Assembly (NCBI RefSeq): GCF_012273515.2
Contig: NZ_CP050975.2
Location: 8,680,001-8,744,000, forward strand
Source of the DNA: Streptomyces sp. RPA4-2
Lineage (GTDB): Bacteria; Actinomycetota; Actinomycetes; Streptomycetales; Streptomycetaceae
Direction: 5' to 3'
DNA length: 64,000 nt
Below the pieces are notes generated by a model. It was not told the origin of the DNA. It ran no database searches and saw only the letters and a list, made by a program, of their open reading frames with translations. The position numbers were made by a program, and so were the translations under genes. Each line of letters begins with the position of its first letter. Position 1 is the stretch's first letter. Positions 1 to 64,000 of the stretch are shown here, piece by piece.

Positions 1-556
1 GTGAGCAGATTCCCCCGCGCTTGTCGGCGAACGCGGCCAAGATCGCTGGGTAGAACTCGCGCAGCTGCGAGCGGAGCTTGTTGTGGGCCTGGACGCGATC
101 CCAGACCGCGTCCTGCTGAGCTCGTGCCAGCACCGCGATCGCCTGTGCCAGCTCGGAGTCCTTCGGCAGCGGCCGGTGGGCGGCCATGTCGGTGCGCAGG
201 ATGTTCGCCAGGACAGCAGCGTCGATGGCGTCCGACTTCTTCCTCGCGACCGAGTGCCGATCCCTGTAGCGTGCCACCGCCAGCGGGTTGATCGCGAACA
301 CAGGGCGTCCCGTCGCGCGGAGACAGGCGACCAGCAATCCCCGAGACGTCTCGATCGCGACCGGGATCTTGTGATCTTTGCTGTCGCCGTGCTCCGTCAG
401 CAGGGCTGTGAGCTGTGCGAATCCGGCTGCATCATCGCTGATTCGCAGCTTGGCGAGCCGTGTTGCGCCGGCATCGACGAGAGCGACATCGTGATGGTCT
501 TCTGCCCAGTCCACCCCGCAGAACACCGGCACTGGTAACCCCGCGATCTCCATCAT
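1..556 (-). CDS. IS110-family transposase, N-terminal part (runs off the window start)
   Basis: Reading leftward from an ATG-ATG pair at 556, about 185 codons are open to the window edge. The N-terminus has the IS110 DEDD signature CGVDWAEDHHDVALVD and continues with VAIETSRGLLVACL and NPLAVARYRDRHSVARKKSD-A, the hallmarks of the RuvC-like DEDD domain of IS110/IS1111 transposases. The C-terminal transposase_20 half lies outside the window, so completeness cannot be judged. Such enzymes use a bridge RNA encoded in the flanking non-coding end of the element; the 5' side here (557-1034) could hold it. Confidence 0.88.
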   Translation of the reverse strand, partial: MMEIAGLPVPVFCGVDWAEDHHDVALVDAGATRLAKLRISDDAAGFAQLTALLTEHGDSKDHKIPVAIETSRGLLVACLRATGRPVFAINPLAVARYRDRHSVARKKSDAIDAAVLANILRTDMAAHRPLPKDSELAQAIAVLARAQQDAVWDRVQAHNKLRSQLREFYPAILAAFADKRGGICS

Positions 557-1034
557 GTTCTCCCTCACACTCTGATGTTTCCGCAGGCCAGAGCCTGTGC
601 AGGGTGCGCGTGCTCCCTAATGGAAGTGCTCAAGGCACAACATCCCACCAGCCGTTCGCAACCCCAGCGAACTGCACGGTCCTTCGTCTTCGCGAGAGCT
701 CTCAGGCTCGCGACAAGATGAAAGGTGTTCCGTGTAGTTGGCTCAGGCCACGACCATCGAAGCTCTTGGTTCGCACCGTCGGGTGACGTGTTCTGAACTG
801 GGTCTGCGGAGACCCGTTGTGAGGCGTTTGTGTCCTCGCGAGGCGCTGTTGTGCTCGCGAAGCTCGGAAACTGGAACGGTTCCGGCCGGGGTCAGATCGC
901 TCTCAGTAGGGGGCTTCCTGCCCAGGTGGCGGACGAGGTCTCGGTTCCGGCCGGAACCGCTGCTGAAGCGAGTCCCGCGGTCTGTCGAAAGAGCTCTCAC
1001 TCCGGATTCGGATAGCGATGACTCGCTTCGCTGC
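557..1034. other. Intergenic stretch between IS110 and IS5 remnants, with an 18-bp palindrome
   Basis: No convincing gene. It contains a perfect palindrome CGGTTCCGG/CCGGAACCG at 942-959, and a partial copy of the same word (GGTTCCGGCCGG) near 877-888. The part adjoining 556 would be the non-coding end of the IS110 element, where bridge RNAs are encoded in this family; I cannot verify its fold by eye. Confidence 0.4.
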
Positions 1035-1453
1035 CCATTAGGATTCGGACCTGTCAGGTCCCCCTTTTCAGGGCCCGCATGTTCACCGAGTCGATCGCGC
1101 ACCGCGACCAGTCCAGCTCGCCGCGGGCGCCGAGTTCGTCGAGGACCAGGCGGTGGAGCTTGGCCCACACCCTGGCCTTCGACCACTCCGAGAACCGCCG
1201 GTGGGCAGTCGCTCCGGACGGGCCGAACGACGCCGAAGGCAGCTGCTGCCAGGTACAACCCGACGTGGCCACGAAGACGATCGCGGCCAGCACTTCCCGG
1301 TCGCCATGCCGACGCCGACCACCGCCCTGCGGCCGCGATGGCGCCTCCGGCACCACCCGCTGGAACAACTCCCACAACTCGTCCGGCACCAGCCGCTCAA
1401 CGATCCCCACCATGACTCACAGAATACCGAGTCGCCCAAATGAGATGACTTCT
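1035..1453 (-). mobile_element. IS5-family element, truncated (orfA side only)
   Basis: The right end carries a sequence which, read on the minus strand, starts AAGTCATCTCATTTGGG, resembling IS5-group terminal repeats. Inside is a complete first reading frame (1054-1413), then only a few codons of the second frame. The similarity to IS5-type protein stops near 1037, so most of the transposase catalytic part has been lost. Confidence 0.7.
1054..1413 (-). CDS. IS5-family transposase, first frame (DUF4096-type N-terminal domain)
   Basis: The 119-residue frame begins MVGIVERLVPDELWELFQRV and contains the N-terminal helical domain of IS5-type transposases (GCTWQQLP, HRRFSEWSKARVW) up to the first catalytic Asp region (WSRCAIDSVNMRALKRG). 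It ends at a stop directly after the run CTGAAAAGGGGGACCTGA. In two-frame IS5 relatives this A/G-rich site is where a shift joins the frames; here the shifted frame gives DLTGPNPN and then loses similarity. So orfA is intact but orfB is truncated and the element should be dead. Confidence 0.8.
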   Translation of the reverse strand: MVGIVERLVPDELWELFQRVVPEAPSRPQGGGRRRHGDREVLAAIVFVATSGCTWQQLPSASFGPSGATAHRRFSEWSKARVWAKLHRLVLDELGARGELDWSRCAIDSVNMRALKRGT

Positions 1454-1920
1454 TAGGGTCTGAGGTGCGATACGCTTTGGGAGCCTCGGGTTGAATCCCA
1501 CCGTGTGAAGAGGGGGCCGGCGCCGTCGGGCCCCTCCTCCGTTCCCACGCTCTCTCCCGCGAACCCGGCCAGCTCCTGCAGCACCGAGAAGTGGTCAGCC
1601 CGGCCCCGCCAGAGCGTTACGGGACCGGGCTGAAACTGTGGACCAGCAGCCAGTTGGCGCCGGGACCCCAGCCTTCGCGCATCGTAGAACGCACCTCAAG
1701 CCGCCGGTGCCCGTTGACAATCATCAAACTGCGCGCGGCCCATGACCGGGGTGCTTCGCGGCAAAGGTACCCGCGGACCTCGCTACGAGGTCCAGTCTGC
1801 GAGCATCAGTGTGAGCCGTAGGTCTTCTACTTCCAGCACCACAGGGTTGTCGAGCCTTCCGCATGCTGCTCTTCAGGCGCATCGGGGCATGGGGCCGGGG
1901 CGCGGGAAATACGAGAGCCG
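1414..1920. other. Non-coding stretch with hairpins
   Basis: No gene seen. At 1509-1536 is a GC-rich inverted repeat (GAGGGGGCCG...CGGGCCCCTC) followed by CTCC; it sits just after GGTTGAATCCCACC at about 1490-1503, which resembles a degraded tRNA T-arm, so a tRNA relic with its terminator is possible but unproven. A second perfect hairpin, GGACCTCG-CTA-CGAGGTCC, lies at 1775-1793. Confidence 0.35.
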
Positions 1921-2164
1921 TATGGCCAAGAGCCACGGCCGTAAGAGCCGGGCGAGAATCAGGGCAGCCGCGGGCGCCGAGGTTCGTGTAGCCGCTCGTC
2001 TCGAATCCGCGGGCGCAAGCCCGGAGGAGGTCCAGCAGCTCATCGCGCTCATTCGGGCCGGGGCCGTGGAAAGCGCCCATGCCGGTTTGTTCGAGGCAAG
2101 GTTGGCCTTGGTGTTGCTGCATGGGTGGGGTTACCAGGCGCTGGCTCCGCCATCGACCGGGTAG
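1921..2164 (+). CDS. Small basic hypothetical protein
   Basis: An 80-residue frame starting MAKSHGRKSRARIRAAAG; that very basic N-terminus is a recurring style in small Streptomyces hypothetical proteins. The middle (SPEEVQQLIALIRAG) looks helical. No function recognised. The end overlaps the 3' end of the convergent SDR gene by about 34 bp, which is unusual and makes the C-terminal 15 residues doubtful. An upstream in-frame start would lengthen it but has no better ribosome-binding site. Confidence 0.4.
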
Positions 2165-2895
2165 TTGGCGCCTGTGATGAAGGAGGCCCGGTCGGAGGAG
2201 AGGAAGGCGGCCAGTTCGACGATCTCCTCGGGTCGTGCGAAGCGCTTGAGGAGCGTCTTGCTGGTGATGGCGTCCCTCATGGCCTGGTTGTCGCCGAGGT
2301 CGCGGTCGCTGGCCGGGGTGAGAACCGGGCCGGGGCTGATCGCGACCGCGCGGATTCCGTGAGGGGCGCCTTCGAGGGCGAGTTGTCGTGTCATTCCGAT
2401 GACGCCTGCGTTGGCCGCGGTGTGGGCGATCATCGGGGGAGTGGAGCCCGCGATCAGGCCGGCCTCCGATGCCACGTTGATGATGACTCCGCCACCTCGG
2501 CGGACAAGGTGTGGCCACGTGTACTTCGACACGAAGAAGGGGATGTCGAGTTCTCCGGCTTCCGTCGCGCGCCAGTCCTCGACGGAGAAGTCGGGCATGG
2601 CCCCGAAGCGCTGCATGGCCGCGTTGTTGTAGACGACGTCGAGCCCGCCGTAGGCGTCGGCGGCGGAGTCGGCCATCTGATGAACCTGGTCCGGGTCGGT
2701 CAGATCGACCGGTGCGATGCTCGTGATCTCGCCGCCGGCGCGACGTACGAGTTCGGCCGTCTCCGCGTTGCCGCCGGCCTGGATGTCCACGCCGACGATC
2801 CTCGCGCCTTCCCGGGCGAAGATCAGCGCGGCGACGCGCCCCATCCCGCCACCGGTGCCGGTGATGAGTACTACCTTCTCGTCAAGGATTCCCAT
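2131..2895 (-). CDS. Short-chain dehydrogenase/reductase family protein with altered active site
   Basis: 254 residues, start ATG 2895 preceded by AGGAGAGAACC. The Rossmann features are present: TGTGGGMGR for cofactor binding near residue 12, VDLTD, the NNAA motif near residue 90, and NVASEAG carrying the usual serine. The catalytic YxxxK position reads AHTAANAGV, so tyrosine is replaced by histidine and lysine by asparagine. The C-terminal PVDGGASAW is standard. The fold is confident but classical dehydrogenase chemistry is doubtful. It lies 115 bp downstream of the SnoaL-like gene on the same strand, so they may be co-transcribed from the operator region near 3670. Confidence 0.85.
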   Translation of the reverse strand: MGILDEKVVLITGTGGGMGRVAALIFAREGARIVGVDIQAGGNAETAELVRRAGGEITSIAPVDLTDPDQVHQMADSAADAYGGLDVVYNNAAMQRFGAMPDFSVEDWRATEAGELDIPFFVSKYTWPHLVRRGGGVIINVASEAGLIAGSTPPMIAHTAANAGVIGMTRQLALEGAPHGIRAVAISPGPVLTPASDRDLGDNQAMRDAITSKTLLKRFARPEEIVELAAFLSSDRASFITGANYPVDGGASAW

Positions 2896-3010
2896 GGTTC
2901 TCTCCTGCTTTCGTACCTGTTCCATCGGGTCTGTATGGGTGAGATGCGAGCGCGACGGGCGGGCCCGCCCCTGGTCGGAGCCATCGCCAAGGACGGGCCG
3001 CCACGGAGCG

Positions 3011-3619
3011 CTATTTGGTGCCGGGGGTGGCGGAGCCGGGATCGGACACGCCGCGGAGCTCATCGAGGAACCTGCCGAAGTTGCCTTCGGACCAGTGCTC
3101 GACGGACTGGCCGTGTACCACGCGGTCGATGGAGATGCCGCTGAGCGTGACGTCGCGGCCGGAAGCGGGAATCCCGAAGACAGTCCCGGTGTGGACACCT
3201 TCGAAACTCCAGCGGGTGACGACCTTGTCGCCTTCGACGATCTGGTCGAGGACGGTCATCTTGAAGCCCTTGAGCCCGGCCTTGATGTTGAGATCGCCCT
3301 TGATCCAGTCCTCGCGCTGCTCAGGCCCGTTGAACCCGTGGAGAACCAGGTCCTTGGAGATGTAGCGGTCGAAACCGGCGGCCAGGTCCCCGTTGTAGCT
3401 TGCGTAGTAGGCCGAGGTGACCTGCAACGGCGACAGGTAGTGGTGTTGCGCCGAGTGCCCCGGGGTCTTGTCCGAGTTCTGGCCCTGCGCCATGGCCGGG
3501 ACGGCTGTGGCGGTCAGGGCAGCGGCGGCGACGAGACTGGTCACCAGGCCGGTCACCTTGCGGCTCCGCGTGGCCGCGGTGGGAAGGGTGACGACTGCTC
3601 GGTCCTTCTTGGTGGTCAT
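3011..3619 (-). CDS. Secreted SnoaL-like (polyketide-cyclase/ester-cyclase fold) protein
   Basis: 202 residues from ATG 3619, preceded by a good AGGAGCTTC ribosome-binding site. Residues about 18-40 form a signal peptide (VTSLVAAAALTATAVPAMA followed by QGQ). The mature part has the NTF2-like pattern AYYASYNGDLAAGFDRYISKD, then WSFEGVHTG, GRDVTLSGISIDRV and EHWSEGNF, typical of SnoaL-type proteins. Those act as cyclases or as non-enzymatic ligand binders; substrate unknown. The gene is divergent from the TetR gene, and a perfect palindrome lies 49-62 bp upstream of its start. Confidence 0.82.
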   Translation of the reverse strand: MTTKKDRAVVTLPTAATRSRKVTGLVTSLVAAAALTATAVPAMAQGQNSDKTPGHSAQHHYLSPLQVTSAYYASYNGDLAAGFDRYISKDLVLHGFNGPEQREDWIKGDLNIKAGLKGFKMTVLDQIVEGDKVVTRWSFEGVHTGTVFGIPASGRDVTLSGISIDRVVHGQSVEHWSEGNFGRFLDELRGVSDPGSATPGTK

Positions 3620-3662
3620 GAAGCTCCTGAGAGATGAGGCGGTGGCTGTCACGACCACCAAC

Positions 3663-3707
3663 ACTTACTTGACGCGTCAAGCATGTTCTTGGATCTGACA
3701 ACTGTCA
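3663..3707. promoter_or_regulatory. Candidate operator: two palindromes between SnoaL-like and TetR genes
   Basis: A perfect 14-bp palindrome CTTGACG/CGTCAAG occupies 3668-3681, and a second inverted repeat TGACA-AC-TGTCA occupies 3696-3707. The first sits in the word ACTTACTTGACGCGTCAAG (3663-3681), which matches ACTTGCTTGACGC at 5797 and ACTTGCTTGATG at 5825 beside the MarR gene. Position and symmetry fit an operator for the SnoaL/SDR transcript bound by the MarR or TetR regulator nearby. Confidence 0.55.
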
Positions 3708-3867
3708 AGCTCGATATCTGTGCTTCTCCAAGGGGCCGGGACGGGCACATAGGATCTGCCTGACACGAGCCGTCCCTGGTCCGAGTCGACGCTTTTGTGC
3801 CGGCGTCGGGGGCCAGGGCCGGCGAGAACACCCCGGTTCAGCAGGCTGCGGCGAGGAGCGGCGAAAA

Positions 3868-4527
3868 ATGACCGACGACCGGACGGCGGTGAAGTCGCCT
3901 GCGCGGGGCAGATACGCCCCTGCGCAACTGGACGAGACTGAAATCCTTCGGCGAGGCCTCGAGACCTTCGCGGAGCTCGGATACGCCGCGACCACGGTGC
4001 GCGAGCTCGCGCGGCGGCTCGAGGTCAGTCACAACTTCGTCAACGACCGCTATGGGTCTAAAGGTGACTTCTGGCGTGCAGTCGTGGACTTCGCGCTGCT
4101 GGACGACCAGAAAGAGTTCGATCATCAGCTGGCAGAATCCCGCGACGACGACGAACGCCTCAGCAGCGTGATCGTTCAGCTGTACCGGCGATCAGCGAGC
4201 GCCTCAGCGATGAACCGTCTGCTGGCGGATGAGTCCACCCGCGACTCCGACCGCCTGGACTACCTGCACGAACGGTTCATCAAGCCGTTCTGGGACAGCA
4301 TCGAGCCGACCATCAACAGCCTCACGGCCGCCGGCCGCATCCCGCGGGTGCCGCCGCACGTCCTGTACACGGCCATCACCGGTCCGGCGCTCGCCCTCGC
4401 CCACGACCCGATCGCCGACCGACTGAACCCGGCTGCCGCACCAGCGGCAGAACAGGACAGAGACTGCCTGGCTGATGCACTCTCCAGCCTCGTCCTCCAC
4501 GGGTTGCTCCGTCCACGTGTGCAGTGA
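3868..4527 (+). CDS. TetR-family transcriptional regulator
   Basis: 219 residues. The N-terminal domain (about 24-70) reads EILRRGLETFAELGYAATTV...REL, then VSHNFVNDRYGSKGDFWRAVV, the helix-turn-helix and following helix of TetR proteins; the turn sequence NDRYGSKGDFW is variant but recognisable. The C-terminal helical part (IKPFWDSIEPTINSL and onward) would be the ligand/dimer domain. It is divergent from the SnoaL/SDR genes across a 248-bp region with palindromes, so control of that operon or of itself is the natural guess. GTG/ATG alternatives were not better than ATG 3868. Confidence 0.88.
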   Translation: MTDDRTAVKSPARGRYAPAQLDETEILRRGLETFAELGYAATTVRELARRLEVSHNFVNDRYGSKGDFWRAVVDFALLDDQKEFDHQLAESRDDDERLSSVIVQLYRRSASASAMNRLLADESTRDSDRLDYLHERFIKPFWDSIEPTINSLTAAGRIPRVPPHVLYTAITGPALALAHDPIADRLNPAAAPAAEQDRDCLADALSSLVLHGLLRPRVQ

Positions 4528-4589
4528 CTGGTGTGCGTCGCCACAGAACCGGACAGAGGGCCCAGATGTCGACCGAGGCACGCAGCGCG

Positions 4590-4850
4590 TCAAGGCCCGC
4601 GCCGGTGTGCAGCGGTGGCGGCCAGCGGCCGCGGTGCGGACACCCGCGGCTGCGCCAGCCGCGGGTTGCCGCCTCGGCACACGCGGCCCGCATCCGCGCC
4701 AGGTGGGGCTGACCGTCGACGGGAAAAAGCTGGCCGCCGCGGCGAGTTCACGCACTGAAGTGTCCTCCCCATGGGCGGCGACCCATTCGCAGTCGGCGCG
4801 CAGCAGCGCACCGCGCCGCTCGGAAGCGGGCTGCCTGCCGGTCCCGCACG
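4590..4850 (-). pseudogene. Helix-turn-helix gene fragment (relic)
   Basis: The minus strand contains, in one frame, LLRADCEWVAAHGEDTSV followed by RELAAAASFFPSTVS, which resembles the helix-turn-helix segment of small actinobacterial DNA-binding proteins. The similarity is lost on both sides and the frame breaks. It abuts the enoyl-CoA hydratase relic, so a deletion or rearrangement has fused two unrelated remnants. Confidence 0.35.
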
Positions 4851-5162
4851 TCACGGGCTCCGCGGGCGCCGCCGTCGATCTCACTGATGGTGGCGGCGGG
4901 TACCTTTGCCAGCCGGTACATGTTGTCGGTATACGGATGCAGGCCCGTGGGGGGTTGGCGCTTCGGAGGTCAGATCCGGGGTCTGCTCGATGCGAGTGAT
5001 CAACTCGGTGAGCTGCTCGATGTGTCCGGGTCGATCAGGTTGATCTCTCCCGTTGGAGAAGGTCATCCGCCAGTAGGGCGGGCGGATCTTTTCGACGGCG
5101 AACTGCTTGTGCGTGCTGGTGTGGGTCACTCCAGGTGATGTCGAAGGGTGCTCGGCGGTCAA
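4851..5162 (-). pseudogene. Enoyl-CoA hydratase/isomerase, N-terminal relic
   Basis: The frame starts MTAEHPSTSPG and reads FAVEKIRPPYWRMTFSNG, then shifts frame (INLIDPDT is recovered in another frame) and returns to EQLTELITRIEQTPDLT, which is the start of an enoyl-CoA hydratase. After an internal deletion another frame gives MYRLAKVPAATISEIDGG, the oxyanion-hole region of the same family. At least two frameshifts and a deletion make it non-functional. It separates the TetR and MarR genes. Confidence 0.6.
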
Positions 5163-5245
5163 CAGTGCCTGGCATCAATGAAACTTGTGAGGCTGCGGCG
5201 TGATGAATATGTCCGCAGGGGCGTGTCGACGTCCCGAGACGCTCC

Positions 5246-5713
5246 TCAGGTGGCGACGTTTCGCAGGGCGGCCGCGAGCTTCTTGAGGTCCAGGTCCTTC
5301 AGGTGGTCGAGGAAGTGCCGGCGTACCGCGGCGAGGTTGCTGGGCCAGGCCTCTTCCAGGCGGGCAAGGCCTGCGTGGGTCAGGGAGGCGTGCCAGCTAC
5401 GGCCGTCCGTGTCGCACTGCTTCCGCTCGATGTACCCCTCGCTTTCCAGCCGCTGCACGATCCGGGATGCTCCGCTGAGGGACATCTCGATCGCGTGGGC
5501 GAGCTCGTGCATGCGTAGCCGCCGGTCGGGTGCCTCCGACAGGTGCATCAGCGTCAGGTACTCCGTGTTCGACATCCGCTGCTCCCGTGCCATGTCGGCG
5601 TCGATGGCGCGCGGCAGGGAGTAGAGGAGCGAGGGGAGGGCCCGGACGACGGCTTCTTCGTCGGGGGTGAGCGGCTGCGGCGCCTCGGTGGGCGGAGTGG
5701 GCTTCGGTGTCAT
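5246..5713 (-). CDS. MarR-family transcriptional regulator
   Basis: 155 residues, ATG 5713 with GAGG about 9 nt upstream. The winged helix is clear: MSNTEYLTLMHLSEAPDRRL, then MHELAHAIEMSLSGASRIVQ as recognition region, and RLESEGYIERKQCDTDGRSW as wing. MarR proteins bind palindromic operators as dimers and respond to phenolic or oxidant ligands. It is divergent from an FMN reductase gene, the classic arrangement of redox-responsive MarR regulators, and the 207-bp gap holds two copies of a motif also found upstream of the SnoaL-like gene. Confidence 0.9.
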   Translation of the reverse strand: MTPKPTPPTEAPQPLTPDEEAVVRALPSLLYSLPRAIDADMAREQRMSNTEYLTLMHLSEAPDRRLRMHELAHAIEMSLSGASRIVQRLESEGYIERKQCDTDGRSWHASLTHAGLARLEEAWPSNLAAVRRHFLDHLKDLDLKKLAAALRNVAT

Positions 5714-5796
5714 GCAGGAATACCTCGCGTGTGTGAGGACCGGGGTTGGGGACCAAGGGTGCGAAACGTCACACGGGAACCGTCATGCGGGCATGC

Positions 5797-5844
5797 ACTT
5801 GCTTGACGCAACAATCTTTTGGTAACTTGCTTGATGTGGCAACT
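5797..5844. promoter_or_regulatory. Candidate MarR operator: two direct copies of ACTTGCTTGA
   Basis: ACTTGCTTGACGCAACA at 5797-5813 and ACTTGCTTGATGTGGCAA at 5825-5842 lie 28 bp apart in the divergent promoter between the MarR and FMN reductase genes. Each has a TTGC...GCAA inverted-repeat character. The related site ACTTACTTGACGC at 3663 precedes the SnoaL-like gene. The pattern suggests one regulator controlling both transcription units; inferred, not shown. Confidence 0.6.
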
Positions 5845-5920
5845 ATATGTCCCGACCGGCTGCCAGGGCTATATGTCAGCCCAAAACGGGCACGGGTCAC
5901 CTTCATGAAGGGTTCTTGCG

Positions 5921-6481
5921 TTGACCAAGATCGGAATCATCCTCGGCAGCACCCGTCCCGGACGTAACGGCGAGGCTGTCGCGCGCTGGGTGCACGACAT
6001 CGCCTCGAAGCGGACGGACGCGGAGTTCGAGCTGGTCGACCTCGTCGACTACAAGCTTCCGCACCTCGACGAGGCCCTCCCGCCGTCGCTGGGTCAGTAC
6101 TCCCAGCCGCACACGCAGGCGTGGGCGAGCAAGATCGCCTCGTTCGACGGATTCATCATGGTGACGCCCGAGTACAACCACTCGACGTCCGGCGCCCTGA
6201 AGAACGCCATCGACTACCTCTACGCGGAGTGGAACAACAAGGCAGTCGGCTTCGTCGGCTACGGCGGCCTGGGCGGCGCCCGCGCGGTCGAGCACCTGCG
6301 GCTGATCGCGGGTGAGCTGCAGATGGCGGACGTCCGTTCACAGGTCTCGCTGTCGCTGTTCCACGACTTCGAGAACTTCAGCGTGTTCAAGCCCGGCGAC
6401 TTCCAGCTCGAGGCCCTGCACACCACCCTGGACCAGGTCCTGGCCTGGAGCAAGGCACTCGCCCCGCTGCGCGCCGTGTAA
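5921..6481 (+). CDS. NADPH-dependent FMN reductase
   Basis: 186 residues, TTG start at 5921: an in-frame stop lies just upstream and AAGGG is at a suitable distance. It opens with IGIILGSTRPGRNGEAVARW, the flavodoxin-like FMN phosphate loop, and has VTPEYNHSTSGALKNAIDYL, the PEYN motif typical of NADPH-dependent FMN reductases, then GFVGYGGLGGARAVEHLR. It should be a cytosolic dimer reducing flavin or quinone-like substrates. Divergent from MarR, probably derepressed by a redox-active compound. A GC hairpin follows at 6495-6516. Confidence 0.93.
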   Translation: MTKIGIILGSTRPGRNGEAVARWVHDIASKRTDAEFELVDLVDYKLPHLDEALPPSLGQYSQPHTQAWASKIASFDGFIMVTPEYNHSTSGALKNAIDYLYAEWNNKAVGFVGYGGLGGARAVEHLRLIAGELQMADVRSQVSLSLFHDFENFSVFKPGDFQLEALHTTLDQVLAWSKALAPLRAV

Positions 6482-6494
6482 CGCACGCAGATCA

Positions 6495-6516
6495 GCCGCC
6501 GCCTCCCGGCGGCGGC
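6495..6516 (+). terminator. Hairpin after FMN reductase gene
   Basis: Perfect 9-bp stem GCCGCCGCC-TCCC-GGCGGCGGC starting 14 bp after the stop codon. No U-run follows, as is common for actinobacterial terminators. Confidence 0.55.
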
Positions 6517-7039
6517 GAAGCCCATGGCGATCACACGCCACATCGGTGCGACCAGGCGGCTCCCGGCCCGCAGCGCGGACAGCGCTGCAGGAGTCCGCCG
6601 TGCCGGTCCGTCATGTCGACAGGACTCGGTGGTGGTCCGGCGGGACGCCCGCACCCGGAAAACCGTCCTCACCGGCGGAGGCATCGCGGAAGGTCCGGCC
6701 GAGCAACCTCGCCGCCGACCACCGCCACTTCCCGAACCACCTCCGGGGCTCGACCCGAGCGTCTCGCTGCGGCCGTAGGCAACATCGGCATGTGACGGCG
6801 CGTCCAAGGCCCGTACAGCTGACGCGTGTTCGAACCATTCATGGCCCATCGGCCCACCATGACCGAAACGCAACCAGGGCCGACGCAGCCACATCCGGCA
6901 TGGCGCAGCCCCAACCCACCGCCGCACGAACGGGCGGCACCCGTTTGCGGGGCCCCACGCACAGCTCGTGTCCCGCGGCCTACGCCGGGACGGATATGCG
7001 GGGCCTCCCACACCCATTCATCTCCATCCAAGGACCCTC
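6517..7039. other. Stretch without a recognisable gene
   Basis: Several overlapping open frames exist on both strands but their composition (runs of Arg, Pro, Ser) looks like out-of-frame translation of GC-rich DNA. I see no conserved motif. The end of the stretch supplies the ribosome-binding site (AAGGA at 7030-7034) of the DoxX-like gene. Confidence 0.4.
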
Positions 7040-7408
7040 GTGTACATCGCTGCAGTGATCCTCAGTGCTCTTCTTGCCCTCGTCTCCCTCGCCGCCGGCG
7101 CGCCCAAGGCGCAGCTCAAGGGGGACGTCCCGGACGGCCTCGTCGCAAAGGGCCTCAGTTCCGCACAGGTCCGTCTCATCGGACTCGCCGAGGTCGCAGC
7201 CGCGGCGGGGCTCGTGGCGGGCATCTGGTGGCAGCCGCTGGGCATCGCCGCCGCCGCCGGGATGGCCGTCCTGCTCCTCGGCGCCATCGGCTACCACGTC
7301 AAGTGGGGCGACTACCGAGACAGCGCCGCTCGCGGCAGCGCCATGGCCCCCATCGTGCTCGTCTTCGCCGCGGTGGCGACGGTCGTCACACTCGCCGCGT
7401 CACAGTGA
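7040..7408 (+). CDS. DoxX-like membrane protein
   Basis: 122 residues from GTG 7040, with AAGGA 5 nt upstream. Four hydrophobic helices: VYIAAVILSALLALVSLAAG, then after AKGLSSAQVRLIGLAEVAAAAG, IAAAAGMAVLLLGAIGYHV, and IVLVFAAVATVVTLAA. The pattern of helix 1, the short amphipathic linker and GLAEVAAA is that of DoxX-like family proteins. These are often next to flavin or quinone reductases, matching its position behind the FMN reductase, though 560 bp separates the two. Confidence 0.82.
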   Translation: MYIAAVILSALLALVSLAAGAPKAQLKGDVPDGLVAKGLSSAQVRLIGLAEVAAAAGLVAGIWWQPLGIAAAAGMAVLLLGAIGYHVKWGDYRDSAARGSAMAPIVLVFAAVATVVTLAASQ

Positions 7409-7454
7409 CCGAGACGTCGTCACTGTCCCCCTCCATACAGACGCAATGCCGTAA

Positions 7455-8552
7455 GAGGGCATTTGATCTAGATGGATTGCCCTTTATCTCCTAGTACGTT
7501 CCTCGCCAGGTGGGTGTCGTCTCGTCCGTTATGCGCTTGGTGAGGTTGTCGATCGAGGCGACGTGGATCTTGGCTTCGGAGCTGGCGGGCAACATCTCGT
7601 AGTCGCGGGCGAAGCGCCGGTGCATCATGATCCATCCAATACTTCGCTCGACGACCCAGCGCCTTTTGACGACGTGGAAGCCACGAACTCCTGGAGTTCT
7701 ATTGACGACTTCGACGTCGACTCCGAGCTTGGCTCCGTGTTCGATGACGGCGTTTTTGAAGCCGGTGTCGACCCAGCTCTTGGAGATGGTCGGGTAGGTC
7801 TTTTTGGCCTGGTCGAGGAGCTGGATTCCCACGGCGTTCTCGGACAGGTTCGCGGCGGTGACGGTCGCGGCGAGGAGCAGGCCGAGTGTGTCGGTGAGGA
7901 TGCCTCGCTTGCGGCCGACGATTTTCTTGGCGGCGTCGGTTCCCTGGCTGGTCAGGGGCACGTTGGTGGAGGTCTTCACGCTCTGGGTGTCGATCACGGA
8001 CGCGGTGGGTTCGGGCTTGCGTCCTTCCTTCACGCGGGCCAGGCCGGTGAGGTCGTGGTTGAGCTGGGTGAGGATTCCCTCGTCGCGCCAGGCGGCGTAG
8101 TAGGCGTAGACGGTGGCGTGGTTCGGGAAGTCGTGCGGGAGGTATTTCCAGGGGATTCCGGTGCGGTTGACGTAGAGGAGTGTGTTGAAGATGTCGCGCA
8201 GGTCGACCTTGGCTGGCTGTCCGGTGGGCCTGCGGTCGAGTCGGGCCTTTCTCCAGGCCGTCAATGTCGGTTCGAGTAAGGCCCATCGGGCGTCGGACAG
8301 GTCGCTGGGGTACGGCTTCCGCTGGCTCACGCCGTAGCGTGATCATGGATTGCGGTGGTCGGCGCTGTTCCCCTGCTGCTGGGCGTTTCTGCCTGGTCTT
8401 CAAACCAGACGGACTTCATGCTTGAGAACCGGAGCAAACGGGCGGGCATGTCCGCAGCTCGATGGACGTGAGGGTGCGCGTATAGGACAAATACCCCAAG
8501 CGTGACGGCCGCGAAGGTCACTTACCGATACAGGTCATCGCTAAATGCCCAC
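7455..8552 (-). mobile_element. IS5-family insertion sequence, apparently complete, TAA target duplication
   Basis: The transposase gene (7491-8330) is flanked by imperfect 10-bp terminal inverted repeats: GAGGGCATTT at 7455-7464 and AAATGCCCAC at 8543-8552 (9 of 10 pair). TAA is present directly outside both ends (7452-7454 and 8553-8555). A 3-bp TNA-type duplication is usual for the IS427-like branch of IS5. The space between the gene start and the right end (about 220 bp) is rather long, so the right boundary is less certain than the left. Confidence 0.6.
7491..8330 (-). CDS. IS5-family transposase, full length
   Basis: 279 residues from GTG 8330. It starts YPSDLSDARWALLEPTLTAW and has RTGIPWKYLPHDFPNHATVY. 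The DDE triad is visible: VIDTQSVKTS for the first Asp, KSWVDTGFKNAV for the second, and VVERSIGWIMMHRRFARDYE with the Glu. GRKRGILTDTLG lies between, as expected. No frameshift or stop, so the enzyme could be active. Confidence 0.93.
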   Translation of the reverse strand: MSQRKPYPSDLSDARWALLEPTLTAWRKARLDRRPTGQPAKVDLRDIFNTLLYVNRTGIPWKYLPHDFPNHATVYAYYAAWRDEGILTQLNHDLTGLARVKEGRKPEPTASVIDTQSVKTSTNVPLTSQGTDAAKKIVGRKRGILTDTLGLLLAATVTAANLSENAVGIQLLDQAKKTYPTISKSWVDTGFKNAVIEHGAKLGVDVEVVNRTPGVRGFHVVKRRWVVERSIGWIMMHRRFARDYEMLPASSEAKIHVASIDNLTKRITDETTPTWRGTY

Positions 8553-8851
8553 TAAGGGCACCGGACCCGCGGTGGCCGCGACATTTGCCCCGCCTGCTGG
8601 ATGAAAGAACGACGATGATCGCCAACTGACACGCGACGAACGCCCCGGTTCGGGGCGCCGAGTGCTCAGTATTCGCGAACTCAGGCGCTTTAGCCTCGAT
8701 CTTTCTTGAGGGTCCGCCGACGGAGTCGGCGGACCCTTTTGCTTTCCGGAGCTGATGCCGGGCAGGCCGGTGGCCCGGCTGTCGCGTCGGGTGGGCGCCG
8801 GGTTCCACTGCCCGGGCGGGTGATGCTGCCGCAGGGACGATGGGTTGCCAG
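8553..8851. other. IS1380 flank with a strong hairpin
   Basis: No gene. Holds the hairpin at 8710-8736 and a possible left end of the following IS1380 element: CCTCGATCTTTCTTGAGG at 8695-8712 is 14/18 inverted-complementary to CCTCGTGAAAGCCCGAGG at 10333-10350. Confidence 0.4.
8710..8740 (+). terminator. Intrinsic terminator-like hairpin with T-run
   Basis: Perfect 12-bp stem GGGTCCGCCGAC-GGA-GTCGGCGGACCC followed by TTTT. The T-run is on the plus strand, so it would stop rightward transcripts entering the IS1380 element from outside. Confidence 0.75.
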
Positions 8852-10279
8852 TCAGCCGGGGTCAGGCAGGAGCGCGAGCCGTTCAAGGGCGGCGGTGATC
8901 TCGCCGGTCCAGGGCCAGTGCCGGGCGAGGCGGAGAATCCTGCGCCGACCGGTGGTGACGAGCTGGCCGGCTGCGGAGAACAGGCGGAACCGCAATCGAC
9001 GCGGTTCCCAGAGCCTCGCCCGGCCGGTCAGCGCGAGCATGGGCATCCAGGCCAGCAGGTCGAGCGCGATCTGGACGATCTCCATCCAGACCCGGTTCTG
9101 GGCGGTGTCGTGCAGGGGCAGGTTGCGCAGGCCGGTGGCCCGGGCGGCCCGGATCCGGTCCTCGGCCCGTGCCCGGAGCCGGTGACGCAGCTCGAGCTCG
9201 GCGATCGGCCGGCCGGTGGTGTTGGTCGCGAAGCACGTGATCCGCATGCCGTCCGCGTCCGTGATCCTCAACTGGGCGCCGGGATGGGGCCGTTCCTTGC
9301 GGACGATGAGCCGCATGCCCTTGGGCCAGTCGTCCAGGAGCTTGCCGGTGAGCTCGGCGACCCAGGCCCCGTCCCGGGCCTCACCGTCGGCCTCGACGGC
9401 CGGGGTCCAGGCCGAGGCGGGGACCTTCAGCACGTGTTCGTGGATCGCTTCGGTGACCGTCATGCCGACCGAGTAGGACAGCCATCGGCCCCGCTTCGCG
9501 AGCCAGGACACGAAGTCGTGGGTGCCGCCGGCGGAGTCCGTGCGGATCAGCGTCTGCCGTCCTCGCCGGTAGTGCTTGGGCAGTTGGGCCAGGGCGAGTT
9601 GGGCGGTGGTGATGTGGTCGGCGGCGGTGTTGGAGCCCGCGTTTCCCGGTCGGAGGAGGGCGGCGACGGGTTCACCGGTTCCGCCCGGTCCGTGGTCGAC
9701 GAAAGCCGTCAGCGGGTGATGGCCGTAGGTCTTCTTCCAGGTCGCGGCCGCGTCCTGCTTGTCGGAGTGGGCGATCACGAGGACGCCATCGAGGTCGACA
9801 GTGACCTGGCCGTCGGCGTCCGGGGCGTTCTCGCCGGCCAACGACCAGGCACGATGACGGACTTCGGAGCGTGCGGACCGGACGGCCTGCAGGGCTTTGT
9901 CGCCGGATGCGGCGAGGGTGTCGATCAGGCGGGAGACGGTCGGGTCCGAGGCGACCGGGCCGAAGACGGCCGGCTCACACCGCAGCATGGAGACGTCCGC
10001 GAGGCAGTCCCCGCCCAGTGCGACCGCCAGGGCGACGTCCAGGAGGATCTTGCCGGGATCGTGGACGGCCCGCGGTTTGCGCCACGGAGCCAGAGCTGCG
10101 GATATCGCCTGGTCAAGGCCCGTCTTGCGGACCGTCTCCAGCAGCAGGACCGCACCGGCCTGCGAGAGCACCTGCCGACCGTCTGCCTGGACACGGACAC
10201 GTGGGTACGACGAGATAGGCTCTCTCACCTGGAAAGTGCTCTTTTCCTTGCAGCCAACAGGACCCTCAGCAAGTCCCAT
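8852..10279 (-). CDS. IS1380-family transposase
   Basis: 475 residues. It has the IS1380 DDE layout: VTVDLDGVLVIAHSDKQDAA (first Asp), the HHPLTAFVDHGPGGTGEPVA block, LIRTDSAGGTHDFVSWL (second Asp) and C-terminal ELRHRLRARAEDRIRAARAT (Glu-containing helix). Length is normal and uninterrupted. The start is uncertain: GTG 10228 (VREPISSYPRV) is an alternative, because the first 17 codons overlap the inverted repeat GGAAAGTGC...GCACTTTCC at 10230-10305. A cut-off gene fragment follows at 10351. Confidence 0.9.
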   Translation of the reverse strand: MGLAEGPVGCKEKSTFQVREPISSYPRVRVQADGRQVLSQAGAVLLLETVRKTGLDQAISAALAPWRKPRAVHDPGKILLDVALAVALGGDCLADVSMLRCEPAVFGPVASDPTVSRLIDTLAASGDKALQAVRSARSEVRHRAWSLAGENAPDADGQVTVDLDGVLVIAHSDKQDAAATWKKTYGHHPLTAFVDHGPGGTGEPVAALLRPGNAGSNTAADHITTAQLALAQLPKHYRRGRQTLIRTDSAGGTHDFVSWLAKRGRWLSYSVGMTVTEAIHEHVLKVPASAWTPAVEADGEARDGAWVAELTGKLLDDWPKGMRLIVRKERPHPGAQLRITDADGMRITCFATNTTGRPIAELELRHRLRARAEDRIRAARATGLRNLPLHDTAQNRVWMEIVQIALDLLAWMPMLALTGRARLWEPRRLRFRLFSAAGQLVTTGRRRILRLARHWPWTGEITAALERLALLPDPG

Positions 10280-10350
10280 CGTTGCAGGTCAAGGGCACTT
10301 TCCGTGTTTCTGATCAACTCTTGGACAGCCCACCTCGTGAAAGCCCGAGG

Positions 10351-10458
10351 TTAGTCGGCGACTACATCGGAGACAGCACCCGAGCCGAAATCACCTACGC
10401 TCGGTCGCTGCGCAAGCCCGTGCGGTTCACGCACCCCGAAGTCGACCCTGACGCCTGA
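10351..10458 (+). pseudogene. C-terminal fragment of a nucleoside-deoxyribosyltransferase-like protein
   Basis: The plus strand reads LVGDYIGDSTRAEITYARSL, then RKPVRFTHPEVDPDA and stop. The segment GDSTRAEITYAR...KPVRF resembles the end of nucleoside 2-deoxyribosyltransferase-like proteins (ESTxREIxYAxxxGKPVRF). There is no start; the 5' part is missing exactly where the IS1380 element begins, so insertion with deletion probably destroyed it. Confidence 0.5.
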
Positions 10459-10573
10459 GCGCCCGCTGCCACCTCGACAACCAGGGCCGGCAGCCCGCCG
10501 CCTGACCGTCTCGCGGTGGCTTCGGCCGCCGCCCACCCCACACCCTCCGCAGGCATCCCTTGGAATTGATCAT

Positions 10574-11476
10574 CTAGGAGAGCGCGGAGGTGGCCCCTGG
10601 TGGTTCTTCGGACGGCGCCGAGTCTTGTGCGGCTCCGGGGACGTTGGTGGCCGCTTGGATGAATCCGTCGACCACGCGTCCGAGAGCTGTAGCGCGCTCC
10701 GGTGCGTCGAGGGTGGCGGCGAGGTGTTCGGCTGCGAGGAGGTAGCCGCCTGCGAGGGGTTCGCGGAAGTAGTGCCGGGCCTGCTCGACGGAGACTCGGT
10801 AGGTGGCGAGGAGGGTCGAGGAGACGTAGCCGCCGAGGGCGGAGATGAAGGCTGTCAGGGAAGCCAGGGTGACCGCTGTCGTCGTAGTGCGGGCCAGGGC
10901 CGCGGCGACGGCACCGCCGATGACGAGTGCGGTGGCTGTTCCCATGACCCATACAGCGACTCTGAAGGCTGTGCTGGCCTGGCCGGTCGAGAGGGTGTGG
11001 TACCGCTGGAGGAGTTCTCGGTTCGCGAGCAGCGGCGCGTCGGTCTCGGGTATGTAGTCCAACTCGGCCATACGCACATTGAATTCCTCGTCACTCACCA
11101 CCTTGTCGTGTGCGCTGGATCGATTGACAGTACGCACCCGAAGTGTGACGCCAAGAACGATGAACGCCGTCAGGCACGCGGGCGACCACCACCAGTCGAT
11201 ATACCCCGTCGACCCATCATCGTCGGGAAGCTTCTGGTTAAACCCCCAAACCATGAAGAACACGAAAGCGAGCACACCGCACAGCAGCGCCGGGAGACCG
11301 ATCCGCCAGCGATCCAGTTCGGCTGCGGAATCCAGTTCTATTTTCGCTTTGTGGATATTGCTGTCGGCTTGTGCTCTGGCTGCCACGACACCCGGGCGGG
11401 ATTCGTCTCCGGCGGGCGCCCGCTGCTCGTCTGTCTGGCTTTCGGAGTCGCTGCCGAGCTGTGTTGGTTCGCTCAT
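10574..11476 (-). CDS. Four-helix membrane protein resembling the TRADD-N-associated membrane domain
   Basis: 300 residues from ATG 11476, with GGAAGAGC upstream. Residues 1-55 are acidic and hydrophilic. Membrane helices are predicted at about 59-79, 98-114, 173-193 and 200-225. Between the helix pairs is RELLQRYHTLSTGQASTAFR, and afterwards TYRVSVEQARHYFREPL. That pattern (Tyr-rich amphipathic helix, GQA..FR, two membrane helices, aromatic linker) recalls the cyanobacterial TRADD-N-associated two-helix domain linked to conflict systems; this match is from memory and tentative. Membrane topology is confident, function is not. Probably translated with the upstream Zn-ribbon protein, 52 bp away. 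Confidence 0.75.
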   Translation of the reverse strand: MSEPTQLGSDSESQTDEQRAPAGDESRPGVVAARAQADSNIHKAKIELDSAAELDRWRIGLPALLCGVLAFVFFMVWGFNQKLPDDDGSTGYIDWWWSPACLTAFIVLGVTLRVRTVNRSSAHDKVVSDEEFNVRMAELDYIPETDAPLLANRELLQRYHTLSTGQASTAFRVAVWVMGTATALVIGGAVAAALARTTTTAVTLASLTAFISALGGYVSSTLLATYRVSVEQARHYFREPLAGGYLLAAEHLAATLDAPERATALGRVVDGFIQAATNVPGAAQDSAPSEEPPGATSALS

Positions 11477-11528
11477 GCTCTTCCTGGTGAAGGGTCGGGA
11501 GCCCGCTCTATAGCGGGTTGAGTGCCGG

Positions 11529-11879
11529 TCAGCACATGCCGTGCCGTTGTGCGTTCGCGGTGCAGTACGGGTCGGGGTCCTTGCCCGTGTCTGCCAGCCA
11601 CAATCCATAGGTCAGGGCGAGCGCGAGAAGGCAGAGCACGGCAATGACACGGGCGCTCAAGGGGAGCCCACGCCACCGGGTGCCCCACGAACGACGCTCG
11701 GGCTGCGGCGGACGGCGCCCCCCAGCGCGTCGCTGCGCAGCCACGACCTTGCTCGCCGGATGGGTCAGACCGCGATTCGGGTGCCCGGCCTCACGGGCGT
11801 GCGCGGACACTGTCCGCATCTCACGGCCCGGCTCGGCCCACACCGTGTCACCACAGGCCTTACAGATGTATGCAGCCAC
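11529..11879 (-). CDS. Small membrane protein with Zn-ribbon-like N-terminus
   Basis: 116 residues if started at GTG 11879, which has a run of six G as ribosome-binding site; GTG 11900 would add seven residues. The N-terminus YICKACGDTVWAEPGREM has a CxxC pair, and His residues follow in VSAHAREAGHPN, together a plausible zinc site. A basic linker leads to one membrane helix (VIAVLCLLALALTYGLWLA) near the C-terminus and a short tail with two cysteines (DPYCTANAQRHGMC). It is the upstream gene of a two-gene operon with the four-helix membrane protein. Confidence 0.7.
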   Translation of the reverse strand: MAAYICKACGDTVWAEPGREMRTVSAHAREAGHPNRGLTHPASKVVAAQRRAGGRRPPQPERRSWGTRWRGLPLSARVIAVLCLLALALTYGLWLADTGKDPDPYCTANAQRHGMC

Positions 11880-12068
11880 GTCCCCCCTGACGTCCGGCAC
11901 ACGTTAACCAGGGGATGCCCGTCGGGGCTAGGACTCCTCGTCGGCACGTCGTCCGTGAAGTCGCCGGCTGCGCGCCGAGGCCAGGCAGGGGGACGGGTCA
12001 GCCGCGAGGCCCCAGCGGTGCGGGCGCCCAGTCAGCGGGGGGAGGGCGCCGTCAGCGTTGATCCGGAG

Positions 12069-12595
12069 CTACTCGGGCGTGTTGTTCTCCCCGGCGATGA
12101 GTTTCTGCAGCCGCCGCTCGACGGCGCTCTGTTGGGCCTGCCTCGTCAGCGCGCCTTCGTAGGCCCGAGGGAGTCCGCGATTCGCCCGCTTCTGAACCGC
12201 TGGGTCGAGCACCCGGTAGACGTCGGTCAGAACGTCGACGAGCGGAGCGAGCGAGACGACTGGTGTGGTGAGCCCGAGGGCGCCTCAGACGACGCGCACC
12301 CGCGCCCGCGTAACGGGTTGCTGCCGGTTCGATCGAGACCGGCTCGGAGGGTGGAATGGCGCGTCATCCGGATGATCGCGACTCGTGTCATTAGGGCGAG
12401 CCAATGCCCGAGGTCGTCGGCGCCCCAGTTGTCGCGGTAGTCCTCGCGGGCGCCGACGGGCGGAACGTACTCGATGCCGATGAGGCCGAGGGTGGCAGCG
12501 TATTCGAACAGGACGGCGAGCGTGTAGCGGTCCTGGAGCAGGGGTCAGTCGTGGAATCCGTCGTAGCCGAGGCTGTCGTATGCAGCGCCCACCAT
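12069..12595 (-). pseudogene. Broken gene of unknown family
   Basis: Reading leftward from ATG 12595: AAYDSLGYDGFHD, then a stop where W is expected, then QDRYTLAVLFEYAATLGLIG and EYVPPVGAREDYRDNWGADD in the same frame. Near 12280 the meaningful frame changes and gives VSLAPLVDVLTDVYRVLDPA and QKLIAGENNTPE before the stop. So there is one nonsense codon and at least one frameshift. The reading resembles conserved Streptomyces hypothetical proteins; no function is assigned. Confidence 0.6.
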
Positions 12596-12640
12596 GGCAG
12601 CGCCCGGCATTCACGTGTTCGAGTTCAGTAGCGTGGAGGG

Positions 12641-13951
12641 ATGAGAACACGTGGGGGGAGGCTCGCCGCCGTCGCGAGCCTGGCAGCCAGTGCGGCCTTC
12701 GTACTGGGCGGCTGCGGAAGGATCAACGCAGGGGACACCGGCACGGGGGACACGAGCGCGGCAGAGCTCGGGTTCAAGGAGTATGCGGGCGCGGTGGACT
12801 ACCCGTCGGTGACCGGCCCGCACAACAAGGGGTATGTGGCGCCCCGCCAGGGTCTGCGCCAGCTGGTGCCGCTGGGTGACTGCGCCCTGGGCGAGGGGAC
12901 ATTCGCCAACGGGTACCGCTATGTGAACGTCAACTGGACTGGTTCCGACGGCTGTACGAAGCTCTCGATCAACCCGAAGCCGGGCGCCGACGACGAAACC
13001 GACGTGCCGTACTCCATGCGCAGCGGCTGGCCCGGTGGCGGCCTGCCGGGCGACGTGGTGGTGCCGTGGGATGACGGTTCGCTGATCGGTGTCGGCGCCA
13101 CGTTGACCCGAAGGGCACCGAACGGCGAGCAGTTCCGGCTCGCCACGCTGCCACTGACGTTCAACACCCGCCCCGAGCAGGAGACCGCGGACGACGCCTC
13201 GGTGAACACAGCGGTCAAGGTCGGCTCGCTCCTGCTGATCGGCGGCGGCCAGACGGTCGACCGGGTGGAGTCTCCGTACGTGTTCGCGTCCGACGACGCG
13301 GGCAAGACCGTGCGTCGCGTGCCGCTGCCGCCGATCGAAGGTCGGCAACCGTCCACACCCGTGGGCGACTTCGGCGTCAACGGCAAGGAGGTCGTCGCCT
13401 TCGGCGCGGCAGCGACCAACGCCTTCGACTTCCACTCCTCGGGCACGATCCCGTTCTGGCGCAGCGCGGACGGCGGCGCGCACTGGACGTCCGGCGAAAG
13501 CACCGGAATGCCACCGGGCACACAGGTGCACAGCATCCTGTACGCGTCGGACCACTGGCTCGCCGTGGGTGGCTATGCCAGGGCCGGCGCCTTCTACGAC
13601 TCCCTCCCGCTGGTTCTCACCAGCCAGGACGGCACCCACTGGACCCGGATGGACACTTCGGCCATGGGCACCGGCGAGATCACTGCCGCGACCGTCGACT
13701 CCGCGGGCCACCCGGTCCTGGTCGGCTCGGCCCCCCGCCCCAAGTCCAAGCCGAACACCCGCACACTGCTGTGCAGTTCCATCTGGGTCGGCAACCGGAC
13801 GACCACGGACTGGAAACGCCGCGGCCTCGGCTGCAGCGAGGACCCCCCGAGAACGGCGGTCACCCTCGCGGACGGGCGCGTGCTGATCGCGGGCAACCGG
13901 GACCTCTGGCTCTCTCGAAGCCCGGGGCCGGGGCGCGGTCACCGGTCTTGA
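12641..13951 (+). CDS. Lipoprotein, probable beta-propeller/BNR-like
   Basis: 436 residues. The N-terminus ends in a lipobox, ASAAFVLGGCG, placing the mature protein on the outer face of the membrane. Repeating units such as VFASDDAGKTVRRVPLP, FWRSADGGAHWTSG and LTSQDGTHWTRMD carry the S/T-x-D-x-G-x-T-W Asp-box pattern of sialidase/BNR repeats, suggesting a propeller. Ligand unknown. GGAGGG abuts the ATG with almost no spacing, so translation may be leaderless or start elsewhere. The C-terminus (SRSPGPGRGHRS) may be a shifted tail. Confidence 0.8.
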   Translation: MRTRGGRLAAVASLAASAAFVLGGCGRINAGDTGTGDTSAAELGFKEYAGAVDYPSVTGPHNKGYVAPRQGLRQLVPLGDCALGEGTFANGYRYVNVNWTGSDGCTKLSINPKPGADDETDVPYSMRSGWPGGGLPGDVVVPWDDGSLIGVGATLTRRAPNGEQFRLATLPLTFNTRPEQETADDASVNTAVKVGSLLLIGGGQTVDRVESPYVFASDDAGKTVRRVPLPPIEGRQPSTPVGDFGVNGKEVVAFGAAATNAFDFHSSGTIPFWRSADGGAHWTSGESTGMPPGTQVHSILYASDHWLAVGGYARAGAFYDSLPLVLTSQDGTHWTRMDTSAMGTGEITAATVDSAGHPVLVGSAPRPKSKPNTRTLLCSSIWVGNRTTTDWKRRGLGCSEDPPRTAVTLADGRVLIAGNRDLWLSRSPGPGRGHRS

Positions 13952-14057
13952 TCTCTTCCCGCGGAAAGCGGGCGTAGCCGAGTCGGGCCGCAACCCGTTG
14001 TCGTACCCCTGTGGTGAGGTGAAGTCGGACGACGGAGAGCGAGAGGCGGAGGAGACG

Positions 14058-15416
14058 ATGGGTGAGCGTACGACGTGGCGGCCGTTTCTGAAGCAGTGGA
14101 GCGCGGAGTGGATCGCGGGACACGACCCGGACAAGGACGCACCGCTCGCGCAGGAGGTCGTGCGGGACGCCTGGCTCGGGTTCGCGCCGGCCAGTGAGGC
14201 CGAGGTCGCTGCGGCCGAGGCCCGGCTGGGGCGCCGGCTGCCACCTTCGCTTCGGGAGTTCCTGCTGGTCACCAACGGGTGGCGGGACGCGGGCCACTTC
14301 ATCTACCGGCTGGCGGGCGCCGCGGAGCTGGAATGGCTGCGGGACACCGACGACCGCACCTGGATCGAGGTCTGGGAAGACTTCGCGGAGGACGATCTCG
14401 AAGAGGACGAGGACGGTGAGGAGGCGTTCGGCGTTCAGGAGGCGAAGGTCCTAGCGCGCTGCCTGCGCCTGTCCCTTGAAGGTGACGCGGCGGTCATGCT
14501 GCTCGACCCCGACGACGTGGACGTAGACGGCGAGTGGGCGGCGTACTGGCTCGCCTCCTGGTCCGGCGAGGGACCGGAGCGGTACGACTCCTTCCACGGC
14601 CTCATGCGCCGACAGTGGGTGTCCTTCCACGCCCTGCGCAAGCCGCCGGGCGCCACCCGGAACCACTGGGACGCGGAGGTCGAGCGGGCCCGATGCGAGG
14701 CGCTGGCCGGGGCGGTCGACGGACCGCTGTCGGTGTTCGCCCAGGCGCACGAGTACGGGCGGGAGCGAGCAGACGTGCTGAGCATGCAGATGAAGGCGAT
14801 GCTCGGCGACTGGCGCGGCCACATCGCGAGCCTGATGTGGTACCGCCCGGGCAACGACGACCTCCTGCTCAGCCCGCTCTTCGCCGCGGAACTCCTACCG
14901 CTCCTGGTCCGGCAGGACCAGCTCGCGCACCCCCACGACCTGCGGCCCCTGCCGCGGCTCAAGGAGCACGCGCCCGCACCTGTGCGAGCGCTCGTCGCCG
15001 ACTACGAGGCCCGGGCGGCCGAGCCGGGCTTCCGGCTCACCTTCGGCGGACCCGAGTTCGACGCGGCCGTGCACGCCGTCGCCGACCGCCTCGCCGGGCA
15101 GCCGGCCTTTCAGGCTCCCGACGAGCCGCCGATCCGTACAGGACCGATCGTCGTCACCCTGTACGCGGGCGGCGGCCCGCGGCCCGAACCCGACCCTATG
15201 TCCGACCCCGCCAAGGTCCGCACGGCCCGCGCGGGCCTGTGTGACGAAGCCTGGCCCGAACTCCGTGCAGCGCTACGCCTGTGGCACCCGGTGTGCGAGG
15301 ACCATATTGCCCCGATATCCCTGTTCGCCGACCCGGTCCTGGCCCAGCTGATCACCCCGGACCGCGGCCGCGAGATCCTGGCCACGCACCGAGGTACGGG
15401 CCCCGGTGTCCCGTAG
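14058..15416 (+). CDS. SMI1/KNR4 (SUKH) family protein
   Basis: 452 residues from ATG 14058 with GGAGGAGACG upstream. The SUKH core is at about 30-100: ASEAEVAAAEARLGRRLPPS, then REFLLVTNGWRDAGHFIYRL, and the aromatic/acidic block LEWLRDTDDRTW. SUKH proteins are common immunity proteins in contact-dependent and polymorphic toxin systems and can also be generic ligand modules. The remaining 350 residues have no motif I recognise. No toxin gene is adjacent. Gene 50 bp downstream is a small glutaredoxin. Confidence 0.82.
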   Translation: MGERTTWRPFLKQWSAEWIAGHDPDKDAPLAQEVVRDAWLGFAPASEAEVAAAEARLGRRLPPSLREFLLVTNGWRDAGHFIYRLAGAAELEWLRDTDDRTWIEVWEDFAEDDLEEDEDGEEAFGVQEAKVLARCLRLSLEGDAAVMLLDPDDVDVDGEWAAYWLASWSGEGPERYDSFHGLMRRQWVSFHALRKPPGATRNHWDAEVERARCEALAGAVDGPLSVFAQAHEYGRERADVLSMQMKAMLGDWRGHIASLMWYRPGNDDLLLSPLFAAELLPLLVRQDQLAHPHDLRPLPRLKEHAPAPVRALVADYEARAAEPGFRLTFGGPEFDAAVHAVADRLAGQPAFQAPDEPPIRTGPIVVTLYAGGGPRPEPDPMSDPAKVRTARAGLCDEAWPELRAALRLWHPVCEDHIAPISLFADPVLAQLITPDRGREILATHRGTGPGVP

Positions 15417-15465
15417 CCTGGAAGTTCCGGCCGCCAGGGACAGCAACACCGTACGGGGGAAGTGC

Positions 15466-15738
15466 ATGACCGAGGAAAGCGACGGCGTCGTGATGTACTG
15501 GCGGCCCGGCTGCGTGTTCTGCATGAACCTGCGGCTGAGCCTGCTCTTCACGCGCCTGCGTTACACCAAACGGAACATCTGGCAGGACAAGGACGCAGCG
15601 GCGTTCGTCCGCTCCGTCGCGGACGGAAACGAGACGGTGCCCACCGTCACCGTCGCCGGGCACGCCATGGTCAACCCGTCGAAGCGACAACTGCTGGATG
15701 CGGTCCGCGAGTACGCGCCGCACCTACTCTCGTCCTGA
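15466..15738 (+). CDS. Glutaredoxin-like (mycoredoxin-type) protein
   Basis: 90 residues from ATG 15466, with GGGGGAAG upstream. It begins with a beta strand and redox motif, VVMYWRPGCVFCMNLR, a CxxC active site. It then shows the thioredoxin-fold cis-proline region (ETVPTVTVAG) and the glutathione/mycothiol-family ending NPSKRQLLDAV. Mycoredoxins reduce mixed disulfides with mycothiol in actinobacteria. Probably cytosolic. It may be transcribed with the SUKH gene. Confidence 0.88.
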   Translation: MTEESDGVVMYWRPGCVFCMNLRLSLLFTRLRYTKRNIWQDKDAAAFVRSVADGNETVPTVTVAGHAMVNPSKRQLLDAVREYAPHLLSS

Positions 15739-16018
15739 CCTGGCGCTGAGAGCAGAGGGCCGAGGCCGACGGCCTGTGGTCGGCCTGGTCGCGGTCGAGG
15801 GCCGTCTGACGCCACTCCAACGCGAGCCCGCTCTGTTTCGCCTCGCACAGCACCTGGACCATGTCGTCGTAGAACCCGGAACACGACGGTCGAGCAGGAG
15901 GGAAGGGTCCGCACCCTCGCGGATCCCCTCCACCTGCGCCAGATGGACAGCGGACACCGGCACACGGTAAGCACGCGTATCGCCCTGTTCATCATCCCGG
16001 AACTCGAGGACAAGCCGT
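15725..16018 (-). pseudogene. Frameshifted relic of an unknown gene
   Basis: Leftward from 16018 one frame gives ARLVLEFRDDEQGDTRAYRV and PVSAVHLAQVEGIREGADP, then DRRVPG; a 1-nt deletion near 15868 shifts to FYDDMVQVLCEAKQSGLALE and WRQTALDRDQADHRP before losing coherence. Both blocks have normal Streptomyces codon usage, so this is a real decayed gene. It lacks a start and overlaps the beginning of the next lipoprotein gene on the other strand. Confidence 0.5.
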
Positions 16019-16559
16019 GCGTCAAACCCAACTCATACCCGCAGTGGCCGTCGTGCTACTCGCAGCCGCTCTCGCGACCGGCTGCTCTGGTGGACACAGC
16101 GCTGAGGCCGGGCCCGGGCCCGCGGATTCCTCCGTCACGACGACGCCGACGCCCGGGAGCACTGCGGCAAAAATGATCGGGAGTTCGTCAACGCCGAGCA
16201 CCGCCACATCGAATGGCTACCCGACCACCCCGGCTGCTCCGGGCGCGGCCGTGCCGCAGGTACGAGACGCCTTCTCAGTACTGCAAGCAACGTACAACGA
16301 CAGCTGTGGGACCCCCGGAAACTGCCAGTACTTCCTCAACCGCCTTCTGACCAACCTCGACGACCTCGGCAAGTCCATGAAAGCCAGCCCGAAGGGCACA
16401 GCACACTTCAGGCAGCCGCTCGCCTGGATCGGGCAGATGCAGACCGCGCTGGACGGCGACTTCACGTTCGACAACCTCCACAAGCACCAGAGCCTGCTGG
16501 TCACGACCCGCGACAAGATCAACACTTGGATGCAGTCGTACCCGGACGACTACCGTTAG
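16017..16559 (+). CDS. Small lipoprotein of unknown function
   Basis: 180 residues from GTG 16017, GAGGA 8 nt upstream. The signal peptide ends with lipobox LAAALATGCSGG. Residues about 27-80 are Ser/Thr/Pro-rich and probably span the cell wall. The C-terminal 100 residues (VRDAFSVLQATYNDSCGTPG, then CQYFLNRLLTNLDDLGKSM and IGQMQTALDGDFTFDNL) look helical and contain two cysteines that could pair. No family recognised. Confidence 0.78.
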   Translation: MRQTQLIPAVAVVLLAAALATGCSGGHSAEAGPGPADSSVTTTPTPGSTAAKMIGSSSTPSTATSNGYPTTPAAPGAAVPQVRDAFSVLQATYNDSCGTPGNCQYFLNRLLTNLDDLGKSMKASPKGTAHFRQPLAWIGQMQTALDGDFTFDNLHKHQSLLVTTRDKINTWMQSYPDDYR

Positions 16560-16566
16560 TCAACGA

Positions 16567-16797
16567 ATGTGTCGCCCGCCGCAAATAGGCGAGAAGCTGC
16601 AGGTGAGTGCCACGGTCAGAAGGTGGCCGCCGTGGACGGCTGAGGTCAGTGGCCACGCAGCCGACTTCGCCCGCCGCGTCGACGCCGCGGCAGGCGACGC
16701 CACCGCAGCCGTCCACCAATGGCTCGTGGAAACCGGACGCATCCGCCCCGACGCCCACATCACCCACCTGGAAGTACGTACCTGGCGTGCGCGCTGA
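16567..16797 (+). CDS. Possible small protein (76 residues)
   Basis: The frame reads VSATVRRWPPWTAEVSGHAA, then DATAAVHQWLVETGRIRPDA, with balanced acidic/basic content and good third-position GC, so it may be coding. There is no clear ribosome-binding site before ATG 16567, which lies 8 bp after the lipoprotein stop. It may be a relic. No function assigned. Confidence 0.3.
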   Translation: MCRPPQIGEKLQVSATVRRWPPWTAEVSGHAADFARRVDAAAGDATAAVHQWLVETGRIRPDAHITHLEVRTWRAR

Positions 16798-16993
16798 ACC
16801 TGCCGCTGTCCCACACGACTGCAGGGTTCAGAAGGGCGCGGCAGGCCAGCTCCAAGAGCACCGGACGCTGCGTATCGCGGTCGGGGAACCGGTCTGCGAT
16901 TGCGGCCGAATCCGCCTTATCCAGGTTGGGTTCATCTGCCCGCCGGTACTTCGGCCGGTGCTGCACCGAGGCTCGGCCCGGGGGCAGCACCAC
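16760..16993 (-). CDS. Possible gene fragment (77 residues)
   Basis: The minus strand reads DEPNLDKADSAAIADRFPDR and VLLELACRALLNPAVVWDSG, with plausible protein-like composition. No start signal is convincing and no family is recognised. It sits in an otherwise empty gap before the coiled-coil/winged-helix gene. Confidence 0.25.
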   Translation of the reverse strand: MVLPPGRASVQHRPKYRRADEPNLDKADSAAIADRFPDRDTQRPVLLELACRALLNPAVVWDSGRFSAHARYVLPGG

Positions 16994-17011
16994 CGGAGGT
17001 CCGACGGACGC

Positions 17012-17638
17012 TCAGCCGGCTGCGGGTTCCTGGGTGGCCGGGGCGGTGTAGAAGACGGACGTGCCCTGCTTGTTGCGGTGGGCGTGGTTCTTGGCGACCA
17101 GTCCTTCGAGGGTGGTGCGTACGACCGTGGTCTTCACCGTGCGGTCGGGGTGGGCCTGGGTGAGAGCGTCGGAGATCTCGGCGGCGGAACGCGGTTCGCT
17201 CTGCTGCTTCAGGTAGCCGCGGATCACCTCGACGAGGGTCGGCTCGGTGGCCGGTTTGGGCGCCTTCGGGGACGAGACCTTGGCGGCGGACTGCTTCGGC
17301 GCTGTCTGCTTCGGTGCGGTCTTCTTGGATGCCGTGGTCTTCGCGTTCGTGGCAGCCGTCTTCTTCGTCTTGCCCGGCTTGGATGAGGCAACGCCCTGGT
17401 GAGGTACGGAAGACACGGTTGCGGTGACCGCCTCGGCAGCTGGGCTCGCACCGCCCAGTGCTTGCTGCAGGTTCACCAGCACAGTGTGGTCATGCTGCAG
17501 TGCAGCCAACTGCTCCTGCAAGGCCTGGATCTCCCCGCCGATACGGTCCTGCTCCTTGGTATTGCGCTCGAGGTCGCCGGTCACCTGAGCGGCGTACTGC
17601 GATGTCAGTTCCGTGGTGCGGTCCTTGACTTCAGACAT
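17012..17638 (-). CDS. Coiled-coil, Lys/Ala-rich linker and winged-helix DNA-binding protein
   Basis: 208 residues from ATG 17638. Residues 1-65 form a coiled coil (ERNTKEQDRIGGEIQALQEQ, LAALQHDHTVLVNLQQAL). Residues about 90-140 are Lys/Ala/Thr/Pro-rich, histone-tail-like. The C-terminal 70 residues (TLVEVIRGYLKQQSEPRSAA, ISDALTQAHPD, VVRTTLEGLVAKNHAHRNKQ, GTSVFYTAP) make a winged helix. The layout matches the 132-residue protein at 45210-45608, which is carried in an IS5-type element but lacks the basic linker. It probably binds DNA as a dimer; no target known. Confidence 0.75.
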   Translation of the reverse strand: MSEVKDRTTELTSQYAAQVTGDLERNTKEQDRIGGEIQALQEQLAALQHDHTVLVNLQQALGGASPAAEAVTATVSSVPHQGVASSKPGKTKKTAATNAKTTASKKTAPKQTAPKQSAAKVSSPKAPKPATEPTLVEVIRGYLKQQSEPRSAAEISDALTQAHPDRTVKTTVVRTTLEGLVAKNHAHRNKQGTSVFYTAPATQEPAAG

Positions 17639-18011
17639 GGCACAAGCCTTTCTGACAGTCTGCGGGCACAGCGATCGAGGAGGGTGCCGTGTTCGCAAAC
17701 CGATAGGTAGGTATCCCATCTGAGATGACTGAATCACCCGCAGGGCACAACTACTGCGGTGTGCAGCAGTCTAGAGATAGTACGCACGAGTGAATCCGGA
17801 TGTTCGCAGTGCGTGATACTTCACCCGCCTCCTCACCGTGAACAGCTGAAAGATGCGAGCCGCATCCGGCTGACTGCCTGTCCCTGCTGAACTGTTCTGC
17901 CGGTCGCCCTGACCTGCGAAGACAGATCTCGAACGACGCCTTTGGTATTCCGACGGCAGTGACAGCCGACAGCCGACAGTCGGCAGCCGGTCAAGGATTT
18001 CCTCTGCCTAG
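17639..18011. other. Intergenic region
   Basis: Contains the upstream region of the winged-helix gene and then the lost 5' part of an ISL3 element. A short direct and inverted repeat cluster (CAGCCGACAGCCGACAGTCGG, about 17966-17986) is visible. No gene seen. Confidence 0.3.
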
Positions 18012-18836
18012 TTGGGTGAATGGCATGACCAGGTCCCTCGCGGTTGCCTCCGCCATGACCGGGGTCGCCACGAATGCGGCCTGGCCACAGAGAGATACGC
18101 CGCGGTCCAGGCCCTGCTGGCCGAGGGAAAGTCCCTGGCGGCGATCGGCCGGACACTGCGGCTGGACCACTCCACCGTCCGCCGCTTCGCCCGCGCCGCC
18201 AGCCTCGACGAACTCCTGGTCAAAGCCACCGGACGACTGTCCGTGTTGGACGAGCACAAGCCCCACCTCCACGCCCGCTGGCTAGAGGGCTGTCACGACA
18301 TTCCCCAGCTCCACCGGGAACTACGCGAACGCGGATTCACCGGGAGCGTCCAGTGCCTCCGCCGCTACTTCCGCGCCTTCAGACCTCCCCGCCAACCAGG
18401 ACGGAAGCAGCAGCCGGTCTCCCGGCCGCAGCCCAGGCCGGCCCCCAAACCCCGACGCGTCATCCGCTGGATCATGACGCACCCCCAGCACATCGCGGCC
18501 GCCGACGCCGAGGAACTGAAGGAGATCCGCACCGCCTGCCCTCACCTCGACGCCGCCGCACGGCACGTCCACGACTTCGCCGAAATGCTCCACCACCTCC
18601 GCGGAGACCAACTCCCCGACTGGATGGACCGCGTCCTTGCCGACGACCTCCCAGCCCTCCACTCCCTGGTCAGCGGCCTGCGACGCGATTTCGACGCCGT
18701 CACCGCAGGGCTCTCCACGCCATGGAGCTCCGGCCAGGTCGAGGGGCACGTCACCCGCGTCAAGCTCATCAAGCGCATGACCTACGGCCGAGCCAACCTC
18801 GACCTCCTACGCCAACGCGTACTCCTGGGCCCATGA
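18012..18836 (+). pseudogene. ISL3-family transposase, C-terminal part (5'-truncated)
   Basis: The frame reads YAAVQALLAEGKSLAAIGRT, then LRLDHSTVRRFARA, PHLHARWLEGCHDIPQLHRE and, at the end, STPWSSGQVEGHVTRVKLIK and RMTYGRANLDLLRQRVLLGP. That is the internal HTH-like insertion and the C-terminal catalytic Glu region of ISL3 transposases. The N-terminal zinc finger and first catalytic Asp residues are absent, so it is dead. A complementary N-terminal ISL3 fragment lies at 54322. Confidence 0.82.
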
Positions 18837-19396
18837 CCCTGCGACATCACAAGATCCCCGACAGAGCCGAATTGCGTGATCGCTGACAACGAGTTCCCGC
18901 GCGCAACACGGTGCTGTCTTTCGCCGTCTCCACGGCATGGCAGAGGGCCGACCTGGTCGCAGGTCGGCCCTCACCGTTGGGCCGGGTGCTGCCACGCACG
19001 CCGGTTCCCGAAGGTTCTGGCCCGTTTGGTAGGGAGGAGTCCGCAGCCGGCGGGGGAGTTGGAACCTGTCATGGAGCGTCGCATCCCTACCTGTAGGGGT
19101 GCAAGCTCGCCGTGCCGAAGCTGGGTCGCAGGTGCATCAACCGTACGGAGCTCCGTACACCGCGTGAGAACAATGCAGGTCAGCGGGGCTGGTCCGTGTG
19201 GATTAGCTGCGCAGCTGGCCAACAGGATCCCAGATGGGCCCGTGGACGCATCAACTGGTGGGGTCCTTACGGGCCATAGGGCACCATGCAGTTACATCCC
19301 CTGGACGTGCCACCGTTCAGGTGTGGTGAGGAGTCCGCAGTCGCCGGCGGCGACACCCACGAGTGCAGCCGCCCTTGATCCCAACAGGGAGTTCGC
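18837..19396. other. Stretch without a recognisable gene
   Basis: No motif-bearing frame on either strand. A perfect inverted repeat CCCTAC-CT-GTAGGG is at 19085-19098. The last 20 bp supply the ribosome-binding site (CAGGGAG) for the small membrane protein gene. Confidence 0.35.
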
Positions 19397-19630
19397 ATGA
19401 GCCGCAAACGTCATGCCGCGGGGGGCCGTACGCCCGCCCCGCACCGTCTCACCGGAACCGAGACCGTCGTCATCATCGTCATCGTCCTGACCAGCGTCGC
19501 ACTCGCGTGGGGCGGCATGGATCTGGGCCCCGTCCTCCAACTGCTCGCCGGTGCCGGGCTGATCGCGGTGGGGGCGGTGGTGACACTGCGCTTCGGCCGC
19601 CGGGTCCCGCTGTCCCTGCCGATGGTTTGA
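19397..19630 (+). CDS. Small membrane protein
   Basis: 77 residues from ATG 19397 with GGGAG upstream. A basic, Pro-containing N-terminus is followed by two hydrophobic helices, ETVVIIVIVLTSVALAWGG and LLAGAGLIAVGAVVTL. It ends 9 bp before the next gene and is clearly in one operon with it. No function known. Confidence 0.65.
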   Translation: MSRKRHAAGGRTPAPHRLTGTETVVIIVIVLTSVALAWGGMDLGPVLQLLAGAGLIAVGAVVTLRFGRRVPLSLPMV

Positions 19631-19639
19631 GGGAGCGTC

Positions 19640-20440
19640 ATGGGACGTCCTGAGAAGCCGATCGCCACGCTCAACCTGGGTCTCCTGGCTCTCGCCGGGT
19701 GGCTGCGTGAGATCCGTACCAACGCCCAGCTCACGTATGTCGAGCTTGCGGCGAGGACCGGCAACGCGTACTCGGCCACCACGCTGCAGCGCGCTGCGAG
19801 CGGCAAGCACATCCCGCGCCTGCCGGTGGTGGAGGCGTATGCCGTGGCCTGCGGCGGATCGTTGGAGCAGGCCCGTCGCCGCTGGCGCCACGGGCGAGCC
19901 GTGGAGCACAGCGCTGCGCTTGCGTTCGGCAGCGCGCCCCTGCCCCGACTGGTCGAGAACGCGGCGGAACTACGTGCCGCTCTGCGTGAGATGTACCACC
20001 GGACCGGTGCGATGCCACTCCGCGAGATGGAACGCCGGGCCGGTCTGGGCCGCCTTCCTCGCACCACGATGCGCCGCATGCTCGACGGCACCACCATGCT
20101 CAGCAAGGACCAGATGCTGGTCTTCCTCACGGTCTGTGACGTGCCCGAGCGCGAGCATCAGGACTGGTTGGACGCTCTGTCCCGGGTGTGGGACAAGAGG
20201 CACTCCTGGTACGACAACAAACTCTTCAAGAACCTGCCTGAGCCCACGGGTACGAACCTGCACAAGCCTGTCGAGCAGTTCATCCGGGACGAGCGGAACC
20301 ACCGGATGGAACGCAAGCCCCCGTCAGGCCGGGGCCGCTCGACGAGCAACGCGGGCGCGCAGCGTTCGCAGTTTGCTCGCGGCCGCCCTGCCAACAAGAA
20401 CGGAAAGCGGCTGAAGCTCGGTGTCACGACTAACGGTTAA
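19640..20440 (+). CDS. Helix-turn-helix protein with two HTH-like segments
   Basis: 266 residues from ATG 19640 with GAGGGAGCGTC upstream. The first 80 residues contain an XRE-like unit: LAGWLREIRTNAQLTYVELA, ARTGNAYSATTLQRAASGKH, then VVEAYAVACGGSLEQARRRW. A second, similar unit appears at about 105-175 (AALREMYHRTGAMPLREMER, LPRTTMRRMLDGTTMLSKDQ, VFLTVCDVPEREHQDWLDAL). The C-terminal 80 residues are very basic. This arrangement is found in Streptomyces regulators of unknown target. Confidence 0.75.
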   Translation: MGRPEKPIATLNLGLLALAGWLREIRTNAQLTYVELAARTGNAYSATTLQRAASGKHIPRLPVVEAYAVACGGSLEQARRRWRHGRAVEHSAALAFGSAPLPRLVENAAELRAALREMYHRTGAMPLREMERRAGLGRLPRTTMRRMLDGTTMLSKDQMLVFLTVCDVPEREHQDWLDALSRVWDKRHSWYDNKLFKNLPEPTGTNLHKPVEQFIRDERNHRMERKPPSGRGRSTSNAGAQRSQFARGRPANKNGKRLKLGVTTNG

Positions 20441-20458
20441 GAGCGATCGAGTACGCCA

Positions 20459-21119
20459 GTGGGCGGCCCGCCGGTGTGGGTGCAGCGGCACCTGGCCTCC
20501 GACGGGGCGGCCCTGCAGACGGGCTTCCAGCTGGTGAGGTTCGCCGAGGCAGAGCCCTACCAGCCGCGGACGCCACGCTGGTTGCCGATCACCGTGGGAC
20601 AGCTGGAGGAACTGGTGGGTGCACGGGTCGATCAGGACCGTGGCACCGGCTACGTTCCACGTCCCGACGAGCCGGAACCGCAGTTGGTGTTCGAGAAGTT
20701 CGCGATGGTCCGACTGGCCCAGCCCCGCCCGTTCAGGGAACCGGCATGCATGCCGACCGGGGTGACGTGGTTGCGGCGCTGGGCACGTCAGGTCTGGCCG
20801 CGGCGGGAGCCCCGGGAGTGCTGCTGGTATCACGGCGGCGACTGGCATGCGGTCAGCGCGATGGCGCTGGACGTGCTGAAGCGGGCCCGCACAGAGGGCA
20901 TCGCCGCGGAGGACATGGAGGAGTACGCCCTGGCCCACGCTGCCGCGGCTGGGACGGGCCTTTGGCAGAAGCGAGGCACTCGCCACGTTGTTCAGCGTGG
21001 CCGACGCCATCCAGCCCGCCAAGGGGCCGGGCTACGTCAACGGGCAGCATCGTTCGCAGGCGATGCTGGATGCGGGGGTGCGCCGCGCCGTTGTCCTGCG
21101 AATGGTCTGGCCGTCGTAG
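20459..21119 (+). pseudogene. Frameshifted hypothetical gene
   Basis: From about 20459 one frame reads VQRHLASDGAALQTGFQLVR, then PRREPRECCWYHGGDWHAVS and EDMEEYALAHAAA. Near 20955 the coherent frame changes and gives ALATLFSVADAIQPAKGPGY and VNGQHRSQAMLDAGVRRAVV up to a TAG at 21119. The final block resembles the C-terminus of conserved Streptomyces hypothetical proteins. A frameshift splits an otherwise normal gene, and the 5' end may also be incomplete. Confidence 0.6.
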
Positions 21120-21206
21120 CCACCCTTCCCGGCCGGCAGCGTCGTGCCCGCCGGCCGTCGCTGCCGCAGTCGAATCCGGGAGCCAGTTCGCCTTCACGCC
21201 GGGTGC

Positions 21207-21517
21207 GGGGTAGCTCAGGAGTGGGACATCCCCCAGGGCGACCGGTCTGCCCTGGGCGAGTGGGGCCTGCCGCAACTACCGCACTTCACGCTCAGGCCGC
21301 AGGCCGGACCTGATCCCGTCCGGGTACCAAATGTGGCGGGCAAGCACGAGCGCCGGCTGGTCAAGGACGGCCAGCGGCTCTACGACCTGGGATTCTGGGG
21401 CCCAGCGAGGACAACTTCGTCGTCGGCGTGGTTCCCGGCGATGGCCGTGTCCTGTGTCTTCTCCCCGCACCGATCACCGTGGACGATCGGCTAGTGCTCC
21501 CAGGGGCGTGGGAGTAG
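21207..21517 (+). pseudogene. SUKH-4-like immunity protein relic
   Basis: One frame gives AQEWDIPQGDRSALGEWGLP and KHERRLVKDGQRLYDLGFWG; a shift near 21400 is needed to continue EDNFVVGVVPGDGRVLCLLP and APITVDDRLVLPG. The spacing of GLP, YDLGFW and VGVVPGDGRV matches SUKH-4 type proteins (start-of-domain Leu-Pro, YxxLG, then GxV). No start codon remains, so it is a relic. Confidence 0.5.
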
Positions 21518-22573
21518 TTGCCACAGTGCTCGCATCCAGGTGGGCGGGTGCGTCAGGCACTTGTCCACGAGGTGGCCCGCGGCAGGCTTCCGGCTGCGGG
21601 GAGGGAAACGGCTGGTCAGGCTGTGTGCGCGTGCTTGGTGTGGGGTCAGGCATCCCCCTCAGCACTCTTGTACCCGCCCCTCCCTGGTAATGGCGGCCGG
21701 CGACGGGAAGGAGAGCTCCTCGGGGGATCGGGGCGCCTGCGGGTGTTGCTGCGCGTCGGCGGCGGCCTCCGGGCTCCGGCGGGTCAGAGGCCGCCGGATC
21801 CGAACGGCTCCCCCTTCTCCAACCGTGGTTCCGTTGTCATCGGAACCTTTGCTCATGAGCCGTGTTGCTCAACGACGGCACAGCATGCTGGCGGGCGCCC
21901 TGCCGCGCACTGCACCACACGGAATGCCCAGCCGTGCGTGAGCCGCCTCTCGCTCGGTGATGGCTGCGCACGGCGCTCCCGCTCACCCGAGTTACGCTCC
22001 GGCGCAGCGCAGGACGTGGCGGCTACGAGAGTCGGTGTTCTGTGCGTGATGCCCCGGGGCCGTCGGGGGATGCCGACTGACCGGGGACATCAACACACCA
22101 GCCCGTGAAGGATGGGGCACGGGCAGGACCTTGTTGCGCGCTCGGACGAACACGTGCGGCCTTCGCACCGTACAACCCGCTCCCAGACCGGCTGTGGCAC
22201 CACGCAGTGCTGCGTGGCGATGTCTCATCACCCGTGTGACGATGCTGGTGGGCTCCCCGGCCGTACGCATAGCACAGCACGGGGCGCCCCTGCCGTGCGC
22301 GGCCGCCGCTGCCGCCGGCTGCGCACGGCGCCACCGCACCGCCCTTTTTACTCCCGGCACGGCCGCCGCCGTCATCCGGCTGCCCATTCCAGTTCGAGGT
22401 CGGGGAGCGCGTGCGGTGAGCTTCCCCCGCCTGGATCGTGTTCGACAGAAAACACCCACCGCGTGTTCCTGGCCGTCGACCACGATCGCGGTCCGCGTGC
22501 CCCCTGCGGACCCCGTCCGCGCCCTTGTACTGCACCGGGGCCGCAGCACCCCGTCTGAAGCTTCCCAATCGGT
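21518..22573. other. About 1 kb without an intact gene
   Basis: Only one short coherent block is visible: on the minus strand around 22380-22530 two frames combine to give TAIVVDGQEHAVGVF and SVEHDPGGGSSPHALPDLEL, a possible frameshifted end of a small gene. The rest looks like non-coding GC-rich DNA. Confidence 0.3.
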
Positions 22574-22822
22574 TACTCGTCGGCGAGTGCGTGCGGTGTG
22601 TGCTGGGCGACGTGGTGGTCGAGTTCGGTGCGGATGTCGGAGCAGAGTGGTCCGGTGCGGGCCCAGTCGATGATGAGTTCCGACACGTGCCGGAGCTTGA
22701 TGTCCGTCGCCTCATCCTCGTCGACGTGGGGGCCGCCTGCGCTGACGCACTGGTCGTGGTGACCGGAGCCGCAGGGGCAGATGCCGGCCTCGTACGAGCA
22801 CCAGCGGGGCCAGATGCCCTCT
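22574..22822 (-). pseudogene. C-terminal fragment of a SEC-C-like cysteine-motif protein
   Basis: The minus strand reads GIWPRWCSYEAGICPCGSGH, then HDQCVSAGGPHVDEDEAT and DIKLRHVSELIIDWARTGPL, ending HTPHALADE and stop. CPCGSGHH is a SEC-C-type zinc motif. A TAA precedes the block in frame at about 22822 and no start codon is available before the motif, so only the 3' end of the gene remains. It was too short and start-less to be called an intact gene. Confidence 0.5.
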
Positions 22823-22901
22823 TAGGAGGCTCTCAGTTCAACTACAGCGTCCTCATATGCACGGCCAGCAGGCTCGGCAGCCCACGCGATGAGGAGCAGT
22901 C

Positions 22902-23708
22902 ATGAATGACTATGACCCGACAAGCCACTCGCCGGCCGGCTCAGTCCCGGCGACCATGGCCGTGCAAGCACGCCGCCCGAGGGTGCGGCGGGTGCTGTCG
23001 AAGAAGAAGGGCGGATTGATTGTGGCCGCCGGGTTGACGAGTGCGTTGGCCGGACTGGCCAACGCAGGCACGTCCGCCGCGGCGGTTTCCTCGTCGTCCG
23101 CGTTGTCCCTTTCTTCCACAGCCACATCCTCACCGACCGCAACGCCCAGCCGGCCCGCCGGTGGCGGGCCCGTGGCTGGGCCGTCTGCCGGGGGTGCGAC
23201 CGGCATCGTCGACACCACGTCCACGTCGGGCTTCACCTTTTCGACAGCAACGGGTGTGGAGGTGGCCGTCACCGAGGCGTCCTCCACGAAATCAAAGAAG
23301 GGAACCCACCGCGCCTCGATGCGCGCCGTGAAGGAGGGCGCAAGCGTCCTCGTCCTGGGGACGGTCGACAGCGCGACCATCACAGCTACCCAGGTCATCG
23401 TGCAACCCCGGGGCGACGGCGGAGTTGCGGCTGCCGAGGCGGCAGGGGTGACCCCCTTCAAGCAGGGGACACCGTCACCGGCGAAGTCGGTCGGTCAGAT
23501 CCCGGACTACACCGAAGGAGAGGGGACGATCGTCAGCGGGGCGGCGGCGGACAAGGCGATCAAGGCCGCGCAGGCCGTCGTCCCCGGAGGCATCAACGAC
23601 CGGGTGGTGAAGCTGAGCAACGGCGAGTATGAGGTGCACAACATCAGCGTCAACTGGCCGCACCACATCTTCGTGAGCAAGAACTTCAAGGTCCTCGGCT
23701 ACGAATAG
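22902..23708 (+). CDS. Membrane-anchored or secreted protein with PepSY-like C-terminus
   Basis: 268 residues from ATG 22902 with AGGAGCAGTC upstream. A basic N-terminus (RRPRVRRVLSKKKGG) precedes one hydrophobic helix (LIVAAGLTSALAGLANAG). A Ser/Thr/Pro linker follows to about residue 100. Then comes a small beta domain (GVEVAVTEASST...GASVLVLGTVDSATITATQV) like DUF5666, and a PepSY-like end (ADKAIKAAQAVVPGGINDRV, then NGEYEVHNISVNWPHHIFVS). It probably sits outside the membrane. A long palindromic hairpin follows. Confidence 0.72.
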   Translation: MNDYDPTSHSPAGSVPATMAVQARRPRVRRVLSKKKGGLIVAAGLTSALAGLANAGTSAAAVSSSSALSLSSTATSSPTATPSRPAGGGPVAGPSAGGATGIVDTTSTSGFTFSTATGVEVAVTEASSTKSKKGTHRASMRAVKEGASVLVLGTVDSATITATQVIVQPRGDGGVAAAEAAGVTPFKQGTPSPAKSVGQIPDYTEGEGTIVSGAAADKAIKAAQAVVPGGINDRVVKLSNGEYEVHNISVNWPHHIFVSKNFKVLGYE

Positions 23709-23735
23709 CCGTCGCGATAGTGCGCCGGTCCCCCT

Positions 23736-23785
23736 GGCCGGCTCGGGTCCCGTGGCGGCGTGCCGCCAGGGGACCCGAGCCGGCC
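23736..23785. terminator. Large two-part hairpin after the PepSY-like gene
   Basis: A perfect 16-bp stem (GGCCGGCTCGGGTCCC with GGGACCCGAGCCGGCC, 23736-23751 and 23770-23785) encloses, after one mismatch, a second perfect 7-bp stem TGGCGGC-GT-GCCGCCA (23753-23768). It starts 28 bp after the stop codon. There is no T-run, but its symmetry would work in both directions. Confidence 0.75.
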
Positions 23786-24325
23786 TTCTGGACCCACGGC
23801 GCATCAGCGTTCGCCGAGCGGAGCGAGGTCAGGATGTGGGCCGAGTCCACCGGGCTGCCGACGGCTTCCTGCCCCCGCCGCTCGCGCGCAGTCACCCACC
23901 TACCTGCCCTTATGAAGTTGTCGGGCCACGCCGCCGTACTCCAACACGGCCGGATCGACCGCCTCCACTAGCGATCGGTCCCGCTCTCCAGCCCAGGCGT
24001 CTGAGGGGCCAACACCGGCCGATCCGCCGCTCTCCAACTCGCTGGCTGTCACCTCCCGTTTTTGCTTCGCGAGTTTCCGGAGATGCGTGTGGCTCTGTTC
24101 ACGACGCAGAGCAGCGTTTCGACGGCAGTTCAGGAGGCAGTGCCCGCGCGGGGTGTTCACGGCTTCGGGCGGCACCTTGCGTACAGGGAGCGGAGCGTTT
24201 CAGTTCCCACAACCACCGGGTGAGACCTGCGTCATATAAAGCGGTCGCCCGCTCGGACGCACCCATCCGGGCCATGGGGTGCCCCAGTGCCCGTCTGAGA
24301 CACCAGGGCAGGCGCTGACGGCACC
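23786..24325. other. Stretch with only doubtful coding signal
   Basis: On the minus strand at 23900-24175 a frame reads NAALRREQSHTHLRKLAKQK and REVTASELESGGSAG, with a helical look, but no family or ribosome-binding site is recognised. The rest seems non-coding. Confidence 0.3.
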
Positions 24326-25000
24326 TCATCGCTTGGGTGGCAGGCGGCGGCGCCCGAGGACTTGCAGCTGGGCGTAGCCGTGGCTCGTGATGCCGTAGAA
24401 GAGCGGTAGGAGTACGAAGATTGCGAGCGCGAGAGCAGGGATGGTCAGTACGCCGACCAGGCCGGCGGCCGCGTAAAGCAGGGCTCCGACGAAGGCTCGA
24501 AGGCGTTCGCCGTGGAAGAAGGTCTCGTCCACGCTGTCTTCGAGGAGCTCGGGGTGGCGGAAGAGCACGTGGAAGAAGATCATCCAGCTGACCCATAGCA
24601 TCGAGCCGATGATCGCGTAGAGCCCGACGGCGACCCGGTCGTCCGGTGGGTTGGCCTCCGCGATGGCTTCGGAGACGAGCGCGGTGGGCCAGGGCAGCAG
24701 CGCAGTGGAGAACAGCACGCCGAGGTTGGCCCAGTGCAGGCCACGGGTCATGACTTTGATGCGCTGGAATGCCGCCTTGTGGTTGAGCCATACGACGGCG
24801 ATGTAGAGGTACGAGGCGACATAGGCCAGATAGGTCGGCCACTGGTTGAGCAGCTGGGCCAGCAGGCGACCCGCATCGATCGGGGGAGGCTTCAGATGGA
24901 GCACCAGAAGCGTGATGACGATCGCCAGGACGCCGTCACTGAAGGCTTCGGCGCGCCCTGTGTCCGAATGCGGAACTCCCTCGTACCGGCGCCGCGTCAC
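24326..25000 (-). CDS. TMEM175-family potassium channel-like protein
   Basis: 224 residues if started at GTG 25000, which has AGAGGAGACGCTC upstream; ATG 25048 would add 16 residues without a good site. The first helix carries the family signature, EAFSDGVLAIVITLLVLHLK (FSDGVxAI). A second helix pair (TYLAYVASYLYIAVVWLNHK), a long linker and further helices (YAIIGSMLWVSWMIFFHVLF; LYAAAGLVGVLTIPALALAI) give six membrane segments, the bacterial TMEM175 unit. Such proteins form potassium-permeable channels as assemblies. Confidence 0.88.
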   Translation of the reverse strand: MTRRRYEGVPHSDTGRAEAFSDGVLAIVITLLVLHLKPPPIDAGRLLAQLLNQWPTYLAYVASYLYIAVVWLNHKAAFQRIKVMTRGLHWANLGVLFSTALLPWPTALVSEAIAEANPPDDRVAVGLYAIIGSMLWVSWMIFFHVLFRHPELLEDSVDETFFHGERLRAFVGALLYAAAGLVGVLTIPALALAIFVLLPLFYGITSHGYAQLQVLGRRRLPPKR

Positions 25001-25059
25001 GAGCGTCTCCTCTCCCTTCTGAGCTTGTTCCGCTTTGACGGACACCATCAGCGTGGTAG

Positions 25060-25122
25060 TCAGGCCGCCAGGCGGACGGCCTCGTACTCGGCTGGACTGC
25101 GGTAGCCGGACCGGATGGTAGT
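25060..25122 (-). pseudogene. IS3-family transposase, last ~20 codons
   Basis: The minus strand ends SGYRSPAEYEAVRLAA and stop, the typical C-terminus of IS3-type integrase-core transposases (LGYRSPAEFE). Nothing else of the element is present. Confidence 0.45.
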
Positions 25123-25125
25123 CGC

Positions 25126-25380
25126 ACCCTTGCCTACGGCTGGCAGTTCATCACCCGGCACCGGGTGCTGCTCACCGCGCAGTACGAGGGTGTCCGCATC
25201 AGCACGTTTATGGACTGTGACGGTCCTGTCCAGCCCGACGAGTGGCGTGCGGCGATGGGCCGGGCCTGTGCTTCTGGCCGCCGCATGCCTCGGCTCGTCG
25301 CCGACGGCATGTGCGGTGCCATCGCCGTCACCGCCGCGAGCGATGGTTCCACGGAGTGGCTGACGGAGCGGTCGACACGT
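25126..25380 (+). other. Possible gene fragment
   Basis: A plus-strand frame reads LAYGWQFITRHRVLLTAQYE, then STFMDCDGPVQPDEWRAAMG and VADGMCGAIAVTAASDGSTE with protein-like composition. No start signal and no family recognised; it runs into the YoaK relic on the other strand. Confidence 0.25.
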
Positions 25381-25800
25381 TGCGGCCTCCCGTGCCACGT
25401 ACCAGCCCGCCCTGACAGCCCATGGCAAGGGCCGCAGATGCCAGCAGTCCGATCCGCGTTCCCGACTCGGACATTCCGGAGGTGGCCATCCAGCAGACCA
25501 GGAGCCACCGAGGACCAACAACTCGAGGGCCAGGGCGGCTTGAACCCCGCCTCCCAGTGTGCCTCTCTTTCCGATGGCGATCGGGTAACGACAAGCGCGC
25601 CGCAGATGGTTCCGCCGAAGGCCACCAATGCGTGTGTCCCCTGAGGATGAGATCACGCGAACCCACTGCCAGGCCCAGCAGTGCCAGATTCGCGGTCATG
25701 ACGCTGGTAAATACTCCGCCGAGGGCCAAGAAGCTGATCGCGTCCCCCGCGCCCGTCACCAACGTCAGCGCGACGCCGCGTCAGCGATGGAGGGGTTGGC
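25370..25800 (-). pseudogene. YoaK/DUF1275-family membrane protein relic
   Basis: Leftward from about 25790: ALTLVTGAGDAISFLALGGV, FTSVMTANLALLGLAVGSRD and LILRGHT in one frame. A shift then gives LVAFGGTICGALVVTRSPSE and a further shift gives MATSGMSESGTRIGLLASAA and LAMGCQGGLVRGTGGRNVST. The order and sequences match DUF1275 membrane proteins (VTGxxDAxSFLxLGxVFxxxMTGN). Several frameshifts make it non-functional. Confidence 0.7.
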
Positions 25801-26000
25801 CAAAGGGCGTCTCTCCAAGTGGCGCGAGCGCGTACGTCCAATATATTACGTTTTGCGGAATAGTCATGTAACTGGTGGCAATCGACGCTGGTTGGGCTGC
25901 CGCACGCGGTCGCGCGCCTTGTGGGCCGGGGCCGGCTCACGGAATCCGATCGCGGTGGCACCGTACGGTTTGCCGCCTGGATCCTTGCCTGAGGGGAACC

Positions 26001-27302
26001 ATGGCTCAAGAGACGTCCGCGTCCCTGGATGAAGGGTGGAGTGGCGGAGGGTGCCCGGCGAGTGCGTTTGCGCGGCGGTCGTTTCTTCACGGTGCTGCGG
26101 CGGGCGTGGCCGGGGCGGCGGGTGGGACCGTGTTGGGCGGCGGCGCGGCGAGCGCCGAGCCGATCGTCGAAATCAAGGCGGAACCGAAATCCCGTACGAT
26201 TCCGTTCCACGGCCATCACCAGGCAGGCATCGCCACTGTGCCCCAACAGGACGCGATTTTCGTCTCGCTCGATGTGACCGCCTCCAATCATGCGGAACTC
26301 ACCGATCTGTTCCGTACTCTGACCTCGCGAGCCCGCTTCCTCACGGCGGGCGGTAGGCCACCGGAGGTGCCCCCGACCGCAACGCCGACGGACAACGGCA
26401 TCATGGGTCCCACGTTTGTGGCGGATGGTCTCACCGTGACAGTCGGAGTGGGCGCGTCCCTCTTCGACGACCGATACGGATTGAGCGCGCGCAAGCCGGT
26501 CCAGCTCGTCAAGATGACGCCCTTTCGCCATGACGACCTGGACCCCGCGCTGAGCCAGGGTGACCTGCTGATCCAGATCTGCGCCGATCACCGCGATACG
26601 ACGGTGCACGCACTGCTCGACATCCTGATGCACACCAAGTCCGCGGCGAAGCTGCGCTGGCGTATTGACGGCCAGCGCAATCCGGAGCGTCCCGTCGGTG
26701 TCCGGCGCGACTGGTTCGGTTTCAAGGACGGCATCTCCAACCCGACCCTCTCCGACGAGGTCCAGTTGAATCAGGTCGTCTGGGTCCAGCCGAAGAGCGG
26801 CGAACCGGAGTGGGCCGCGGGCGGCACGTACCACGCGGTGCGTATCGTGCACTTCTTTATCGAGGCGTGGCAGAAGGTGCCCATTGCTCAACAAGAGCGG
26901 ATTTTCGGCCGCCGCAAGGCGAGCGGCGCTCCCATGTACGCCGTGGGCGAGAACGCCACGGATCTTTTCGACCCCATTTACACCAACGATCCGCAGGGTC
27001 TGATCACCCCGCTGAATTCGCACATCCGCCTCGCCAACCCCCAGACTCCGCAGACCGCGGCGACCAGCACGATCCTGCGTCGCAGCTACGACTACGACCG
27101 GAGCCCCAACCTGCCGGAACTCGACATGGGGCATGCATTCGTCTGCTTCCAGCAGGAGCTGAACACCTACATCGCCATGCAGAAGCGGCTGGAAGGCGAA
27201 GCACTGGTGCCGTTCATCAGCCCACGGGGCGGCGGTTACTTCTTTGCGCTTCCGGGCGTCCGGGACGAGAAGGACTATTACGCCCACGGGCTCCTGGCCT
27301 GA
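26001..27302 (+). CDS. DyP-type heme peroxidase, Tat-exported
   Basis: 433 residues from ATG 26001 with GAGGGGAACC upstream. A twin-arginine signal, ARRSFLHGAAAGVAGAAGG, starts at residue 24. The DyP GxxDG motif is GFKDGISNP near residue 247; its Asp is the distal catalytic residue. NSHIRLANP supplies the proximal heme histidine and ILRRSYDYD the conserved Arg. The cofactor would be loaded before Tat export, so it acts outside the membrane, oxidising dyes, phenolics or heme-related substrates. The next gene, a propeller lipoprotein, starts 64 bp later and is likely co-transcribed. No iron-permease partner (EfeU/EfeO) is present. Confidence 0.93.
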   Translation: MAQETSASLDEGWSGGGCPASAFARRSFLHGAAAGVAGAAGGTVLGGGAASAEPIVEIKAEPKSRTIPFHGHHQAGIATVPQQDAIFVSLDVTASNHAELTDLFRTLTSRARFLTAGGRPPEVPPTATPTDNGIMGPTFVADGLTVTVGVGASLFDDRYGLSARKPVQLVKMTPFRHDDLDPALSQGDLLIQICADHRDTTVHALLDILMHTKSAAKLRWRIDGQRNPERPVGVRRDWFGFKDGISNPTLSDEVQLNQVVWVQPKSGEPEWAAGGTYHAVRIVHFFIEAWQKVPIAQQERIFGRRKASGAPMYAVGENATDLFDPIYTNDPQGLITPLNSHIRLANPQTPQTAATSTILRRSYDYDRSPNLPELDMGHAFVCFQQELNTYIAMQKRLEGEALVPFISPRGGGYFFALPGVRDEKDYYAHGLLA

Positions 27303-27366
27303 TCCTTCCCCGGCCACCAGAGCCCGGTCCCGGACCCAACCATTCGCAACACGCACAGGAGGCGAG

Positions 27367-28416
27367 ATGTTCTCTGCCCTGCGGACCCGAGTCGGCAGCG
27401 GCCGTCGGCGACCCGGCAGGACGCTCCGACCGGTACTCGCGGCAGGCATCGGGATGCTGTTGATCTCCTGTACGCCCACCGCCCCAGTCCGCAGGGACTC
27501 CGCCCATGTGCCGGCCGCGGCCGCCCGCGCCGGTGGCAGTGGCCGCGTGTATGTCACGAACCAGCAGGACAACACGCTCTCGGTGATCGACGCCGGTACC
27601 TACAAGGTCGTAGCAACGGTGCCGGCCGGCGTGGCGCCCGAAGGCGTCGCGGTCACCAAGGACGGCAAGCACGTGTACATCGCCAACAGCGGTTCGGCCC
27701 GGGTCTCGGTCCTCGACACCCGGAACAACAAGATCGTCGCAACCGTGCCGGTCGGGAAAAGCCCCACCGGTGTCGGCCTCAGCCCCGATGGCAACTCCCT
27801 CTACGTCACCAACGGCAGTTCGAACACCGTCTCGGTGATCGACGTCCGAACCAACGGGGTAACCGCGACCATCTCGGTCGGCAAGTCCCCGGTGAACGTG
27901 GCGTTCAGTCCCGACGGCGGTACGGCCTACGTGGCGAATTCGGGGTCTGGCAGCCTGTCGGCCATCAACACCCGCACGCACCGGGTCGACCGGACTCTTC
28001 CCACGGGGCGCTCCCCGGTGGGCGTCGCGATCACCCCGGACGGCAAGTCGGCCTATGTCGCCGACGAAGTGGGAAGGCAGGTCCTTGCCGTGGCAACCCG
28101 TACCGGCAAGGCGACGGCCGTGCAGGTCGGCGAGGGCCCCTTTGACGTGGCCATCGGGCCCGACGGCCACTTCGCCTACTCCGCCGATCTCGGCCCGGGC
28201 AACGTGTCCGTGATCGACACCAGCAGCCACCGCGTCTCGGCGACCATTGCCCTGGGCCCTCCCGGCACCGACCCGTTCAACCTGGAAGTCACCAAAGAGG
28301 CTATCTACGTCACGAACCAGGGAGCAGGCACCCTCAAAGTCATCGACCCGACATCCCGCAAAGTCGTCGCGACGGTCACCCTCGGCACCAGCCCCTACGG
28401 CGTCGCTGTGAGCTGA
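27367..28416 (+). CDS. YVTN-repeat beta-propeller lipoprotein
   Basis: 349 residues from ATG 27367 with AGGAGGCGAG upstream. The signal peptide ends in a lipobox (GIGMLLISCTP). From about residue 58 there are seven or so repeats of the YVTN type: RVYVTNQQDNTLSVIDAGT, HVYIANSGSARVSVLDTRN, SLYVTNGSSNTVSVIDVRT, each with VGxSPxGVAxSPDG between. This folds as a propeller anchored outside the membrane. Its position suggests it works with the exported DyP peroxidase, perhaps as a scaffold, but no partner is proven. A strong hairpin follows. Confidence 0.9.
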   Translation: MFSALRTRVGSGRRRPGRTLRPVLAAGIGMLLISCTPTAPVRRDSAHVPAAAARAGGSGRVYVTNQQDNTLSVIDAGTYKVVATVPAGVAPEGVAVTKDGKHVYIANSGSARVSVLDTRNNKIVATVPVGKSPTGVGLSPDGNSLYVTNGSSNTVSVIDVRTNGVTATISVGKSPVNVAFSPDGGTAYVANSGSGSLSAINTRTHRVDRTLPTGRSPVGVAITPDGKSAYVADEVGRQVLAVATRTGKATAVQVGEGPFDVAIGPDGHFAYSADLGPGNVSVIDTSSHRVSATIALGPPGTDPFNLEVTKEAIYVTNQGAGTLKVIDPTSRKVVATVTLGTSPYGVAVS

Positions 28417-28457
28417 ACCCACGACGCACCACCGGACCGGGGCGCGCAGAACAAAAC

Positions 28458-28499
28458 CCGCCCCCGGACGATATCCGCGAGGACATAGTCCGGGGGCGG
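28458..28499 (+). terminator. Hairpin after the DyP/propeller operon
   Basis: Perfect 12-bp stem CCGCCCCCGGAC / GTCCGGGGGCGG with an 18-nt loop, 42 bp after the stop codon. Confidence 0.75.
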
Positions 28500-28919
28500 T
28501 ACGTTCCTGCTGCCCGAGGGCGGCACCTACTGATCAGCAGTAGTGGTCTGCTGCGCGTCAGCCGCCTCGACTCCCTCGACCTCGGTCACCGCTGGTCACG
28601 GCAATTGGGCAGAACGCCTGGGGCTGTTCAGCCTGGTCATCGAAGGTCTCCTGGTTGTTCTGTCCGCGACATGCTTCCTGCGTCGGCCTCGAATCGATGC
28701 TCTGCATCCCGGGCCGTGAGGAACCGCGAGGCCGAGGTGGCGGGCGACGGCTGGAAGTTGCCGGCGTTCGTGAGCCGGCGGCCAGGTCCGGATGCCATCG
28801 GCCCGACTCGCCGATCTTCGACTTGTTGCTCGTGAAGGACGCTGCGGTTCTTTGCCAGGAGGGACTCGGGTTGCCGGCGGAACATGAGCATGGGGGGAAA
28901 CAGACAAGGGGTGTTTTTC
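28500..28919. other. Stretch without a recognisable gene
   Basis: No family-like frame on either strand. The end contains the ribosome-binding site AAGGGG of the following dehydrogenase gene. Confidence 0.35.
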
Positions 28920-29783
28920 ATGTCTCACGCTTCCACTGTCGCTGTTCTGGGAGCAGGCGCACTGGGCGCCGCGATGGCGATGCGTCTCGGAGATACCGGC
29001 CACGAGGTACGGCTGTGGAACCGTACGGAGGAGAGGGCCCGCGCGGTTGCGGAGCAAGCGGCCGGCGTCACGGCAGTGAAGGCGGTGGACGTTGCGGTCT
29101 CCGGCGCGTCCGTCGTCATCACTGTGCTCCGTGACGGCGAGACGGTCACGGAGGTCATGTCAGGTGCCCTCGGCCGGCTCGACAGCGACGCCGTCTGGGT
29201 GCAGGCGAGCACGGTGGGACCGAGGTACGCCGGCGTGCTGGCAGGCCTGGCTCGTGATCACGGTGTTGCGTACCTCGACGCACCGGTCTCGGGAAGCACC
29301 GCTCCCGCTCGGCAGGGCAAGCTTGTCTGGCTTGTCGCCGGTCCCGAAAACGTCCTTACGCGGGCGCGTCCCCTGCTCGACGATCTCGGCTCGTCCGTGC
29401 TCCACGTCGGGACGGGAGTCGAGGGCAGCGCCGTCAAGCTCGTGGTCAACGCCTGGATGGCCGCCTCGACGGTCGCCATGAGCGACGTCCTCGCGCTGTG
29501 CGACGCACTCGGCATCGACCACACGACGTTTGTTCGAGTGCTCGAGGCCGGCCCGCTCGCCATGCCGTACGAGTTGCAGAAAGTAGGCGCCATGGACGAC
29601 GCCTCGTACGCGCCCGGGTTCGCGGTGCAACTCGCCCTGAAGGACATCGAACTGGCCGCGGCGGCCGCCACCCCCAGCCCTCTGCTCCAGGCCGTCCGGG
29701 ATCGCCTGCAAGCGACCGTCGCGGCCGGCCACGACAGGGACGACCTCGCCGCCGTCGACTACCTGAGGAGGTCGCCGTCGTAG
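28920..29783 (+). CDS. NAD(P)-dependent beta-hydroxyacid dehydrogenase / imine-reductase-like protein
   Basis: 287 residues from ATG 28920 (AAGGGG upstream; an earlier in-frame ATG at 28884 is possible). The Rossmann start is VAVLGAGALGAAMAMRLGDT with RLWNRTEERA, which favours NADP. YLDAPVSGSTAPARQGKLVW is the substrate-binding signature of the family, and VEGSAVKLVVNAWMAASTVA contains the catalytic-lysine position (GxxxxxKxxxN). The C-terminal helical domain is complete. The substrate cannot be assigned. The SDR gene lies 91 bp downstream in the same direction. Confidence 0.9.
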   Translation: MSHASTVAVLGAGALGAAMAMRLGDTGHEVRLWNRTEERARAVAEQAAGVTAVKAVDVAVSGASVVITVLRDGETVTEVMSGALGRLDSDAVWVQASTVGPRYAGVLAGLARDHGVAYLDAPVSGSTAPARQGKLVWLVAGPENVLTRARPLLDDLGSSVLHVGTGVEGSAVKLVVNAWMAASTVAMSDVLALCDALGIDHTTFVRVLEAGPLAMPYELQKVGAMDDASYAPGFAVQLALKDIELAAAAATPSPLLQAVRDRLQATVAAGHDRDDLAAVDYLRRSPS

Positions 29784-29874
29784 CCCGTACGGGGCCGTCG
29801 TTCCGGTCCCGGGCCTCAATTCTGGTACGGAATTTCTTGTCAGCCACCCGTCGACCTGAACGGACCACTGAGTC

Positions 29875-30561
29875 GTGACTACTTCGATCATCGTCGGAGG
29901 AAGCAGCGGACTGGGCCGCGCCGTAGCCCAGCGATTCGCCGACCGTGGCGACACTGTCCTCATCACCAGCCGCACCACGGCGCACGCCGACACGGTGGCC
30001 GGCGAAATCGGCGGCCTGACCAGAGGCCTGGCCATTGACCTGTCGCAGCCGGAGACGATCGCCGCCGCGCTCGGCGATGTGCGCGAGGTCGACAACCTGG
30101 TGATCACCGCCATCAAACAGGGCGTCAACTCCCTCGCGGACTTCGATATCGCCGCAGCCATCGAGTCCGTGACCACCAAACTGGTGGGCTACACCGAGAC
30201 CGTGCGAGCCCTGCGTGACCGGTTCAACCCGGGCGCGTCGGTCGTGCTCTTCGGTGGCCTGGCCAAGGAACGCCCCTACCCCGGTTCCACCATGGTGACC
30301 GCCTTCAACAGCGGCATCACCGGCCTGGTGAAGACCCTGGCCGTGGAAATCGCACCCCACCGCATCAATGCGATCCACCCGGGCGTGGTGGGAGACAGCG
30401 TCAAGTGGCGCGACGCGCCCGAGCACCCCCACCTGGCGCGCACCCCTCTTGGACGCCTCGTGACGACGGCGGAGGTTGTCGATGCCACCGACTTCGTCCT
30501 CCGCAACACCGGGGTCAACGCCCTCGACCTGTTCGTCGACGGCGGACTGCGCGTGACCTGA
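29875..30561 (+). CDS. SDR-family protein without the usual catalytic Tyr/Lys
   Basis: 228 residues from GTG 29875. The cofactor motif IIVGGSSGLGRAVAQRF is a normal TGxxxGxG variant. At the catalytic segment the sequence is STMVTAFNSGITGLVKTLAV, where Tyr-x-x-x-Lys would be expected; Tyr is Val and Lys is Asn. PHRINAIHPGVVGDS and LFVDGGLRV complete the fold. A subgroup of SDR proteins of this look exists in actinobacteria, so this may be family-typical rather than a defect. Role unknown; it may be coupled with the dehydrogenase upstream. Confidence 0.8.
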   Translation: MTTSIIVGGSSGLGRAVAQRFADRGDTVLITSRTTAHADTVAGEIGGLTRGLAIDLSQPETIAAALGDVREVDNLVITAIKQGVNSLADFDIAAAIESVTTKLVGYTETVRALRDRFNPGASVVLFGGLAKERPYPGSTMVTAFNSGITGLVKTLAVEIAPHRINAIHPGVVGDSVKWRDAPEHPHLARTPLGRLVTTAEVVDATDFVLRNTGVNALDLFVDGGLRVT

Positions 30562-30747
30562 CTCATCGGGAATCGGCAGCCAGACGAACCAACGGCCGAT
30601 CGAGTCCCGCAGGGGGCTCCTTCGGAATTGGTGTTCAACGCTGGGCAACAGACGAGTTCGACTCGTGCGGTGCCTTCGGTGGGCAAGCCGCGGCCGTGAT
30701 GGGGAGGCGCCCGTTTCTTGCGGGCGGGATTGAGTCCGTGTCCTGTC

Positions 30748-31530
30748 TCATGATCCATATCGACGGAATCCTGGTGTGCGCCATTCCTGGCCGTCGGGCA
30801 GGACGGCGAGCGCTTCGTAGCCGTCCAATGATTCCAGCCAGTTCTGCGCGCCATCGCCTCTGGCGAAGGCTGCGGTGGCATAGGTGTCGGTCAAGGTCAG
30901 ACGAGGGCCGATGAGGGTGAGGGAGGCGAATGTGGTGGCGGGTGTGCCGTGGTGTGGGTTGAGGATGTGGGCGCCGCGTTCGGCGGTGCCGGAGGTGGCG
31001 ACGGCCAGGTCGCCGTGGGCAGTGATGACGGTGGCCAGCTTGCCGGGGTGCAGCGGGTGGGCGATGCCGATACGCCAGGGGGTGCCGGGGGTTGGCTGGC
31101 CGTGGAGTTGGAGGTCGCCGCCGCCGTTGACGCAGGTGTGGTGCGCGCCTGCTTCGTAGAGGAGTTGGGATGCGGCTTCGGTGGCCCAGCCTTTGACGAG
31201 TCCTGAGGGGTCGAGGGTTCCGGCGAGGGCGATGCTGAACCAGCCGTCGGTGTCGTGGGTGGCCTGTGCGCAGAGGGAGAGGACTTCGTGGACTTCGGGA
31301 GGGCAGTCGTCCAGGCGGATCTCACCGCGGTCGAGGCGGCTGATGTGGCTGTCGGGCCGGTAGGTGGAGAACACGGCGTCGACCCGGTGGAGGTGTTGCA
31401 CGGCCTCGGCGAGGGCGCGGTGGATGGCGGTGGTGGGCTTGTCGCGGATGTCGAAGGAGAAGACGGTGCCCATGACGTGCTCGACGTGGCGCAGTCCGTG
31501 TCCGGTGTGAGGCATAGGCTTGTCAGGCAT
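30748..31530 (-). CDS. apbE: FAD:protein FMN transferase (ApbE family)
   Basis: 260 residues from ATG 31530, overlapping the previous gene's stop by 8 bp (ATGCCTGA), so translation is coupled. Family motifs are in place: VMGTVFSFDIRD at the start, FSTYRPDSHISRLDRGE, DPSGLVKGWATEAA, VNGGGDLQLHG (the flavin-binding NxGGD), and TDTYATAAFARG (Mg/active-site segment). The enzyme transfers FMN from FAD to a Thr/Ser of a partner protein. The partner is almost surely the adjacent FMN-binding-domain protein. No lipobox or signal is obvious on this short N-terminus, so the acting compartment is uncertain. Confidence 0.93.
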   Translation of the reverse strand: MPDKPMPHTGHGLRHVEHVMGTVFSFDIRDKPTTAIHRALAEAVQHLHRVDAVFSTYRPDSHISRLDRGEIRLDDCPPEVHEVLSLCAQATHDTDGWFSIALAGTLDPSGLVKGWATEAASQLLYEAGAHHTCVNGGGDLQLHGQPTPGTPWRIGIAHPLHPGKLATVITAHGDLAVATSGTAERGAHILNPHHGTPATTFASLTLIGPRLTLTDTYATAAFARGDGAQNWLESLDGYEALAVLPDGQEWRTPGFRRYGS

Positions 31531-31954
31531 GGGCTTGGTCCAGGGCGCTCTGCAGGGACTGGATGTAGCCCTGGCTGGTGTAGCTGGCGCCGGAGACGGC
31601 GTCGATGTGCGCGCTTTGCGCACCGATGGCCTCCTGGGTGAGGCGGGGTAGCGCGTAGGCGGCGATCTGCTGGTCGCGGCCGTTCTGGTCCGGGGCTTGG
31701 AGGACCTTGACCGCGGTGATCTTTCCCTTGGAGAGGGTGGCGGCGACCTGCACGGCGCCGTACTGGGTGTCGATGGGGTCCCCGGTGAACGTGCCCGTCC
31801 CCGTGGAGGCCCCCGCGGAGGTGTGCGGAGACGCGAAGGATGTGGAGGACCGGGGGGACACTCCTGCGAGGGCGGGGGGCTGGTGGGGTTTGAGGGCGAG
31901 CAGCACGACGACGAGGGCGCTGATCCCGGTAGTGGTAAGGACTGCTCGGCGCAT
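31523..31954 (-). CDS. Exported FMN-binding-domain protein (flavinylation target)
   Basis: 143 residues from ATG 31954 with GAGGAG upstream. One N-terminal hydrophobic helix (ISALVVVLLALKP) anchors or exports it. A Ser/Thr linker leads to the FMN-binding domain: TFTGDPIDTQYGAVQVAATL, KITAVKVLQAPDQNGRDQQI and DAVSGASYTSQGYIQSLQSA. The last contains the D-x-x-S-G-A-S/T flavinylation motif, the expected attachment site of FMN by ApbE. It lies between the ferric-reductase-like gene (gap 11 bp) and apbE (overlap 8 bp). Confidence 0.9.
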   Translation of the reverse strand: MRRAVLTTTGISALVVVLLALKPHQPPALAGVSPRSSTSFASPHTSAGASTGTGTFTGDPIDTQYGAVQVAATLSKGKITAVKVLQAPDQNGRDQQIAAYALPRLTQEAIGAQSAHIDAVSGASYTSQGYIQSLQSALDQAHA

Positions 31955-31965
31955 GGCGGCTCTCC

Positions 31966-33327
31966 TCAGAACGCGAAGGACTCGTGGTGGACGCGCCGTG
32001 CCGGGACACCGGCATCGCGCAGGGCTTGGATCGCGGCCTGTGTCATGCCGGGCGGCCCGCACACGTAGACGTCGTGTGCGGCCAGATCCGGCACCAGGGC
32101 GCTCAGACCCCGGGCGGTGAGGGGTGAGGAGTATCCGGCGGGTTCGTCGACGACGTAGTGCACGGTGGCCCTGCGGTGGGCGGCTATCGCGTCGAGTTCA
32201 CCGCGCAGGGCGAGGTCGTCGGGGCGGCGGGCCCGGTAGACGAGGGTCACGTCGCCCGGCAGTGTCTCGAAGAGCGCACGCAAAGGGGTGATGCCGACCC
32301 CGCCGGCCAGGAGCAGGACCTTTGGGGCGGTGCGGCGGTCCGCGGTGAACCCGCCGTAGGGGCCCTCGGCCCACACCCGGGTGCCCGGCGCCAGGTGGGC
32401 GAGCGCGGCGCTGTGGCCGCCGGCGGTCTTGACTGTGATGCGCAGATGGCCGGGGTGTGCGGGAGCGGAGAGGGAGTAGGGGTTCGCGGTCCACCACAGT
32501 CCGCGGGCCATGAAGCGCCAGCGCAGGAACTGCCCCGGCTCACCCCCCAGCTCGTCGAGATGCTCGCCGGTGAGGTGGACGGAGACCACGCCCGGTGCCT
32601 CGGAGTGGACCGCGGTGACGTGCAGGCGGTGGCGCAGGCCGCGCCGCAGGGGGACGGCGAACCGGTACCAGCCGACCAGCGCGGCGACGCCGAGGAAGAG
32701 GGAGTACCAGGCGGCCTGAGCCGGGCGGTTGCCGACGAAGTCGGCTCCGTTGGAGAGCTGGTGGCCGAAGGTGAGGAATACGGCCAGGTATGTGACGAAG
32801 TGCAAGTAGTGCCAGGTTTCGTAACTCAGCCTGCGGCGGGCCGCACGGGCCGAGAGGACTCCGGTGACCAGGAACAGCAGGAAGCCGGCCGTGCCCTTGA
32901 GGAGGTCGGGGTAGTCCAGGACGAGCGTGGAGGTCTGACTGACCACGTTCGTGTGGGATGTCAGGGAGTAGCCCCAGATGATCAGCAAGGCGTGAACAAG
33001 GGCGAGAGAGACGGTGCAGCGGCCGCCCAGGGCGTGCCAGCGGGCAAGCCGGTCGGTACCGATGGTGTGGTCCAACAGTGGCATGCGGGCCATGAGGGCC
33101 AGCAGGACGGCGCAGGCGTACCCGGCCAGGAGCCCGGTGATGCGTCCCGCACCGGTGAGCCAGCCCGCCGGGCCGACGACCGAGGTCGTGTCGCTCCACC
33201 ACAGGGCCAGCACCCCGGCGGCGCCGGCCCAGATCACCAGCGGCGCCAGGAAGGACACGGCGCCGCGGCGCGTGCGCCGGTGGCGCATACCGCGGCTCGC
33301 GTACGTGGCGGTGGATGTGGCGGTCAT
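31966..33327 (-). CDS. Ferric-reductase-like transmembrane protein with FAD/NAD(P)H domain
   Basis: 453 residues from ATG 33327. Six membrane helices occupy about 22-225; conserved His residues occur in RWHALGGRCTVSLALVHALL and ETWHYLHFVTYLAVFLTFGH, matching the heme-binding helices of NOX/ferric reductases. The cytosolic part has an FAD site (WTANPYSLSAPAHPGHLRIT), glycine-rich LLLAGGVGITPLRALFE for NAD(P)H, and the end VYVCGPPGMTQAAIQAL. It would carry electrons from cytosolic NAD(P)H across the membrane. With FMN-binding protein and ApbE it forms a complete extracytosolic flavin electron-transfer unit. The two-component genes start divergently 170 bp away. Confidence 0.92.
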   Translation of the reverse strand: MTATSTATYASRGMRHRRTRRGAVSFLAPLVIWAGAAGVLALWWSDTTSVVGPAGWLTGAGRITGLLAGYACAVLLALMARMPLLDHTIGTDRLARWHALGGRCTVSLALVHALLIIWGYSLTSHTNVVSQTSTLVLDYPDLLKGTAGFLLFLVTGVLSARAARRRLSYETWHYLHFVTYLAVFLTFGHQLSNGADFVGNRPAQAAWYSLFLGVAALVGWYRFAVPLRRGLRHRLHVTAVHSEAPGVVSVHLTGEHLDELGGEPGQFLRWRFMARGLWWTANPYSLSAPAHPGHLRITVKTAGGHSAALAHLAPGTRVWAEGPYGGFTADRRTAPKVLLLAGGVGITPLRALFETLPGDVTLVYRARRPDDLALRGELDAIAAHRRATVHYVVDEPAGYSSPLTARGLSALVPDLAAHDVYVCGPPGMTQAAIQALRDAGVPARRVHHESFAF

Positions 33328-33420
33328 GGGGCTCCTCCGGATAAGGCTCGCTCCGGCGATGGGTAGCCAGCCTCACAGCCCAACCTCTGTGTACCTTCTG
33401 AAATAGCTCCGTCGGCCGCC

Positions 33421-33447
33421 CTCAGCGCCGATTCAGAGGAAACTCAG
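33421..33447. promoter_or_regulatory. Three direct repeats CTCAG/TTCAG/CTCAG at 11-bp spacing (candidate response-regulator site)
   Basis: CTCAG at 33421-33425, TTCAG at 33432-33436 and CTCAG at 33443-33447 are each exactly 11 bp apart, one helical turn. They sit in the divergent promoter between the ferric-reductase operon and the OmpR-type regulator gene, 51 bp before the regulator's start codon. OmpR/PhoB regulators bind tandem direct repeats with this spacing. The adjacent regulator is the natural candidate. Confidence 0.65.
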
Positions 33448-33497
33448 AGACACGACTCGCCCTGCCGTGGCCTGTGCCGGGGCATGCTGAAGGAACT

Positions 33498-34232
33498 ATG
33501 GACGCGCCGCGTACGCCCTCGCTTCTGCACCGCCCCGACGGAGAGCCCGTACGGATCCTCGTCGTCGACGACGAACCCGACGTCACGGATGTGCTGGCCG
33601 GGGTCATGAACAGCGAGGGCTGGCAGGTCCGTACTGCCGCAGACGGCGCGACCGCGCTCACCACGGCCCGTGACTTCCGGCCCGATGCGGTGGTCCTGGA
33701 CTGGATGCTGCCCGACCTTGACGGCCTGCAGATCCTGCGTGCCCTTCGGCGCGAGGCACCCAGCGTGTGCGTGCTGTTCCTGACCGCCCGCGACGCCGTC
33801 GAGGACCGCATCGCCGGCATCACCGCAGGCGGCGACGACTACGTCACCAAGCCCTACAGCCTGGAAGAAGTCCTGGCCCGGCTGCGCGGACTGCTCCGGC
33901 GGGCCGGAATGACTGCCGAGCCGGGCACGAACCGGCTCACCGTTGGAGACCTCACCATGGACGAGGAAGCCAGGGAGGTCAGACGCGGCGGAAGCACGGT
34001 CGATCTGTCCCGCACGGAGTTCGAACTCCTGCGATTCCTCATGCGCAACCCGCGGCGAGTGCTGTCCAAGGATCAGATTCTCGACCGCGTCTGGGCCTAC
34101 GACTTCGGTGGACGAGCCCACGTCGTCGAGCTTTACATCAGCTACCTGCGCAAGAAGATCGATGCCGGACGAACCCCGATGATCCACACCGTGCGCGGCG
34201 TCGGCTACGTCCTCAAGGCGGACTCCCCATGA
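33498..34232 (+). CDS. OmpR/PhoB-family response regulator
   Basis: 244 residues from ATG 33498 with GAAGGAACT upstream. Receiver domain: ILVVDDEPDVTDVLAGVMN, phospho-acceptor Asp in AVVLDWMLPDLDGLQILRAL, FLTARDAVEDRIAGITAGGD and DYVTKPYSLEEVLAR with the switch Lys. The C-terminal winged helix is normal: VDLSRTEFELLRFLMRNPRR, SKDQILDRVWAYDF, VVELYISYLRKKIDAG and MIHTVRGVGYVLK. Its stop overlaps the kinase start by 3 bp (ATGA). It probably controls itself and the divergent electron-transfer operon. Confidence 0.95.
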   Translation: MDAPRTPSLLHRPDGEPVRILVVDDEPDVTDVLAGVMNSEGWQVRTAADGATALTTARDFRPDAVVLDWMLPDLDGLQILRALRREAPSVCVLFLTARDAVEDRIAGITAGGDDYVTKPYSLEEVLARLRGLLRRAGMTAEPGTNRLTVGDLTMDEEAREVRRGGSTVDLSRTEFELLRFLMRNPRRVLSKDQILDRVWAYDFGGRAHVVELYISYLRKKIDAGRTPMIHTVRGVGYVLKADSP

Positions 34233-35653
34233 GGCGCCCGCTGCCCCGCACCCTGCGCGGCCAGCTCACCGCCGGACTCGTCACCCTGCTCGCCCTCGCC
34301 TGCCTCGCCGTCGGCATCACCACCGCCCTCGCTCTGAGGGGCTTTCTGATGGGGCGGCTGGACGAACAGCTCTCCGCCTCCGGCGGCCGGTTCGCCGCCA
34401 GCCTGGAACACGAGGTCAAACCCGACGCCGACAACCGCCCCGATACCCGGGGCCAGGCCGAATCGACCTTCGGTGCCCGCCTCCTGAACGGCGCCGTCAC
34501 GCAGGCAGCCGTCGTCGATGACGCCACAGACCGTCCCCTCCAGCTCACGCCCGGGGATCGCCGCGCCCTGACGGGGATCCCCGTTGACGGACACGGACAC
34601 ACCATCCGCCTCTCCACTCTGGGGGCCTACCGGGTCACGGGTGTCCAGGGCGACGACCAGGACATTCTGATCACAGGCCTGCCCCTGCACCCGGTGGAAG
34701 AGACCGTTCACCGCCTCGAAGCGGTCGAAGCCGTGTTGTTCGGCGCCGCCCTCGTGGTCACCGGCATCGCCGGGGCCCTGTGGGTACGGATCTCCCTGCG
34801 CCCCCTCCAGCGAGTCACCGCCCGGGCAGCGGAGGTCTCCGGGTTGCCGCTCGCCAGCGGCGAGGTCGCTATGCCGGAACCACTTCCCGACATCGACCCG
34901 CGCACCGAGGTCGGCCAGGTCGGCACCGCCCTCAACCACATGCTCGGCCACGTGGAGGACGCCCTCACCCGGCGCCAGGACAGCGAGGAACGGCTCCGGC
35001 GTTTCGCCGCCGACGCCAGCCACGAACTGCGCACCCCCGTCACCAACATCCGAGGGCACGCCGAGCTCGCCCTGCGCCACCGCGGCCCCGTCCCCGCCGA
35101 AGTCCGCCACGCCCTGGAGCGCATCGACGGCGAGTCCCGGCGCATGACCCGCCTCGTCGACGACCTGCTTCTCCTCGCCCGCCTGGACGCCGGACGCCCC
35201 CTCGAACACGAGCCGGTCGACCTGACCCTGCTGATCCTGAACGCGACGGAGGACGCACGCGCCGCAGCCCCCGGCCACCACTGGCTCCTCGACCTCCCCG
35301 AACAACCAGTCGCCGTCACCGGAGACGCGCACCGCCTCCAGCAGGCCATCGGCAACCTCCTCGCCAACGCCCGTACCCACACCCCACCGGGCACCGACGT
35401 GACCATCGGCCTCACCACCGATCGGGCCAGCATTTCCGTCAGCGTAAGCGACAACGGACCAGGCATCCCCGAAGAGCTCCAGCCCGAGGTCTTCGGACGC
35501 TTCGTACGCGCCGACCACGCCCGCTCCCGCACTACGGGAAGCACCGGTCTCGGCCTCGCCATCGTCCACGCCGTCATCACCGCCCACGGCGGAACCGCCA
35601 CCGTCACCAGCAGCCCCGGGCACACCACCTTCCGCCTGACACTCCCCAACTGA
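34229..35653 (+). CDS. Sensor histidine kinase
   Basis: 474 residues from ATG 34229, overlapping the regulator gene. Two membrane helices (GLVTLLALACLAVGITTALA near residue 16 and AVLFGAALVVTGIAGALWV near 170) bracket an extracellular sensor domain of about 130 residues. A HAMP segment follows, then DHp with FAADASHELRTPVTNIRGHA (phospho-His near residue 265) and the ATPase boxes QQAIGNLLANARTHTP (N), VSDNGPGIPEE (G1) and TTGSTGLGLAIVHAV (G2). Intact. It should sense an extracellular, possibly redox- or metal-related signal. Confidence 0.95.
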   Translation: MRRPLPRTLRGQLTAGLVTLLALACLAVGITTALALRGFLMGRLDEQLSASGGRFAASLEHEVKPDADNRPDTRGQAESTFGARLLNGAVTQAAVVDDATDRPLQLTPGDRRALTGIPVDGHGHTIRLSTLGAYRVTGVQGDDQDILITGLPLHPVEETVHRLEAVEAVLFGAALVVTGIAGALWVRISLRPLQRVTARAAEVSGLPLASGEVAMPEPLPDIDPRTEVGQVGTALNHMLGHVEDALTRRQDSEERLRRFAADASHELRTPVTNIRGHAELALRHRGPVPAEVRHALERIDGESRRMTRLVDDLLLLARLDAGRPLEHEPVDLTLLILNATEDARAAAPGHHWLLDLPEQPVAVTGDAHRLQQAIGNLLANARTHTPPGTDVTIGLTTDRASISVSVSDNGPGIPEELQPEVFGRFVRADHARSRTTGSTGLGLAIVHAVITAHGGTATVTSSPGHTTFRLTLPN

Positions 35654-35689
35654 CCACGTCCGGCCAGGCCAGCACACCGACCGGTCAGG

Positions 35690-36086
35690 TAGATGGGCCC
35701 CACCCTGTCCTTCGGGCCGAACTGCCAGGCGGGTCCCTCGGGGGCGAATGGCACACAGTCAGAACACCGCCTCGGCGGATGATCGGCGTGCAGCAGGAGT
35801 CCTCCGCAGATAGGACAACGACCCTGTCGTGCCTGAAGCAGGTGCACGGTCATGCCGTCGACCGGCGGGAGCGGTCCTTTGCGACGCCGCTCGGCCCAGT
35901 ACGACTCCACCGCCGGGTCGTCCGGGGACGCCCTGTCCTTGACCAACTGGTGCCGGACGATCTCCACCCAGGAGAACCTGAGGAGGTTGGCGCCGCTGAC
36001 GCGGTCGGGAACACCCACCGTGCCTTCCTGGCCTTGTTGATCCGGCCGAAGGCCTCGTGGCCCAGGCGGCGGTGGGCGTCAGCCAT
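35690..36086 (-). pseudogene. Group II intron reverse transcriptase/maturase, C-terminal HNH relic
   Basis: Reading leftward: ADAHRRLGHEAFGRINKARK and ARWVF, then a shift to VSGANLLRFSWVEIVRHQLV, KDRASPDDPAVESYWAERRR and QARQGRCPICGGLLLHADHP. RFSWxxIVRHxxVKxxASPDDP and the CPxCG zinc-type HNH end are typical of the C-terminus of group II intron-encoded proteins. The reverse transcriptase domain is missing and the frame is broken. It may relate to the intron RNA relic at about 54.8-55.2 kb. Confidence 0.65.
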
Positions 36087-36167
36087 CCGTCGGCGCTTCC
36101 GCCGCCCAGCGCTTCGGGATCAGGGTGAATCCCCTTCGGGAGCCCCGGCGGAGCCGATTCAACCGGA

Positions 36168-36722
36168 TCACTGCCCGGCGTCGGCCAGTTCCTTGTCCTT
36201 GACCGTAGCGTCGAACAGCGACGCGGCTGCCATGCGGGCGGTCGTCGCCGCGGACGGGTTCCTGTCCATCCGCGCCGAGACTCCCGCGCCGTCGTACTGA
36301 AGGTGCAGCTGCCGTGCCAGGTCTTCGGGGGCGGCGACGCCGGCCTCCCGCGCCAGATCCGTGAACAGCGTCCTCACCCAGAGCCGGTACCGGTCCGCGG
36401 CACCCTCGACGGGGCTGCCTCGCAGCGCCTCTGCGCTGGCCGTCATGTGTGCACAGCCGTTGAAGTCGGGCTCGGTGAACAGCTGGCCCTGCCCGTCGAA
36501 GACCCCCAGCAGACGCTCGCGTGGTGTCCGGAACCGGGTCAGGGCGCGCTCGACCTGTACGCGGGTGTCGGCATGCCCGGCGTCCAGGTAAGCCTGGACT
36601 AGTTCCTCTTTGCTGCCGAACAGGTTGTAGAGCGATGCCTTGGCGACGCCGGCCTTTTGCACGATGCGGTCGATGCCGACGGTCTGGACGCCTTCGCGGT
36701 AGAACAGCTCGTCGGCGCCCTC
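36168..36722 (-). pseudogene. TetR-family regulator, 5'-truncated
   Basis: The coherent frame begins at the junction near 36722 with DELFYREGVQTVGIDRIVQK, then AGVAKASLYNLFGSKEELVQ and AYLDAGHADTRVQVERALTR, and runs to a normal C-terminus ending KDKELADAGQ. The first 15-20 residues and start codon are missing. The breakpoint adjoins an equally truncated MFS gene on the other strand, so a deletion or rearrangement joined the two. An internal ATG at 36662 could in principle start a protein lacking half of the HTH. Confidence 0.75.
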
Positions 36723-36725
36723 GTG

Positions 36726-37219
36726 CGGTGATGCTGAGCGGCGCTCTGCTGCTGACCGCGGTCTTCGCCGCGCTCGCCGTCGTCACGGCCGCCGGGAGCG
36801 GCGGCTGGCGGTTGGGCGCACTGCTCGTCACCTGGGCCACCTTCGGCGCCACCTGCTCGATGGTGCTCAGGCCGACCGGGCGGCTGATCCGGCGGGCGGC
36901 GCCGCCGCAGGAGCGGACGTCGGCGTTCGCCGCGCAGTTCTCCCTGTCGCACAGCTGCGGGCTGCTGACCTACCCGCTCGCCGGCTGGCTGGGCGCGGCC
37001 GCCGGACTCCAGGCGGCCGGACCCGCCCTGGGCGCCATCGCCCTGCTCGCCGCGCTGCTCGCGCTGCGGCTGTGGCCGTCGTCCGCCGCGGCGAGTATCA
37101 AGCACGAGCACCAGGACCTCGACGAGGGGCATCCTCACCTCTGCGGCGCCCGCCGGATGCCGACCGGCTGGCGGCAAAGCCACGACTTTGTGCCGGACAG
37201 GCTGCACGCCCACCCGTAG
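36726..37219 (+). pseudogene. MFS transporter, C-terminal fragment
   Basis: The frame reads MLSGALLLTAVFAALAVVTA, GALLVTWATFGATCSMVLRP, FSLSHSCGLLTYPLAGWLGA and GAIALLAALLALRLWP: the last four or five membrane helices of an MFS carrier. It ends with a hydrophilic tail, EHQDLDEGHPHLCGARRMPT and GWRQSHDFVPDRLH. Such His-rich tails occur on actinobacterial MFS proteins near metal-resistance genes (from memory). The N-terminal half is lost at the junction with the TetR fragment. Confidence 0.7.
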
Positions 37220-37587
37220 AGATCAGGCTTCGATGCTTCGTCTTACGCGCCGGGACGGGCCGAAGGCGTACACGGCGAGGATGGCGGGCGGGTCGGCGAG
37301 ACCCGGCCCTGCAGCCCGTATCCACGTGGCGATGCCGGCCGTCGCCTCGGCGTCGTTGACCTGGCCGAGCCAGACCGGTGACCCGCCCACGGCGTGTCCG
37401 GCCGGTGAGGGGCTGCACGACGATCACGTTGGTTTACGGCCCGTACCCTCGCGATGCCTCGCAGCTCGGCTTTGAGTGAGGCGAGTTGGGCAGGGTGGTC
37501 CAGGCCGGGGACCTTGGGCGTGCCGCAGCAGCAGCCGCGGCAGACGGTGACCGTGTAGTTCGGGCGTGTCCGCCGGCGCCGGGGCAC
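37220..37587 (-). pseudogene. Thioredoxin-like 2Fe-2S ferredoxin-type protein relic
   Basis: It starts YTVTVCRGCCCGTPKVPG and LASLKAELRGIARVRAVN; then the segment that should hold the second cysteine pair is deleted, and after a shift it continues NVIVVQP, then WLGQVNDAEATAGIATWIRA and PPAILAVYAFGPSRRVRRSI. The order matches (2Fe-2S) ferredoxin domain proteins. Loss of the second Cys pair and the frameshifts make it dead. Confidence 0.6.
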
Positions 37588-37602
37588 CTCGGGTGCGGCG
37601 GC

Positions 37603-38836
37603 TCATCGGGCCTGCTCCGATGCTGCGCGCCGCCATGCAGCGTCGCGCAGCAGGCGCAGGCCGTTGAGACCGACGATGACGGTGGAGCCCTCATGGCCCA
37701 GGACACCGAGCGGCAACGGGAGGGTGCCGGCGAGGTCCCAGATGACCAGGGCGGCGATGAACATCCCGGCGATCACGAGATTCTGGACGACCAGTTTCCG
37801 GGCACGCCGGGAGAGGCCGATCACGGCGGGTACGGTGGCGAGTTCATCACGGACAATTACCGCGTCGGCGGTCTCCAGGGCGAGGTCGGAGCCGGCCCGG
37901 CCCATCGCGACGCCGGTGTGCGCGGCGGCCAGGGCCGGGGCGTCGTTGACGCCGTCCCCGACGAGAAGAACCCTGCGGCCGGCGACCTCCAGTTCCCTGA
38001 CCGCGCTCACTTTGTGCTGCGGCAGCAGCCCGGCTCGTACGTCGTCGATCCCGACCTCGGCGGCCAGGCGCGCGGCGGCCCGCGGATTGTCGCCGGTCAG
38101 CAGCACCGGCGGGGCGCCGGTGAGCGCGGTGAGTGCGGCGGTGGTCGCAACGGCGTCGGGGCGCAGCCGGTCGGCGATGCCCAGTACTCCGACCGGGGCG
38201 CCGTCCACCTGTACAAGGACCGCGGTACGACCGCCCTCCTCCAGCTCGCCCACCAGGAGCCGTGCCCGGGCGGCCTTCGCGTGCCCAGCCCCGTCGATCA
38301 GCCGTGCAGGCGCTCCCACCGCGACGACACTTCCGCCCACGGTCGCCCGCACTCCGACGCCAGGGGTGGAATCGAAGTCCACAGCCACCGGCAGCCCCAG
38401 GCCGCGTTCACGTGCCGCGTCCACGACGGCCCGGGCCAGTGGGTGCTCGCTGGGGTGCTCGGCCGCCGCCGCGAGGGCCAGCAGCTCGTTCTCGCCCAGG
38501 CCGGATCCGGCGAGCTGCCTGATGTCGGTGACCCTCGGAGTGCCTTCGGTCAGCGTTCCGGTCTTGTCGAAGGCGACCGTGTCGACCTGCCCGAGACGCT
38601 CCATCACCACGGCCGACTTCACCAGCACCCCATGCCGGCCCGCGTTGGCGATCGCGGACAGCAGCGGCGGCATGGTGGCCAGCACCACCGCGCACGGCGA
38701 GGCCACGATCATGAAGGTCATGGCGCGCAGCAGGGAGCCGGTCAGCTCGGCGCCGACGGCGAGCGGGACAAGGAACACGGCCAGGGTCGCCGCCACCATG
38801 CTGAGCGAGTACCGCTGTTCGACCTTTTCGATGGGA
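37603..38836 (-). pseudogene. P1B-4-type heavy-metal ATPase, 5'-truncated
   Basis: About 410 codons. From the junction near 38836: VEQRYSLSMVAATLAVFLVP, then the metal helix MTFMIVASPCAVVLATMPPL with SPC, the phosphorylation loop VDTVAFDKTGTLTEG, nucleotide-binding EHPSEHPLARAVVDAA, the hinge VLLVGDGVNDAPALA, and the last helices with GHEGSTVIVGLNGLRLL. SPC in helix 4 plus HEGST in helix 6 is the P1B-4 (cobalt/iron-type) signature. The first helices and the actuator domain are missing. An upstream-extended open frame exists but is unrelated sequence. Confidence 0.85.
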
Positions 38837-39163
38837 GCCGGCGCCGCGTGAGGTCGATGACGACTGGAACGCGGCGCGGCCGGCGGACCGGTAACGCCAC
38901 TACGCCGTACTACGCGAACCGCTGGCAAACCAGCAGGGCCAGTCCCAGCGAAAGCGCATGCCCGCAGGCTACGCGCGCTCGCCAGCCAGGACGTCGCGCA
39001 CGCGGCCCGCGGCGGTACGCCAGCCGGTTCCACGGTGACGGGCCGCCGCACCGCGTCCCATGGCGGCCTCCTCGTATGGGCCGGTTCGTCCGGAGCGCTC
39101 CCCGGAGGCCGGATCGGCCGATACCGTGGGAGCAGACGCCAGTCCTGCCCCCTGGAGCCCTCG
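38837..39163. other. Junction region upstream of the truncated ATPase
   Basis: Unrelated sequence joins the ATPase at about 38836. No gene seen; the right part is the upstream region of the TA pair, whose first gene has CTGGAG upstream of its ATG. Confidence 0.35.
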
Positions 39164-39397
39164 ATGAGCGAACAGCCGGCCCCCGCCGACCACGCCCGGC
39201 AGCAGCTGGAGCCCGCGGCCGCCGACGCGGTCCGCGCGTACGCCGCCAGAACCCGCGAGAGCGCCGACCGGCTCGCCGCCGTCCTGGAGGACATCGCCGC
39301 CAACGGCCTGCCCGCAGCAGAAGACTGCACGCCCTGGGAAGAGCTGCGCGAAGCGCACCTCACCCGGCTCGCAGCCCAGCGCCCGGCCGTCGCCTGA
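39164..39397 (+). CDS. Antitoxin-like protein of a type II TA pair
   Basis: 77 residues from ATG 39164 with GGAG upstream. Ala/Glu/Arg-rich and helical: QQLEPAAADAVRAYAARTRE, SADRLAAVLEDIAANGLPA, EELREAHLTRLAAQRP. Size, composition and position ahead of a RelE-like protein with a 1-nt stop/start overlap (TGATG) support an antitoxin. No DNA-binding motif is recognised. Confidence 0.65.
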   Translation: MSEQPAPADHARQQLEPAAADAVRAYAARTRESADRLAAVLEDIAANGLPAAEDCTPWEELREAHLTRLAAQRPAVA

Positions 39398-39663
39398 TGG
39401 CCCACGGATCACGCCGAGCCCGGATCGTCTTCTCCGACTCCGCCGCCAAGCAGCTGGAGAACATCACCAGCGAGGCGGAGATCCACGCCCTGGACCGCGC
39501 CCTGGTCGTCATCTCCGTCGACCCCGACGCCGGCGAACCCCTCCCCGGCGACAGCACCGGCCCACAGCTGCGCCAGTACGTCGACGACGTCGAACGCGTC
39601 CGGCTCCTGTACTGGGTGACGGCGCTGAAGACCGTGGTGGTCATCGCCTTCATCGAGGTCTAG
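39397..39663 (+). CDS. RelE/ParE-like toxin
   Basis: 88 residues from ATG 39397. RRARIVFSDSAAKQLENITS is the opening beta strand and helix of RelE/ParE-fold toxins (I-x-F-S-x-x-A-x-x-x-L), followed by IHALDRALVVISVDPDAG and the beta-sheet end RLLYWVTALKTVVVIAFIEV. RelE-type proteins cleave mRNA on the ribosome; ParE-type act on gyrase. The sequence does not tell which. A hairpin follows directly. Confidence 0.72.
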   Translation: MAHGSRRARIVFSDSAAKQLENITSEAEIHALDRALVVISVDPDAGEPLPGDSTGPQLRQYVDDVERVRLLYWVTALKTVVVIAFIEV

Positions 39664-39668
39664 TCGCA

Positions 39669-39690
39669 CCCCTGCCGTTGCAGGGGGCTT
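39669..39690 (+). terminator. Hairpin after the TA pair
   Basis: CCCCTGC-CGTT-GCAGGGG, 7 bp stem, then GCTT, six bases after the toxin stop codon. Confidence 0.6.
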
Positions 39691-39968
39691 CCGATGCAGC
39701 CCAGGTTGCGCTCGGTCTGATCGGCACACCAGGGCGACTCGTGACGCTGAGGCGGGCGCCCTGCTGACTCGTGGGCCTCTCCGCACAGACGGCGACACAG
39801 AGGCCGAAGCTCCAAGGGGCACAGGCACGTCTCGCTCACAGGACTAGCGGTGACCTGGCTGTTTCGGGGAAAGCTTGGTGTGTCGAGGTCCATACGGCCC
39901 GGAGATGCGATGGGTCGGCATTTTCTTCAGAGCCGTAGGGTGGGACGGCCTGCGGGGAGAGGGAAATT

Positions 39969-40259
39969 GTGACGAGTGCGAGGGCCGAGTGGCGGGAGAG
40001 GGCCGCGTGCGGCAGTTCCGACGCGGACGGCCTGTTCGCGGACAGTGCACGTCAGCGGCAGGCCAAGGCAGTCTGTGCGGGGTGTCCGGTGCGCATTGAG
40101 TGTCTTGCCGAAGCGCTTGATGAGCGTATCGAGTTCGGGGGATGGGGAGGTATGACCGAGCGGGATCGCAGAGCTCTCCTGCGACGCAAGCCGAACGTCG
40201 CCTCCTGGCTCTCCGTACTGGAAGCCGCCCAGAACAGCATGGTGTCCCGCGCCGACTGA
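39969..40259 (+). CDS. WhiB-family iron-sulfur transcription factor
   Basis: 96 residues from GTG 39969 with GAGAGGG upstream. Four cysteines fit the 4Fe-4S site: WRERAACGSSDADGLF, AKAVCAGCPVRIECLAEAL (C..CxxC..C). The turn GGWGGMTERDRRALLRRKP is the WhiB signature with the basic DNA-binding tail. WhiB proteins are specific to actinobacteria and their phages and bind sigma factor region 4. The divergent or plasmid-borne target is unknown. Confidence 0.93.
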   Translation: MTSARAEWRERAACGSSDADGLFADSARQRQAKAVCAGCPVRIECLAEALDERIEFGGWGGMTERDRRALLRRKPNVASWLSVLEAAQNSMVSRAD

Positions 40260-40454
40260 GGACGGGAAGGTCCTGCTCACACCCCGTGCGTTGCACACAG
40301 GTTGCCGACTGATTCTCGAAGTTCCTGCGACGGGATCGCGGGCGACGTCGGCGCCGACCTCTACCACCAGCTCGGCATCGTTCACGGTGTGACGTCCGAG
40401 GCGTCGGAATGGCCGTTGCGGGGGTACGTGTACAGGCAGCCGGTGGGGCGGTTG
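40260..40454. other. Short gap after whiB-like gene
   Basis: A minus-strand segment reads NDAELVVEVGADVARDPVAG, possibly a small relic; no gene is supported. Confidence 0.25.
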
Positions 40455-42565
40455 TTAGGGAGTGGGGTGTGCGGCAAGCCAGTCCTGGAGTTCCCGGTGG
40501 CGGAACTGGTAGGCGACGCCGGAGATCCGCAGGAGCCCCGCTTCGTAGGCCCAGTTCAGGAACGTGCCGAGGCGCCAGGGCAGTCGGCCCCGGATACAGA
40601 GCAGGAAGACCAGGTAGCGGCGGCCAGCCCCAGAGAGCCAGTACAGCCCGACCACCATCCCGAACACGAGTGCGAACGCGAGTTTGAACACGAGTGCGAG
40701 CGCGAGTTTGAACGCGAGCCCGCTTGAGAACCCCCATATGAGCCTGTCCACGAGCCAGCCCGAGAGCCCGAGCACGAGCCCGAGTATGAGCCCGACCGCG
40801 AGCCCGTACGCGAGATCGTCCCGCACCGGATGACGCGGGTCTGTCGGCTGAGCGTCATTCAGGCGTTCCACGAGCCCGAACAGGAGCCCGTGCGTGAGCC
40901 CGACCGCGAGCCCGAGTATGAGCCCGACCGAGAGCCCGAACACGAACCCGCCCGAGAACCCGACCGAGAGCCCGAACACGAGCCCGAACACGAGCCCGAC
41001 CGCGATAGTCCGGGCGAGTCGGCGGAGGTGGGTTGGGCTGCGCAGCCGCTGGGGCTGGAACCTTTGAGGCTCTGGAACGCGTGCACGACTGGGCTGCCAG
41101 ATACTTCCCAGGGCAAGCAACACGGCCACTGAGGCGCTGAACGTTTGGCGAGATTGGGAGCCCAGGGAGAACGCGACAGGATCAGGGTGGTGAAGGCGAG
41201 TGTGAGGAGGGCGGCGAGCAGGGTGTCGGCGGTGCGGACGCGGCGGGGACCGGCCATGGGCCACAGCTGGTGGAGGACGATGTCGGTGCTGCTGGCGGTG
41301 GATGTGGGTGTGGTGGTGGCGAGGTGGGCGGCGAGTGCGGCGAGCCAGTGGTGGGTCTGGTCGGGGCGGTAGTGGTTGGGGCGGGTGGGGTGCTGTTGGG
41401 CGGCTGCGGGGAGGTAGCGGGCGAGGAGGTGGTCGCGGACCGCGCTGGGGGAGGCCAGGGTGAGCAGGTGGTCCGGTTCGCGGAGGTAGGCCAGGGTGTC
41501 GGGGTGGCGTTCTTCGTAGGCGGTTGCGGCCAGGTTGAGGCGCCAGGGGGTGGCGAGGGAGCGGGCCAGTGTGCCGCCGGGTGCGGTCGTGAATGTGTCG
41601 ATGACCGGCTGCCAGCGGTCGGGGCTGGTGCTGCGGGCGGTGAGGTACGCGGTGGCCTGGCCGGGGCTGACGTCGTCGAGTTGGATGCGGGCGGCCTCAC
41701 GCATCCGCAGGTCAAGGCCGGCCAGGTCCGCGTACTGGGTGGTGCGGCAGGTCAGGACGACCGGGGCGATGCCGGTGGGGTCCTGGTAGGCGTTGAGTTG
41801 CTCCACGGCGCGCGCGGCACGGCGGCGGCCGGCCGGAGTGGCGTCGGTGTCCATCTCGTCCAGGACCGGCAGGACGCGGTATCCATTCACCAGCGTGGTT
41901 GCGTCGGCGAGGGTGATGCCCTGGTCCCGGAACTGCTGGTGGACCTGGTGGGCGAGCCATTCCTGAAGAGGTTGCTCGGTGTTCCAGTCGGCCAGGGAGA
42001 AGCGGACCGGGACGGGGGCAGCGTCGGTGCGGCCGGGGTGGGTCAGCAGTCCGAGGATGAGGTCCAGGGCGAGCAGTGTCTTGCCGGCGCCCGGTTCACC
42101 GGTGATGGCCAGGCGGGCGGGGCGCAGGTTCTGGTAGTAGGACACGATGTCGGTGAGGCGGCCGTGGGCTGCGGCGCCGGTCGCGTTGTTGGCGGGCTCG
42201 GTGCGCTGGTGGAAGGTCACGTCGATGCGATGGGCGCCGGGGCCGATCAGTTGGGCGCGCTGCCGGGTCTCGGCCGCGGCCACGACGGCTGCCAGCGTTT
42301 TCACCTTCGTGTCGGTGTCCGCTGCGGCCTCGCGGCGGTCGTCACGGTAGGCGGCCCAGGTGAGGTAGGCGCCGGGCAGGGTGGGGGCCAGGGCGACGAG
42401 CGTGGCGCCCAGCCGCGCCACCTGGAAGTGCTTGGACAGCCACAGCGCCAGCATCACGGTCACGGCCTGCAGGACTGCATAGATGGCGGCTGGCCGGCGG
42501 GTCCGTGATCGTGTCATGCGACGTATGGTCGCCAGAGCGCTGAGCGGCGGGAGGACGATCGCCAC
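40455..42565 (-). pseudogene. NACHT NTPase with glycine-rich membrane-repeat C-terminus, frameshifted (locus 1)
   Basis: From GTG 42565: two membrane helices (YAVLQAVTVMLALWLS; LVALAPTLPGAYLTWAAY), a linker, then NACHT with LAITGEPGAGKTLLALDLIL (Walker A), VPVRFSLADWNTEQPLQEWL, RVLPVLDEMDTDATPAG (Walker B) and VVLTCRTTQYADL. The N-part frame stays coherent to about 41175 (LLAALLTLAFTTLI). The rest is one base out: VAFSLGSQSRQTFSASVAVL, EPQRFQPQRLRSPTHLRRLA, a long VGLVFGLVFGLSVG-type repeat, and the end AYQFRHRELQDWLAAHPTP at 40455. A 1-nt loss (or a -1 shift) separates the halves. Intact length would be about 700 residues. NACHT proteins include phage-defence sensors; the role here is inferred. 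Confidence 0.75.
40650..41010. repeat. Low-complexity tandem repeat encoding the Gly-rich membrane segment
   Basis: On the plus strand the word CGAGCCCGA recurs with 6, 12 or 30-bp spacing (alternating GAGCCCGAACAC, GAGCCCGACCGC, GAGTATGAGCCC). In the minus-strand gene frame this is VFGLVFGLSVGL-type membrane sequence. Because the unit length is a multiple of three and lacks stops, all minus-strand frames and one plus-strand frame stay open here, which hides the frameshift in the NACHT gene. Confidence 0.7.
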
Positions 42566-42705
42566 CTTCGGTTCCGAACTGAGACATCAGGCGATATGCG
42601 CGTCGACGAGATCGCGTGGACCACGAACCACCGGCCGAAGGGGGCGAGCACAGACCGTGCCGTGGGCGTCGGGACCGTCGCCGGAAACCGGGTAGCGCCC
42701 TCCGC

Positions 42706-42810
42706 CTACTCGCGGAAATGATCAAGCGTCTGAACTATGCGGCACGTCTGGCACTGCGAGCAATTGCACTTGATTTCCACGGCCTCGTGCCGCAACTGGC
42801 GGTCGTTCAT
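42706..42810 (-). CDS. Possible 34-residue cysteine-cluster peptide
   Basis: ATG 42810 opens a short frame, MNDRQLRHEAVEIKCNCSQC and QTCRIVQTLDHFRE, then TAG. The CNCSQCQTC cluster could bind a metal. It is preceded at about 42838-42903 by a 60-bp sequence found inverted at 43591. No strong ribosome-binding site (GAAGCC only). Highly tentative. Confidence 0.25.
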   Translation of the reverse strand: MNDRQLRHEAVEIKCNCSQCQTCRIVQTLDHFRE

Positions 42811-42837
42811 GGTGGCTTCTGCTCTGATCAGCTTCAG

Positions 42838-42903
42838 TGGTGTCGACGGTCACGCAATTCCCCACCAGCGGCGTCAACTTCCCCGCCCACGCGTTCGAAC
42901 GCC
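42838..42903 (-). repeat. Inverted repeat copy A (60+ bp)
   Basis: Read on the minus strand it begins GCGTTCGAACGCGTGGGCGG at 42902 and matches the plus-strand sequence from 43591 (GCGTTCGAACGTGTGGGCGG) at about 54 of 60 positions. The two copies flank the hypothetical gene at 42909-43478 in inverted orientation. The outward ends lead into different genes. Confidence 0.75.
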
Positions 42904-42908
42904 ACGTC

Positions 42909-43478
42909 TCAGATCTCGGGGACCCATTCCACGGGCGGGGGCATGCGACTGTAGTGGGGTCCCCTGGTGCCGTACTGGGCGAGGTGCAGGATTTCGCCGC
43001 CGACCGCGAGCTCTGCCGGCGGAGGGTTGGGAACGGAGATCCGCGGGTGACGCTGGCCGTCGATGACGATGCCCTCCCGGAGGTCGTTCCGGCCATCCGC
43101 CCAGCTCTGGGCCCGCTCGCGAGTCCACGGGTCCTGCAGGGTGCGCGGGGCGGCCGGGTCGTGGTCGTAGCCGTTGAGGCTGCGGACGAGACCTTCGCTG
43201 TAGACACCCTTGACCCGGAAGTTCTCCAGGTCGTCCGCGCGCACGACCATGTTGACGTACCGGCGGCCGTTGCCTCTGTGCCGCCCGACCGCATGCCAGC
43301 GACCCCAGCCAGGGTCCCAACGCACGGGCGGGATCCACAGCAGGGCGCCTACCGGGAAGTGCTTCGTGCCGCGCTGGATGTCGAGACCACTCTCACCGCG
43401 CGTAGTTTCCCGCGCCACGTTGGCCACCAGGCACCAGCCCAACGGTCCGTCCGGCGTCTCTTCTTCGGTAGGTTCCAT
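42909..43478 (-). CDS. Hypothetical protein
   Basis: 189 residues from ATG 43478 with GGAAG upstream. Composition is normal and soluble: GWCLVANVARETTRGESGLD, HFPVGALLWIPPVRWDPGWG, WHAVGRHRGNGRRYVNMVVR, ADDLENFRVKGVYSEGLVRS, REGIVIDGQRHPRISVPNPP. The block V-G-R-H-R-G-x-x-R-R-Y is well formed. No family recognised. The gene lies between two inverted copies of a 60-bp repeat and between NACHT loci, so it may belong to a cassette. Confidence 0.65.
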   Translation of the reverse strand: MEPTEEETPDGPLGWCLVANVARETTRGESGLDIQRGTKHFPVGALLWIPPVRWDPGWGRWHAVGRHRGNGRRYVNMVVRADDLENFRVKGVYSEGLVRSLNGYDHDPAAPRTLQDPWTRERAQSWADGRNDLREGIVIDGQRHPRISVPNPPPAELAVGGEILHLAQYGTRGPHYSRMPPPVEWVPEI

Positions 43479-43590
43479 GTCTTCCACACCCAGAATCTTC
43501 ACGCACGAGACGGGACGCGAACCAGCTTTTATCAGCTGAGCACACCGGAGCAAACCACATGCGGATCACCAGGCGCAGGAGAAACCCGGG

Positions 43591-43655
43591 GCGTTCGAAC
43601 GTGTGGGCGGGGAAGGTGACGTCGCTGCTGGGGAATTACGTGACCATCGACACTG
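43591..43655 (+). repeat. Inverted repeat copy B (60+ bp)
   Basis: Partner of copy A at 42838-42903. Differences are scattered single substitutions, and similarity ends after about 65 bp on the outer side and at GCGTTCGAAC on the inner side. Confidence 0.75.
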
Positions 43656-43862
43656 GTCATCGGGCTGCTGGCCGGTTACTGGATCGGCACCCACCTGCAC
43701 GGCACCCCGGCACCCCAGCCGGACACCCCGCGCCCGGGCCACACCACACCAGCACCCCAGCGCACCGTGCTCATCCCCCGTCCGCGCCGCCGGATCGGCC
43801 CCGCCCGCAGCGCCCCGGGCCCCGCTACCCACAGCACCCCGCCCAGCTCCGTCGATGCCTGA
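43644..43862 (+). pseudogene. Small membrane-protein relic (helix plus Pro-rich tail)
   Basis: From about 43650 the frame reads LVIGLLAGYWIGTHLHGTP, a single membrane helix, then a Pro/Arg-rich tail ending ATHSTPPSSVDA and TGA at 43860-43862. That stop overlaps the next gene's ATG (TGATG), as in an operon. There is an in-frame stop at 43641 and no ATG/GTG before the helix, so the 5' end is missing or displaced by repeat copy B. Confidence 0.4.
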
Positions 43863-44356
43863 TGGATGCCTCACTGCCTCTGGAACTTCGGATCGTCGGC
43901 GTATTGATCCGGCTCTACGGCCTGCCCGTCATCCGTATCGTCCACCTGACGACCGACGGCTTTCACCAGGACGAGCGCGGGGCCTACTTCACCTTCGACA
44001 AGAACCCCGTACTCCTGCCGCCGACGCTGGCTCGTCTCATCGAACAGCAGATCACCACAGGCCGGTCGCGCGCTGCCCTGGGGCCGCTTGCCACCAGCGA
44101 GCATCCCGAACTCCTGCTACCCGGCCAGCCCGCCAGCCGCCCACGCAGCCCAGAGGTGTTGTCCGGACAGCTCATGCGGCACGGCCTGCCCACCATCGCC
44201 GCCCGCAACACGGCCTTGTTCGGCATGGCCGGTGAACTCCCGCCGATCATCATCAGCGACCTCTTCGGCGTCCACAGGAACACCGCGACCCAGTGGGCGT
44301 CGCTGGCTCAGGACAGCTGGGCCGGCTACCTAGCGGCCCTCAGAGCTACCGAGTGA
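43862..44356 (+). CDS. Recombinase-like protein, C-terminal type (likely truncated)
   Basis: 164 residues from ATG 43862. It reads LELRIVGVLIRLYGLPVIRI, VHLTTDGFHQD, FDKNPVLLPPTLARLIEQQI, SGQLMRHGLPTIAARNTALF and GMAGELPPIIISDLFGVHRN, ending TATQWASLAQDSWAGYLAAL. This is the C-terminal part of a tyrosine-recombinase-like family common in Streptomyces accessory DNA, where a small HTH-like end (SDLFGxHxNTATxWxxxA) replaces the usual catalytic Tyr region. The N-terminal part is missing. A degraded second copy of its end is at 47110-47248. Confidence 0.6.
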   Translation: MDASLPLELRIVGVLIRLYGLPVIRIVHLTTDGFHQDERGAYFTFDKNPVLLPPTLARLIEQQITTGRSRAALGPLATSEHPELLLPGQPASRPRSPEVLSGQLMRHGLPTIAARNTALFGMAGELPPIIISDLFGVHRNTATQWASLAQDSWAGYLAALRATE

Positions 44357-45209
44357 CGCCCTATCAGGTATTCCCTTGGCAGCGGCTCGTCCGGCTCGAC
44401 GTGGTTTTGCTGATCAGCAGATGGTGCGTTCTCCGAAGCGGGCCAGGCAGTGCCAGACCTTCTTGAGGTCCTGAAAGCCGTAGCGGCCAGTGCGGGCGGC
44501 ATCCCCGATGATCTTGGGGCTGAGCAGGTCATCAACGGCGATCTCAGCACCCAGGTCAACGTATTCCTGTCCCCGATAGCTTGAGTGACGTCGCAGTTCA
44601 GCCACGCTGAGCCGAAAACCTGGATGCCATTCGATTGGGCACGGGAGGCGGTGAGCTGCGGATTCGATCTCTGTGCCGCGATAACTGGGGTCCAACACCA
44701 GTGCCTCTACGTCACGGTCGAACCTGACCGGTCCGTGAATCTGCGCCTCGATGTGACCGTCCACGGCATCCAGCTTGTCCGCCTCAGCGAGCTCGATGAG
44801 CGAGCAGCGGTCGGCTGTGCCGAAGTCGGAAGGCTCGGTGGAACTGTCGGGGTAGCAGAGCGTGGTGCGACTGAGGGTCTCGATGCCGAGCCTGAAGTAC
44901 GAGGAGCCGAACCGCGGTGCACCACCGATCGGATCACGGCGGTAATTCAACGCACCATATACGGGGCGCTGGTCAGCTGATGCGTCGTCGTACGCGCCGC
45001 CGAAGATACGGCTCTCCCAGCGCCACCGGTCTCCGCCAGGATGAGCGGTCAGACCACCGTTGCTCGTGCCTGTCACAAACTGTGACCGGTACACACGGTC
45101 TTCCACCATCTGGGCCAGGACCAGATGGCCCTCCGCGGAACGATCGGGATGGAAGTGCATCGTCACCCGTAGGTCACGGGCGAGCGGCTCTCCTCTGCAT
45201 GAGAGGGCG

Positions 45210-45608
45210 TTAAGTCCGTTTCTGGTAGCGGCCGCGTCCGGGTTGTTCGAGGAGTCCTTGACGGACGAGTCGTCCCAGGCGGGAGCGGGTGACGTTGATC
45301 GAGGGCTCGTCGGTGGGCAGGCCGAGGTGCTCGTGCAGGTCGCGGACACGGAACACCTTCCCAGGGTGCTCGTTGAACGTGGTCACGATGCGCTGGTAGA
45401 CGGTGGCGGTCTCCACGAAGGCCGTTGCGTGATCGGGCGGGGTGAGGCCGTCGATGACCTTGCGAGTCGCGGTGAGCTCGGCCAGGCGGGCTTCGGTCTC
45501 GGCGAGGCCGGTGGTGAGCCGCACGATCTGCTCGCGCAGGTGGTCGGCTCGTGCGGCGGTCTCATCGTGCTCGGCCTGCAGCAGCCGCAGGAGTTCGCTG
45601 ACGTTCAC
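45210..45608 (-). CDS. Coiled-coil/winged-helix protein inside the IS5 element
   Basis: 132 residues from GTG 45608, overlapping the transposase end by 4 nt (GTGA). Residues 1-50 are coiled coil (SELLRLLQAEHDETAARADH, LREQIVRLTTGLAETEARLA). The C-terminal 65 residues are a winged helix: YQRIVTTFNEHPGKVFRVRD, LHEHLGLPTDEPSINVTRSR, LGRLVRQGLLEQPGRGRYQK. The stop codon lies inside the left terminal repeat, so the gene belongs to the element. It may regulate transposition or bind the ends. Architecture parallels 17012-17638. Confidence 0.8.
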   Translation of the reverse strand: MNVSELLRLLQAEHDETAARADHLREQIVRLTTGLAETEARLAELTATRKVIDGLTPPDHATAFVETATVYQRIVTTFNEHPGKVFRVRDLHEHLGLPTDEPSINVTRSRLGRLVRQGLLEQPGRGRYQKRT

Positions 45609-46463
45609 GCGGCCAGCTCCACGTCGTCCCGCCAGGCGGGGGCAGGGGTGGTGAGGCGGCGGAGCATGCTTAAGCGGTGGAGGCCCAGTAGACGCGGGAA
45701 GCCGCGTTGTCGGGCCGGTGATCGTAGTCGCGGGCGAGGCGCCGGTGCAGCATGAGGGTGCCGTTGGCCTGCTCGACCACCCACCGCTTCGGTTGCGGGA
45801 CGAAGCCCTTGCCTTCGTCGTCGGGGTTGCGCCGAACCACCTCGACGGTGATGTCCTTTACCGCCCCGTGGATGATCACAGCGTCCTTGAAACCCTGGTC
45901 GACCAGGACCTTTTCCAGGCGCATCCCACATCGTTCGGCCGCCTGGTCCAGCAGGGCGATGCTTAAGCCTCGTTGTCGTGGGCGCTCGCGGCCAGGACCA
46001 CCACACCGATGATCAGGCCCAGCACGTCGACTGCGAGTCCCCGCTTCCTGCCAGGCGTCTTCTTGTTCGCGTCCAGTCCCGTCGTCTCCTTCGGCACCCC
46101 GGCCGCCACGCGGACGGACTGGGTGTCGATGATCACCAGGGACGGGTCCTCTAATCGTCTGGACCGCTCCCGCACCTGGCAGCGCAGGATCTCCTGAATC
46201 CGCTGGTCAAGACCATCCTGGCGCCACAGAGTGAAGTAGTAGAACACCGCCGACCAGGCCGGGAGGTCGTGTGGCAGGAGCCGCCACTGACAGCCCGTCC
46301 GGTTCTGGTAGAGCAGCGCGTTCACTACCTCGCGCAGGTCGCAGGAGCCCGGGTCCCCGGTCGCCGACCGCGCCACCCGCTCCTGCTTCCACGCGGTGAC
46401 CAGCGGCTCGATCAACGCCCACTGCTCGTCGGACAAGTCGGTTGCGTACGGCATCCGTTCCAT
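45605..46463 (-). pseudogene. IS5-family transposase with two frameshifts
   Basis: Segment 1 (ATG 46463 to 45963): MPYATDLSDEQWALIEPLVT, LLPHDLPAWSAVFYYFTLWR, SLVIIDTQSVRVAAG, PGRKRGLAVDVLGLIIGVVV and stop after HDNEA. Segment 2, one frame over: ALLDQAAERCGM, KVLVDQGFKDAVIIHGAV, KRWVVEQANGTLMLHRRLAR, stop after YWASTA. Segment 3, shifted again: SMLRRLTTPAPAWRDDVELA and stop at 45605. All three DDE residues exist but in different frames. Both breaks occur at the same 10-mer GCTTAAGCAT (45667-45676 and 45959-45968). Confidence 0.82.
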
Positions 46464-46629
46464 GCCCACGACCTCATCATGCACACGACATGACCCGAGG
46501 GCGGAACTGTCCCATCACCCACGAACGGGCGACACCACATCATCAGAAACGGGACTTAACGTCCTCTGAAGCCGCGACGTGCTGCAGAGCCTTCTCCTGC
46601 AGCGGTACGGCGATGTCAGCACGCATGCG

Positions 46630-47109
46630 TGGAGTGTGCACGGACGGCACTGTTCAGCGCACGTCAGTTTGTGAGAACCCCCGCAGCCTCGCTCGCCGTT
46701 CATCGGTCCCGGCATCAGCCATGCACACCGAATAGCGCAGGGCTGAAACATCGCCTCTTCACCAGGACGCCGCGCCAGCCGACGGCCGCACCATCGCCAC
46801 AGGCCTCGCCGCCCTCGCATGGACCACCGCCTCCACGTTCGCACTGCGCGGACTGACCCTCCGCTTGGCCCACTTCACCCACATCCACAACGCCGGTCAC
46901 CAGATCGAGCGGCACATCCACCTACCGGCTGACACGGACACCCCGGAGACCCCGGACAACGTGCACCCACTCGAACAGCGCTGACCCGCCGCCCGCCCTG
47001 ACTTTCGCCCGTCCCGCGCGGGCGAGGACCGGACAGGGCGGCCGGCCTGCCACCCGTCACACCCCACGCTCCGTCTGACGAACTTCCGCCGATGGGACGC
47101 AGCACGGCC
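46630..47109 (+). pseudogene. Region with a relic reading frame (46758-46984)
   Basis: One plus-strand frame reads DAAPADGRTIATGLAALAWT, TASTFALRGLTLRLAHFTHI and HNAGHQIERHIHLPADTDTP, ending HPLEQR and TGA at 46984. Composition is that of a real gene but there is no start signal or recognisable family. The remaining bases appear empty. Confidence 0.35.
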
Positions 47110-47248
47110 TAGTTCGGCATGGCTGGGGAATTACCGTCAATCATCATCAGCGACCTCTTCGGCCTGCACCGGAACACCGCGAGCCAAGGGGCGGCGCTCG
47201 CCCAGGACAGCTGGGCCAGCTACCTCGCGGGACCCACTACCAAGTAGG
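47110..47248 (+). pseudogene. Second, degraded copy of the recombinase-like C-terminus
   Basis: FGMAGELPSIIISDLFGLHR, then NTASQGAALAQDSWASYLAG and stop. This is the same end as 44215-44356 (FGMAGELPPIIISDLFGVHR), roughly 85% identical in DNA. An in-frame TAG just upstream and the lack of further similarity show it is a fragment. Confidence 0.7.
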
Positions 47249-47401
47249 TCAAACGGGCTGCTTTACAACCTCTTTCCGCAGCTCAAGGCGCTTTGTGCTG
47301 CGCGGGTCGTGAGCCCCGTGTGGTTCAGTCGGAAATCCATGTTTGACCTGCATCGCCAATCGGCTTTTTGTCCTACGGGAGGTAGGTGATGATGTCTTGT
47401 T

Positions 47402-49592
47402 ATGAGACGCGGGGGACGTGGCCGGGGGCCGCGGTATGTGGGCTGGATATACGTAGTGTTGTCCCTGGGTGGGCTGAGCGCGGCGCTCGTTCTGGCTTGG
47501 CGATTCGATCTTGGAGCAGCCCAAACCGCTGCGACTGCGCTTTCTGCTCTTGCACCGGCATATCTTGCCTGGGCAGCTTTCCATGCCGATCGCGTTGAGG
47601 CCGAACCGGCGGATGCGGATAAGGTCCTGGAGCAGCTGGCGGTGGCGATCAGAGCCCAGTGGGACAACGAGGCGGAAGTGCGCAGGGTCAACGACCCCTA
47701 CCCGCTGCCAGTCGCTTGGGCTGCCGGCGACGGCGATCTCGCGGAGGACTGGTCGTTGTTGACCGGCCTGGCCCGCTCTTGGCCCGGTGGGCCCCCGGGC
47801 GATCCCGCTCTGTGGCCAACGGATGCCGCCGGGCTGGCGGGTCAGGATGCGGAGATCGGACTGGTGTTCTCGGAGAGGGTGCCCACGCGACGCTTGGTGA
47901 TCCTGGGCGAACCCGGCGCAGGCAAGAGCGTGCTAATGATCCGGCTACTGCAGGATCTCATCGAACGTCGAGCTAACGGGGAGCCGGTGCCGGTGCTGTT
48001 TTCTCTGGCTTCCTGGGACCCCCACCAGCCGCTGAAATCTTGGATGGCCGACCAGTTGCGTCGCACCCACCCCGGCCTGGCCACAGCGGCTCCGCTCGCG
48101 GTCAACCTTGCGGACACCACGGAAGCCGGGTCCAGCGACTTAGCTCTGCACCTTCTCAACGCGGGCCGCGTCCTGCCGATGTTCGACGGTTTCGACGAAC
48201 TACCGCCGTCCCAGCACGCCACCGCACTCGACATGCTTAACCGCGCTCTGCCCGCCCGACAGCCACTGGTCCTGACCAGCCGCACCGCCCCCTACCGAAC
48301 CGCCCTGACCCGACCGGGTACCAACGTCCGACTCAATGGCTCCGCTGTCATCCAGCTCCTGCCCCTCAAGGCCGAGCAGGCCGCCAACTACTTGCGCCGC
48401 GACGCCGGCGGCCCGCACGCCCCTGCAGCCCGCCGGTGGAACCGCGTAATCACCCATCTGGGCACCAGCAGCCCTGTCGGACAGGCCCTCGCCACGCCGC
48501 TGGGTCTGTTCCTGGTACGGACCATCTACAACCCCCGCCCCGACTCGCCCCCTGGTCCTCTGCCAGCATCACACCCGGATGAACTATGTGATACCGCTAA
48601 TTATCCTGACCGTACCGCCATCAGTATCCATCTCTTCCATGCTTTCATTCCCGCCGCCTATGCCCCGCAACAGCCTTACCCGCCCCGTTGGTCAGCCGAT
48701 CATGCGCGCCGAGCATTCGTCTGTCTTGCCCGGTTCCTGCAGGACCGACGCGCAGGTAACCCCGATCTCGCCTGGTGGGAGCTACGCATAGCCACGCCTC
48801 AGCTCGTGCCCTATCTGGTGGCGGCGTGCGTTATTCGAGTCCACGGTCGTGACAACGCCTGGGTTCGCGCTCGGAATCGGAGGTAGGGCTTTATTGGGGC
48901 TCCAGGTCGGGATCGTGTTCGGGCTAATGACAGGCCTTGCCGCAGGGTTCACGCGCAGAGTCGTACGCAGGTTCACGCACAGATACAGGGAGTCTGGGCT
49001 CCCGAGCATCCGACTTCGCCTTTCGCCGATTGGAATCCGGCGCGGGTTCCCGCTCGGGATCGCGACCGGGGTAACGGTCGGAGTCTCGACCCATCCGGTT
49101 TCCGGGCTCCTGGTCGGATTCACATGCGGCATCGTGACCTCGCTCATGAGCACATTCAGGGCTGATGCTCCTGACCTCACAGCTAGCTTCGTGCCGGCCG
49201 CGCTTCTCGCCTTGGACCGCCGCACTTTCCTCATGTTCGGGCTGACACTCGGACTCGCGTTTGGTTTTGTATTCGGGACCGTAGGAGGGGTGGCCGAGTT
49301 CACAATAGACGGGATCCCGATCGAGCTTGCGACCGCGATCACGGCCGGGATTGGATTTGGGCTTGCATTCGGGCTCACAACCGGTTGGCTGGAGACAGCA
49401 TGGGTTCACTTCGTCATTGCCCGTGTCTATCTGGCGCTACGTCACGGGGTTCCGTGGCGCCTCATGGAGTTTCTGCAGGATGCACACGAGCACCGCGGCG
49501 TGCTGAGGCAGGCCGGGGCGGTTTATCAGTTCCGGCACATCGACCTGCAACGCCATCTCGCTGAGGATCGCCCAAGACGCAGAAGCAGCTGA
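47402..49592 (+). pseudogene. NACHT NTPase with glycine-rich membrane C-terminus, frameshifted (locus 2)
   Basis: N-part 47402-48886: membrane helices (VGWIYVVLSLGGLSAALVLA; AATALSALAPAYLAWAAFHA), NACHT with RRLVILGEPGAGKSVLMIRL (Walker A), VPVLFSLASWDPHQPLKSWM, RVLPMFDGFDELPPSQ (Walker B) and LVLTSRTAPYRTAL, then LVPYLVAACVIRV and stop. C-part 48849-49592, one base forward: TTPGFALGIGGRALLGLQVG, IVFGLMTGLAAGF, FGLTLGLAFGFVFGTVGGVA and the end AVYQFRHIDLQRHLAEDRPR. The two parts overlap by 38 nt; GTG 48849 could in theory start the C-part separately but has no ribosome-binding site. The best Shine-Dalgarno near the 5' end (GGGAGG, 47377) fits an out-of-frame ATG at 47389 better than ATG 47402. 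Confidence 0.75.
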
Positions 49593-49613
49593 TGAGGATC
49601 TGGCCTCGATTCG

Positions 49614-49850
49614 TCAGCGGCGCTCGGTCGCTGACCTGGTCGGCAGTTCGCCCGTAATAATCGGCGTCAGCTCCACGAGCACGACGGTGGCCTGATGGCT
49701 CGCCTCCGAAGCGTGCACGACCACGTTGCTTCCCGGCTCGAAGCCAAACCGTGCCTGGAACGACTCCATCAGCTTCGCGAGCGCCGCACCCGCCTGCTCG
49801 CACCAGCCGCGAAGCGACTCGGCATCAAGCCGTTCGTCAGCCACGGTCAC
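49614..49850 (-). CDS. Small hypothetical protein
   Basis: 78 residues from GTG 49850, for which GGAGGAAATGG gives good spacing; ATG 49856 would place the site too close. Helical first half (ESLRGWCEQAGAALAKLMES, FQARFGFEPG), then a beta-like half (NVVVHASEASHQATVVLVEL). No family recognised. It is convergent with the NACHT C-part and divergent from the MFS relic. Confidence 0.55.
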   Translation of the reverse strand: MTVADERLDAESLRGWCEQAGAALAKLMESFQARFGFEPGSNVVVHASEASHQATVVLVELTPIITGELPTRSATERR

Positions 49851-49959
49851 TCCCATTTCCTCCGACGAGGGCCCGCCCACGCGAGTCCGGAAGAACGTAC
49901 AGGAGCGTTCACGCCGATCCGGTCAGAGCCCGTCAAGAGTTGGAAGCCCTCTATGGAGC

Positions 49960-50820
49960 CGGGCCGGTGCCCGAATCGCCATGGCCTCCAGCCTTGGCTT
50001 CCTTATCGGGCCAGCCATCGGCGCCATGCTCATGGACGCCGTCGGACTGCAAGGCGTGCTGCTCGTGGACGCAGTCACCTACCTCGCTGTACCTCTCGTC
50101 GCCCTGTTCTTGCCCGCGCCGCCAGACCCGGCAGCAGACGACAACTCCGCGCGGCCACGGGAGAAATCAGGGCTGATCCCCGGGCTGCGAACCCTCTTGC
50201 AGCAAGCACCAGCAGCTCGGATCGTGCTCATCGGTGCGATGCTGACGTTCACCCTGCAGGTCACCAACGTGGTCGAGGTTTACCTCGTCCGCGATGGCTA
50301 CGGCGCCACAGCCACAATGTTCGGCCTGGTGACCATGGCATGGGCCGGCGGACAGATCGTCGGCAGCGGAGCCGCCGGGCGTACGCTCTCCGAGCGGCCC
50401 ACCGCACGATTGGCCGTGCTCATGGTGCTCACCGTGGGCGCCGCTCTTCTGGCCATCGCCGTCTTCGACAGCCTGCCGGGCCTGTTTGCCTTGACCGTTG
50501 TGGCTGGCGGCGCCAATGGAGCGTTCGGTGTTGCCCGCCAGACGGCCATCGGCCGTGCTGTTGCCCCAGCCGGCCAGGGAAGCGCCGCCGCCGCCCACGC
50601 TGCACTCCTGAACACCGCCACCATGGTTGCCTTCATGAGCGCAGGTCTCGTCGCAGCGGTCGCGACGCCCCGTACGGTCTACGCCATCGCAGGCAGCATC
50701 GTCCTGCTCGCCGTGGCGGCTGTCCACCTGTATCGCCGGGCCGACCGCGCAGAAGAACCGGTGGCCCACGCAGCGCCCGCCCGGAGCACGTCACCCGCCG
50801 CGGCGCTGCCTACAGACTGA
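49960..50820 (+). pseudogene. MFS transporter, 5'-truncated
   Basis: The coherent frame begins SSLGFLIGPAIGAMLMDAVG at about 49981 and continues through LVDAVTYLAVPLVALFLPAP, IVLIGAMLTFTLQVTNVVEV, LFALTVVAGGANGAFGVARQ and VYAIAGSIVLLAVAAVHLY. These are helices 5 to 12 of an MFS carrier; the first four are missing and upstream sequence is unrelated. An ATG at 49981 exists, but a half transporter is unlikely to work. Confidence 0.75.
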
Positions 50821-50899
50821 TCCGTCCGCCCCGAAGGGGCGGTGGATCGACGCCGTCCCCGAGACCCTGTGGTCAGCGCTGGGTGCGTTCGCCGACTTC

Positions 50900-51682
50900 A
50901 TGATGCGCTCGTGCGAGAGAGCCCGCCGTGCCGGAACACGGCCTCGCAGCGATGGAACCATCGAGGCGGCACTGGCCATCATGCGTGACCTCGCCCGCTT
51001 CCTCGCCAGCGAACGCGGCAAGCAGGACCGGGCGCTGACCGACGTCCACGACGTCGAAGCCTTCCTCGCCGGCGCACCCAAGGCCCGAAAACGTCGGCTG
51101 GTCGTGCTCGGACAGTTCTTCCGCTTCGCGCGCTCGCGGAAGATTGTGCTGGTGGATCCCACCCGCGGTCTGTCCTCCCGAGGGCGGAGCGGCTTCACCG
51201 GGGCGACGCTGACACTCGACCAGCAACGAGTGTTGTTCCGCCGCTGGACCACCGGTCCGGCCGTTCATCCGCACGAGGCCCTGCTGGGCATGCTCGCGCT
51301 GTTGCACGGCGCATCAAGCCGCGAAGTCAAGATGCTGCAGACCGCTGACCTCGACCCTCACGCCCGGACTACCCGGCTCGGCAACCGTCCGCATCCGGTT
51401 CCCTTGGATCCGGCGTCATGGGCAGTGCTGGAACGCTGTCTGGCTCACCGCGAAGCCCAGCGGACAGACAATCCCCACGTCATGGTCACCCGCCAGACGA
51501 AGTCCGGCCGGGGCCCGGCGTCCACCGCCTATGTCAGTCACGTCCTCGACGCCTGCGGCTTCCCGCCCCGAATGATCCGCTGCACTCGACTGCTCGACCT
51601 GGTCAACACCATGGACCCCAAACTCGTCGCTGCCGCGTTCGGCATGGATCCCGAGGCCACCATGATCTATCTATCTGTCTGA
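50900..51682 (+). CDS. Tyrosine-recombinase-like (integrase) protein, possibly 5'-incomplete
   Basis: 260 residues from ATG 50900; the same frame stays protein-like upstream (PKGRWIDAVPETLWSALGAF from about 50830), so the real start is probably lost or further left. TIEAALAIMRDLARFLASER is the core-binding domain. MLALLHGASSREVKMLQTAD holds the first catalytic Arg, and RMIRCTRLLDLVNTMDPKLV with FGMDPEATMIYLSV forms the C-terminal block with a candidate Tyr. The usual HxxR box is degenerate. Truncated relatives with the same ending exist near 43.9 and 47.1 kb. Confidence 0.65.
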   Translation: MMRSCERARRAGTRPRSDGTIEAALAIMRDLARFLASERGKQDRALTDVHDVEAFLAGAPKARKRRLVVLGQFFRFARSRKIVLVDPTRGLSSRGRSGFTGATLTLDQQRVLFRRWTTGPAVHPHEALLGMLALLHGASSREVKMLQTADLDPHARTTRLGNRPHPVPLDPASWAVLERCLAHREAQRTDNPHVMVTRQTKSGRGPASTAYVSHVLDACGFPPRMIRCTRLLDLVNTMDPKLVAAAFGMDPEATMIYLSV

Positions 51683-51738
51683 TCGCGTCGACGAGACCCG
51701 CTTGTCAGGGTGGGAGACGACCAAGGACTGACCTCTGG

Positions 51739-52359
<621 letters not shown>

Positions 52360-52367
<8 letters not shown>

Positions 52368-52635
52368 ATTGGGGTATATGGAGCTTGATCGTCGCGGGGC
52401 GGAGCTGCTGTTCCAGGTATTGACGGTGCGTGAGGAAAAGAATTCTGTGGCGATAGCTTCCAATGAATCCTTCGGAGGGTGGACCAAGACGTTCACTGAT
52501 CCAAGGCTCTGCGCGGCGATCGTGGACCGGTTGACGTTCGGCGGCAACATCATCGAGACCGGCACCGACTCCTACCGTCTGGCCGCCACCCGCGCCCGCG
52601 CCGAACAGCAGGCCGCCGCGGTCGCCGCGGGCTGA
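52360..52635 (+). pseudogene. istB-like fragment, C-terminal part
   Basis: From the right arm of the palindrome: IDELGYMELDRRGAELLFQV, LTVREEKNSVAIASNESFGG, WTKTFTDPRLCAAIVDRLTF and GGNIIETGTDSYRLAATRAR. This is the C-terminal half of a different IstB-type helper ATPase, from the Walker B acid onward. The N-terminal half with Walker A is absent. ATG 52378 is available but the product could not be an ATPase. Confidence 0.78.
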
Positions 52636-52894
52636 AGAAGACGGCGCCGCCCTACGGGGCCGGGCGCGTCGGCGACCTTCTCCAGTCCTCGACTTGCCGG
52701 GCAGAACCGAGCGGTCAGGCGTCGAATCGCTTCAGCTGAGCCTGATCTCCGCATCCTTCGAGAGGTGGTGGGGCTGCCCTCCAACCTGCCCAGTCCGTCG
52801 ACTCCGCTGATCACCTCATCGACCTCCATCTACAGTGCAGAGGCAGCAGCTGGTGGGCACTCGCGTGCATGGTGGAAACGAGGTCGGCATTCCG

Positions 52895-53983
52895 ATGCAG
52901 GTGGCGGTCGAGCATCCCGATATGTCAGAAGACGCGCGCTTGGCCGCCTACAGCACAGTCTCCACCTCCCTCGCCCTGCGAAGTGATCGCCGGCTGGGCG
53001 AGCTCGTGGACGCCGCGGTGCCGCTTGGCTCCGGTATCGGCGGGAGGTCTGCGCTGCTGGAGGTTGACGGGAAGCCGGTCTTCGTGAAGCGGGTGCCGCT
53101 CACGGATATGGAGTTGCTGCCGGAGCATGTACGGTCCACGGCCAACCTGTTCGGGATTCCCACCTTCTGCCAGTACGGCGTCGGTGGGGGGCCTGGTTTC
53201 GGGGCGTGGCGGGAGCTCGCCGTTCACACCATGACGACGAACTGGGTGCTCGGAGGGCAGTACCAAGGGTTCCCGATGATGTACCACTGGCGCGTGCTGC
53301 CGGACACGGCCGTGCTTCCCGAGGAACTCGCGGACGTGGAGCGGGTCGTGGCCTATTGGGGAGGCAGGCCGGAGGTACGCCGTCGTATCGAGGCCCTTGA
53401 GCAGTCCTCTGCGAGTCTCGCGCTGTTCCTGGAGTACATCCCTCAGACGCTCGACGAGTGGCTTGCCGAGCAGGTGCAGGCTGGTGAAGAGTCTGCCGAC
53501 CGGGCTTGTTCCCTGGTGGAGGGCGAGTTGGAGGCTGGCACGTCCTTCATGAACGCTCGCGGGCTTCTGCACTTCGACGCCCATTTTCAGAACATCCTGG
53601 TCGACGGCCGACGCCTTTACTTCGCCGACTACGGCCTCGCCATCTCCTCCCACTTCGATCTGTCCGCGTCCGAGACCAGCTTCTTCGAACTGCACAGGAC
53701 CTACGATCGCTGCTACACGCGCAGCTGGCTGGTGAACAGGCTGATCACAGCTCTATACGGCTACGAGCGGAAAGAACGCGAGGCACTTATCCGCGCATGC
53801 GCGGAAGGGGAGGATCCGCCGGACGGACCGCAAAAGGCCAGGGCGATCCTCTCCCGCCATGCACCGCTCGCCGCAGTGATGACGGACTTCTACAGCAAGA
53901 TCCAGGACGATAACAGGGAGACCCCGTACCCCTTGGAGGCGCTCCGCCGGGCGCTCCATGCGGACAGGTCACGACGCAGCTGA
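52895..53983 (+). CDS. Protein-kinase-like phosphotransferase
   Basis: About 362 residues if ATG 52895 is used; GTG 52835 and ATG 52922 are alternatives and none has a strong site. A glycine-rich and Lys region is present (VPLGSGIGGRSALLEVDGKP, VFVKRVPLTDMEL). FLEYIPQTLDEWLAEQ is the hinge. The catalytic loop is LLHFDAHFQNILVDGRRLYF (HxDxxxxN pattern with Phe, Asp, Asn in place) followed by ADYG as the DFG-like metal site. It is thus a plausible active kinase or small-molecule phosphotransferase. The surrounding IS relics suggest a transferred single gene; substrate unknown. Confidence 0.72.
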   Translation: MQVAVEHPDMSEDARLAAYSTVSTSLALRSDRRLGELVDAAVPLGSGIGGRSALLEVDGKPVFVKRVPLTDMELLPEHVRSTANLFGIPTFCQYGVGGGPGFGAWRELAVHTMTTNWVLGGQYQGFPMMYHWRVLPDTAVLPEELADVERVVAYWGGRPEVRRRIEALEQSSASLALFLEYIPQTLDEWLAEQVQAGEESADRACSLVEGELEAGTSFMNARGLLHFDAHFQNILVDGRRLYFADYGLAISSHFDLSASETSFFELHRTYDRCYTRSWLVNRLITALYGYERKEREALIRACAEGEDPPDGPQKARAILSRHAPLAAVMTDFYSKIQDDNRETPYPLEALRRALHADRSRRS

Positions 53984-54321
53984 GCAGGTCTCAGGGGTCT
54001 TTGCGGCTGGAGATGTAGTCGGTCCAGTTGCCCCTGACCCGGCACGGGCTCAATCCGTCGCAGCGGGCCCGCCAGGTGGAGTCATTTCTCACCTACAAAT
54101 CGGGTCCCCCAGGCACCGGGTGGAGTCAGAACTGACCTACAAATGGTGTCAACCGTCGGTTCTGGCACAGATCTTGGGGAGCGGTCGCGGAGGGTCACCT
54201 CGATGTTCGATTGTGAGGAGACGGGTTCGCGTGAGACCGCGTACGCCTTGTCATCCGACGCTCGTAATTGACGCTCCCTCAGGTGTCTGCCGGCCGCTGC
54301 TGCGGTCGGTTGTGGACCGTG
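53984..54321. other. Intergenic stretch with a direct repeat
   Basis: Two copies of GTGGAGTCA-N6-ACCTACAAAT lie 44 bp apart at 54076-54100 and 54120-54144. The rest shows no gene. The repeats may be ends of an element; the ISL3 fragment starts 180 bp later. Confidence 0.5.
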
Positions 54322-54692
54322 ATGGTGCTGGTCATGCAGACCGATGCACCGTTCTGGGACTCGCTGGTGTTCGACGGGATTGACGATGTGGATATCGAGG
54401 CGGTTACGGCCGCGTTCGGCACGGTCGAAGTGGTGGCGAGAGGCCGCGCGGCCGGGGCCGCGTGTCCGGACTGCGGGCGCTTCTCGGAACGAGTCCACGA
54501 CCGTTACCAGCGCAGGCTGAAGGACCTTCCCCTCGCCGAGCAGGGCTTCGTGATCCGGCTGACGGTCCGGCGCTTCATCTGCGGCTCGGCGGACTGTCTG
54601 CGCCGGACGTTCGCCGAGCCGTTCTCCCGGTTGACCGTCCCCTACGCACGGTTCACCACACGGCTCAACCACACCTTGGAGCGAGTGGGACT
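54322..54692 (+). pseudogene. ISL3-family transposase, N-terminal part
   Basis: From ATG 54322 or 54334: FWDSLVFDGIDDVDIEAVTA, VARGRAAGAACPDCGRFSER and VHDRYQRRLKDLPLAEQGFV, then RRFICGSADCLRRTFAEPF. CPDCG and CGSADC form the ISL3 zinc finger, and RLNHTLERVGLA is where the helix-turn-helix begins. It stops abruptly against an ISAzo13 fragment. The part missing here is the part retained at 18012-18836. Confidence 0.82.
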
Positions 54693-54800
54693 CGCTCGCC
54701 GATCAGCTCCTTCTTCTTGCTGTCCACACTGATCACCGGGTCACCGGCGTCTCTGTGGTCTCGTGCATGTTCATTGAGGTATCGGAACTGGGCGTTGCGG
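54693..54800 (-). pseudogene. ISAzo13-family transposase fragment
   Basis: Minus strand: HLDRNAQFRYLNEHARDHRD, AGDPVISVDSKKKELIGE. The block (Q-F-x-Y-I/L-N...VISVDTKKKELVG) is the first catalytic Asp segment of ISAzo13-type transposases. About 35 codons remain, between the ISL3 fragment and the group II intron relic. Confidence 0.65.
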
Positions 54801-54824
54801 TCGAGGTGCTGCGTGCTGGAGCCA

Positions 54825-55250
54825 GGCGGATGGGTCGGCCGCGCGGTGAGGTGCCTGCCGGGGCAGGTCCTGTTCCGCGCGGCCTCCCGCCGAACCGGAC
54901 ATGACGGTTTCCCGTCATCCGGCTCTCCAGTGACTACGGCGTGCGGTTCAGCCTGCTCGCGCAGGACACCCAGCTCCGTTGCGGCGATCTGCATTTCGCA
55001 TACCTCCCGGGTCTGGTGTGTCCGAGTCACCTGGCCCCCTTCGCCCTGTGGACGGCTTTCCCGTCCTCCCTGGCCGGTCGTTAATCCGGCGACTACTACG
55101 GGGCCTCCGTCGCCCTAGGACTCGCGTCCCGTAGGCGATCCCACGTTCGTCTCTGTCTGTACGTTCTAGCGCGACTTAGGCGTCCCACTCATCTCCTTGA
55201 ATGCCCTCACTGAGGTCTTCTCAACGAAATGCCGAGCGCAGCACCCCGAT
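54825..55250 (-). ncRNA. Group II intron RNA relic with domains V and VI
   Basis: On the minus strand a 34-nt domain V hairpin occupies 54924-54891: it starts GAGCCGGATGACGG, has a GAAA tetraloop and ends TGTCCGGTTC, including the AGC catalytic triad. Directly after it (54884-54837) comes a long hairpin with outer stem GGCCGCGCGG/CCGCGCGGCC, suitable for domain VI. Upstream sequence to about 55250 has the look of intron 5' domains (GACGGAGGCCCCGTAGTAGT). No reverse transcriptase frame fits in this interval, so it is ORF-less or deleted. Confidence 0.65.
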
Positions 55251-55269
55251 TGACGGTTGCTCGGGACAG

Positions 55270-56160
55270 CTACGCAGCGCGCCGCAGTGCGTCCTTGTGT
55301 GCCGCCTCGAGCGCCTGATCTGAGGGGGCGGCGAGGTCCGGCACCACGCCCACGCCCTCCCAGTTGGTCCTAGTGACGGTGCTGATCGTCCGGGCGGTCG
55401 GTACGGTGACTGTGATGTGTTCCGTCACCGGGTGCCGGGCGGTCGGGTGAGCACCACCCCGGGTCGTCTCGCCGACGAGAACGGCCCGCCCGTGCGCCTG
55501 CAGGGTGTACGCCACGTCCTCCCCTCCCGAGAACGTGATGGCACTGGTGAGTACGTACACGGGGCGGTCGAGGTAGCGCGGCGCGGGCAGGTGCGAGGCG
55601 GTCCAGTACTGCCGGGTGGAGCCGGTGGAGCGCTCGTAGATGTCGTTGAGGTGCACCTGGTCGTCAGGGAAGAAATAGCTACACCACATGGCGGCGCCCT
55701 CAGGTGAGCCACCGCGGCACTCACGCAGATCGAGGATGAGCGCACTGGTGTGGGCGACCAGTTCCATGGCCGCACCGATCGCGCGGGCGCCGTCGCCGGC
55801 GTCGGCGATCCGCCGGATGTCGAGATGGCCGATGTTGCCCTCGAGGTGCTCGAAGCGGTGGATGCCCTGGTTCGCAGCCCTCAGCATTGCGAGGAAGGCC
55901 GCTCGGCCTTCGTCCTCGTCCGCCGGATCCGTGGACTGCGGCTCGTCCTGCCAGAGCAGTCTCAGATGCTTGTCTGGGCAGACCTCCTGCAGGTGGGCGG
56001 TCACGGCCTCGCAGAGCGCGAGGCCGTTCAGCGTGTCGTACGCCCCAGCAGCGAGCTGACTCCGGATCGCACCCTCGATCTCCACGACTCGCTGGGGGAA
56101 GACGTATCCGGACGTGATCCGGTCCAGGGCCAGACCGATTATCTCTGCGTTGGTAGGCAT
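55270..56160 (-). CDS. S41-family (tail-specific protease-like) peptidase
   Basis: 296 residues from ATG 56160. The N-terminal helical cap (YVFPQRVVEIEGAIRSQLAA, YDTLNGLALCEAVTAHLQEV) is as in IRBP/S41 proteins. NIGHLDIRRIADAGDGARAI and ALILDLRECRGGSPEGAAMW form the fold core, and VYVLTSAITFSGGEDVAYTL holds the catalytic Ser (TFSGGE). GETTRGGAHPTARHPV and NWEGVGVVPD follow the family order. No signal peptide, so probably cytosolic. The best ribosome-binding site, AAGGAGCTT, precedes an out-of-frame ATG at 56173 and lies in a short hairpin. Confidence 0.88.
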   Translation of the reverse strand: MPTNAEIIGLALDRITSGYVFPQRVVEIEGAIRSQLAAGAYDTLNGLALCEAVTAHLQEVCPDKHLRLLWQDEPQSTDPADEDEGRAAFLAMLRAANQGIHRFEHLEGNIGHLDIRRIADAGDGARAIGAAMELVAHTSALILDLRECRGGSPEGAAMWCSYFFPDDQVHLNDIYERSTGSTRQYWTASHLPAPRYLDRPVYVLTSAITFSGGEDVAYTLQAHGRAVLVGETTRGGAHPTARHPVTEHITVTVPTARTISTVTRTNWEGVGVVPDLAAPSDQALEAAHKDALRRAA

Positions 56161-56489
56161 GGCTGAGGAGCATAAGCTCCTTGCCGCGCCGGGCGCCCCG
56201 AATTACGCCAGCTCCCAGAGCTCACTGACGTTGTCTCAGCGGTGATCACTTCCAGATTCGGTTGAGTGCGAGGGAGGCGCGGGCGATGTCACCGATCCGG
56301 CTGGGGCTGACAGTGAGCCCTTTCCAACCTGATCAGTGAGCCTGCCCCGTACTGCTCGCATCGAGTGGCAGGCCGCCTTCAAAACCGCGGCTGAACAGGG
56401 CTGACCCGCCATCGGGCCAACGCAGCGGCTGCCAGGCAGCGGCTTGCATCGGCTTCCCAAGGGTGGTCGATCTCATCCGATGGGTGCGC
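56161..56489. other. Stretch without a supported gene
   Basis: Contains AACCTGATCAGTGAGCCTG at about 56328-56346, similar to AACCTGACCGGTGAGGCGA at 56756-56774 at the start of the next IS. No gene recognised. Confidence 0.35.
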
Positions 56490-56705
56490 CTATCCCTCAA
56501 GCCAGACCATGAAGCGCGTGCGCTCTTCGCCGCACCTGCCGCTGCCGGAGGTGTGGGAGCTGTTTGGGGTGAAGGTGGAGCCATACGGTTCGGAGGAAAG
56601 CGTGCAAGCTTCCCGTACGGGCTGCAGAGCGTAGTAGCCGAATGCGGCCAGTCCCACGACCAGCAGGGCAATTAGCAAGGGGCGTCGGGCTATCGGGGAG
56701 GGCAT
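56490..56705 (-). CDS. Possible small membrane-anchored protein
   Basis: 71 residues: RRPLLIALLVVGLAAFGYYA is a clear N-terminal membrane helix, followed by LQPVREACTLSSEPYGSTFT and a short polar tail with two cysteines. Ribosome-binding site absent; may be a relic cut by the neighbouring IS. No function known. Confidence 0.4.
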   Translation of the reverse strand: MPSPIARRPLLIALLVVGLAAFGYYALQPVREACTLSSEPYGSTFTPNSSHTSGSGRCGEERTRFMVWLEG

Positions 56706-56749
56706 GCTGGGATTCTATGAGCGTCACATGCACGGGGAGCACTGATGTC

Positions 56750-57640
56750 TTGTCAACCTGACCGGTGAGGCGAGCAGTTGGGCTGACAGACCGGTGAGGC
56801 CCCTGGTAGATGGGTTTTCGACCAAGAAATCCGTCTCCACCAGAGGCTTCATGTGCTTGTCTACCCGTCCGGCGTGGACGTGTCCGGTTCTGCCCTGCGC
56901 TTCCTGTCCGCCAAGCTCCGTCAGCGCCGCAGGGATCTCGGTACCCGCTGGCGGCGCCTGAGCGTCGGCCGGCAGGCCCTGCTCACGCTCGCCCATCTCC
57001 GCAACGGCCACCCGTATGCCCAGCTCGCGGCCGGGTTCGGCATTGGGACCACGACCGCGTACCGGTACATCACCGAGGCCGTCGAGGTCTTGGCCGCTCT
57101 CGCGCCGACCCTTGCAGAGGCGGTCCGGACAGCATCGTCGAAGGCGTTCGTGCTGCTGGACGGGACCCTGCTGCCGATCGACCGGATCGCCGCGGACCGG
57201 CCCTACTACTCGGGGAAGCACAAGAGGCACGGGATGAACGTGCAGGTCCTCGCCGATCCCTTCGGCCGGCTGTTGTGGGCGTCACCAGCCTTGCCCGGCG
57301 CCGTCCACGACGTCCGCGCGGCTCGCGAACACGGCATCGTCGACGCCCTCGCCGGGGCCGGCATCACGTGCTGGGCCGACAAGGGCTACCGGGGTGCCGG
57401 CGGCACGGTCCGTACCCCGTGCTGGGGGCGGTGGGAGGCCCTTTCCACTGGTCAGCAGGCGGTGAACCGGTCTCACGCGAAGATCCGCGCCCTCGTCGAG
57501 CAGGCAGTGGCCACCCTCAAGTCTTGGCGGCTTCTTCGCAAGCTCCGGTGCTCGACCACCCGGATCACCTGCCTCGTCCAGGCCGTCCTCACCCTGCATT
57601 TGGCCAGCTCAGACCGATGATGGAAAAGCCTCAGTGACGT
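56750..57640 (+). mobile_element. IS5-family (ISL2-like) element
   Basis: One transposase gene (56853-57620). Candidate ends: GACCGGTGAGGC at about 56760 and, reading inward from the right, GTCACTGAGGCTTTTCC from 57638. The match is short and imperfect. The right end coincides with the last codons of the convergent transposase, suggesting insertion into the end of that element. Confidence 0.5.
56853..57620 (+). CDS. IS5-family transposase (ISL2-like)
   Basis: 255 residues from GTG 56853. DDE residues: AFVLLDGTLLPIDRIAADRP, LPGAVHDVRAAREHGIVDAL and ITCWADKGYRGAGG, then RALVEQAVATLKSWRLLRKL with the Glu. YAQLAAGFGIGTTTAYRYI is the N-terminal HTH. Uninterrupted and of normal length, so possibly active. 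Confidence 0.9.
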   Translation: MLVYPSGVDVSGSALRFLSAKLRQRRRDLGTRWRRLSVGRQALLTLAHLRNGHPYAQLAAGFGIGTTTAYRYITEAVEVLAALAPTLAEAVRTASSKAFVLLDGTLLPIDRIAADRPYYSGKHKRHGMNVQVLADPFGRLLWASPALPGAVHDVRAAREHGIVDALAGAGITCWADKGYRGAGGTVRTPCWGRWEALSTGQQAVNRSHAKIRALVEQAVATLKSWRLLRKLRCSTTRITCLVQAVLTLHLASSDR

Positions 57641-58403
57641 ACTGCAGAGCGCGCCAGCGTTGCTTGAGTTCGGCGGCTGCGCGTTCGCCGAGGGCTCGTA
57701 TGCCTCTGATCAGGTTATTTGTGGTGCGCGTGTTCGCGTGCAGTGCCTGCTCGGAGCGGGCCTTCGGGCGCCGGGTCGGGACGATGATGCCGATTCCTGC
57801 GCCGATGTAGCCCTTGTCGGCGAGGGTGGGCAGCCCGTCGGCCGCGGCCTTGTACAGCGCGGGCAGGGCGTGGAGTCGGGCGGCCGTGATGTCAGGAGTG
57901 GAGCCGGGTTCGACATCGGAGACCCACAACGGGGTGCCGTCCGGGGCGGAGAGGAACTGCACGTTGCCGCCGAACGCCTTGTGTCTCTGGCTGAACCATA
58001 GATCGTTGCCGTTGTCGCGAGTGCCCGCGAGGCGGTCGGATTCGATCAGCGTGCCGTCGAGGATGACGTGGGTCATGCCCTCGCGTCGGCAGTGCTCCAG
58101 TACCTCGTGCAGCTCCGGGGCTTGTTCGGCCAGGACGTGGATGCCTTCGTGCAGGTAGCGGTAGCCGGTGGCCTGGGAAACGCCAGCGTCGCGGGCCAAG
58201 CAGTGCACGCAGCCATGCTCGCGGAACCAGCGCAGGACCAGCACCGCCTGGCGAAACGGTCCAAGCGCCCGACTACCGCGCCGAGTACCGATCCGCCGCC
58301 GATGTGCGGCCAGTAGTCGAGACAGGTAGTCCACGACATGGCGCGGGACATCGAGCGTGGCAACATACGTGACCAACGTGAAGCCTCTGGTGGTTACGGA
58401 CAT
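57609..58403 (-). CDS. IS5-family transposase (ISL2-like), C-terminus probably replaced
   Basis: 264 residues from ATG 58403. LARDAGVSQATGYRYLHEGI is the HTH; MTHVILDGTLIESDRLAGTR, VEPGSTPDITAARLHALPAL and LPTLADKGYIGAGIGI give the Asp residues, GERAAAELKQRWRALQYVT the Glu region. After QYVT the frame ends EAFPSSV, and this stretch coincides with the terminal repeat of the convergent IS. Relatives normally continue about 20 residues, so the last part seems replaced. It overlaps the other transposase gene by 12 bp, tail to tail. Confidence 0.85.
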   Translation of the reverse strand: MSVTTRGFTLVTYVATLDVPRHVVDYLSRLLAAHRRRIGTRRGSRALGPFRQAVLVLRWFREHGCVHCLARDAGVSQATGYRYLHEGIHVLAEQAPELHEVLEHCRREGMTHVILDGTLIESDRLAGTRDNGNDLWFSQRHKAFGGNVQFLSAPDGTPLWVSDVEPGSTPDITAARLHALPALYKAAADGLPTLADKGYIGAGIGIIVPTRRPKARSEQALHANTRTTNNLIRGIRALGERAAAELKQRWRALQYVTEAFPSSV

Positions 58404-58721
58404 GATCTTGTGGTGAGACCTGTCCTACCAGGGGGCTTTACGCCGTCTGCATCCGGGCCAGCTCCTCTGGCCTGCCCATCCGCAAGACGATTCACGCCGC
58501 TTCGCGCAGACTATCTCGCTGAGAAAACGTCACTGGGCATCGCTCCGCACTCCGGAGGTGCACGGGGGCACGATCGAACCCCGTACAGGGTGCGGCGCCG
58601 GTTTCAGCTGTCCTTCCGGCGGATGAGAACTTGCATCTTCTGGAGATTGGGCTTCAAACAATCCAGTCTTCGCCATATCGCGCGGGCCTCCCAGCACACC
58701 GTCTCCGACAACTGAGCCCGG
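58404..58721. other. Stretch without a supported gene
   Basis: Includes the upstream end of the IS5-type element at 57609-58403. No family-like frame seen. Confidence 0.35.
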
Positions 58722-58919
58722 TCACTGGTTTCCTGACATGCTGTTGTCCCCTTCACCTTTCGGATCCAGGTAAGTCATCAGGCCCAGAAACCTCCTTCCG
58801 AGTTCCTCCCGGCTAAGCCGGGGATACAAACAGAGCGCCTCGTGGCGCACAAGGTGCGCTCGACGACCCATCGGGTCTCCGGCGTCGACTGCGGAGCGGG
58901 CGAGTGCGACGGCCAGCAT
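58722..58919 (-). CDS. Possible small protein (65 residues)
   Basis: MLAVALARSAVDAGDPMGRR, HLVRHEALCLYPRLSREELG and RRFLGLMTYLDPKGEGDNSM: protein-like composition with an amphipathic middle. AGGGG lies very close to ATG 58919. No family recognised; may be the end of a truncated gene. Confidence 0.35.
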   Translation of the reverse strand: MLAVALARSAVDAGDPMGRRAHLVRHEALCLYPRLSREELGRRFLGLMTYLDPKGEGDNSMSGNQ

Positions 58920-59057
58920 GCCCCTGTCGTCTGGATCGACTACCGCCTGGACCCGGAACGCTCACGGTGCGGACTGGAGCCGTTAACTAAGGCGTGCCGG
59001 CCGCTACTCGATGGTGCATTACTATGCGCAGCCGGCAGGACAGTAGGAGGGGATGGC

Positions 59058-59639
59058 ATGAGAATGCGTATGCGTGCGGTTGCGGCCGCAGCTGCCGTGG
59101 TTGCGGGACTGCTTCCGTTGGGTGCGGGCGCGGCGTCCGCAGAGCCATTGGGTGCTCACACGAAGGCGGTCCATCAGATTGGGACCATGAAGGAGTGGGG
59201 TAGCGGCATACACAAGTCCTACCGCCGGGGTAACACCGTCTACCTCACCATGTATTACACGCAGAAGACACCGGACACGATGGTTCCGCTCGGCTACGGC
59301 CTGTCCTTGTGGACCTACTCCGCTCCGGGCGAGAAGCAGCTCAGAGGCATCACGGCGACCTGGTGGAACCCCGTGCGCCACCGCTGGGAGAAGCCCAGCT
59401 ACACACAGCCCAACGGGCTCCTGGGCTTCGACCTCCCCAACAACTCCACCGTGAAGCTCGCCCCTGGCAAGGTCGGGCACGTCTACGTCCGTGTCACCTT
59501 CGGCAAGACTGCATACACGGGCCTGTGGCACTTCGAGCCAATGGTCACCGCCTACTCGATGCTCACCCCCAAGGGCGCCTACGACAACGGTTTCGTGTCG
59601 GATAGCAGGAGCCAGTACACCTCTACGCTGCACCCCTAA
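59058..59639 (+). CDS. Secreted protein of unknown function
   Basis: 193 residues from ATG 59058 with AGGAGGGG upstream (ATG 59053 would stop at once). Signal peptide: AVAAAAAVVAGLLPLGAGAA, cut likely after ASA. The mature domain is beta-rich: GNTVYLTMYYTQKTPDTMVP, YGLSLWTYSAPGEKQLRGIT, WWNPVRHRWEKPSYTQPNGL, GKVGHVYVRVTFGKTAYTGL and WHFEPMVTAYSML. No catalytic motif. It resembles an extracellular immunoglobulin-like binding domain. A hairpin follows. Confidence 0.75.
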   Translation: MRMRMRAVAAAAAVVAGLLPLGAGAASAEPLGAHTKAVHQIGTMKEWGSGIHKSYRRGNTVYLTMYYTQKTPDTMVPLGYGLSLWTYSAPGEKQLRGITATWWNPVRHRWEKPSYTQPNGLLGFDLPNNSTVKLAPGKVGHVYVRVTFGKTAYTGLWHFEPMVTAYSMLTPKGAYDNGFVSDSRSQYTSTLHP

Positions 59640-59653
59640 CCGGGATCGTGCAT

Positions 59654-59684
59654 GACGGCCTGCCGGCTACGCCGGTAGGCCGTC
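59654..59684 (+). terminator. Hairpin after the secreted-protein gene
   Basis: GACGGCCTGCCGGC-TAC-GCCGGTAGGCCGTC, 14-bp stem with one mismatch, 14 bp after the stop codon. Confidence 0.65.
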
Positions 59685-59699
59685 AGGAGAGGCAACTCA

Positions 59700-59842
59700 C
59701 GGTCCGTGCTCTCCTCGACGCTCCGTACGACCGGAACGATCTGGCCCCGTACTTGGACGTCACTCCCCAGCGCGTTTCGGACATCGCGAGCGGCCACCGC
59801 AACTCGGCGGGCCTCACCCGCAAAGCCCGCGCCCAGGCGTGA
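59700..59842 (+). pseudogene. HTH-like fragment
   Basis: The frame gives QLTVRALLDAPYDRNDLAPY, LDVTPQRVSDIASGHRNSAG and a stop, resembling a helix-turn-helix with its turn at VTPQRVSDIASG. No proper start; it follows directly after the hairpin. Probably a relic of a small DNA-binding protein. Confidence 0.35.
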
Positions 59843-60510
59843 CACCTGCGCGTACGCGAGCGCCCGCCGGGCCCGCGAGCGGCAGGCTGGCCAGCTTGGT
59901 CTGCAGCCGTTCGACGTCCAGGCGGGCCCGGTTCAGTGCGCCGTATACGGCGCCGTGTCCGCGCCGGTGCTCGGGAGCCAGCGCCAGGCCGACAAGGGTC
60001 TTCACCGGGCCGTCGGTGCACAACCTGGGCTCCTCCCTGGGCTCAGCACTCGCCGGCGCCCTGCTGGACCGCCACGGCTCCGGGACGGCTTTCACCGCCG
60101 CAACTGCGGCGGCCGGGCTCGGCGTACTCGCGGCAGCGGCGACCGACGCTGCTCGCGCCGCCCGCCACGCCGCTCGCCGGCCCTGGTCGGGACCGGGTCA
60201 GCCGTGCACCACGGTGACCTCGCCAAGACCGAGGTCCCTGAACTGACCGACAAGTGATGCCGCGTCACCGACGGGCACGGTGAACCAGCCGGTCCGCTGG
60301 CCGGCGGCGGGAGGAGATGGGCGGCATACCGCAGAACGCGGCCCACTCGGGTGCGACGCACCCGCTGATCCTGCTCGTCTTCCACCTCGTCTCAGGGCGG
60401 TGCCGTGGATGTTCGGGGGCGGCAGCAGTGACTCGTCGGTGCTGGCGGCCGGTCGCTCTGTCACAGTCTGCTGACATGCTCGTCCGAACAGTGCGGACGA
60501 GAGGGCGGGA
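59843..60510. other. Region with an MFS relic and no intact gene
   Basis: At about 60015-60180 a plus-strand frame reads HNLGSSLGSALAGALLDRHG and TAFTAATAAAGLGVLAAAAT, like the last helices of an MFS transporter. Nothing else is recognised. Confidence 0.4.
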
Positions 60511-62037
60511 ATGGACCTGGCGGTGGAACAGGCGGCGCGGGAGATCACGGCGGAGGTCGTGGCCCAGGCACCGGAGGGCTGGACGGAGTGTGTGCTGCGG
60601 GGGCACGGAAGCCGGTCGAGCGTCGGCCTGTCCGGCGGCGGGTACGTGGTGCCCAGCCGTCCGGGCTTCTTCTCCGGGATGCCGTTCCCGCACGAGAGCC
60701 TCGCCTCACTGGTGTCCTGGTTCCGTGACAGCCACGGCTGGGAGGCCATCGTCCTGGAGTTGACCTGCCGCCCGTCGGGCGCCTTCGAGCTGGTGGTGTT
60801 CCGGGATGATCTGCGGCCCGGCGCCGGCCCTCAGGACGGTTGGACACTGACCGTCGACCCCGGCTTCCAACCGTCCGAACCGGGAGCGACCGACGGCCCA
60901 CAACCGTCCGAGCTGCGCCAGGCCGGAGACCCGGCGGAGGCGGTCGAGCGTCTGCAGGCCGTGCTCAGGCAGCACGCCGAAGACGTCGGCACGAAACCGG
61001 AGATGTCGGCGCCCGTCACCGAGGCTCAGCTCGCCGCCGCCGAACGCCACCTCGGCCGGCCGCTGCCCCCGGACCTGCGAGCGCTCTACCTGGAGGCAGA
61101 CGGGGACGGCGGTAGCGAGGCGCTGGCCGGGTACTGCTGGCTTCCGCTCGACGGGGCCCTGGCCGAGCACGACGACTACATCCAAGTCCCGACCTGGTTC
61201 GGCTGGGAGCTCGGCTGGCACCAGGTAATCTTCGACGCCGACCCGCCGAACACGGTGCGCCGTTGCTCAGGGCATCCAGGCTGGCTCCCCTTCGCCACCT
61301 GGTTCGACGGCAACTACTTCGCCGTGGACCTCGCGCCCGCCGCGCACGGCCGCCCCGGCCAGGTGATCGAGGTCGGCCGCGACTTCAACGACGGCCCCCG
61401 CTACGTCGCTTCCTCCGTCACCGCCTGGCTCGGCCAGGCCCTGGGCCAGCCCGATCCGCACGCCCCACAGCAGACCGGAGACAACACGCGCCAGCTGGTG
61501 ATCTCAACCCTGGAAGAACCGCTCTCACCGAGCGTCCAGGCGATCCACCTCAACGACGCCCCCTCAGCCGTCGACCTCACCCCGCTCTCCGCCACCCCGC
61601 ACCTGCGGCGCCTGCACCTCAACCGCTGCGCCACCACCGACCTGTCCCCAATCGCAGCACTCCCCGTCGAGGACCTGGCCATCGACCTCACCCCCGAGGC
61701 CGACCTCACCCCACTCGCCCGCCACCCGCACCTCGCCTCACTCGCCGTCGGCTCCGAGACACTGATCGACCTCGCCCCGCTGCGCACCCTCCCCGCGCTG
61801 CGTGCCCTCGACCTGTCTCGTTGCCCCACGCCGGACTTGGCGTTGCTGGCCGACCTCCCCGGCCTTCGCTACCTCGCCCTCTCCGCCACCCAGTGGACAG
61901 CCCTGATCGCCGCTGACCGCCTCCCCACCCACCTTGCCGCCGCCCGCCTGGCCGGAGCCCCGCCCCTGGCCGCCGCCCTCGACCTGCTCGCTGCCCTCGG
62001 TGTCGACACCTCCACGGCCTACCGCCTCTCCGGCTGA
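60511..62037 (+). CDS. SMI1/KNR4 (SUKH) protein with leucine-rich-repeat-like C-terminus
   Basis: 508 residues from ATG 60511 with GAGGGCGGGA upstream. Residues 1-110 form an unassigned N-terminal domain (ITAEVVAQAPEGWTECVLRG; SLASLVSWFRDSHGWEAIVL). The SUKH domain covers about 165-320: VTEAQLAAAERHLGRPLPPD, RALYLEADGDGGSEALAGYC, FGWELGWHQVIFDADPPNTV, WFDGNYFAVDLAPAAHGRPG and QVIEVGRDF. The last 150 residues contain LRR-like units (PHLRRLHLNRCATTDLSPIA, PVEDLAIDLTPEADLTPLAR, PALRALDLSRCPTPDLALLA). A ligand-binding or immunity role is likely; no toxin gene is adjacent. Confidence 0.83.
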   Translation: MDLAVEQAAREITAEVVAQAPEGWTECVLRGHGSRSSVGLSGGGYVVPSRPGFFSGMPFPHESLASLVSWFRDSHGWEAIVLELTCRPSGAFELVVFRDDLRPGAGPQDGWTLTVDPGFQPSEPGATDGPQPSELRQAGDPAEAVERLQAVLRQHAEDVGTKPEMSAPVTEAQLAAAERHLGRPLPPDLRALYLEADGDGGSEALAGYCWLPLDGALAEHDDYIQVPTWFGWELGWHQVIFDADPPNTVRRCSGHPGWLPFATWFDGNYFAVDLAPAAHGRPGQVIEVGRDFNDGPRYVASSVTAWLGQALGQPDPHAPQQTGDNTRQLVISTLEEPLSPSVQAIHLNDAPSAVDLTPLSATPHLRRLHLNRCATTDLSPIAALPVEDLAIDLTPEADLTPLARHPHLASLAVGSETLIDLAPLRTLPALRALDLSRCPTPDLALLADLPGLRYLALSATQWTALIAADRLPTHLAAARLAGAPPLAAALDLLAALGVDTSTAYRLSG

Positions 62038-62368
62038 GCAATCCCCAAGCCTTGTCCCGGAACTGTCGGTCAGGGACAAGATGATCTTGATGTGGCTGGT
62101 GTGATCACGACGCCGGAGCCGTCTTTGACAGCCCGCGGGCCCAAGCCCGGCCCGGCGCGTTCCTCCTGGCCGTGAACCACAGCAAAAGGGACAAAGCCAC
62201 AGGCCGGGTACCTGCAGCAGCGAGCCCAGTCCCGACCCACGGAACTGGGCCCTTCGCATCGGGCAGATCGACCTCTTCCCGGCACTTTCGCCCCGCGGCA
62301 TCCGGTAACTCCGTGGCTCCGCCGCCGCGTCGAGAACCCGGAGGCGCCCGGGGCCGGGTCCCCGGACA
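62038..62368. other. Intergenic stretch
   Basis: No gene recognised on either strand; only short Arg/Pro-rich open frames. Confidence 0.35.
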
Positions 62369-63337
62369 ATGATCGTCATGACGTCCCTCCACTCCAACCC
62401 ACTCTTCACCCGGCTCGCCGATGCCGAACGGATCCTCGTCGCGGGCGCGGGTGGCGGCTTCGACATCTACTCCGGCCTGCCGTTGGCGCTCTCCCTCCTG
62501 CACCAGGGCAAGCAGGTATATCTCGCGAACCTCTCCTTCAGCGCACTCGCCGGTCTCCCGATCGACGACTGGGTCGCCCCCGACCTGGCCGCCGTCACTC
62601 CCGACTCCGCTCTGCACCAGGGCTATTTCCCGGAGCGGACCCTCGCCCAGTGGCTGCGCCAGCACGGCTACCCGTCCACTGTGTACGCCTTCCCGCAGAC
62701 CGGGGTACGCCCGCTGCGCGCCGCCTACCAAGCACTGATCGAGCTGCACCGCATCGACGCAGTGGTGCTGGTCGACGGCGGTACGGACATCTTGATGCGC
62801 GGCGATGAAGCCGGGCTCGGCACTCCGGAGGAGGACCTGACGAGCGTGGCGGCGCTGGCCGCGCTGGACGGCATACCGACCCGGCTCGTCGTGTCGGTCG
62901 GCTTCGGCGTAGACGCGTACCACGGTGTGAACCATGTGCAGGTACTGGAGAATATCGCCGCGCTGGAGCGCGACGGCGCGTACCTCGGTGCGTTCTCGAT
63001 ACCGCGCGCCACCCGTGAGGGCGCTCTCTACCTTGACGCGGTGACGCACGCCCAGCACCACACCCCGGAGCACCCCAGCATCGTGAATGGTTCCATCGCG
63101 GCAGCCGTCCGCGGCTCGTTCGGCGATGTCCGGTTCACTGACCGAACCCGGGGCAGCGAGTTGTTCGTCAACCCGCTGATGTCCCTGTACTTCGCCTTCG
63201 ACCTCCCGGGCCTGGCAGCCCGCTGCCTCTACCTGGATCGGATCGAGGACACCCACCTGATGCGCCAAGTCCACTCGCGGATCGCCGAGTTCCGAGAATC
63301 CATGGTCACTCGCCCACCGCGCCGCTTTCCACACTAG
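62369..63337 (+). CDS. DUF1152 domain protein
   Basis: 322 residues; ATG 62369 and ATG 62381 are both possible, neither with a strong site. The start, LADAERILVAGAGGGFDIYS, is the nucleotide-binding-like glycine loop of DUF1152. VYLANLSFSALAGLPIDDW, AVVLVDGGTDILMRGDEAGL, GTPEEDLTSVAALAALDGIP and VVSVGFGVDAYHGVNHVQVL follow the family order through to LPGLAARCLYLDRIEDTHLM. Function of the family is unknown; the GGTD...MRGDE segment is strongly conserved in it. Complete. Confidence 0.85.
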   Translation: MIVMTSLHSNPLFTRLADAERILVAGAGGGFDIYSGLPLALSLLHQGKQVYLANLSFSALAGLPIDDWVAPDLAAVTPDSALHQGYFPERTLAQWLRQHGYPSTVYAFPQTGVRPLRAAYQALIELHRIDAVVLVDGGTDILMRGDEAGLGTPEEDLTSVAALAALDGIPTRLVVSVGFGVDAYHGVNHVQVLENIAALERDGAYLGAFSIPRATREGALYLDAVTHAQHHTPEHPSIVNGSIAAAVRGSFGDVRFTDRTRGSELFVNPLMSLYFAFDLPGLAARCLYLDRIEDTHLMRQVHSRIAEFRESMVTRPPRRFPH

Positions 63338-63680
63338 TGACCAGGCCGACTGTGCCCTCCCGGTGACATCGCCGCGCCCGCCAGGAACGACGCCACGGTC
63401 AACGAGAATGCACGGGCACCACCAGTTCTCGGCCGGCTGTGAATGATCTACTCATGCGACCGACAGTGCGGACTCCCGGCGCGTACACGACTTTTCGACA
63501 TGCGTGTCGTACGGCGGTGCGCGGTTGATGCGCACCGCCGGGCGTGACTGCCTTGTCCGAGACTTGTCGAAACTGTGCGCAGCGCCTGTTGCGCACTTGG
63601 TCGGTCGGGAGACCGGTTGTGCGGCGGTCGGCCCGCTGGGAGGTCGTTCGGCCGGCCAAGGCATATGTCCCTGGTGAGGT
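63338..63680. other. Intergenic stretch with an 11-bp-stem hairpin
   Basis: Contains a perfect inverted repeat CGGCGGTGCGC-GGTTGAT-GCGCACCGCCG at 63512-63540 and GCGCAGCGCCTGTTGCGC nearby at about 63578-63595. It could be a bidirectional terminator between two convergent genes. No gene seen. Confidence 0.45.
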
Positions 63681-64000
63681 TCATGCCTCGTCTCCAGCCA
63701 CGTTGGCCGTAGGGCCGATGGCAGGCATCTCGACAAGACTGAGCGGTCCGTTGCTCACGATGATCGATCCGAGCGGGTACATCGGTCCGTCTGTGCCCCG
63801 TAGGCACAGCAGCGGCATCCCGCTCTCCTGCCGCTGGCCGAGGTAGACCCAGAAGTTGTCGAACCGGTCGCGGTATCCGCGGGTGAGGTCGTAGACCCGC
63901 CCCCACAGCATGAAGGGCTCGCCTGTGGCATCGGCCGCCTCCTGGAGCAGCCGCGGAACTTCGTGAGCGGTGAGGTGAACCTCTACCCCCTCGACGGTTC
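63681..64000 (-). CDS. Conserved hypothetical protein (5' end outside the window)
   Basis: The visible C-terminal 105 residues read TVEGVEVHLTAHEVPRLLQE, AADATGEPFMLWGRVYDLTR, GYRDRFDNFWVYLGQRQESG, MPLLCLRGTDGPMYPLGSII and VSNGPLSLVEMPAIGPTANV, then stop at 63681. The composition is that of a well-conserved soluble protein; I do not recognise a function. Its start and upstream partner lie beyond 64000. Confidence 0.75.
   Translation of the reverse strand, partial: TVEGVEVHLTAHEVPRLLQEAADATGEPFMLWGRVYDLTRGYRDRFDNFWVYLGQRQESGMPLLCLRGTDGPMYPLGSIIVSNGPLSLVEMPAIGPTANVAGDEA

Follow-up and report, generated by a model that had tools for sequence, protein, structure and literature searches.

The antiphage proteins of the bNACHT group are described, in the available text of PMC12169576, as carrying an N-terminal effector and a C-terminal sensor around a NACHT module. 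For genes that show a change of reading frame, the available text of PMC3711429 sets out a "hypothetical pseudogene" class, in which the frame transition is not conserved, the homologues are largely intact and no recoding signal is present. Two loci in a 64,000-nucleotide stretch of Streptomyces sp. RPA4-2 (the window; NZ_CP050975.2, positions 8,680,001 to 8,744,000) were noted in a preliminary description of the sequence, A at 40455-42565 on the minus strand and B at 47402-49592 on the plus strand, and both were confirmed at these positions, each locus having its NACHT part in one frame and the portion that ends in YQFRH in another. As far as that class is set out in PMC3711429, A and B resemble it in that their transition is not conserved, their homologues are largely intact and no recoding signal was found, but they differ from it in that two family members are hit within one 9-kb stretch and a third elsewhere in the genome. 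We consider it very probable that A and B were inactivated separately and are now pseudogenes, members of a family of membrane-anchored NACHT/STAND NTPases common in Streptomyces, and that they lie in a partly plasmid-like and decaying stretch; judged from the sequence, their breaks look like ordinary pseudogene lesions. The features concerned are collected in Table 1.

Table 1. Coordinates of loci A and B and of the genes around them (positions within the window).
Feature	Position	Strand	Evidence
Remnants: MFS transporter (5′ truncated), ferredoxin-domain gene (frame-broken), P-type ATPase (5′ truncated at 38832)	36722..38832		vs S. mirabilis plasmid
Plasmid-like segment	38939..42586		91% identical to linear plasmid NZ_CP109471, Streptomyces sp. 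NBC_01462
Two small genes (39164-39394 and 39412-39660), each single frame	39164..39660	+	95-96% aa to plasmid copies
WhiB-like gene adjoining A, single frame	39969..40259	+	92% aa to plasmid copy
A, out-of-frame remainder: glycine-rich membrane bundle and winged-helix-like tail with YQFRH	40458..41171	-	81.5% aa identity, residues 453-682 of plasmid protein
A, imperfect 12-nt tandem arrays coding four-residue membrane repeats	40661..41002	-	
A, frame break, net one-base shift, end of first predicted membrane helix	41174..41175	-	DNA alignment to L098
A, N-terminal helices and NACHT NTPase part	41177..42517	-	92.3% aa identity, residues 1-455 of WP_329529578 (L098)
A, second lesion: 9-nt in-frame deletion, three Walker B residues gone	41861..41864 (about)	-	DNA alignment to L098
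AbiEi-like gene, single frame	45213..45608	-	91% aa
IS5-type transposase between A and B, frame-broken near 45966/45960	45640..46463	-	vs single-frame 275-aa CDS, S. albidoflavus plasmid
B, N-terminal helices and NACHT NTPase part	47402..48823	+	PF05729 47.2 bits, over cut-off
B, frame-break interval, in first predicted membrane helix	48824..48842	+	frame-aware alignment to L006 and L070
B, out-of-frame remainder: membrane bundle and winged-helix-like tail with YQFRH	48843..49592	+	

The net shifts differ, being -1 in A and +1 in B, which, as the preliminary description held, argues against one shared programmed site, and its view of the breaks as independent also stood. However, its placing of them at the boundary between the NTPase and the repeat domain did not, as each lies within the first predicted membrane helix or at its end (residues 426-451 in the homologue model for A and 468-495 in the L006 model for B), membrane helices being taken here from model helices together with hydropathy. 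The position near 41175 reported for A agrees with the alignment to L098, the intact plasmid protein of 682 aa, whose annotated start is matched by the ATG at 42517. For B, the reported range of 48849-48886 proved to be the overlap of two listed ORFs and the actual break lies before it; alignment to a further relative, L101, scored poorly and introduced additional shifts. Counted in well-occupied columns of the alignment, of which there are 685, the breaks of A and B are separated by 7 or by 16 according to which relative is used, and a second break would fall that near the first (16 columns or less) with a chance of about 5%; the shared location is taken as a mild coincidence.

Locus A carries a second lesion that the preliminary description had missed, the Walker B deletion, in which one of the three residues lost is an invariant one; Walker A is retained. 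Walker A, Walker B (with D220, D223 and E224) and arginine 261 were invariant among 54 aligned intact proteins, and D-G-x-D-[DE] occurred in 100 of the 101 intact proteins having a recognisable Walker A. Against the PF05729 cut-off of 26.7 bits, the A half scored 20.5, B 47.2 and three intact relatives 47.3, 40.6 and 36.6. Walker A and Walker B are both visible by eye in the B translation, and no further disabling change was noticed there in passing. The tandem arrays of A are longer than those of the plasmid copy by 24 nt, in frame, and the NACHT half of A gave a dN/dS of 0.22 against that copy, which would be as expected from a recent break and would equally fit a half kept for some use.

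A total of 128 related loci were examined, including this genome's three family copies. Best matches returned by searches made up 58 of them (L143 replacing the shorter L009), and 40 were later entries of the homologue list, taken in list order minus five that are apparently on short contigs. The other 30 comprised the three copies of this genome, three loci from named genomes (one a Saccharopolyspora), three DNA-search loci, four plasmid loci and 17 more, some of which were chosen for their short-looking entries. L016 and L027, which run off a contig or locus end, were left out; L112, L120, L136 and L160 have a variant tail motif and were counted as intact, as relatives align to the tail in one frame; and for L079 the two tests disagreed, the motif test calling it intact and the alignment test broken, and the latter was followed. 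L191, L192, L194 and L196 were added later, outside the 128. L194 and L196 match the tail only and were considered as a stand-alone C-terminal gene, which was rejected, both looking like 5′-truncated remnants.

Outside this genome's three copies, 114 of the 123 evaluable loci read without interruption in a single frame from the NACHT part to the YQFRH tail, among them the plasmid copy of A (92.5% DNA identity), so that the break is not conserved in the homologues and most of these are intact. The remaining nine are broken at scattered places, none of them at the A/B boundary, an outcome that the preliminary description had itself named as speaking against its reading. In the less selected subset formed by the 58 and the 40, 98 loci of which two run off an end, 5 of 96 were broken. 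L035, from S. glomeratus, matches B most closely (78% aa over 343 residues) but is also truncated, and the intactness of B's nearest kin therefore has to be judged from less closely related copies. This genome gave no intact member of the family, and the only one found besides A and B is a third copy elsewhere on the genome, also interrupted; three interrupted copies of three is above the 5/96 background, a comparison judged after the fact.

The fold predicted for the family helps to explain what the breaks would do. In two predicted structures the alignment to NLRP3 covers its whole NACHT module, running from the NBD to the C-terminal tail, and mean column identity is 0.67 in the YQFRH tail, 0.64 in the Walker A region and 0.26-0.37 in the membrane helices. 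Thus the tail, which had been assigned to the membrane-repeat part, is conserved like the Walker A region and ends the NLRP3 alignment; in the models, the glycine-rich membrane bundle is apparently inserted inside the NACHT switch, with the tail as the end of its winged-helix part. A working protein, as seen in relatives, would have N-terminal membrane helices, then nucleotide-binding and HD1 domains, then about six long glycine-rich hydrophobic helices as a bundle, after which the same switch module would finish with its winged-helix end. By analogy with NLRP3 or Apaf-1, nucleotide exchange would rotate the winged helix against the NTPase, and because the bundle sits in between, this movement would rearrange the membrane helices. 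Each frameshift would cut the module inside the first bundle helix, so that neither half should work as a switch, and since the bundle apparently sits inside the module, the cut would sever the switch rather than shed an optional domain. The Walker B lesion would be additional damage to the NTPase half of A.

The surroundings are those of a partly plasmid-like, decaying region, with one end of the assembled chromosome about 1.1 Mb away; similarity to NZ_CP109471 stops about 70 bp upstream of the start codon of A. Frame-broken genes numbered 4 of 8 in this island (p 0.009 against a sample from the chromosome centre), or 4 of 10 when two in-frame remnants count as unbroken (p 0.02), while without A and B the figures are 2 of 6 against 3 of 41, which is not significant (p 0.12). 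The control is noisy, being made from stop-to-stop frames with about 41 comparable genes; besides the three with a frame change, 11 had a stop inside the best aligned stretch, and the reverse comparison gave 2 frame changes in 42 and again 11 internal stops, these stops being left uncounted.

Selection for inactivation is the alternative that survives best, though we think it unlikely: intact proteins might be costly, through autoimmunity or membrane damage, and be knocked out repeatedly wherever in the gene the lesion falls. All three family members found in this genome are interrupted, breaks also occur among the other loci surveyed (nine of 123, and 5/96 in the less selected subset), and all that is left of an A-type copy in two further genomes is about the last 60 residues, but the 114 intact loci outside this genome speak against it. 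General decay would suffice, because unrelated genes near A and B, the two copies whose neighbours were compared, are broken too. The narrower proposal, that loss of the membrane domain was selected for, loses weight in the case of A, whose NTPase half has also lost an invariant Walker B residue.

Sequencing or assembly indel errors, with the genes intact in the organism, are a still less probable explanation. Both breaks are net one-base shifts, the third copy reads as interrupted too, the nearby IS5 transposase and ferredoxin-domain gene are frame-broken, and frame changes and internal stops were also met in the centre sample by the same noisy method, although two of the three centre matches with a frame change look doubtful, resembling non-coding or shadow frames by codon-position GC. 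However, the assembly is one contig with 100% completeness, the breaks lack a homopolymer of at least four, three neighbours of A are in single frames at 92-96% aa against the same plasmid, and single-base errors would not typically produce the 9-nt deletion in Walker B, the difference of 24 nt or the truncation of neighbouring genes. The lack of a significant regional excess of breaks once A and B are set aside counts slightly against the pseudogene reading and slightly in favour of assembly error.

A separate role for the NACHT halves as surviving truncated proteins, for instance as a dominant-negative partner of an intact homologue, appears very improbable, for though the B half keeps a NACHT domain above the Pfam cut-off, no intact member to be regulated was found in the genome, the A half lacks Walker B residues and falls below the cut-off, and truncation removes the winged-helix end of the module. 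Joining or separation of the halves by programmed frameshifting or phase variation is hardly credible and largely refuted: the frames of both halves remain open, the halves can still be recognised and their breaks are close together in the protein, but A and B shift in opposite directions, no in-frame X XXY YYZ heptamer occurs in 41085-41235 or 48782-48902, and the break is common to no other surveyed locus. The slippage suggested earlier found no substrate either, as neither break has a homopolymer of at least four or a short tandem repeat, the only such tract in these two stretches being a GGGG at 48896, about 50 nt from the B interval; the 12-nt arrays of A lie 172 nt or more from its break, and a 36-nt two-copy repeat is located at 41419-41498. 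The split two-protein system that had been proposed is contradicted by the survey, in which none of the 123 other evaluable loci is split at the A/B boundary. On the pseudogene reading the two loci are no longer a candidate for programmed frameshifting, phase variation or a split system; they become one more case of putative defence genes decaying in a partly plasmid-like region.

The comparison of the family is more useful than the breaks, as it places the conserved YQFRH tail in the NTPase module and not in the membrane repeat, with the bundle apparently inside the switch. As a tentative possibility, which we would not put as high as an even chance or near it, the family may represent an NLR-like design widespread in Streptomyces, with a multipass glycine-rich bundle between HD1 and the winged-helix end, in which rotation of the winged helix moves the membrane helices and damages or depolarises the membrane, a cost that would explain why all three copies here are separately disabled. 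If the layout is confirmed, it would allow a direct test of whether winged-helix movement drives membrane effects without a separate effector domain. A profile search against PDB sequences gave no match, PADLOC and NCBIfam gave weak P-loop matches and nothing more, and the available text of the literature searched held no description of a membrane bundle inserted in a bacterial NACHT module, from which we do not claim that none has been published.

Compared with known systems, the family shares Walker A, Walker B and the invariant arginine 261 with the NACHT-clade STAND NTPases (PF05729), and the predicted fold finds its structural matches in NLRP3, NLRC4, NOD2 and Apaf-1, aligning with NLRP3 from the NBD to the C-terminal tail. 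Unlike these four, it has about 200 residues of glycine-rich hydrophobic helices before the winged-helix end, and in two models no leucine-rich or other sensor repeats follow the winged helix. It also differs from the bNACHT proteins, as presented in the available text of PMC12169576, in that the models end at or soon after the winged-helix part, which appears to leave no C-terminal sensor beyond it. Like them, its members are bacterial proteins with a NACHT NTPase module, for which a defence role is putative here; the intact A-type plasmid copy lies about 5.5 kb from an annotated ABC-three-component system, and the N-terminal helices of the family could be its effector.

Both NACHT membrane-protein genes of the window, locus A on the minus strand and locus B on the plus strand, are split relative to their intact relatives in the sequences compared, as the preliminary description had proposed, and A also lacks Walker B residues. 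The host genome (G000) is a single contig of 9.86 Mb, of which the window covers C1:8680001-8744000. Against PF05729 (Pfam NACHT; cut-off 26.7 bits) the NACHT part of B scored 47.2 bits and that of A only 20.5 bits. The B protein matched 110 of 199 sampled Streptomyces genomes, G000 included in the count, and the NACHT part of A matched 95. A total of 128 loci were surveyed, with a second alignment test added and four variant-tail loci re-checked; all three of G000's own copies are broken. Two of the other 125 run past the contig or locus end, leaving 123 evaluable loci, of which 114 carry the NACHT part and the YQFRH tail in a single open frame and nine are broken (5 of 96 in a less selected subset). 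The closest A copy found has a DNA identity of 92.5%; it sits on a linear plasmid from Streptomyces sp. NBC_01462 and is annotated as a NACHT protein of 682 aa; two further A-type copies (75% and 72% DNA identity) and L039 (69% aa identity) are intact. The closest B copy, L035 from S. glomeratus, is truncated, with 78% identity over residues 1-343, and L006 and L070 (63-65% aa) and the plasmid copies L100 and L101 are intact. Because the relatives of A and B are largely intact, the ancestral state was most simply one uninterrupted gene. The plasmid A copy, L098 (NZ_CP109471, 1-12460), lies about 5.5 kb from annotated ABC-three-component system genes, with a WhiB gene directly downstream.

Features of the two NACHT loci, their surroundings and selected broken relatives (window positions)
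Feature	Position	Strand	Description
Plasmid-like segment	38939-42586		91% identity to NBC_01462 plasmid
Locus A	40458-42517	minus	N-terminal membrane/NACHT part and out-of-frame membrane part with YQFRH end
IS5-type transposase	45640-46463		frame-broken; S. albidoflavus plasmid copy is one 275-aa frame
Locus B	47402-49592	plus	N-terminal membrane/NACHT part and out-of-frame membrane part with YQFRH end
L035			sequence after residue 343 unrelated
L106			remnant
L143			gene split by about 1.3 kb

Alignment to intact homologues fixed a net one-base shift at 41174-41175 in A (relative to the plasmid copy), in agreement with the site first suggested near 41175, and a shift at about 48824-48842 in B, rather than at the suggested 48849-48886. 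A separate in-frame deletion of 9 nt affects Walker B of A, a motif (D-G-x-D-[DE]) carried by 100 of the 101 intact proteins whose Walker A is recognisable (10 of the 111-protein library, lacking the Walker A pattern, were left unscored); D220, D223 and E224 are invariant across 54 aligned proteins. We infer that neither locus yields a working protein. In A, tandem arrays of 12-nt units start 172 nt beyond the break in gene direction, and a two-copy repeat of 36 nt occupies 41419-41498.

The breaks in A and B most probably reflect ordinary decay in a pair of accessory genes, with positions that partly coincide, lying 7 or 16 well-occupied columns of 685 apart, depending on the relative used. 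The nine breaks outside G000 (L035, L075, L079, L102, L106, L121, L137, L143 and L152) are scattered from about residue 226 to 626, numbered by whichever protein each locus was aligned to, so the mechanisms proposed earlier for a shared boundary fail the check suggested alongside them; selection for loss of the membrane domain is weakened for A, whose NTPase half carries the Walker B deletion too. The third G000 member, L142 (C1:9319447-9320619, outside the window), is interrupted in the N-terminal part by an in-frame stop, directly past which a 606-aa open frame begins. Interruption of all three members found in G000, spotted post hoc, is above background; two further PF05729 matches there were rejected as members, their translations being different proteins. 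L194 (G107) and L196 (G188) are remnants, at 84-90% DNA identity, in which all but roughly the final 60 residues of an A-type NACHT gene are gone; the adjoining sequence has no match.

Plasmid similarity stops about 70 bp before the start codon of A. The WhiB gene and two small genes of the segment are each single-frame (92-96% aa). These two small genes (39164-39660), adjacent to each other and beside A, resemble by eye a RelE-like toxin-antitoxin pair. A P-type ATPase and an MFS gene around the segment are truncated, a ferredoxin-domain gene near A is frame-broken versus a single-frame plasmid copy, and an AbiEi-like gene near A and B is in one frame. A second IS5-type copy (7527-8324) aligns in one frame. 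A 133-nt repeat (86%), by eye the terminal stretch of a recombinase-like ORF, lies at 44204-44336 and, directly upstream of B, at 47098-47230. Frame breaks affect 4 of 8 assessed genes in the region versus 3 of 41 when genes of the chromosome centre were compared with G009 (2 of 42 in reverse), a count that leaves out, in each direction, 11 genes whose aligned stretch contains a stop (Fisher p 0.009; 0.02 with two in-frame remnants taken as unbroken). The excess is only suggestive, since it depends partly on the A and B finding itself and p rises to 0.12 without them.

Comparison of A with its plasmid copy gave dN/dS values of 0.22 for the NACHT part and 0.88 for the tail. Polarised tail changes (synonymous/non-synonymous) were 0/8 on the A branch versus 7/10 on the plasmid branch (Fisher p 0.057), and those of the NACHT part 10/9 versus 20/10 (p 0.38). 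These substitutions hint at relaxed constraint on the A tail after the break, and no more than hint, because the tail of intact pairs also evolves fast (dN/dS 0.34-0.61).

Assembly error behind the frame breaks, as an alternative to decay, retains a residual probability. A split two-protein system is not supported: single-frame loci predominate, and none of the nine broken loci breaks at the first membrane helix. Programmed frameshifting and phase-variation-like slippage are not supported: the scanned stretches (41085-41235 in A, 48782-48902 in B) hold no slippery heptamer and GGGG at 48896 as the only homopolymer of at least 4.

The intact protein is a putative defence protein. Judged from its fold and from established NLR biology, it would act as a nucleotide switch, in which motion of the winged helix may be coupled to the membrane bundle.
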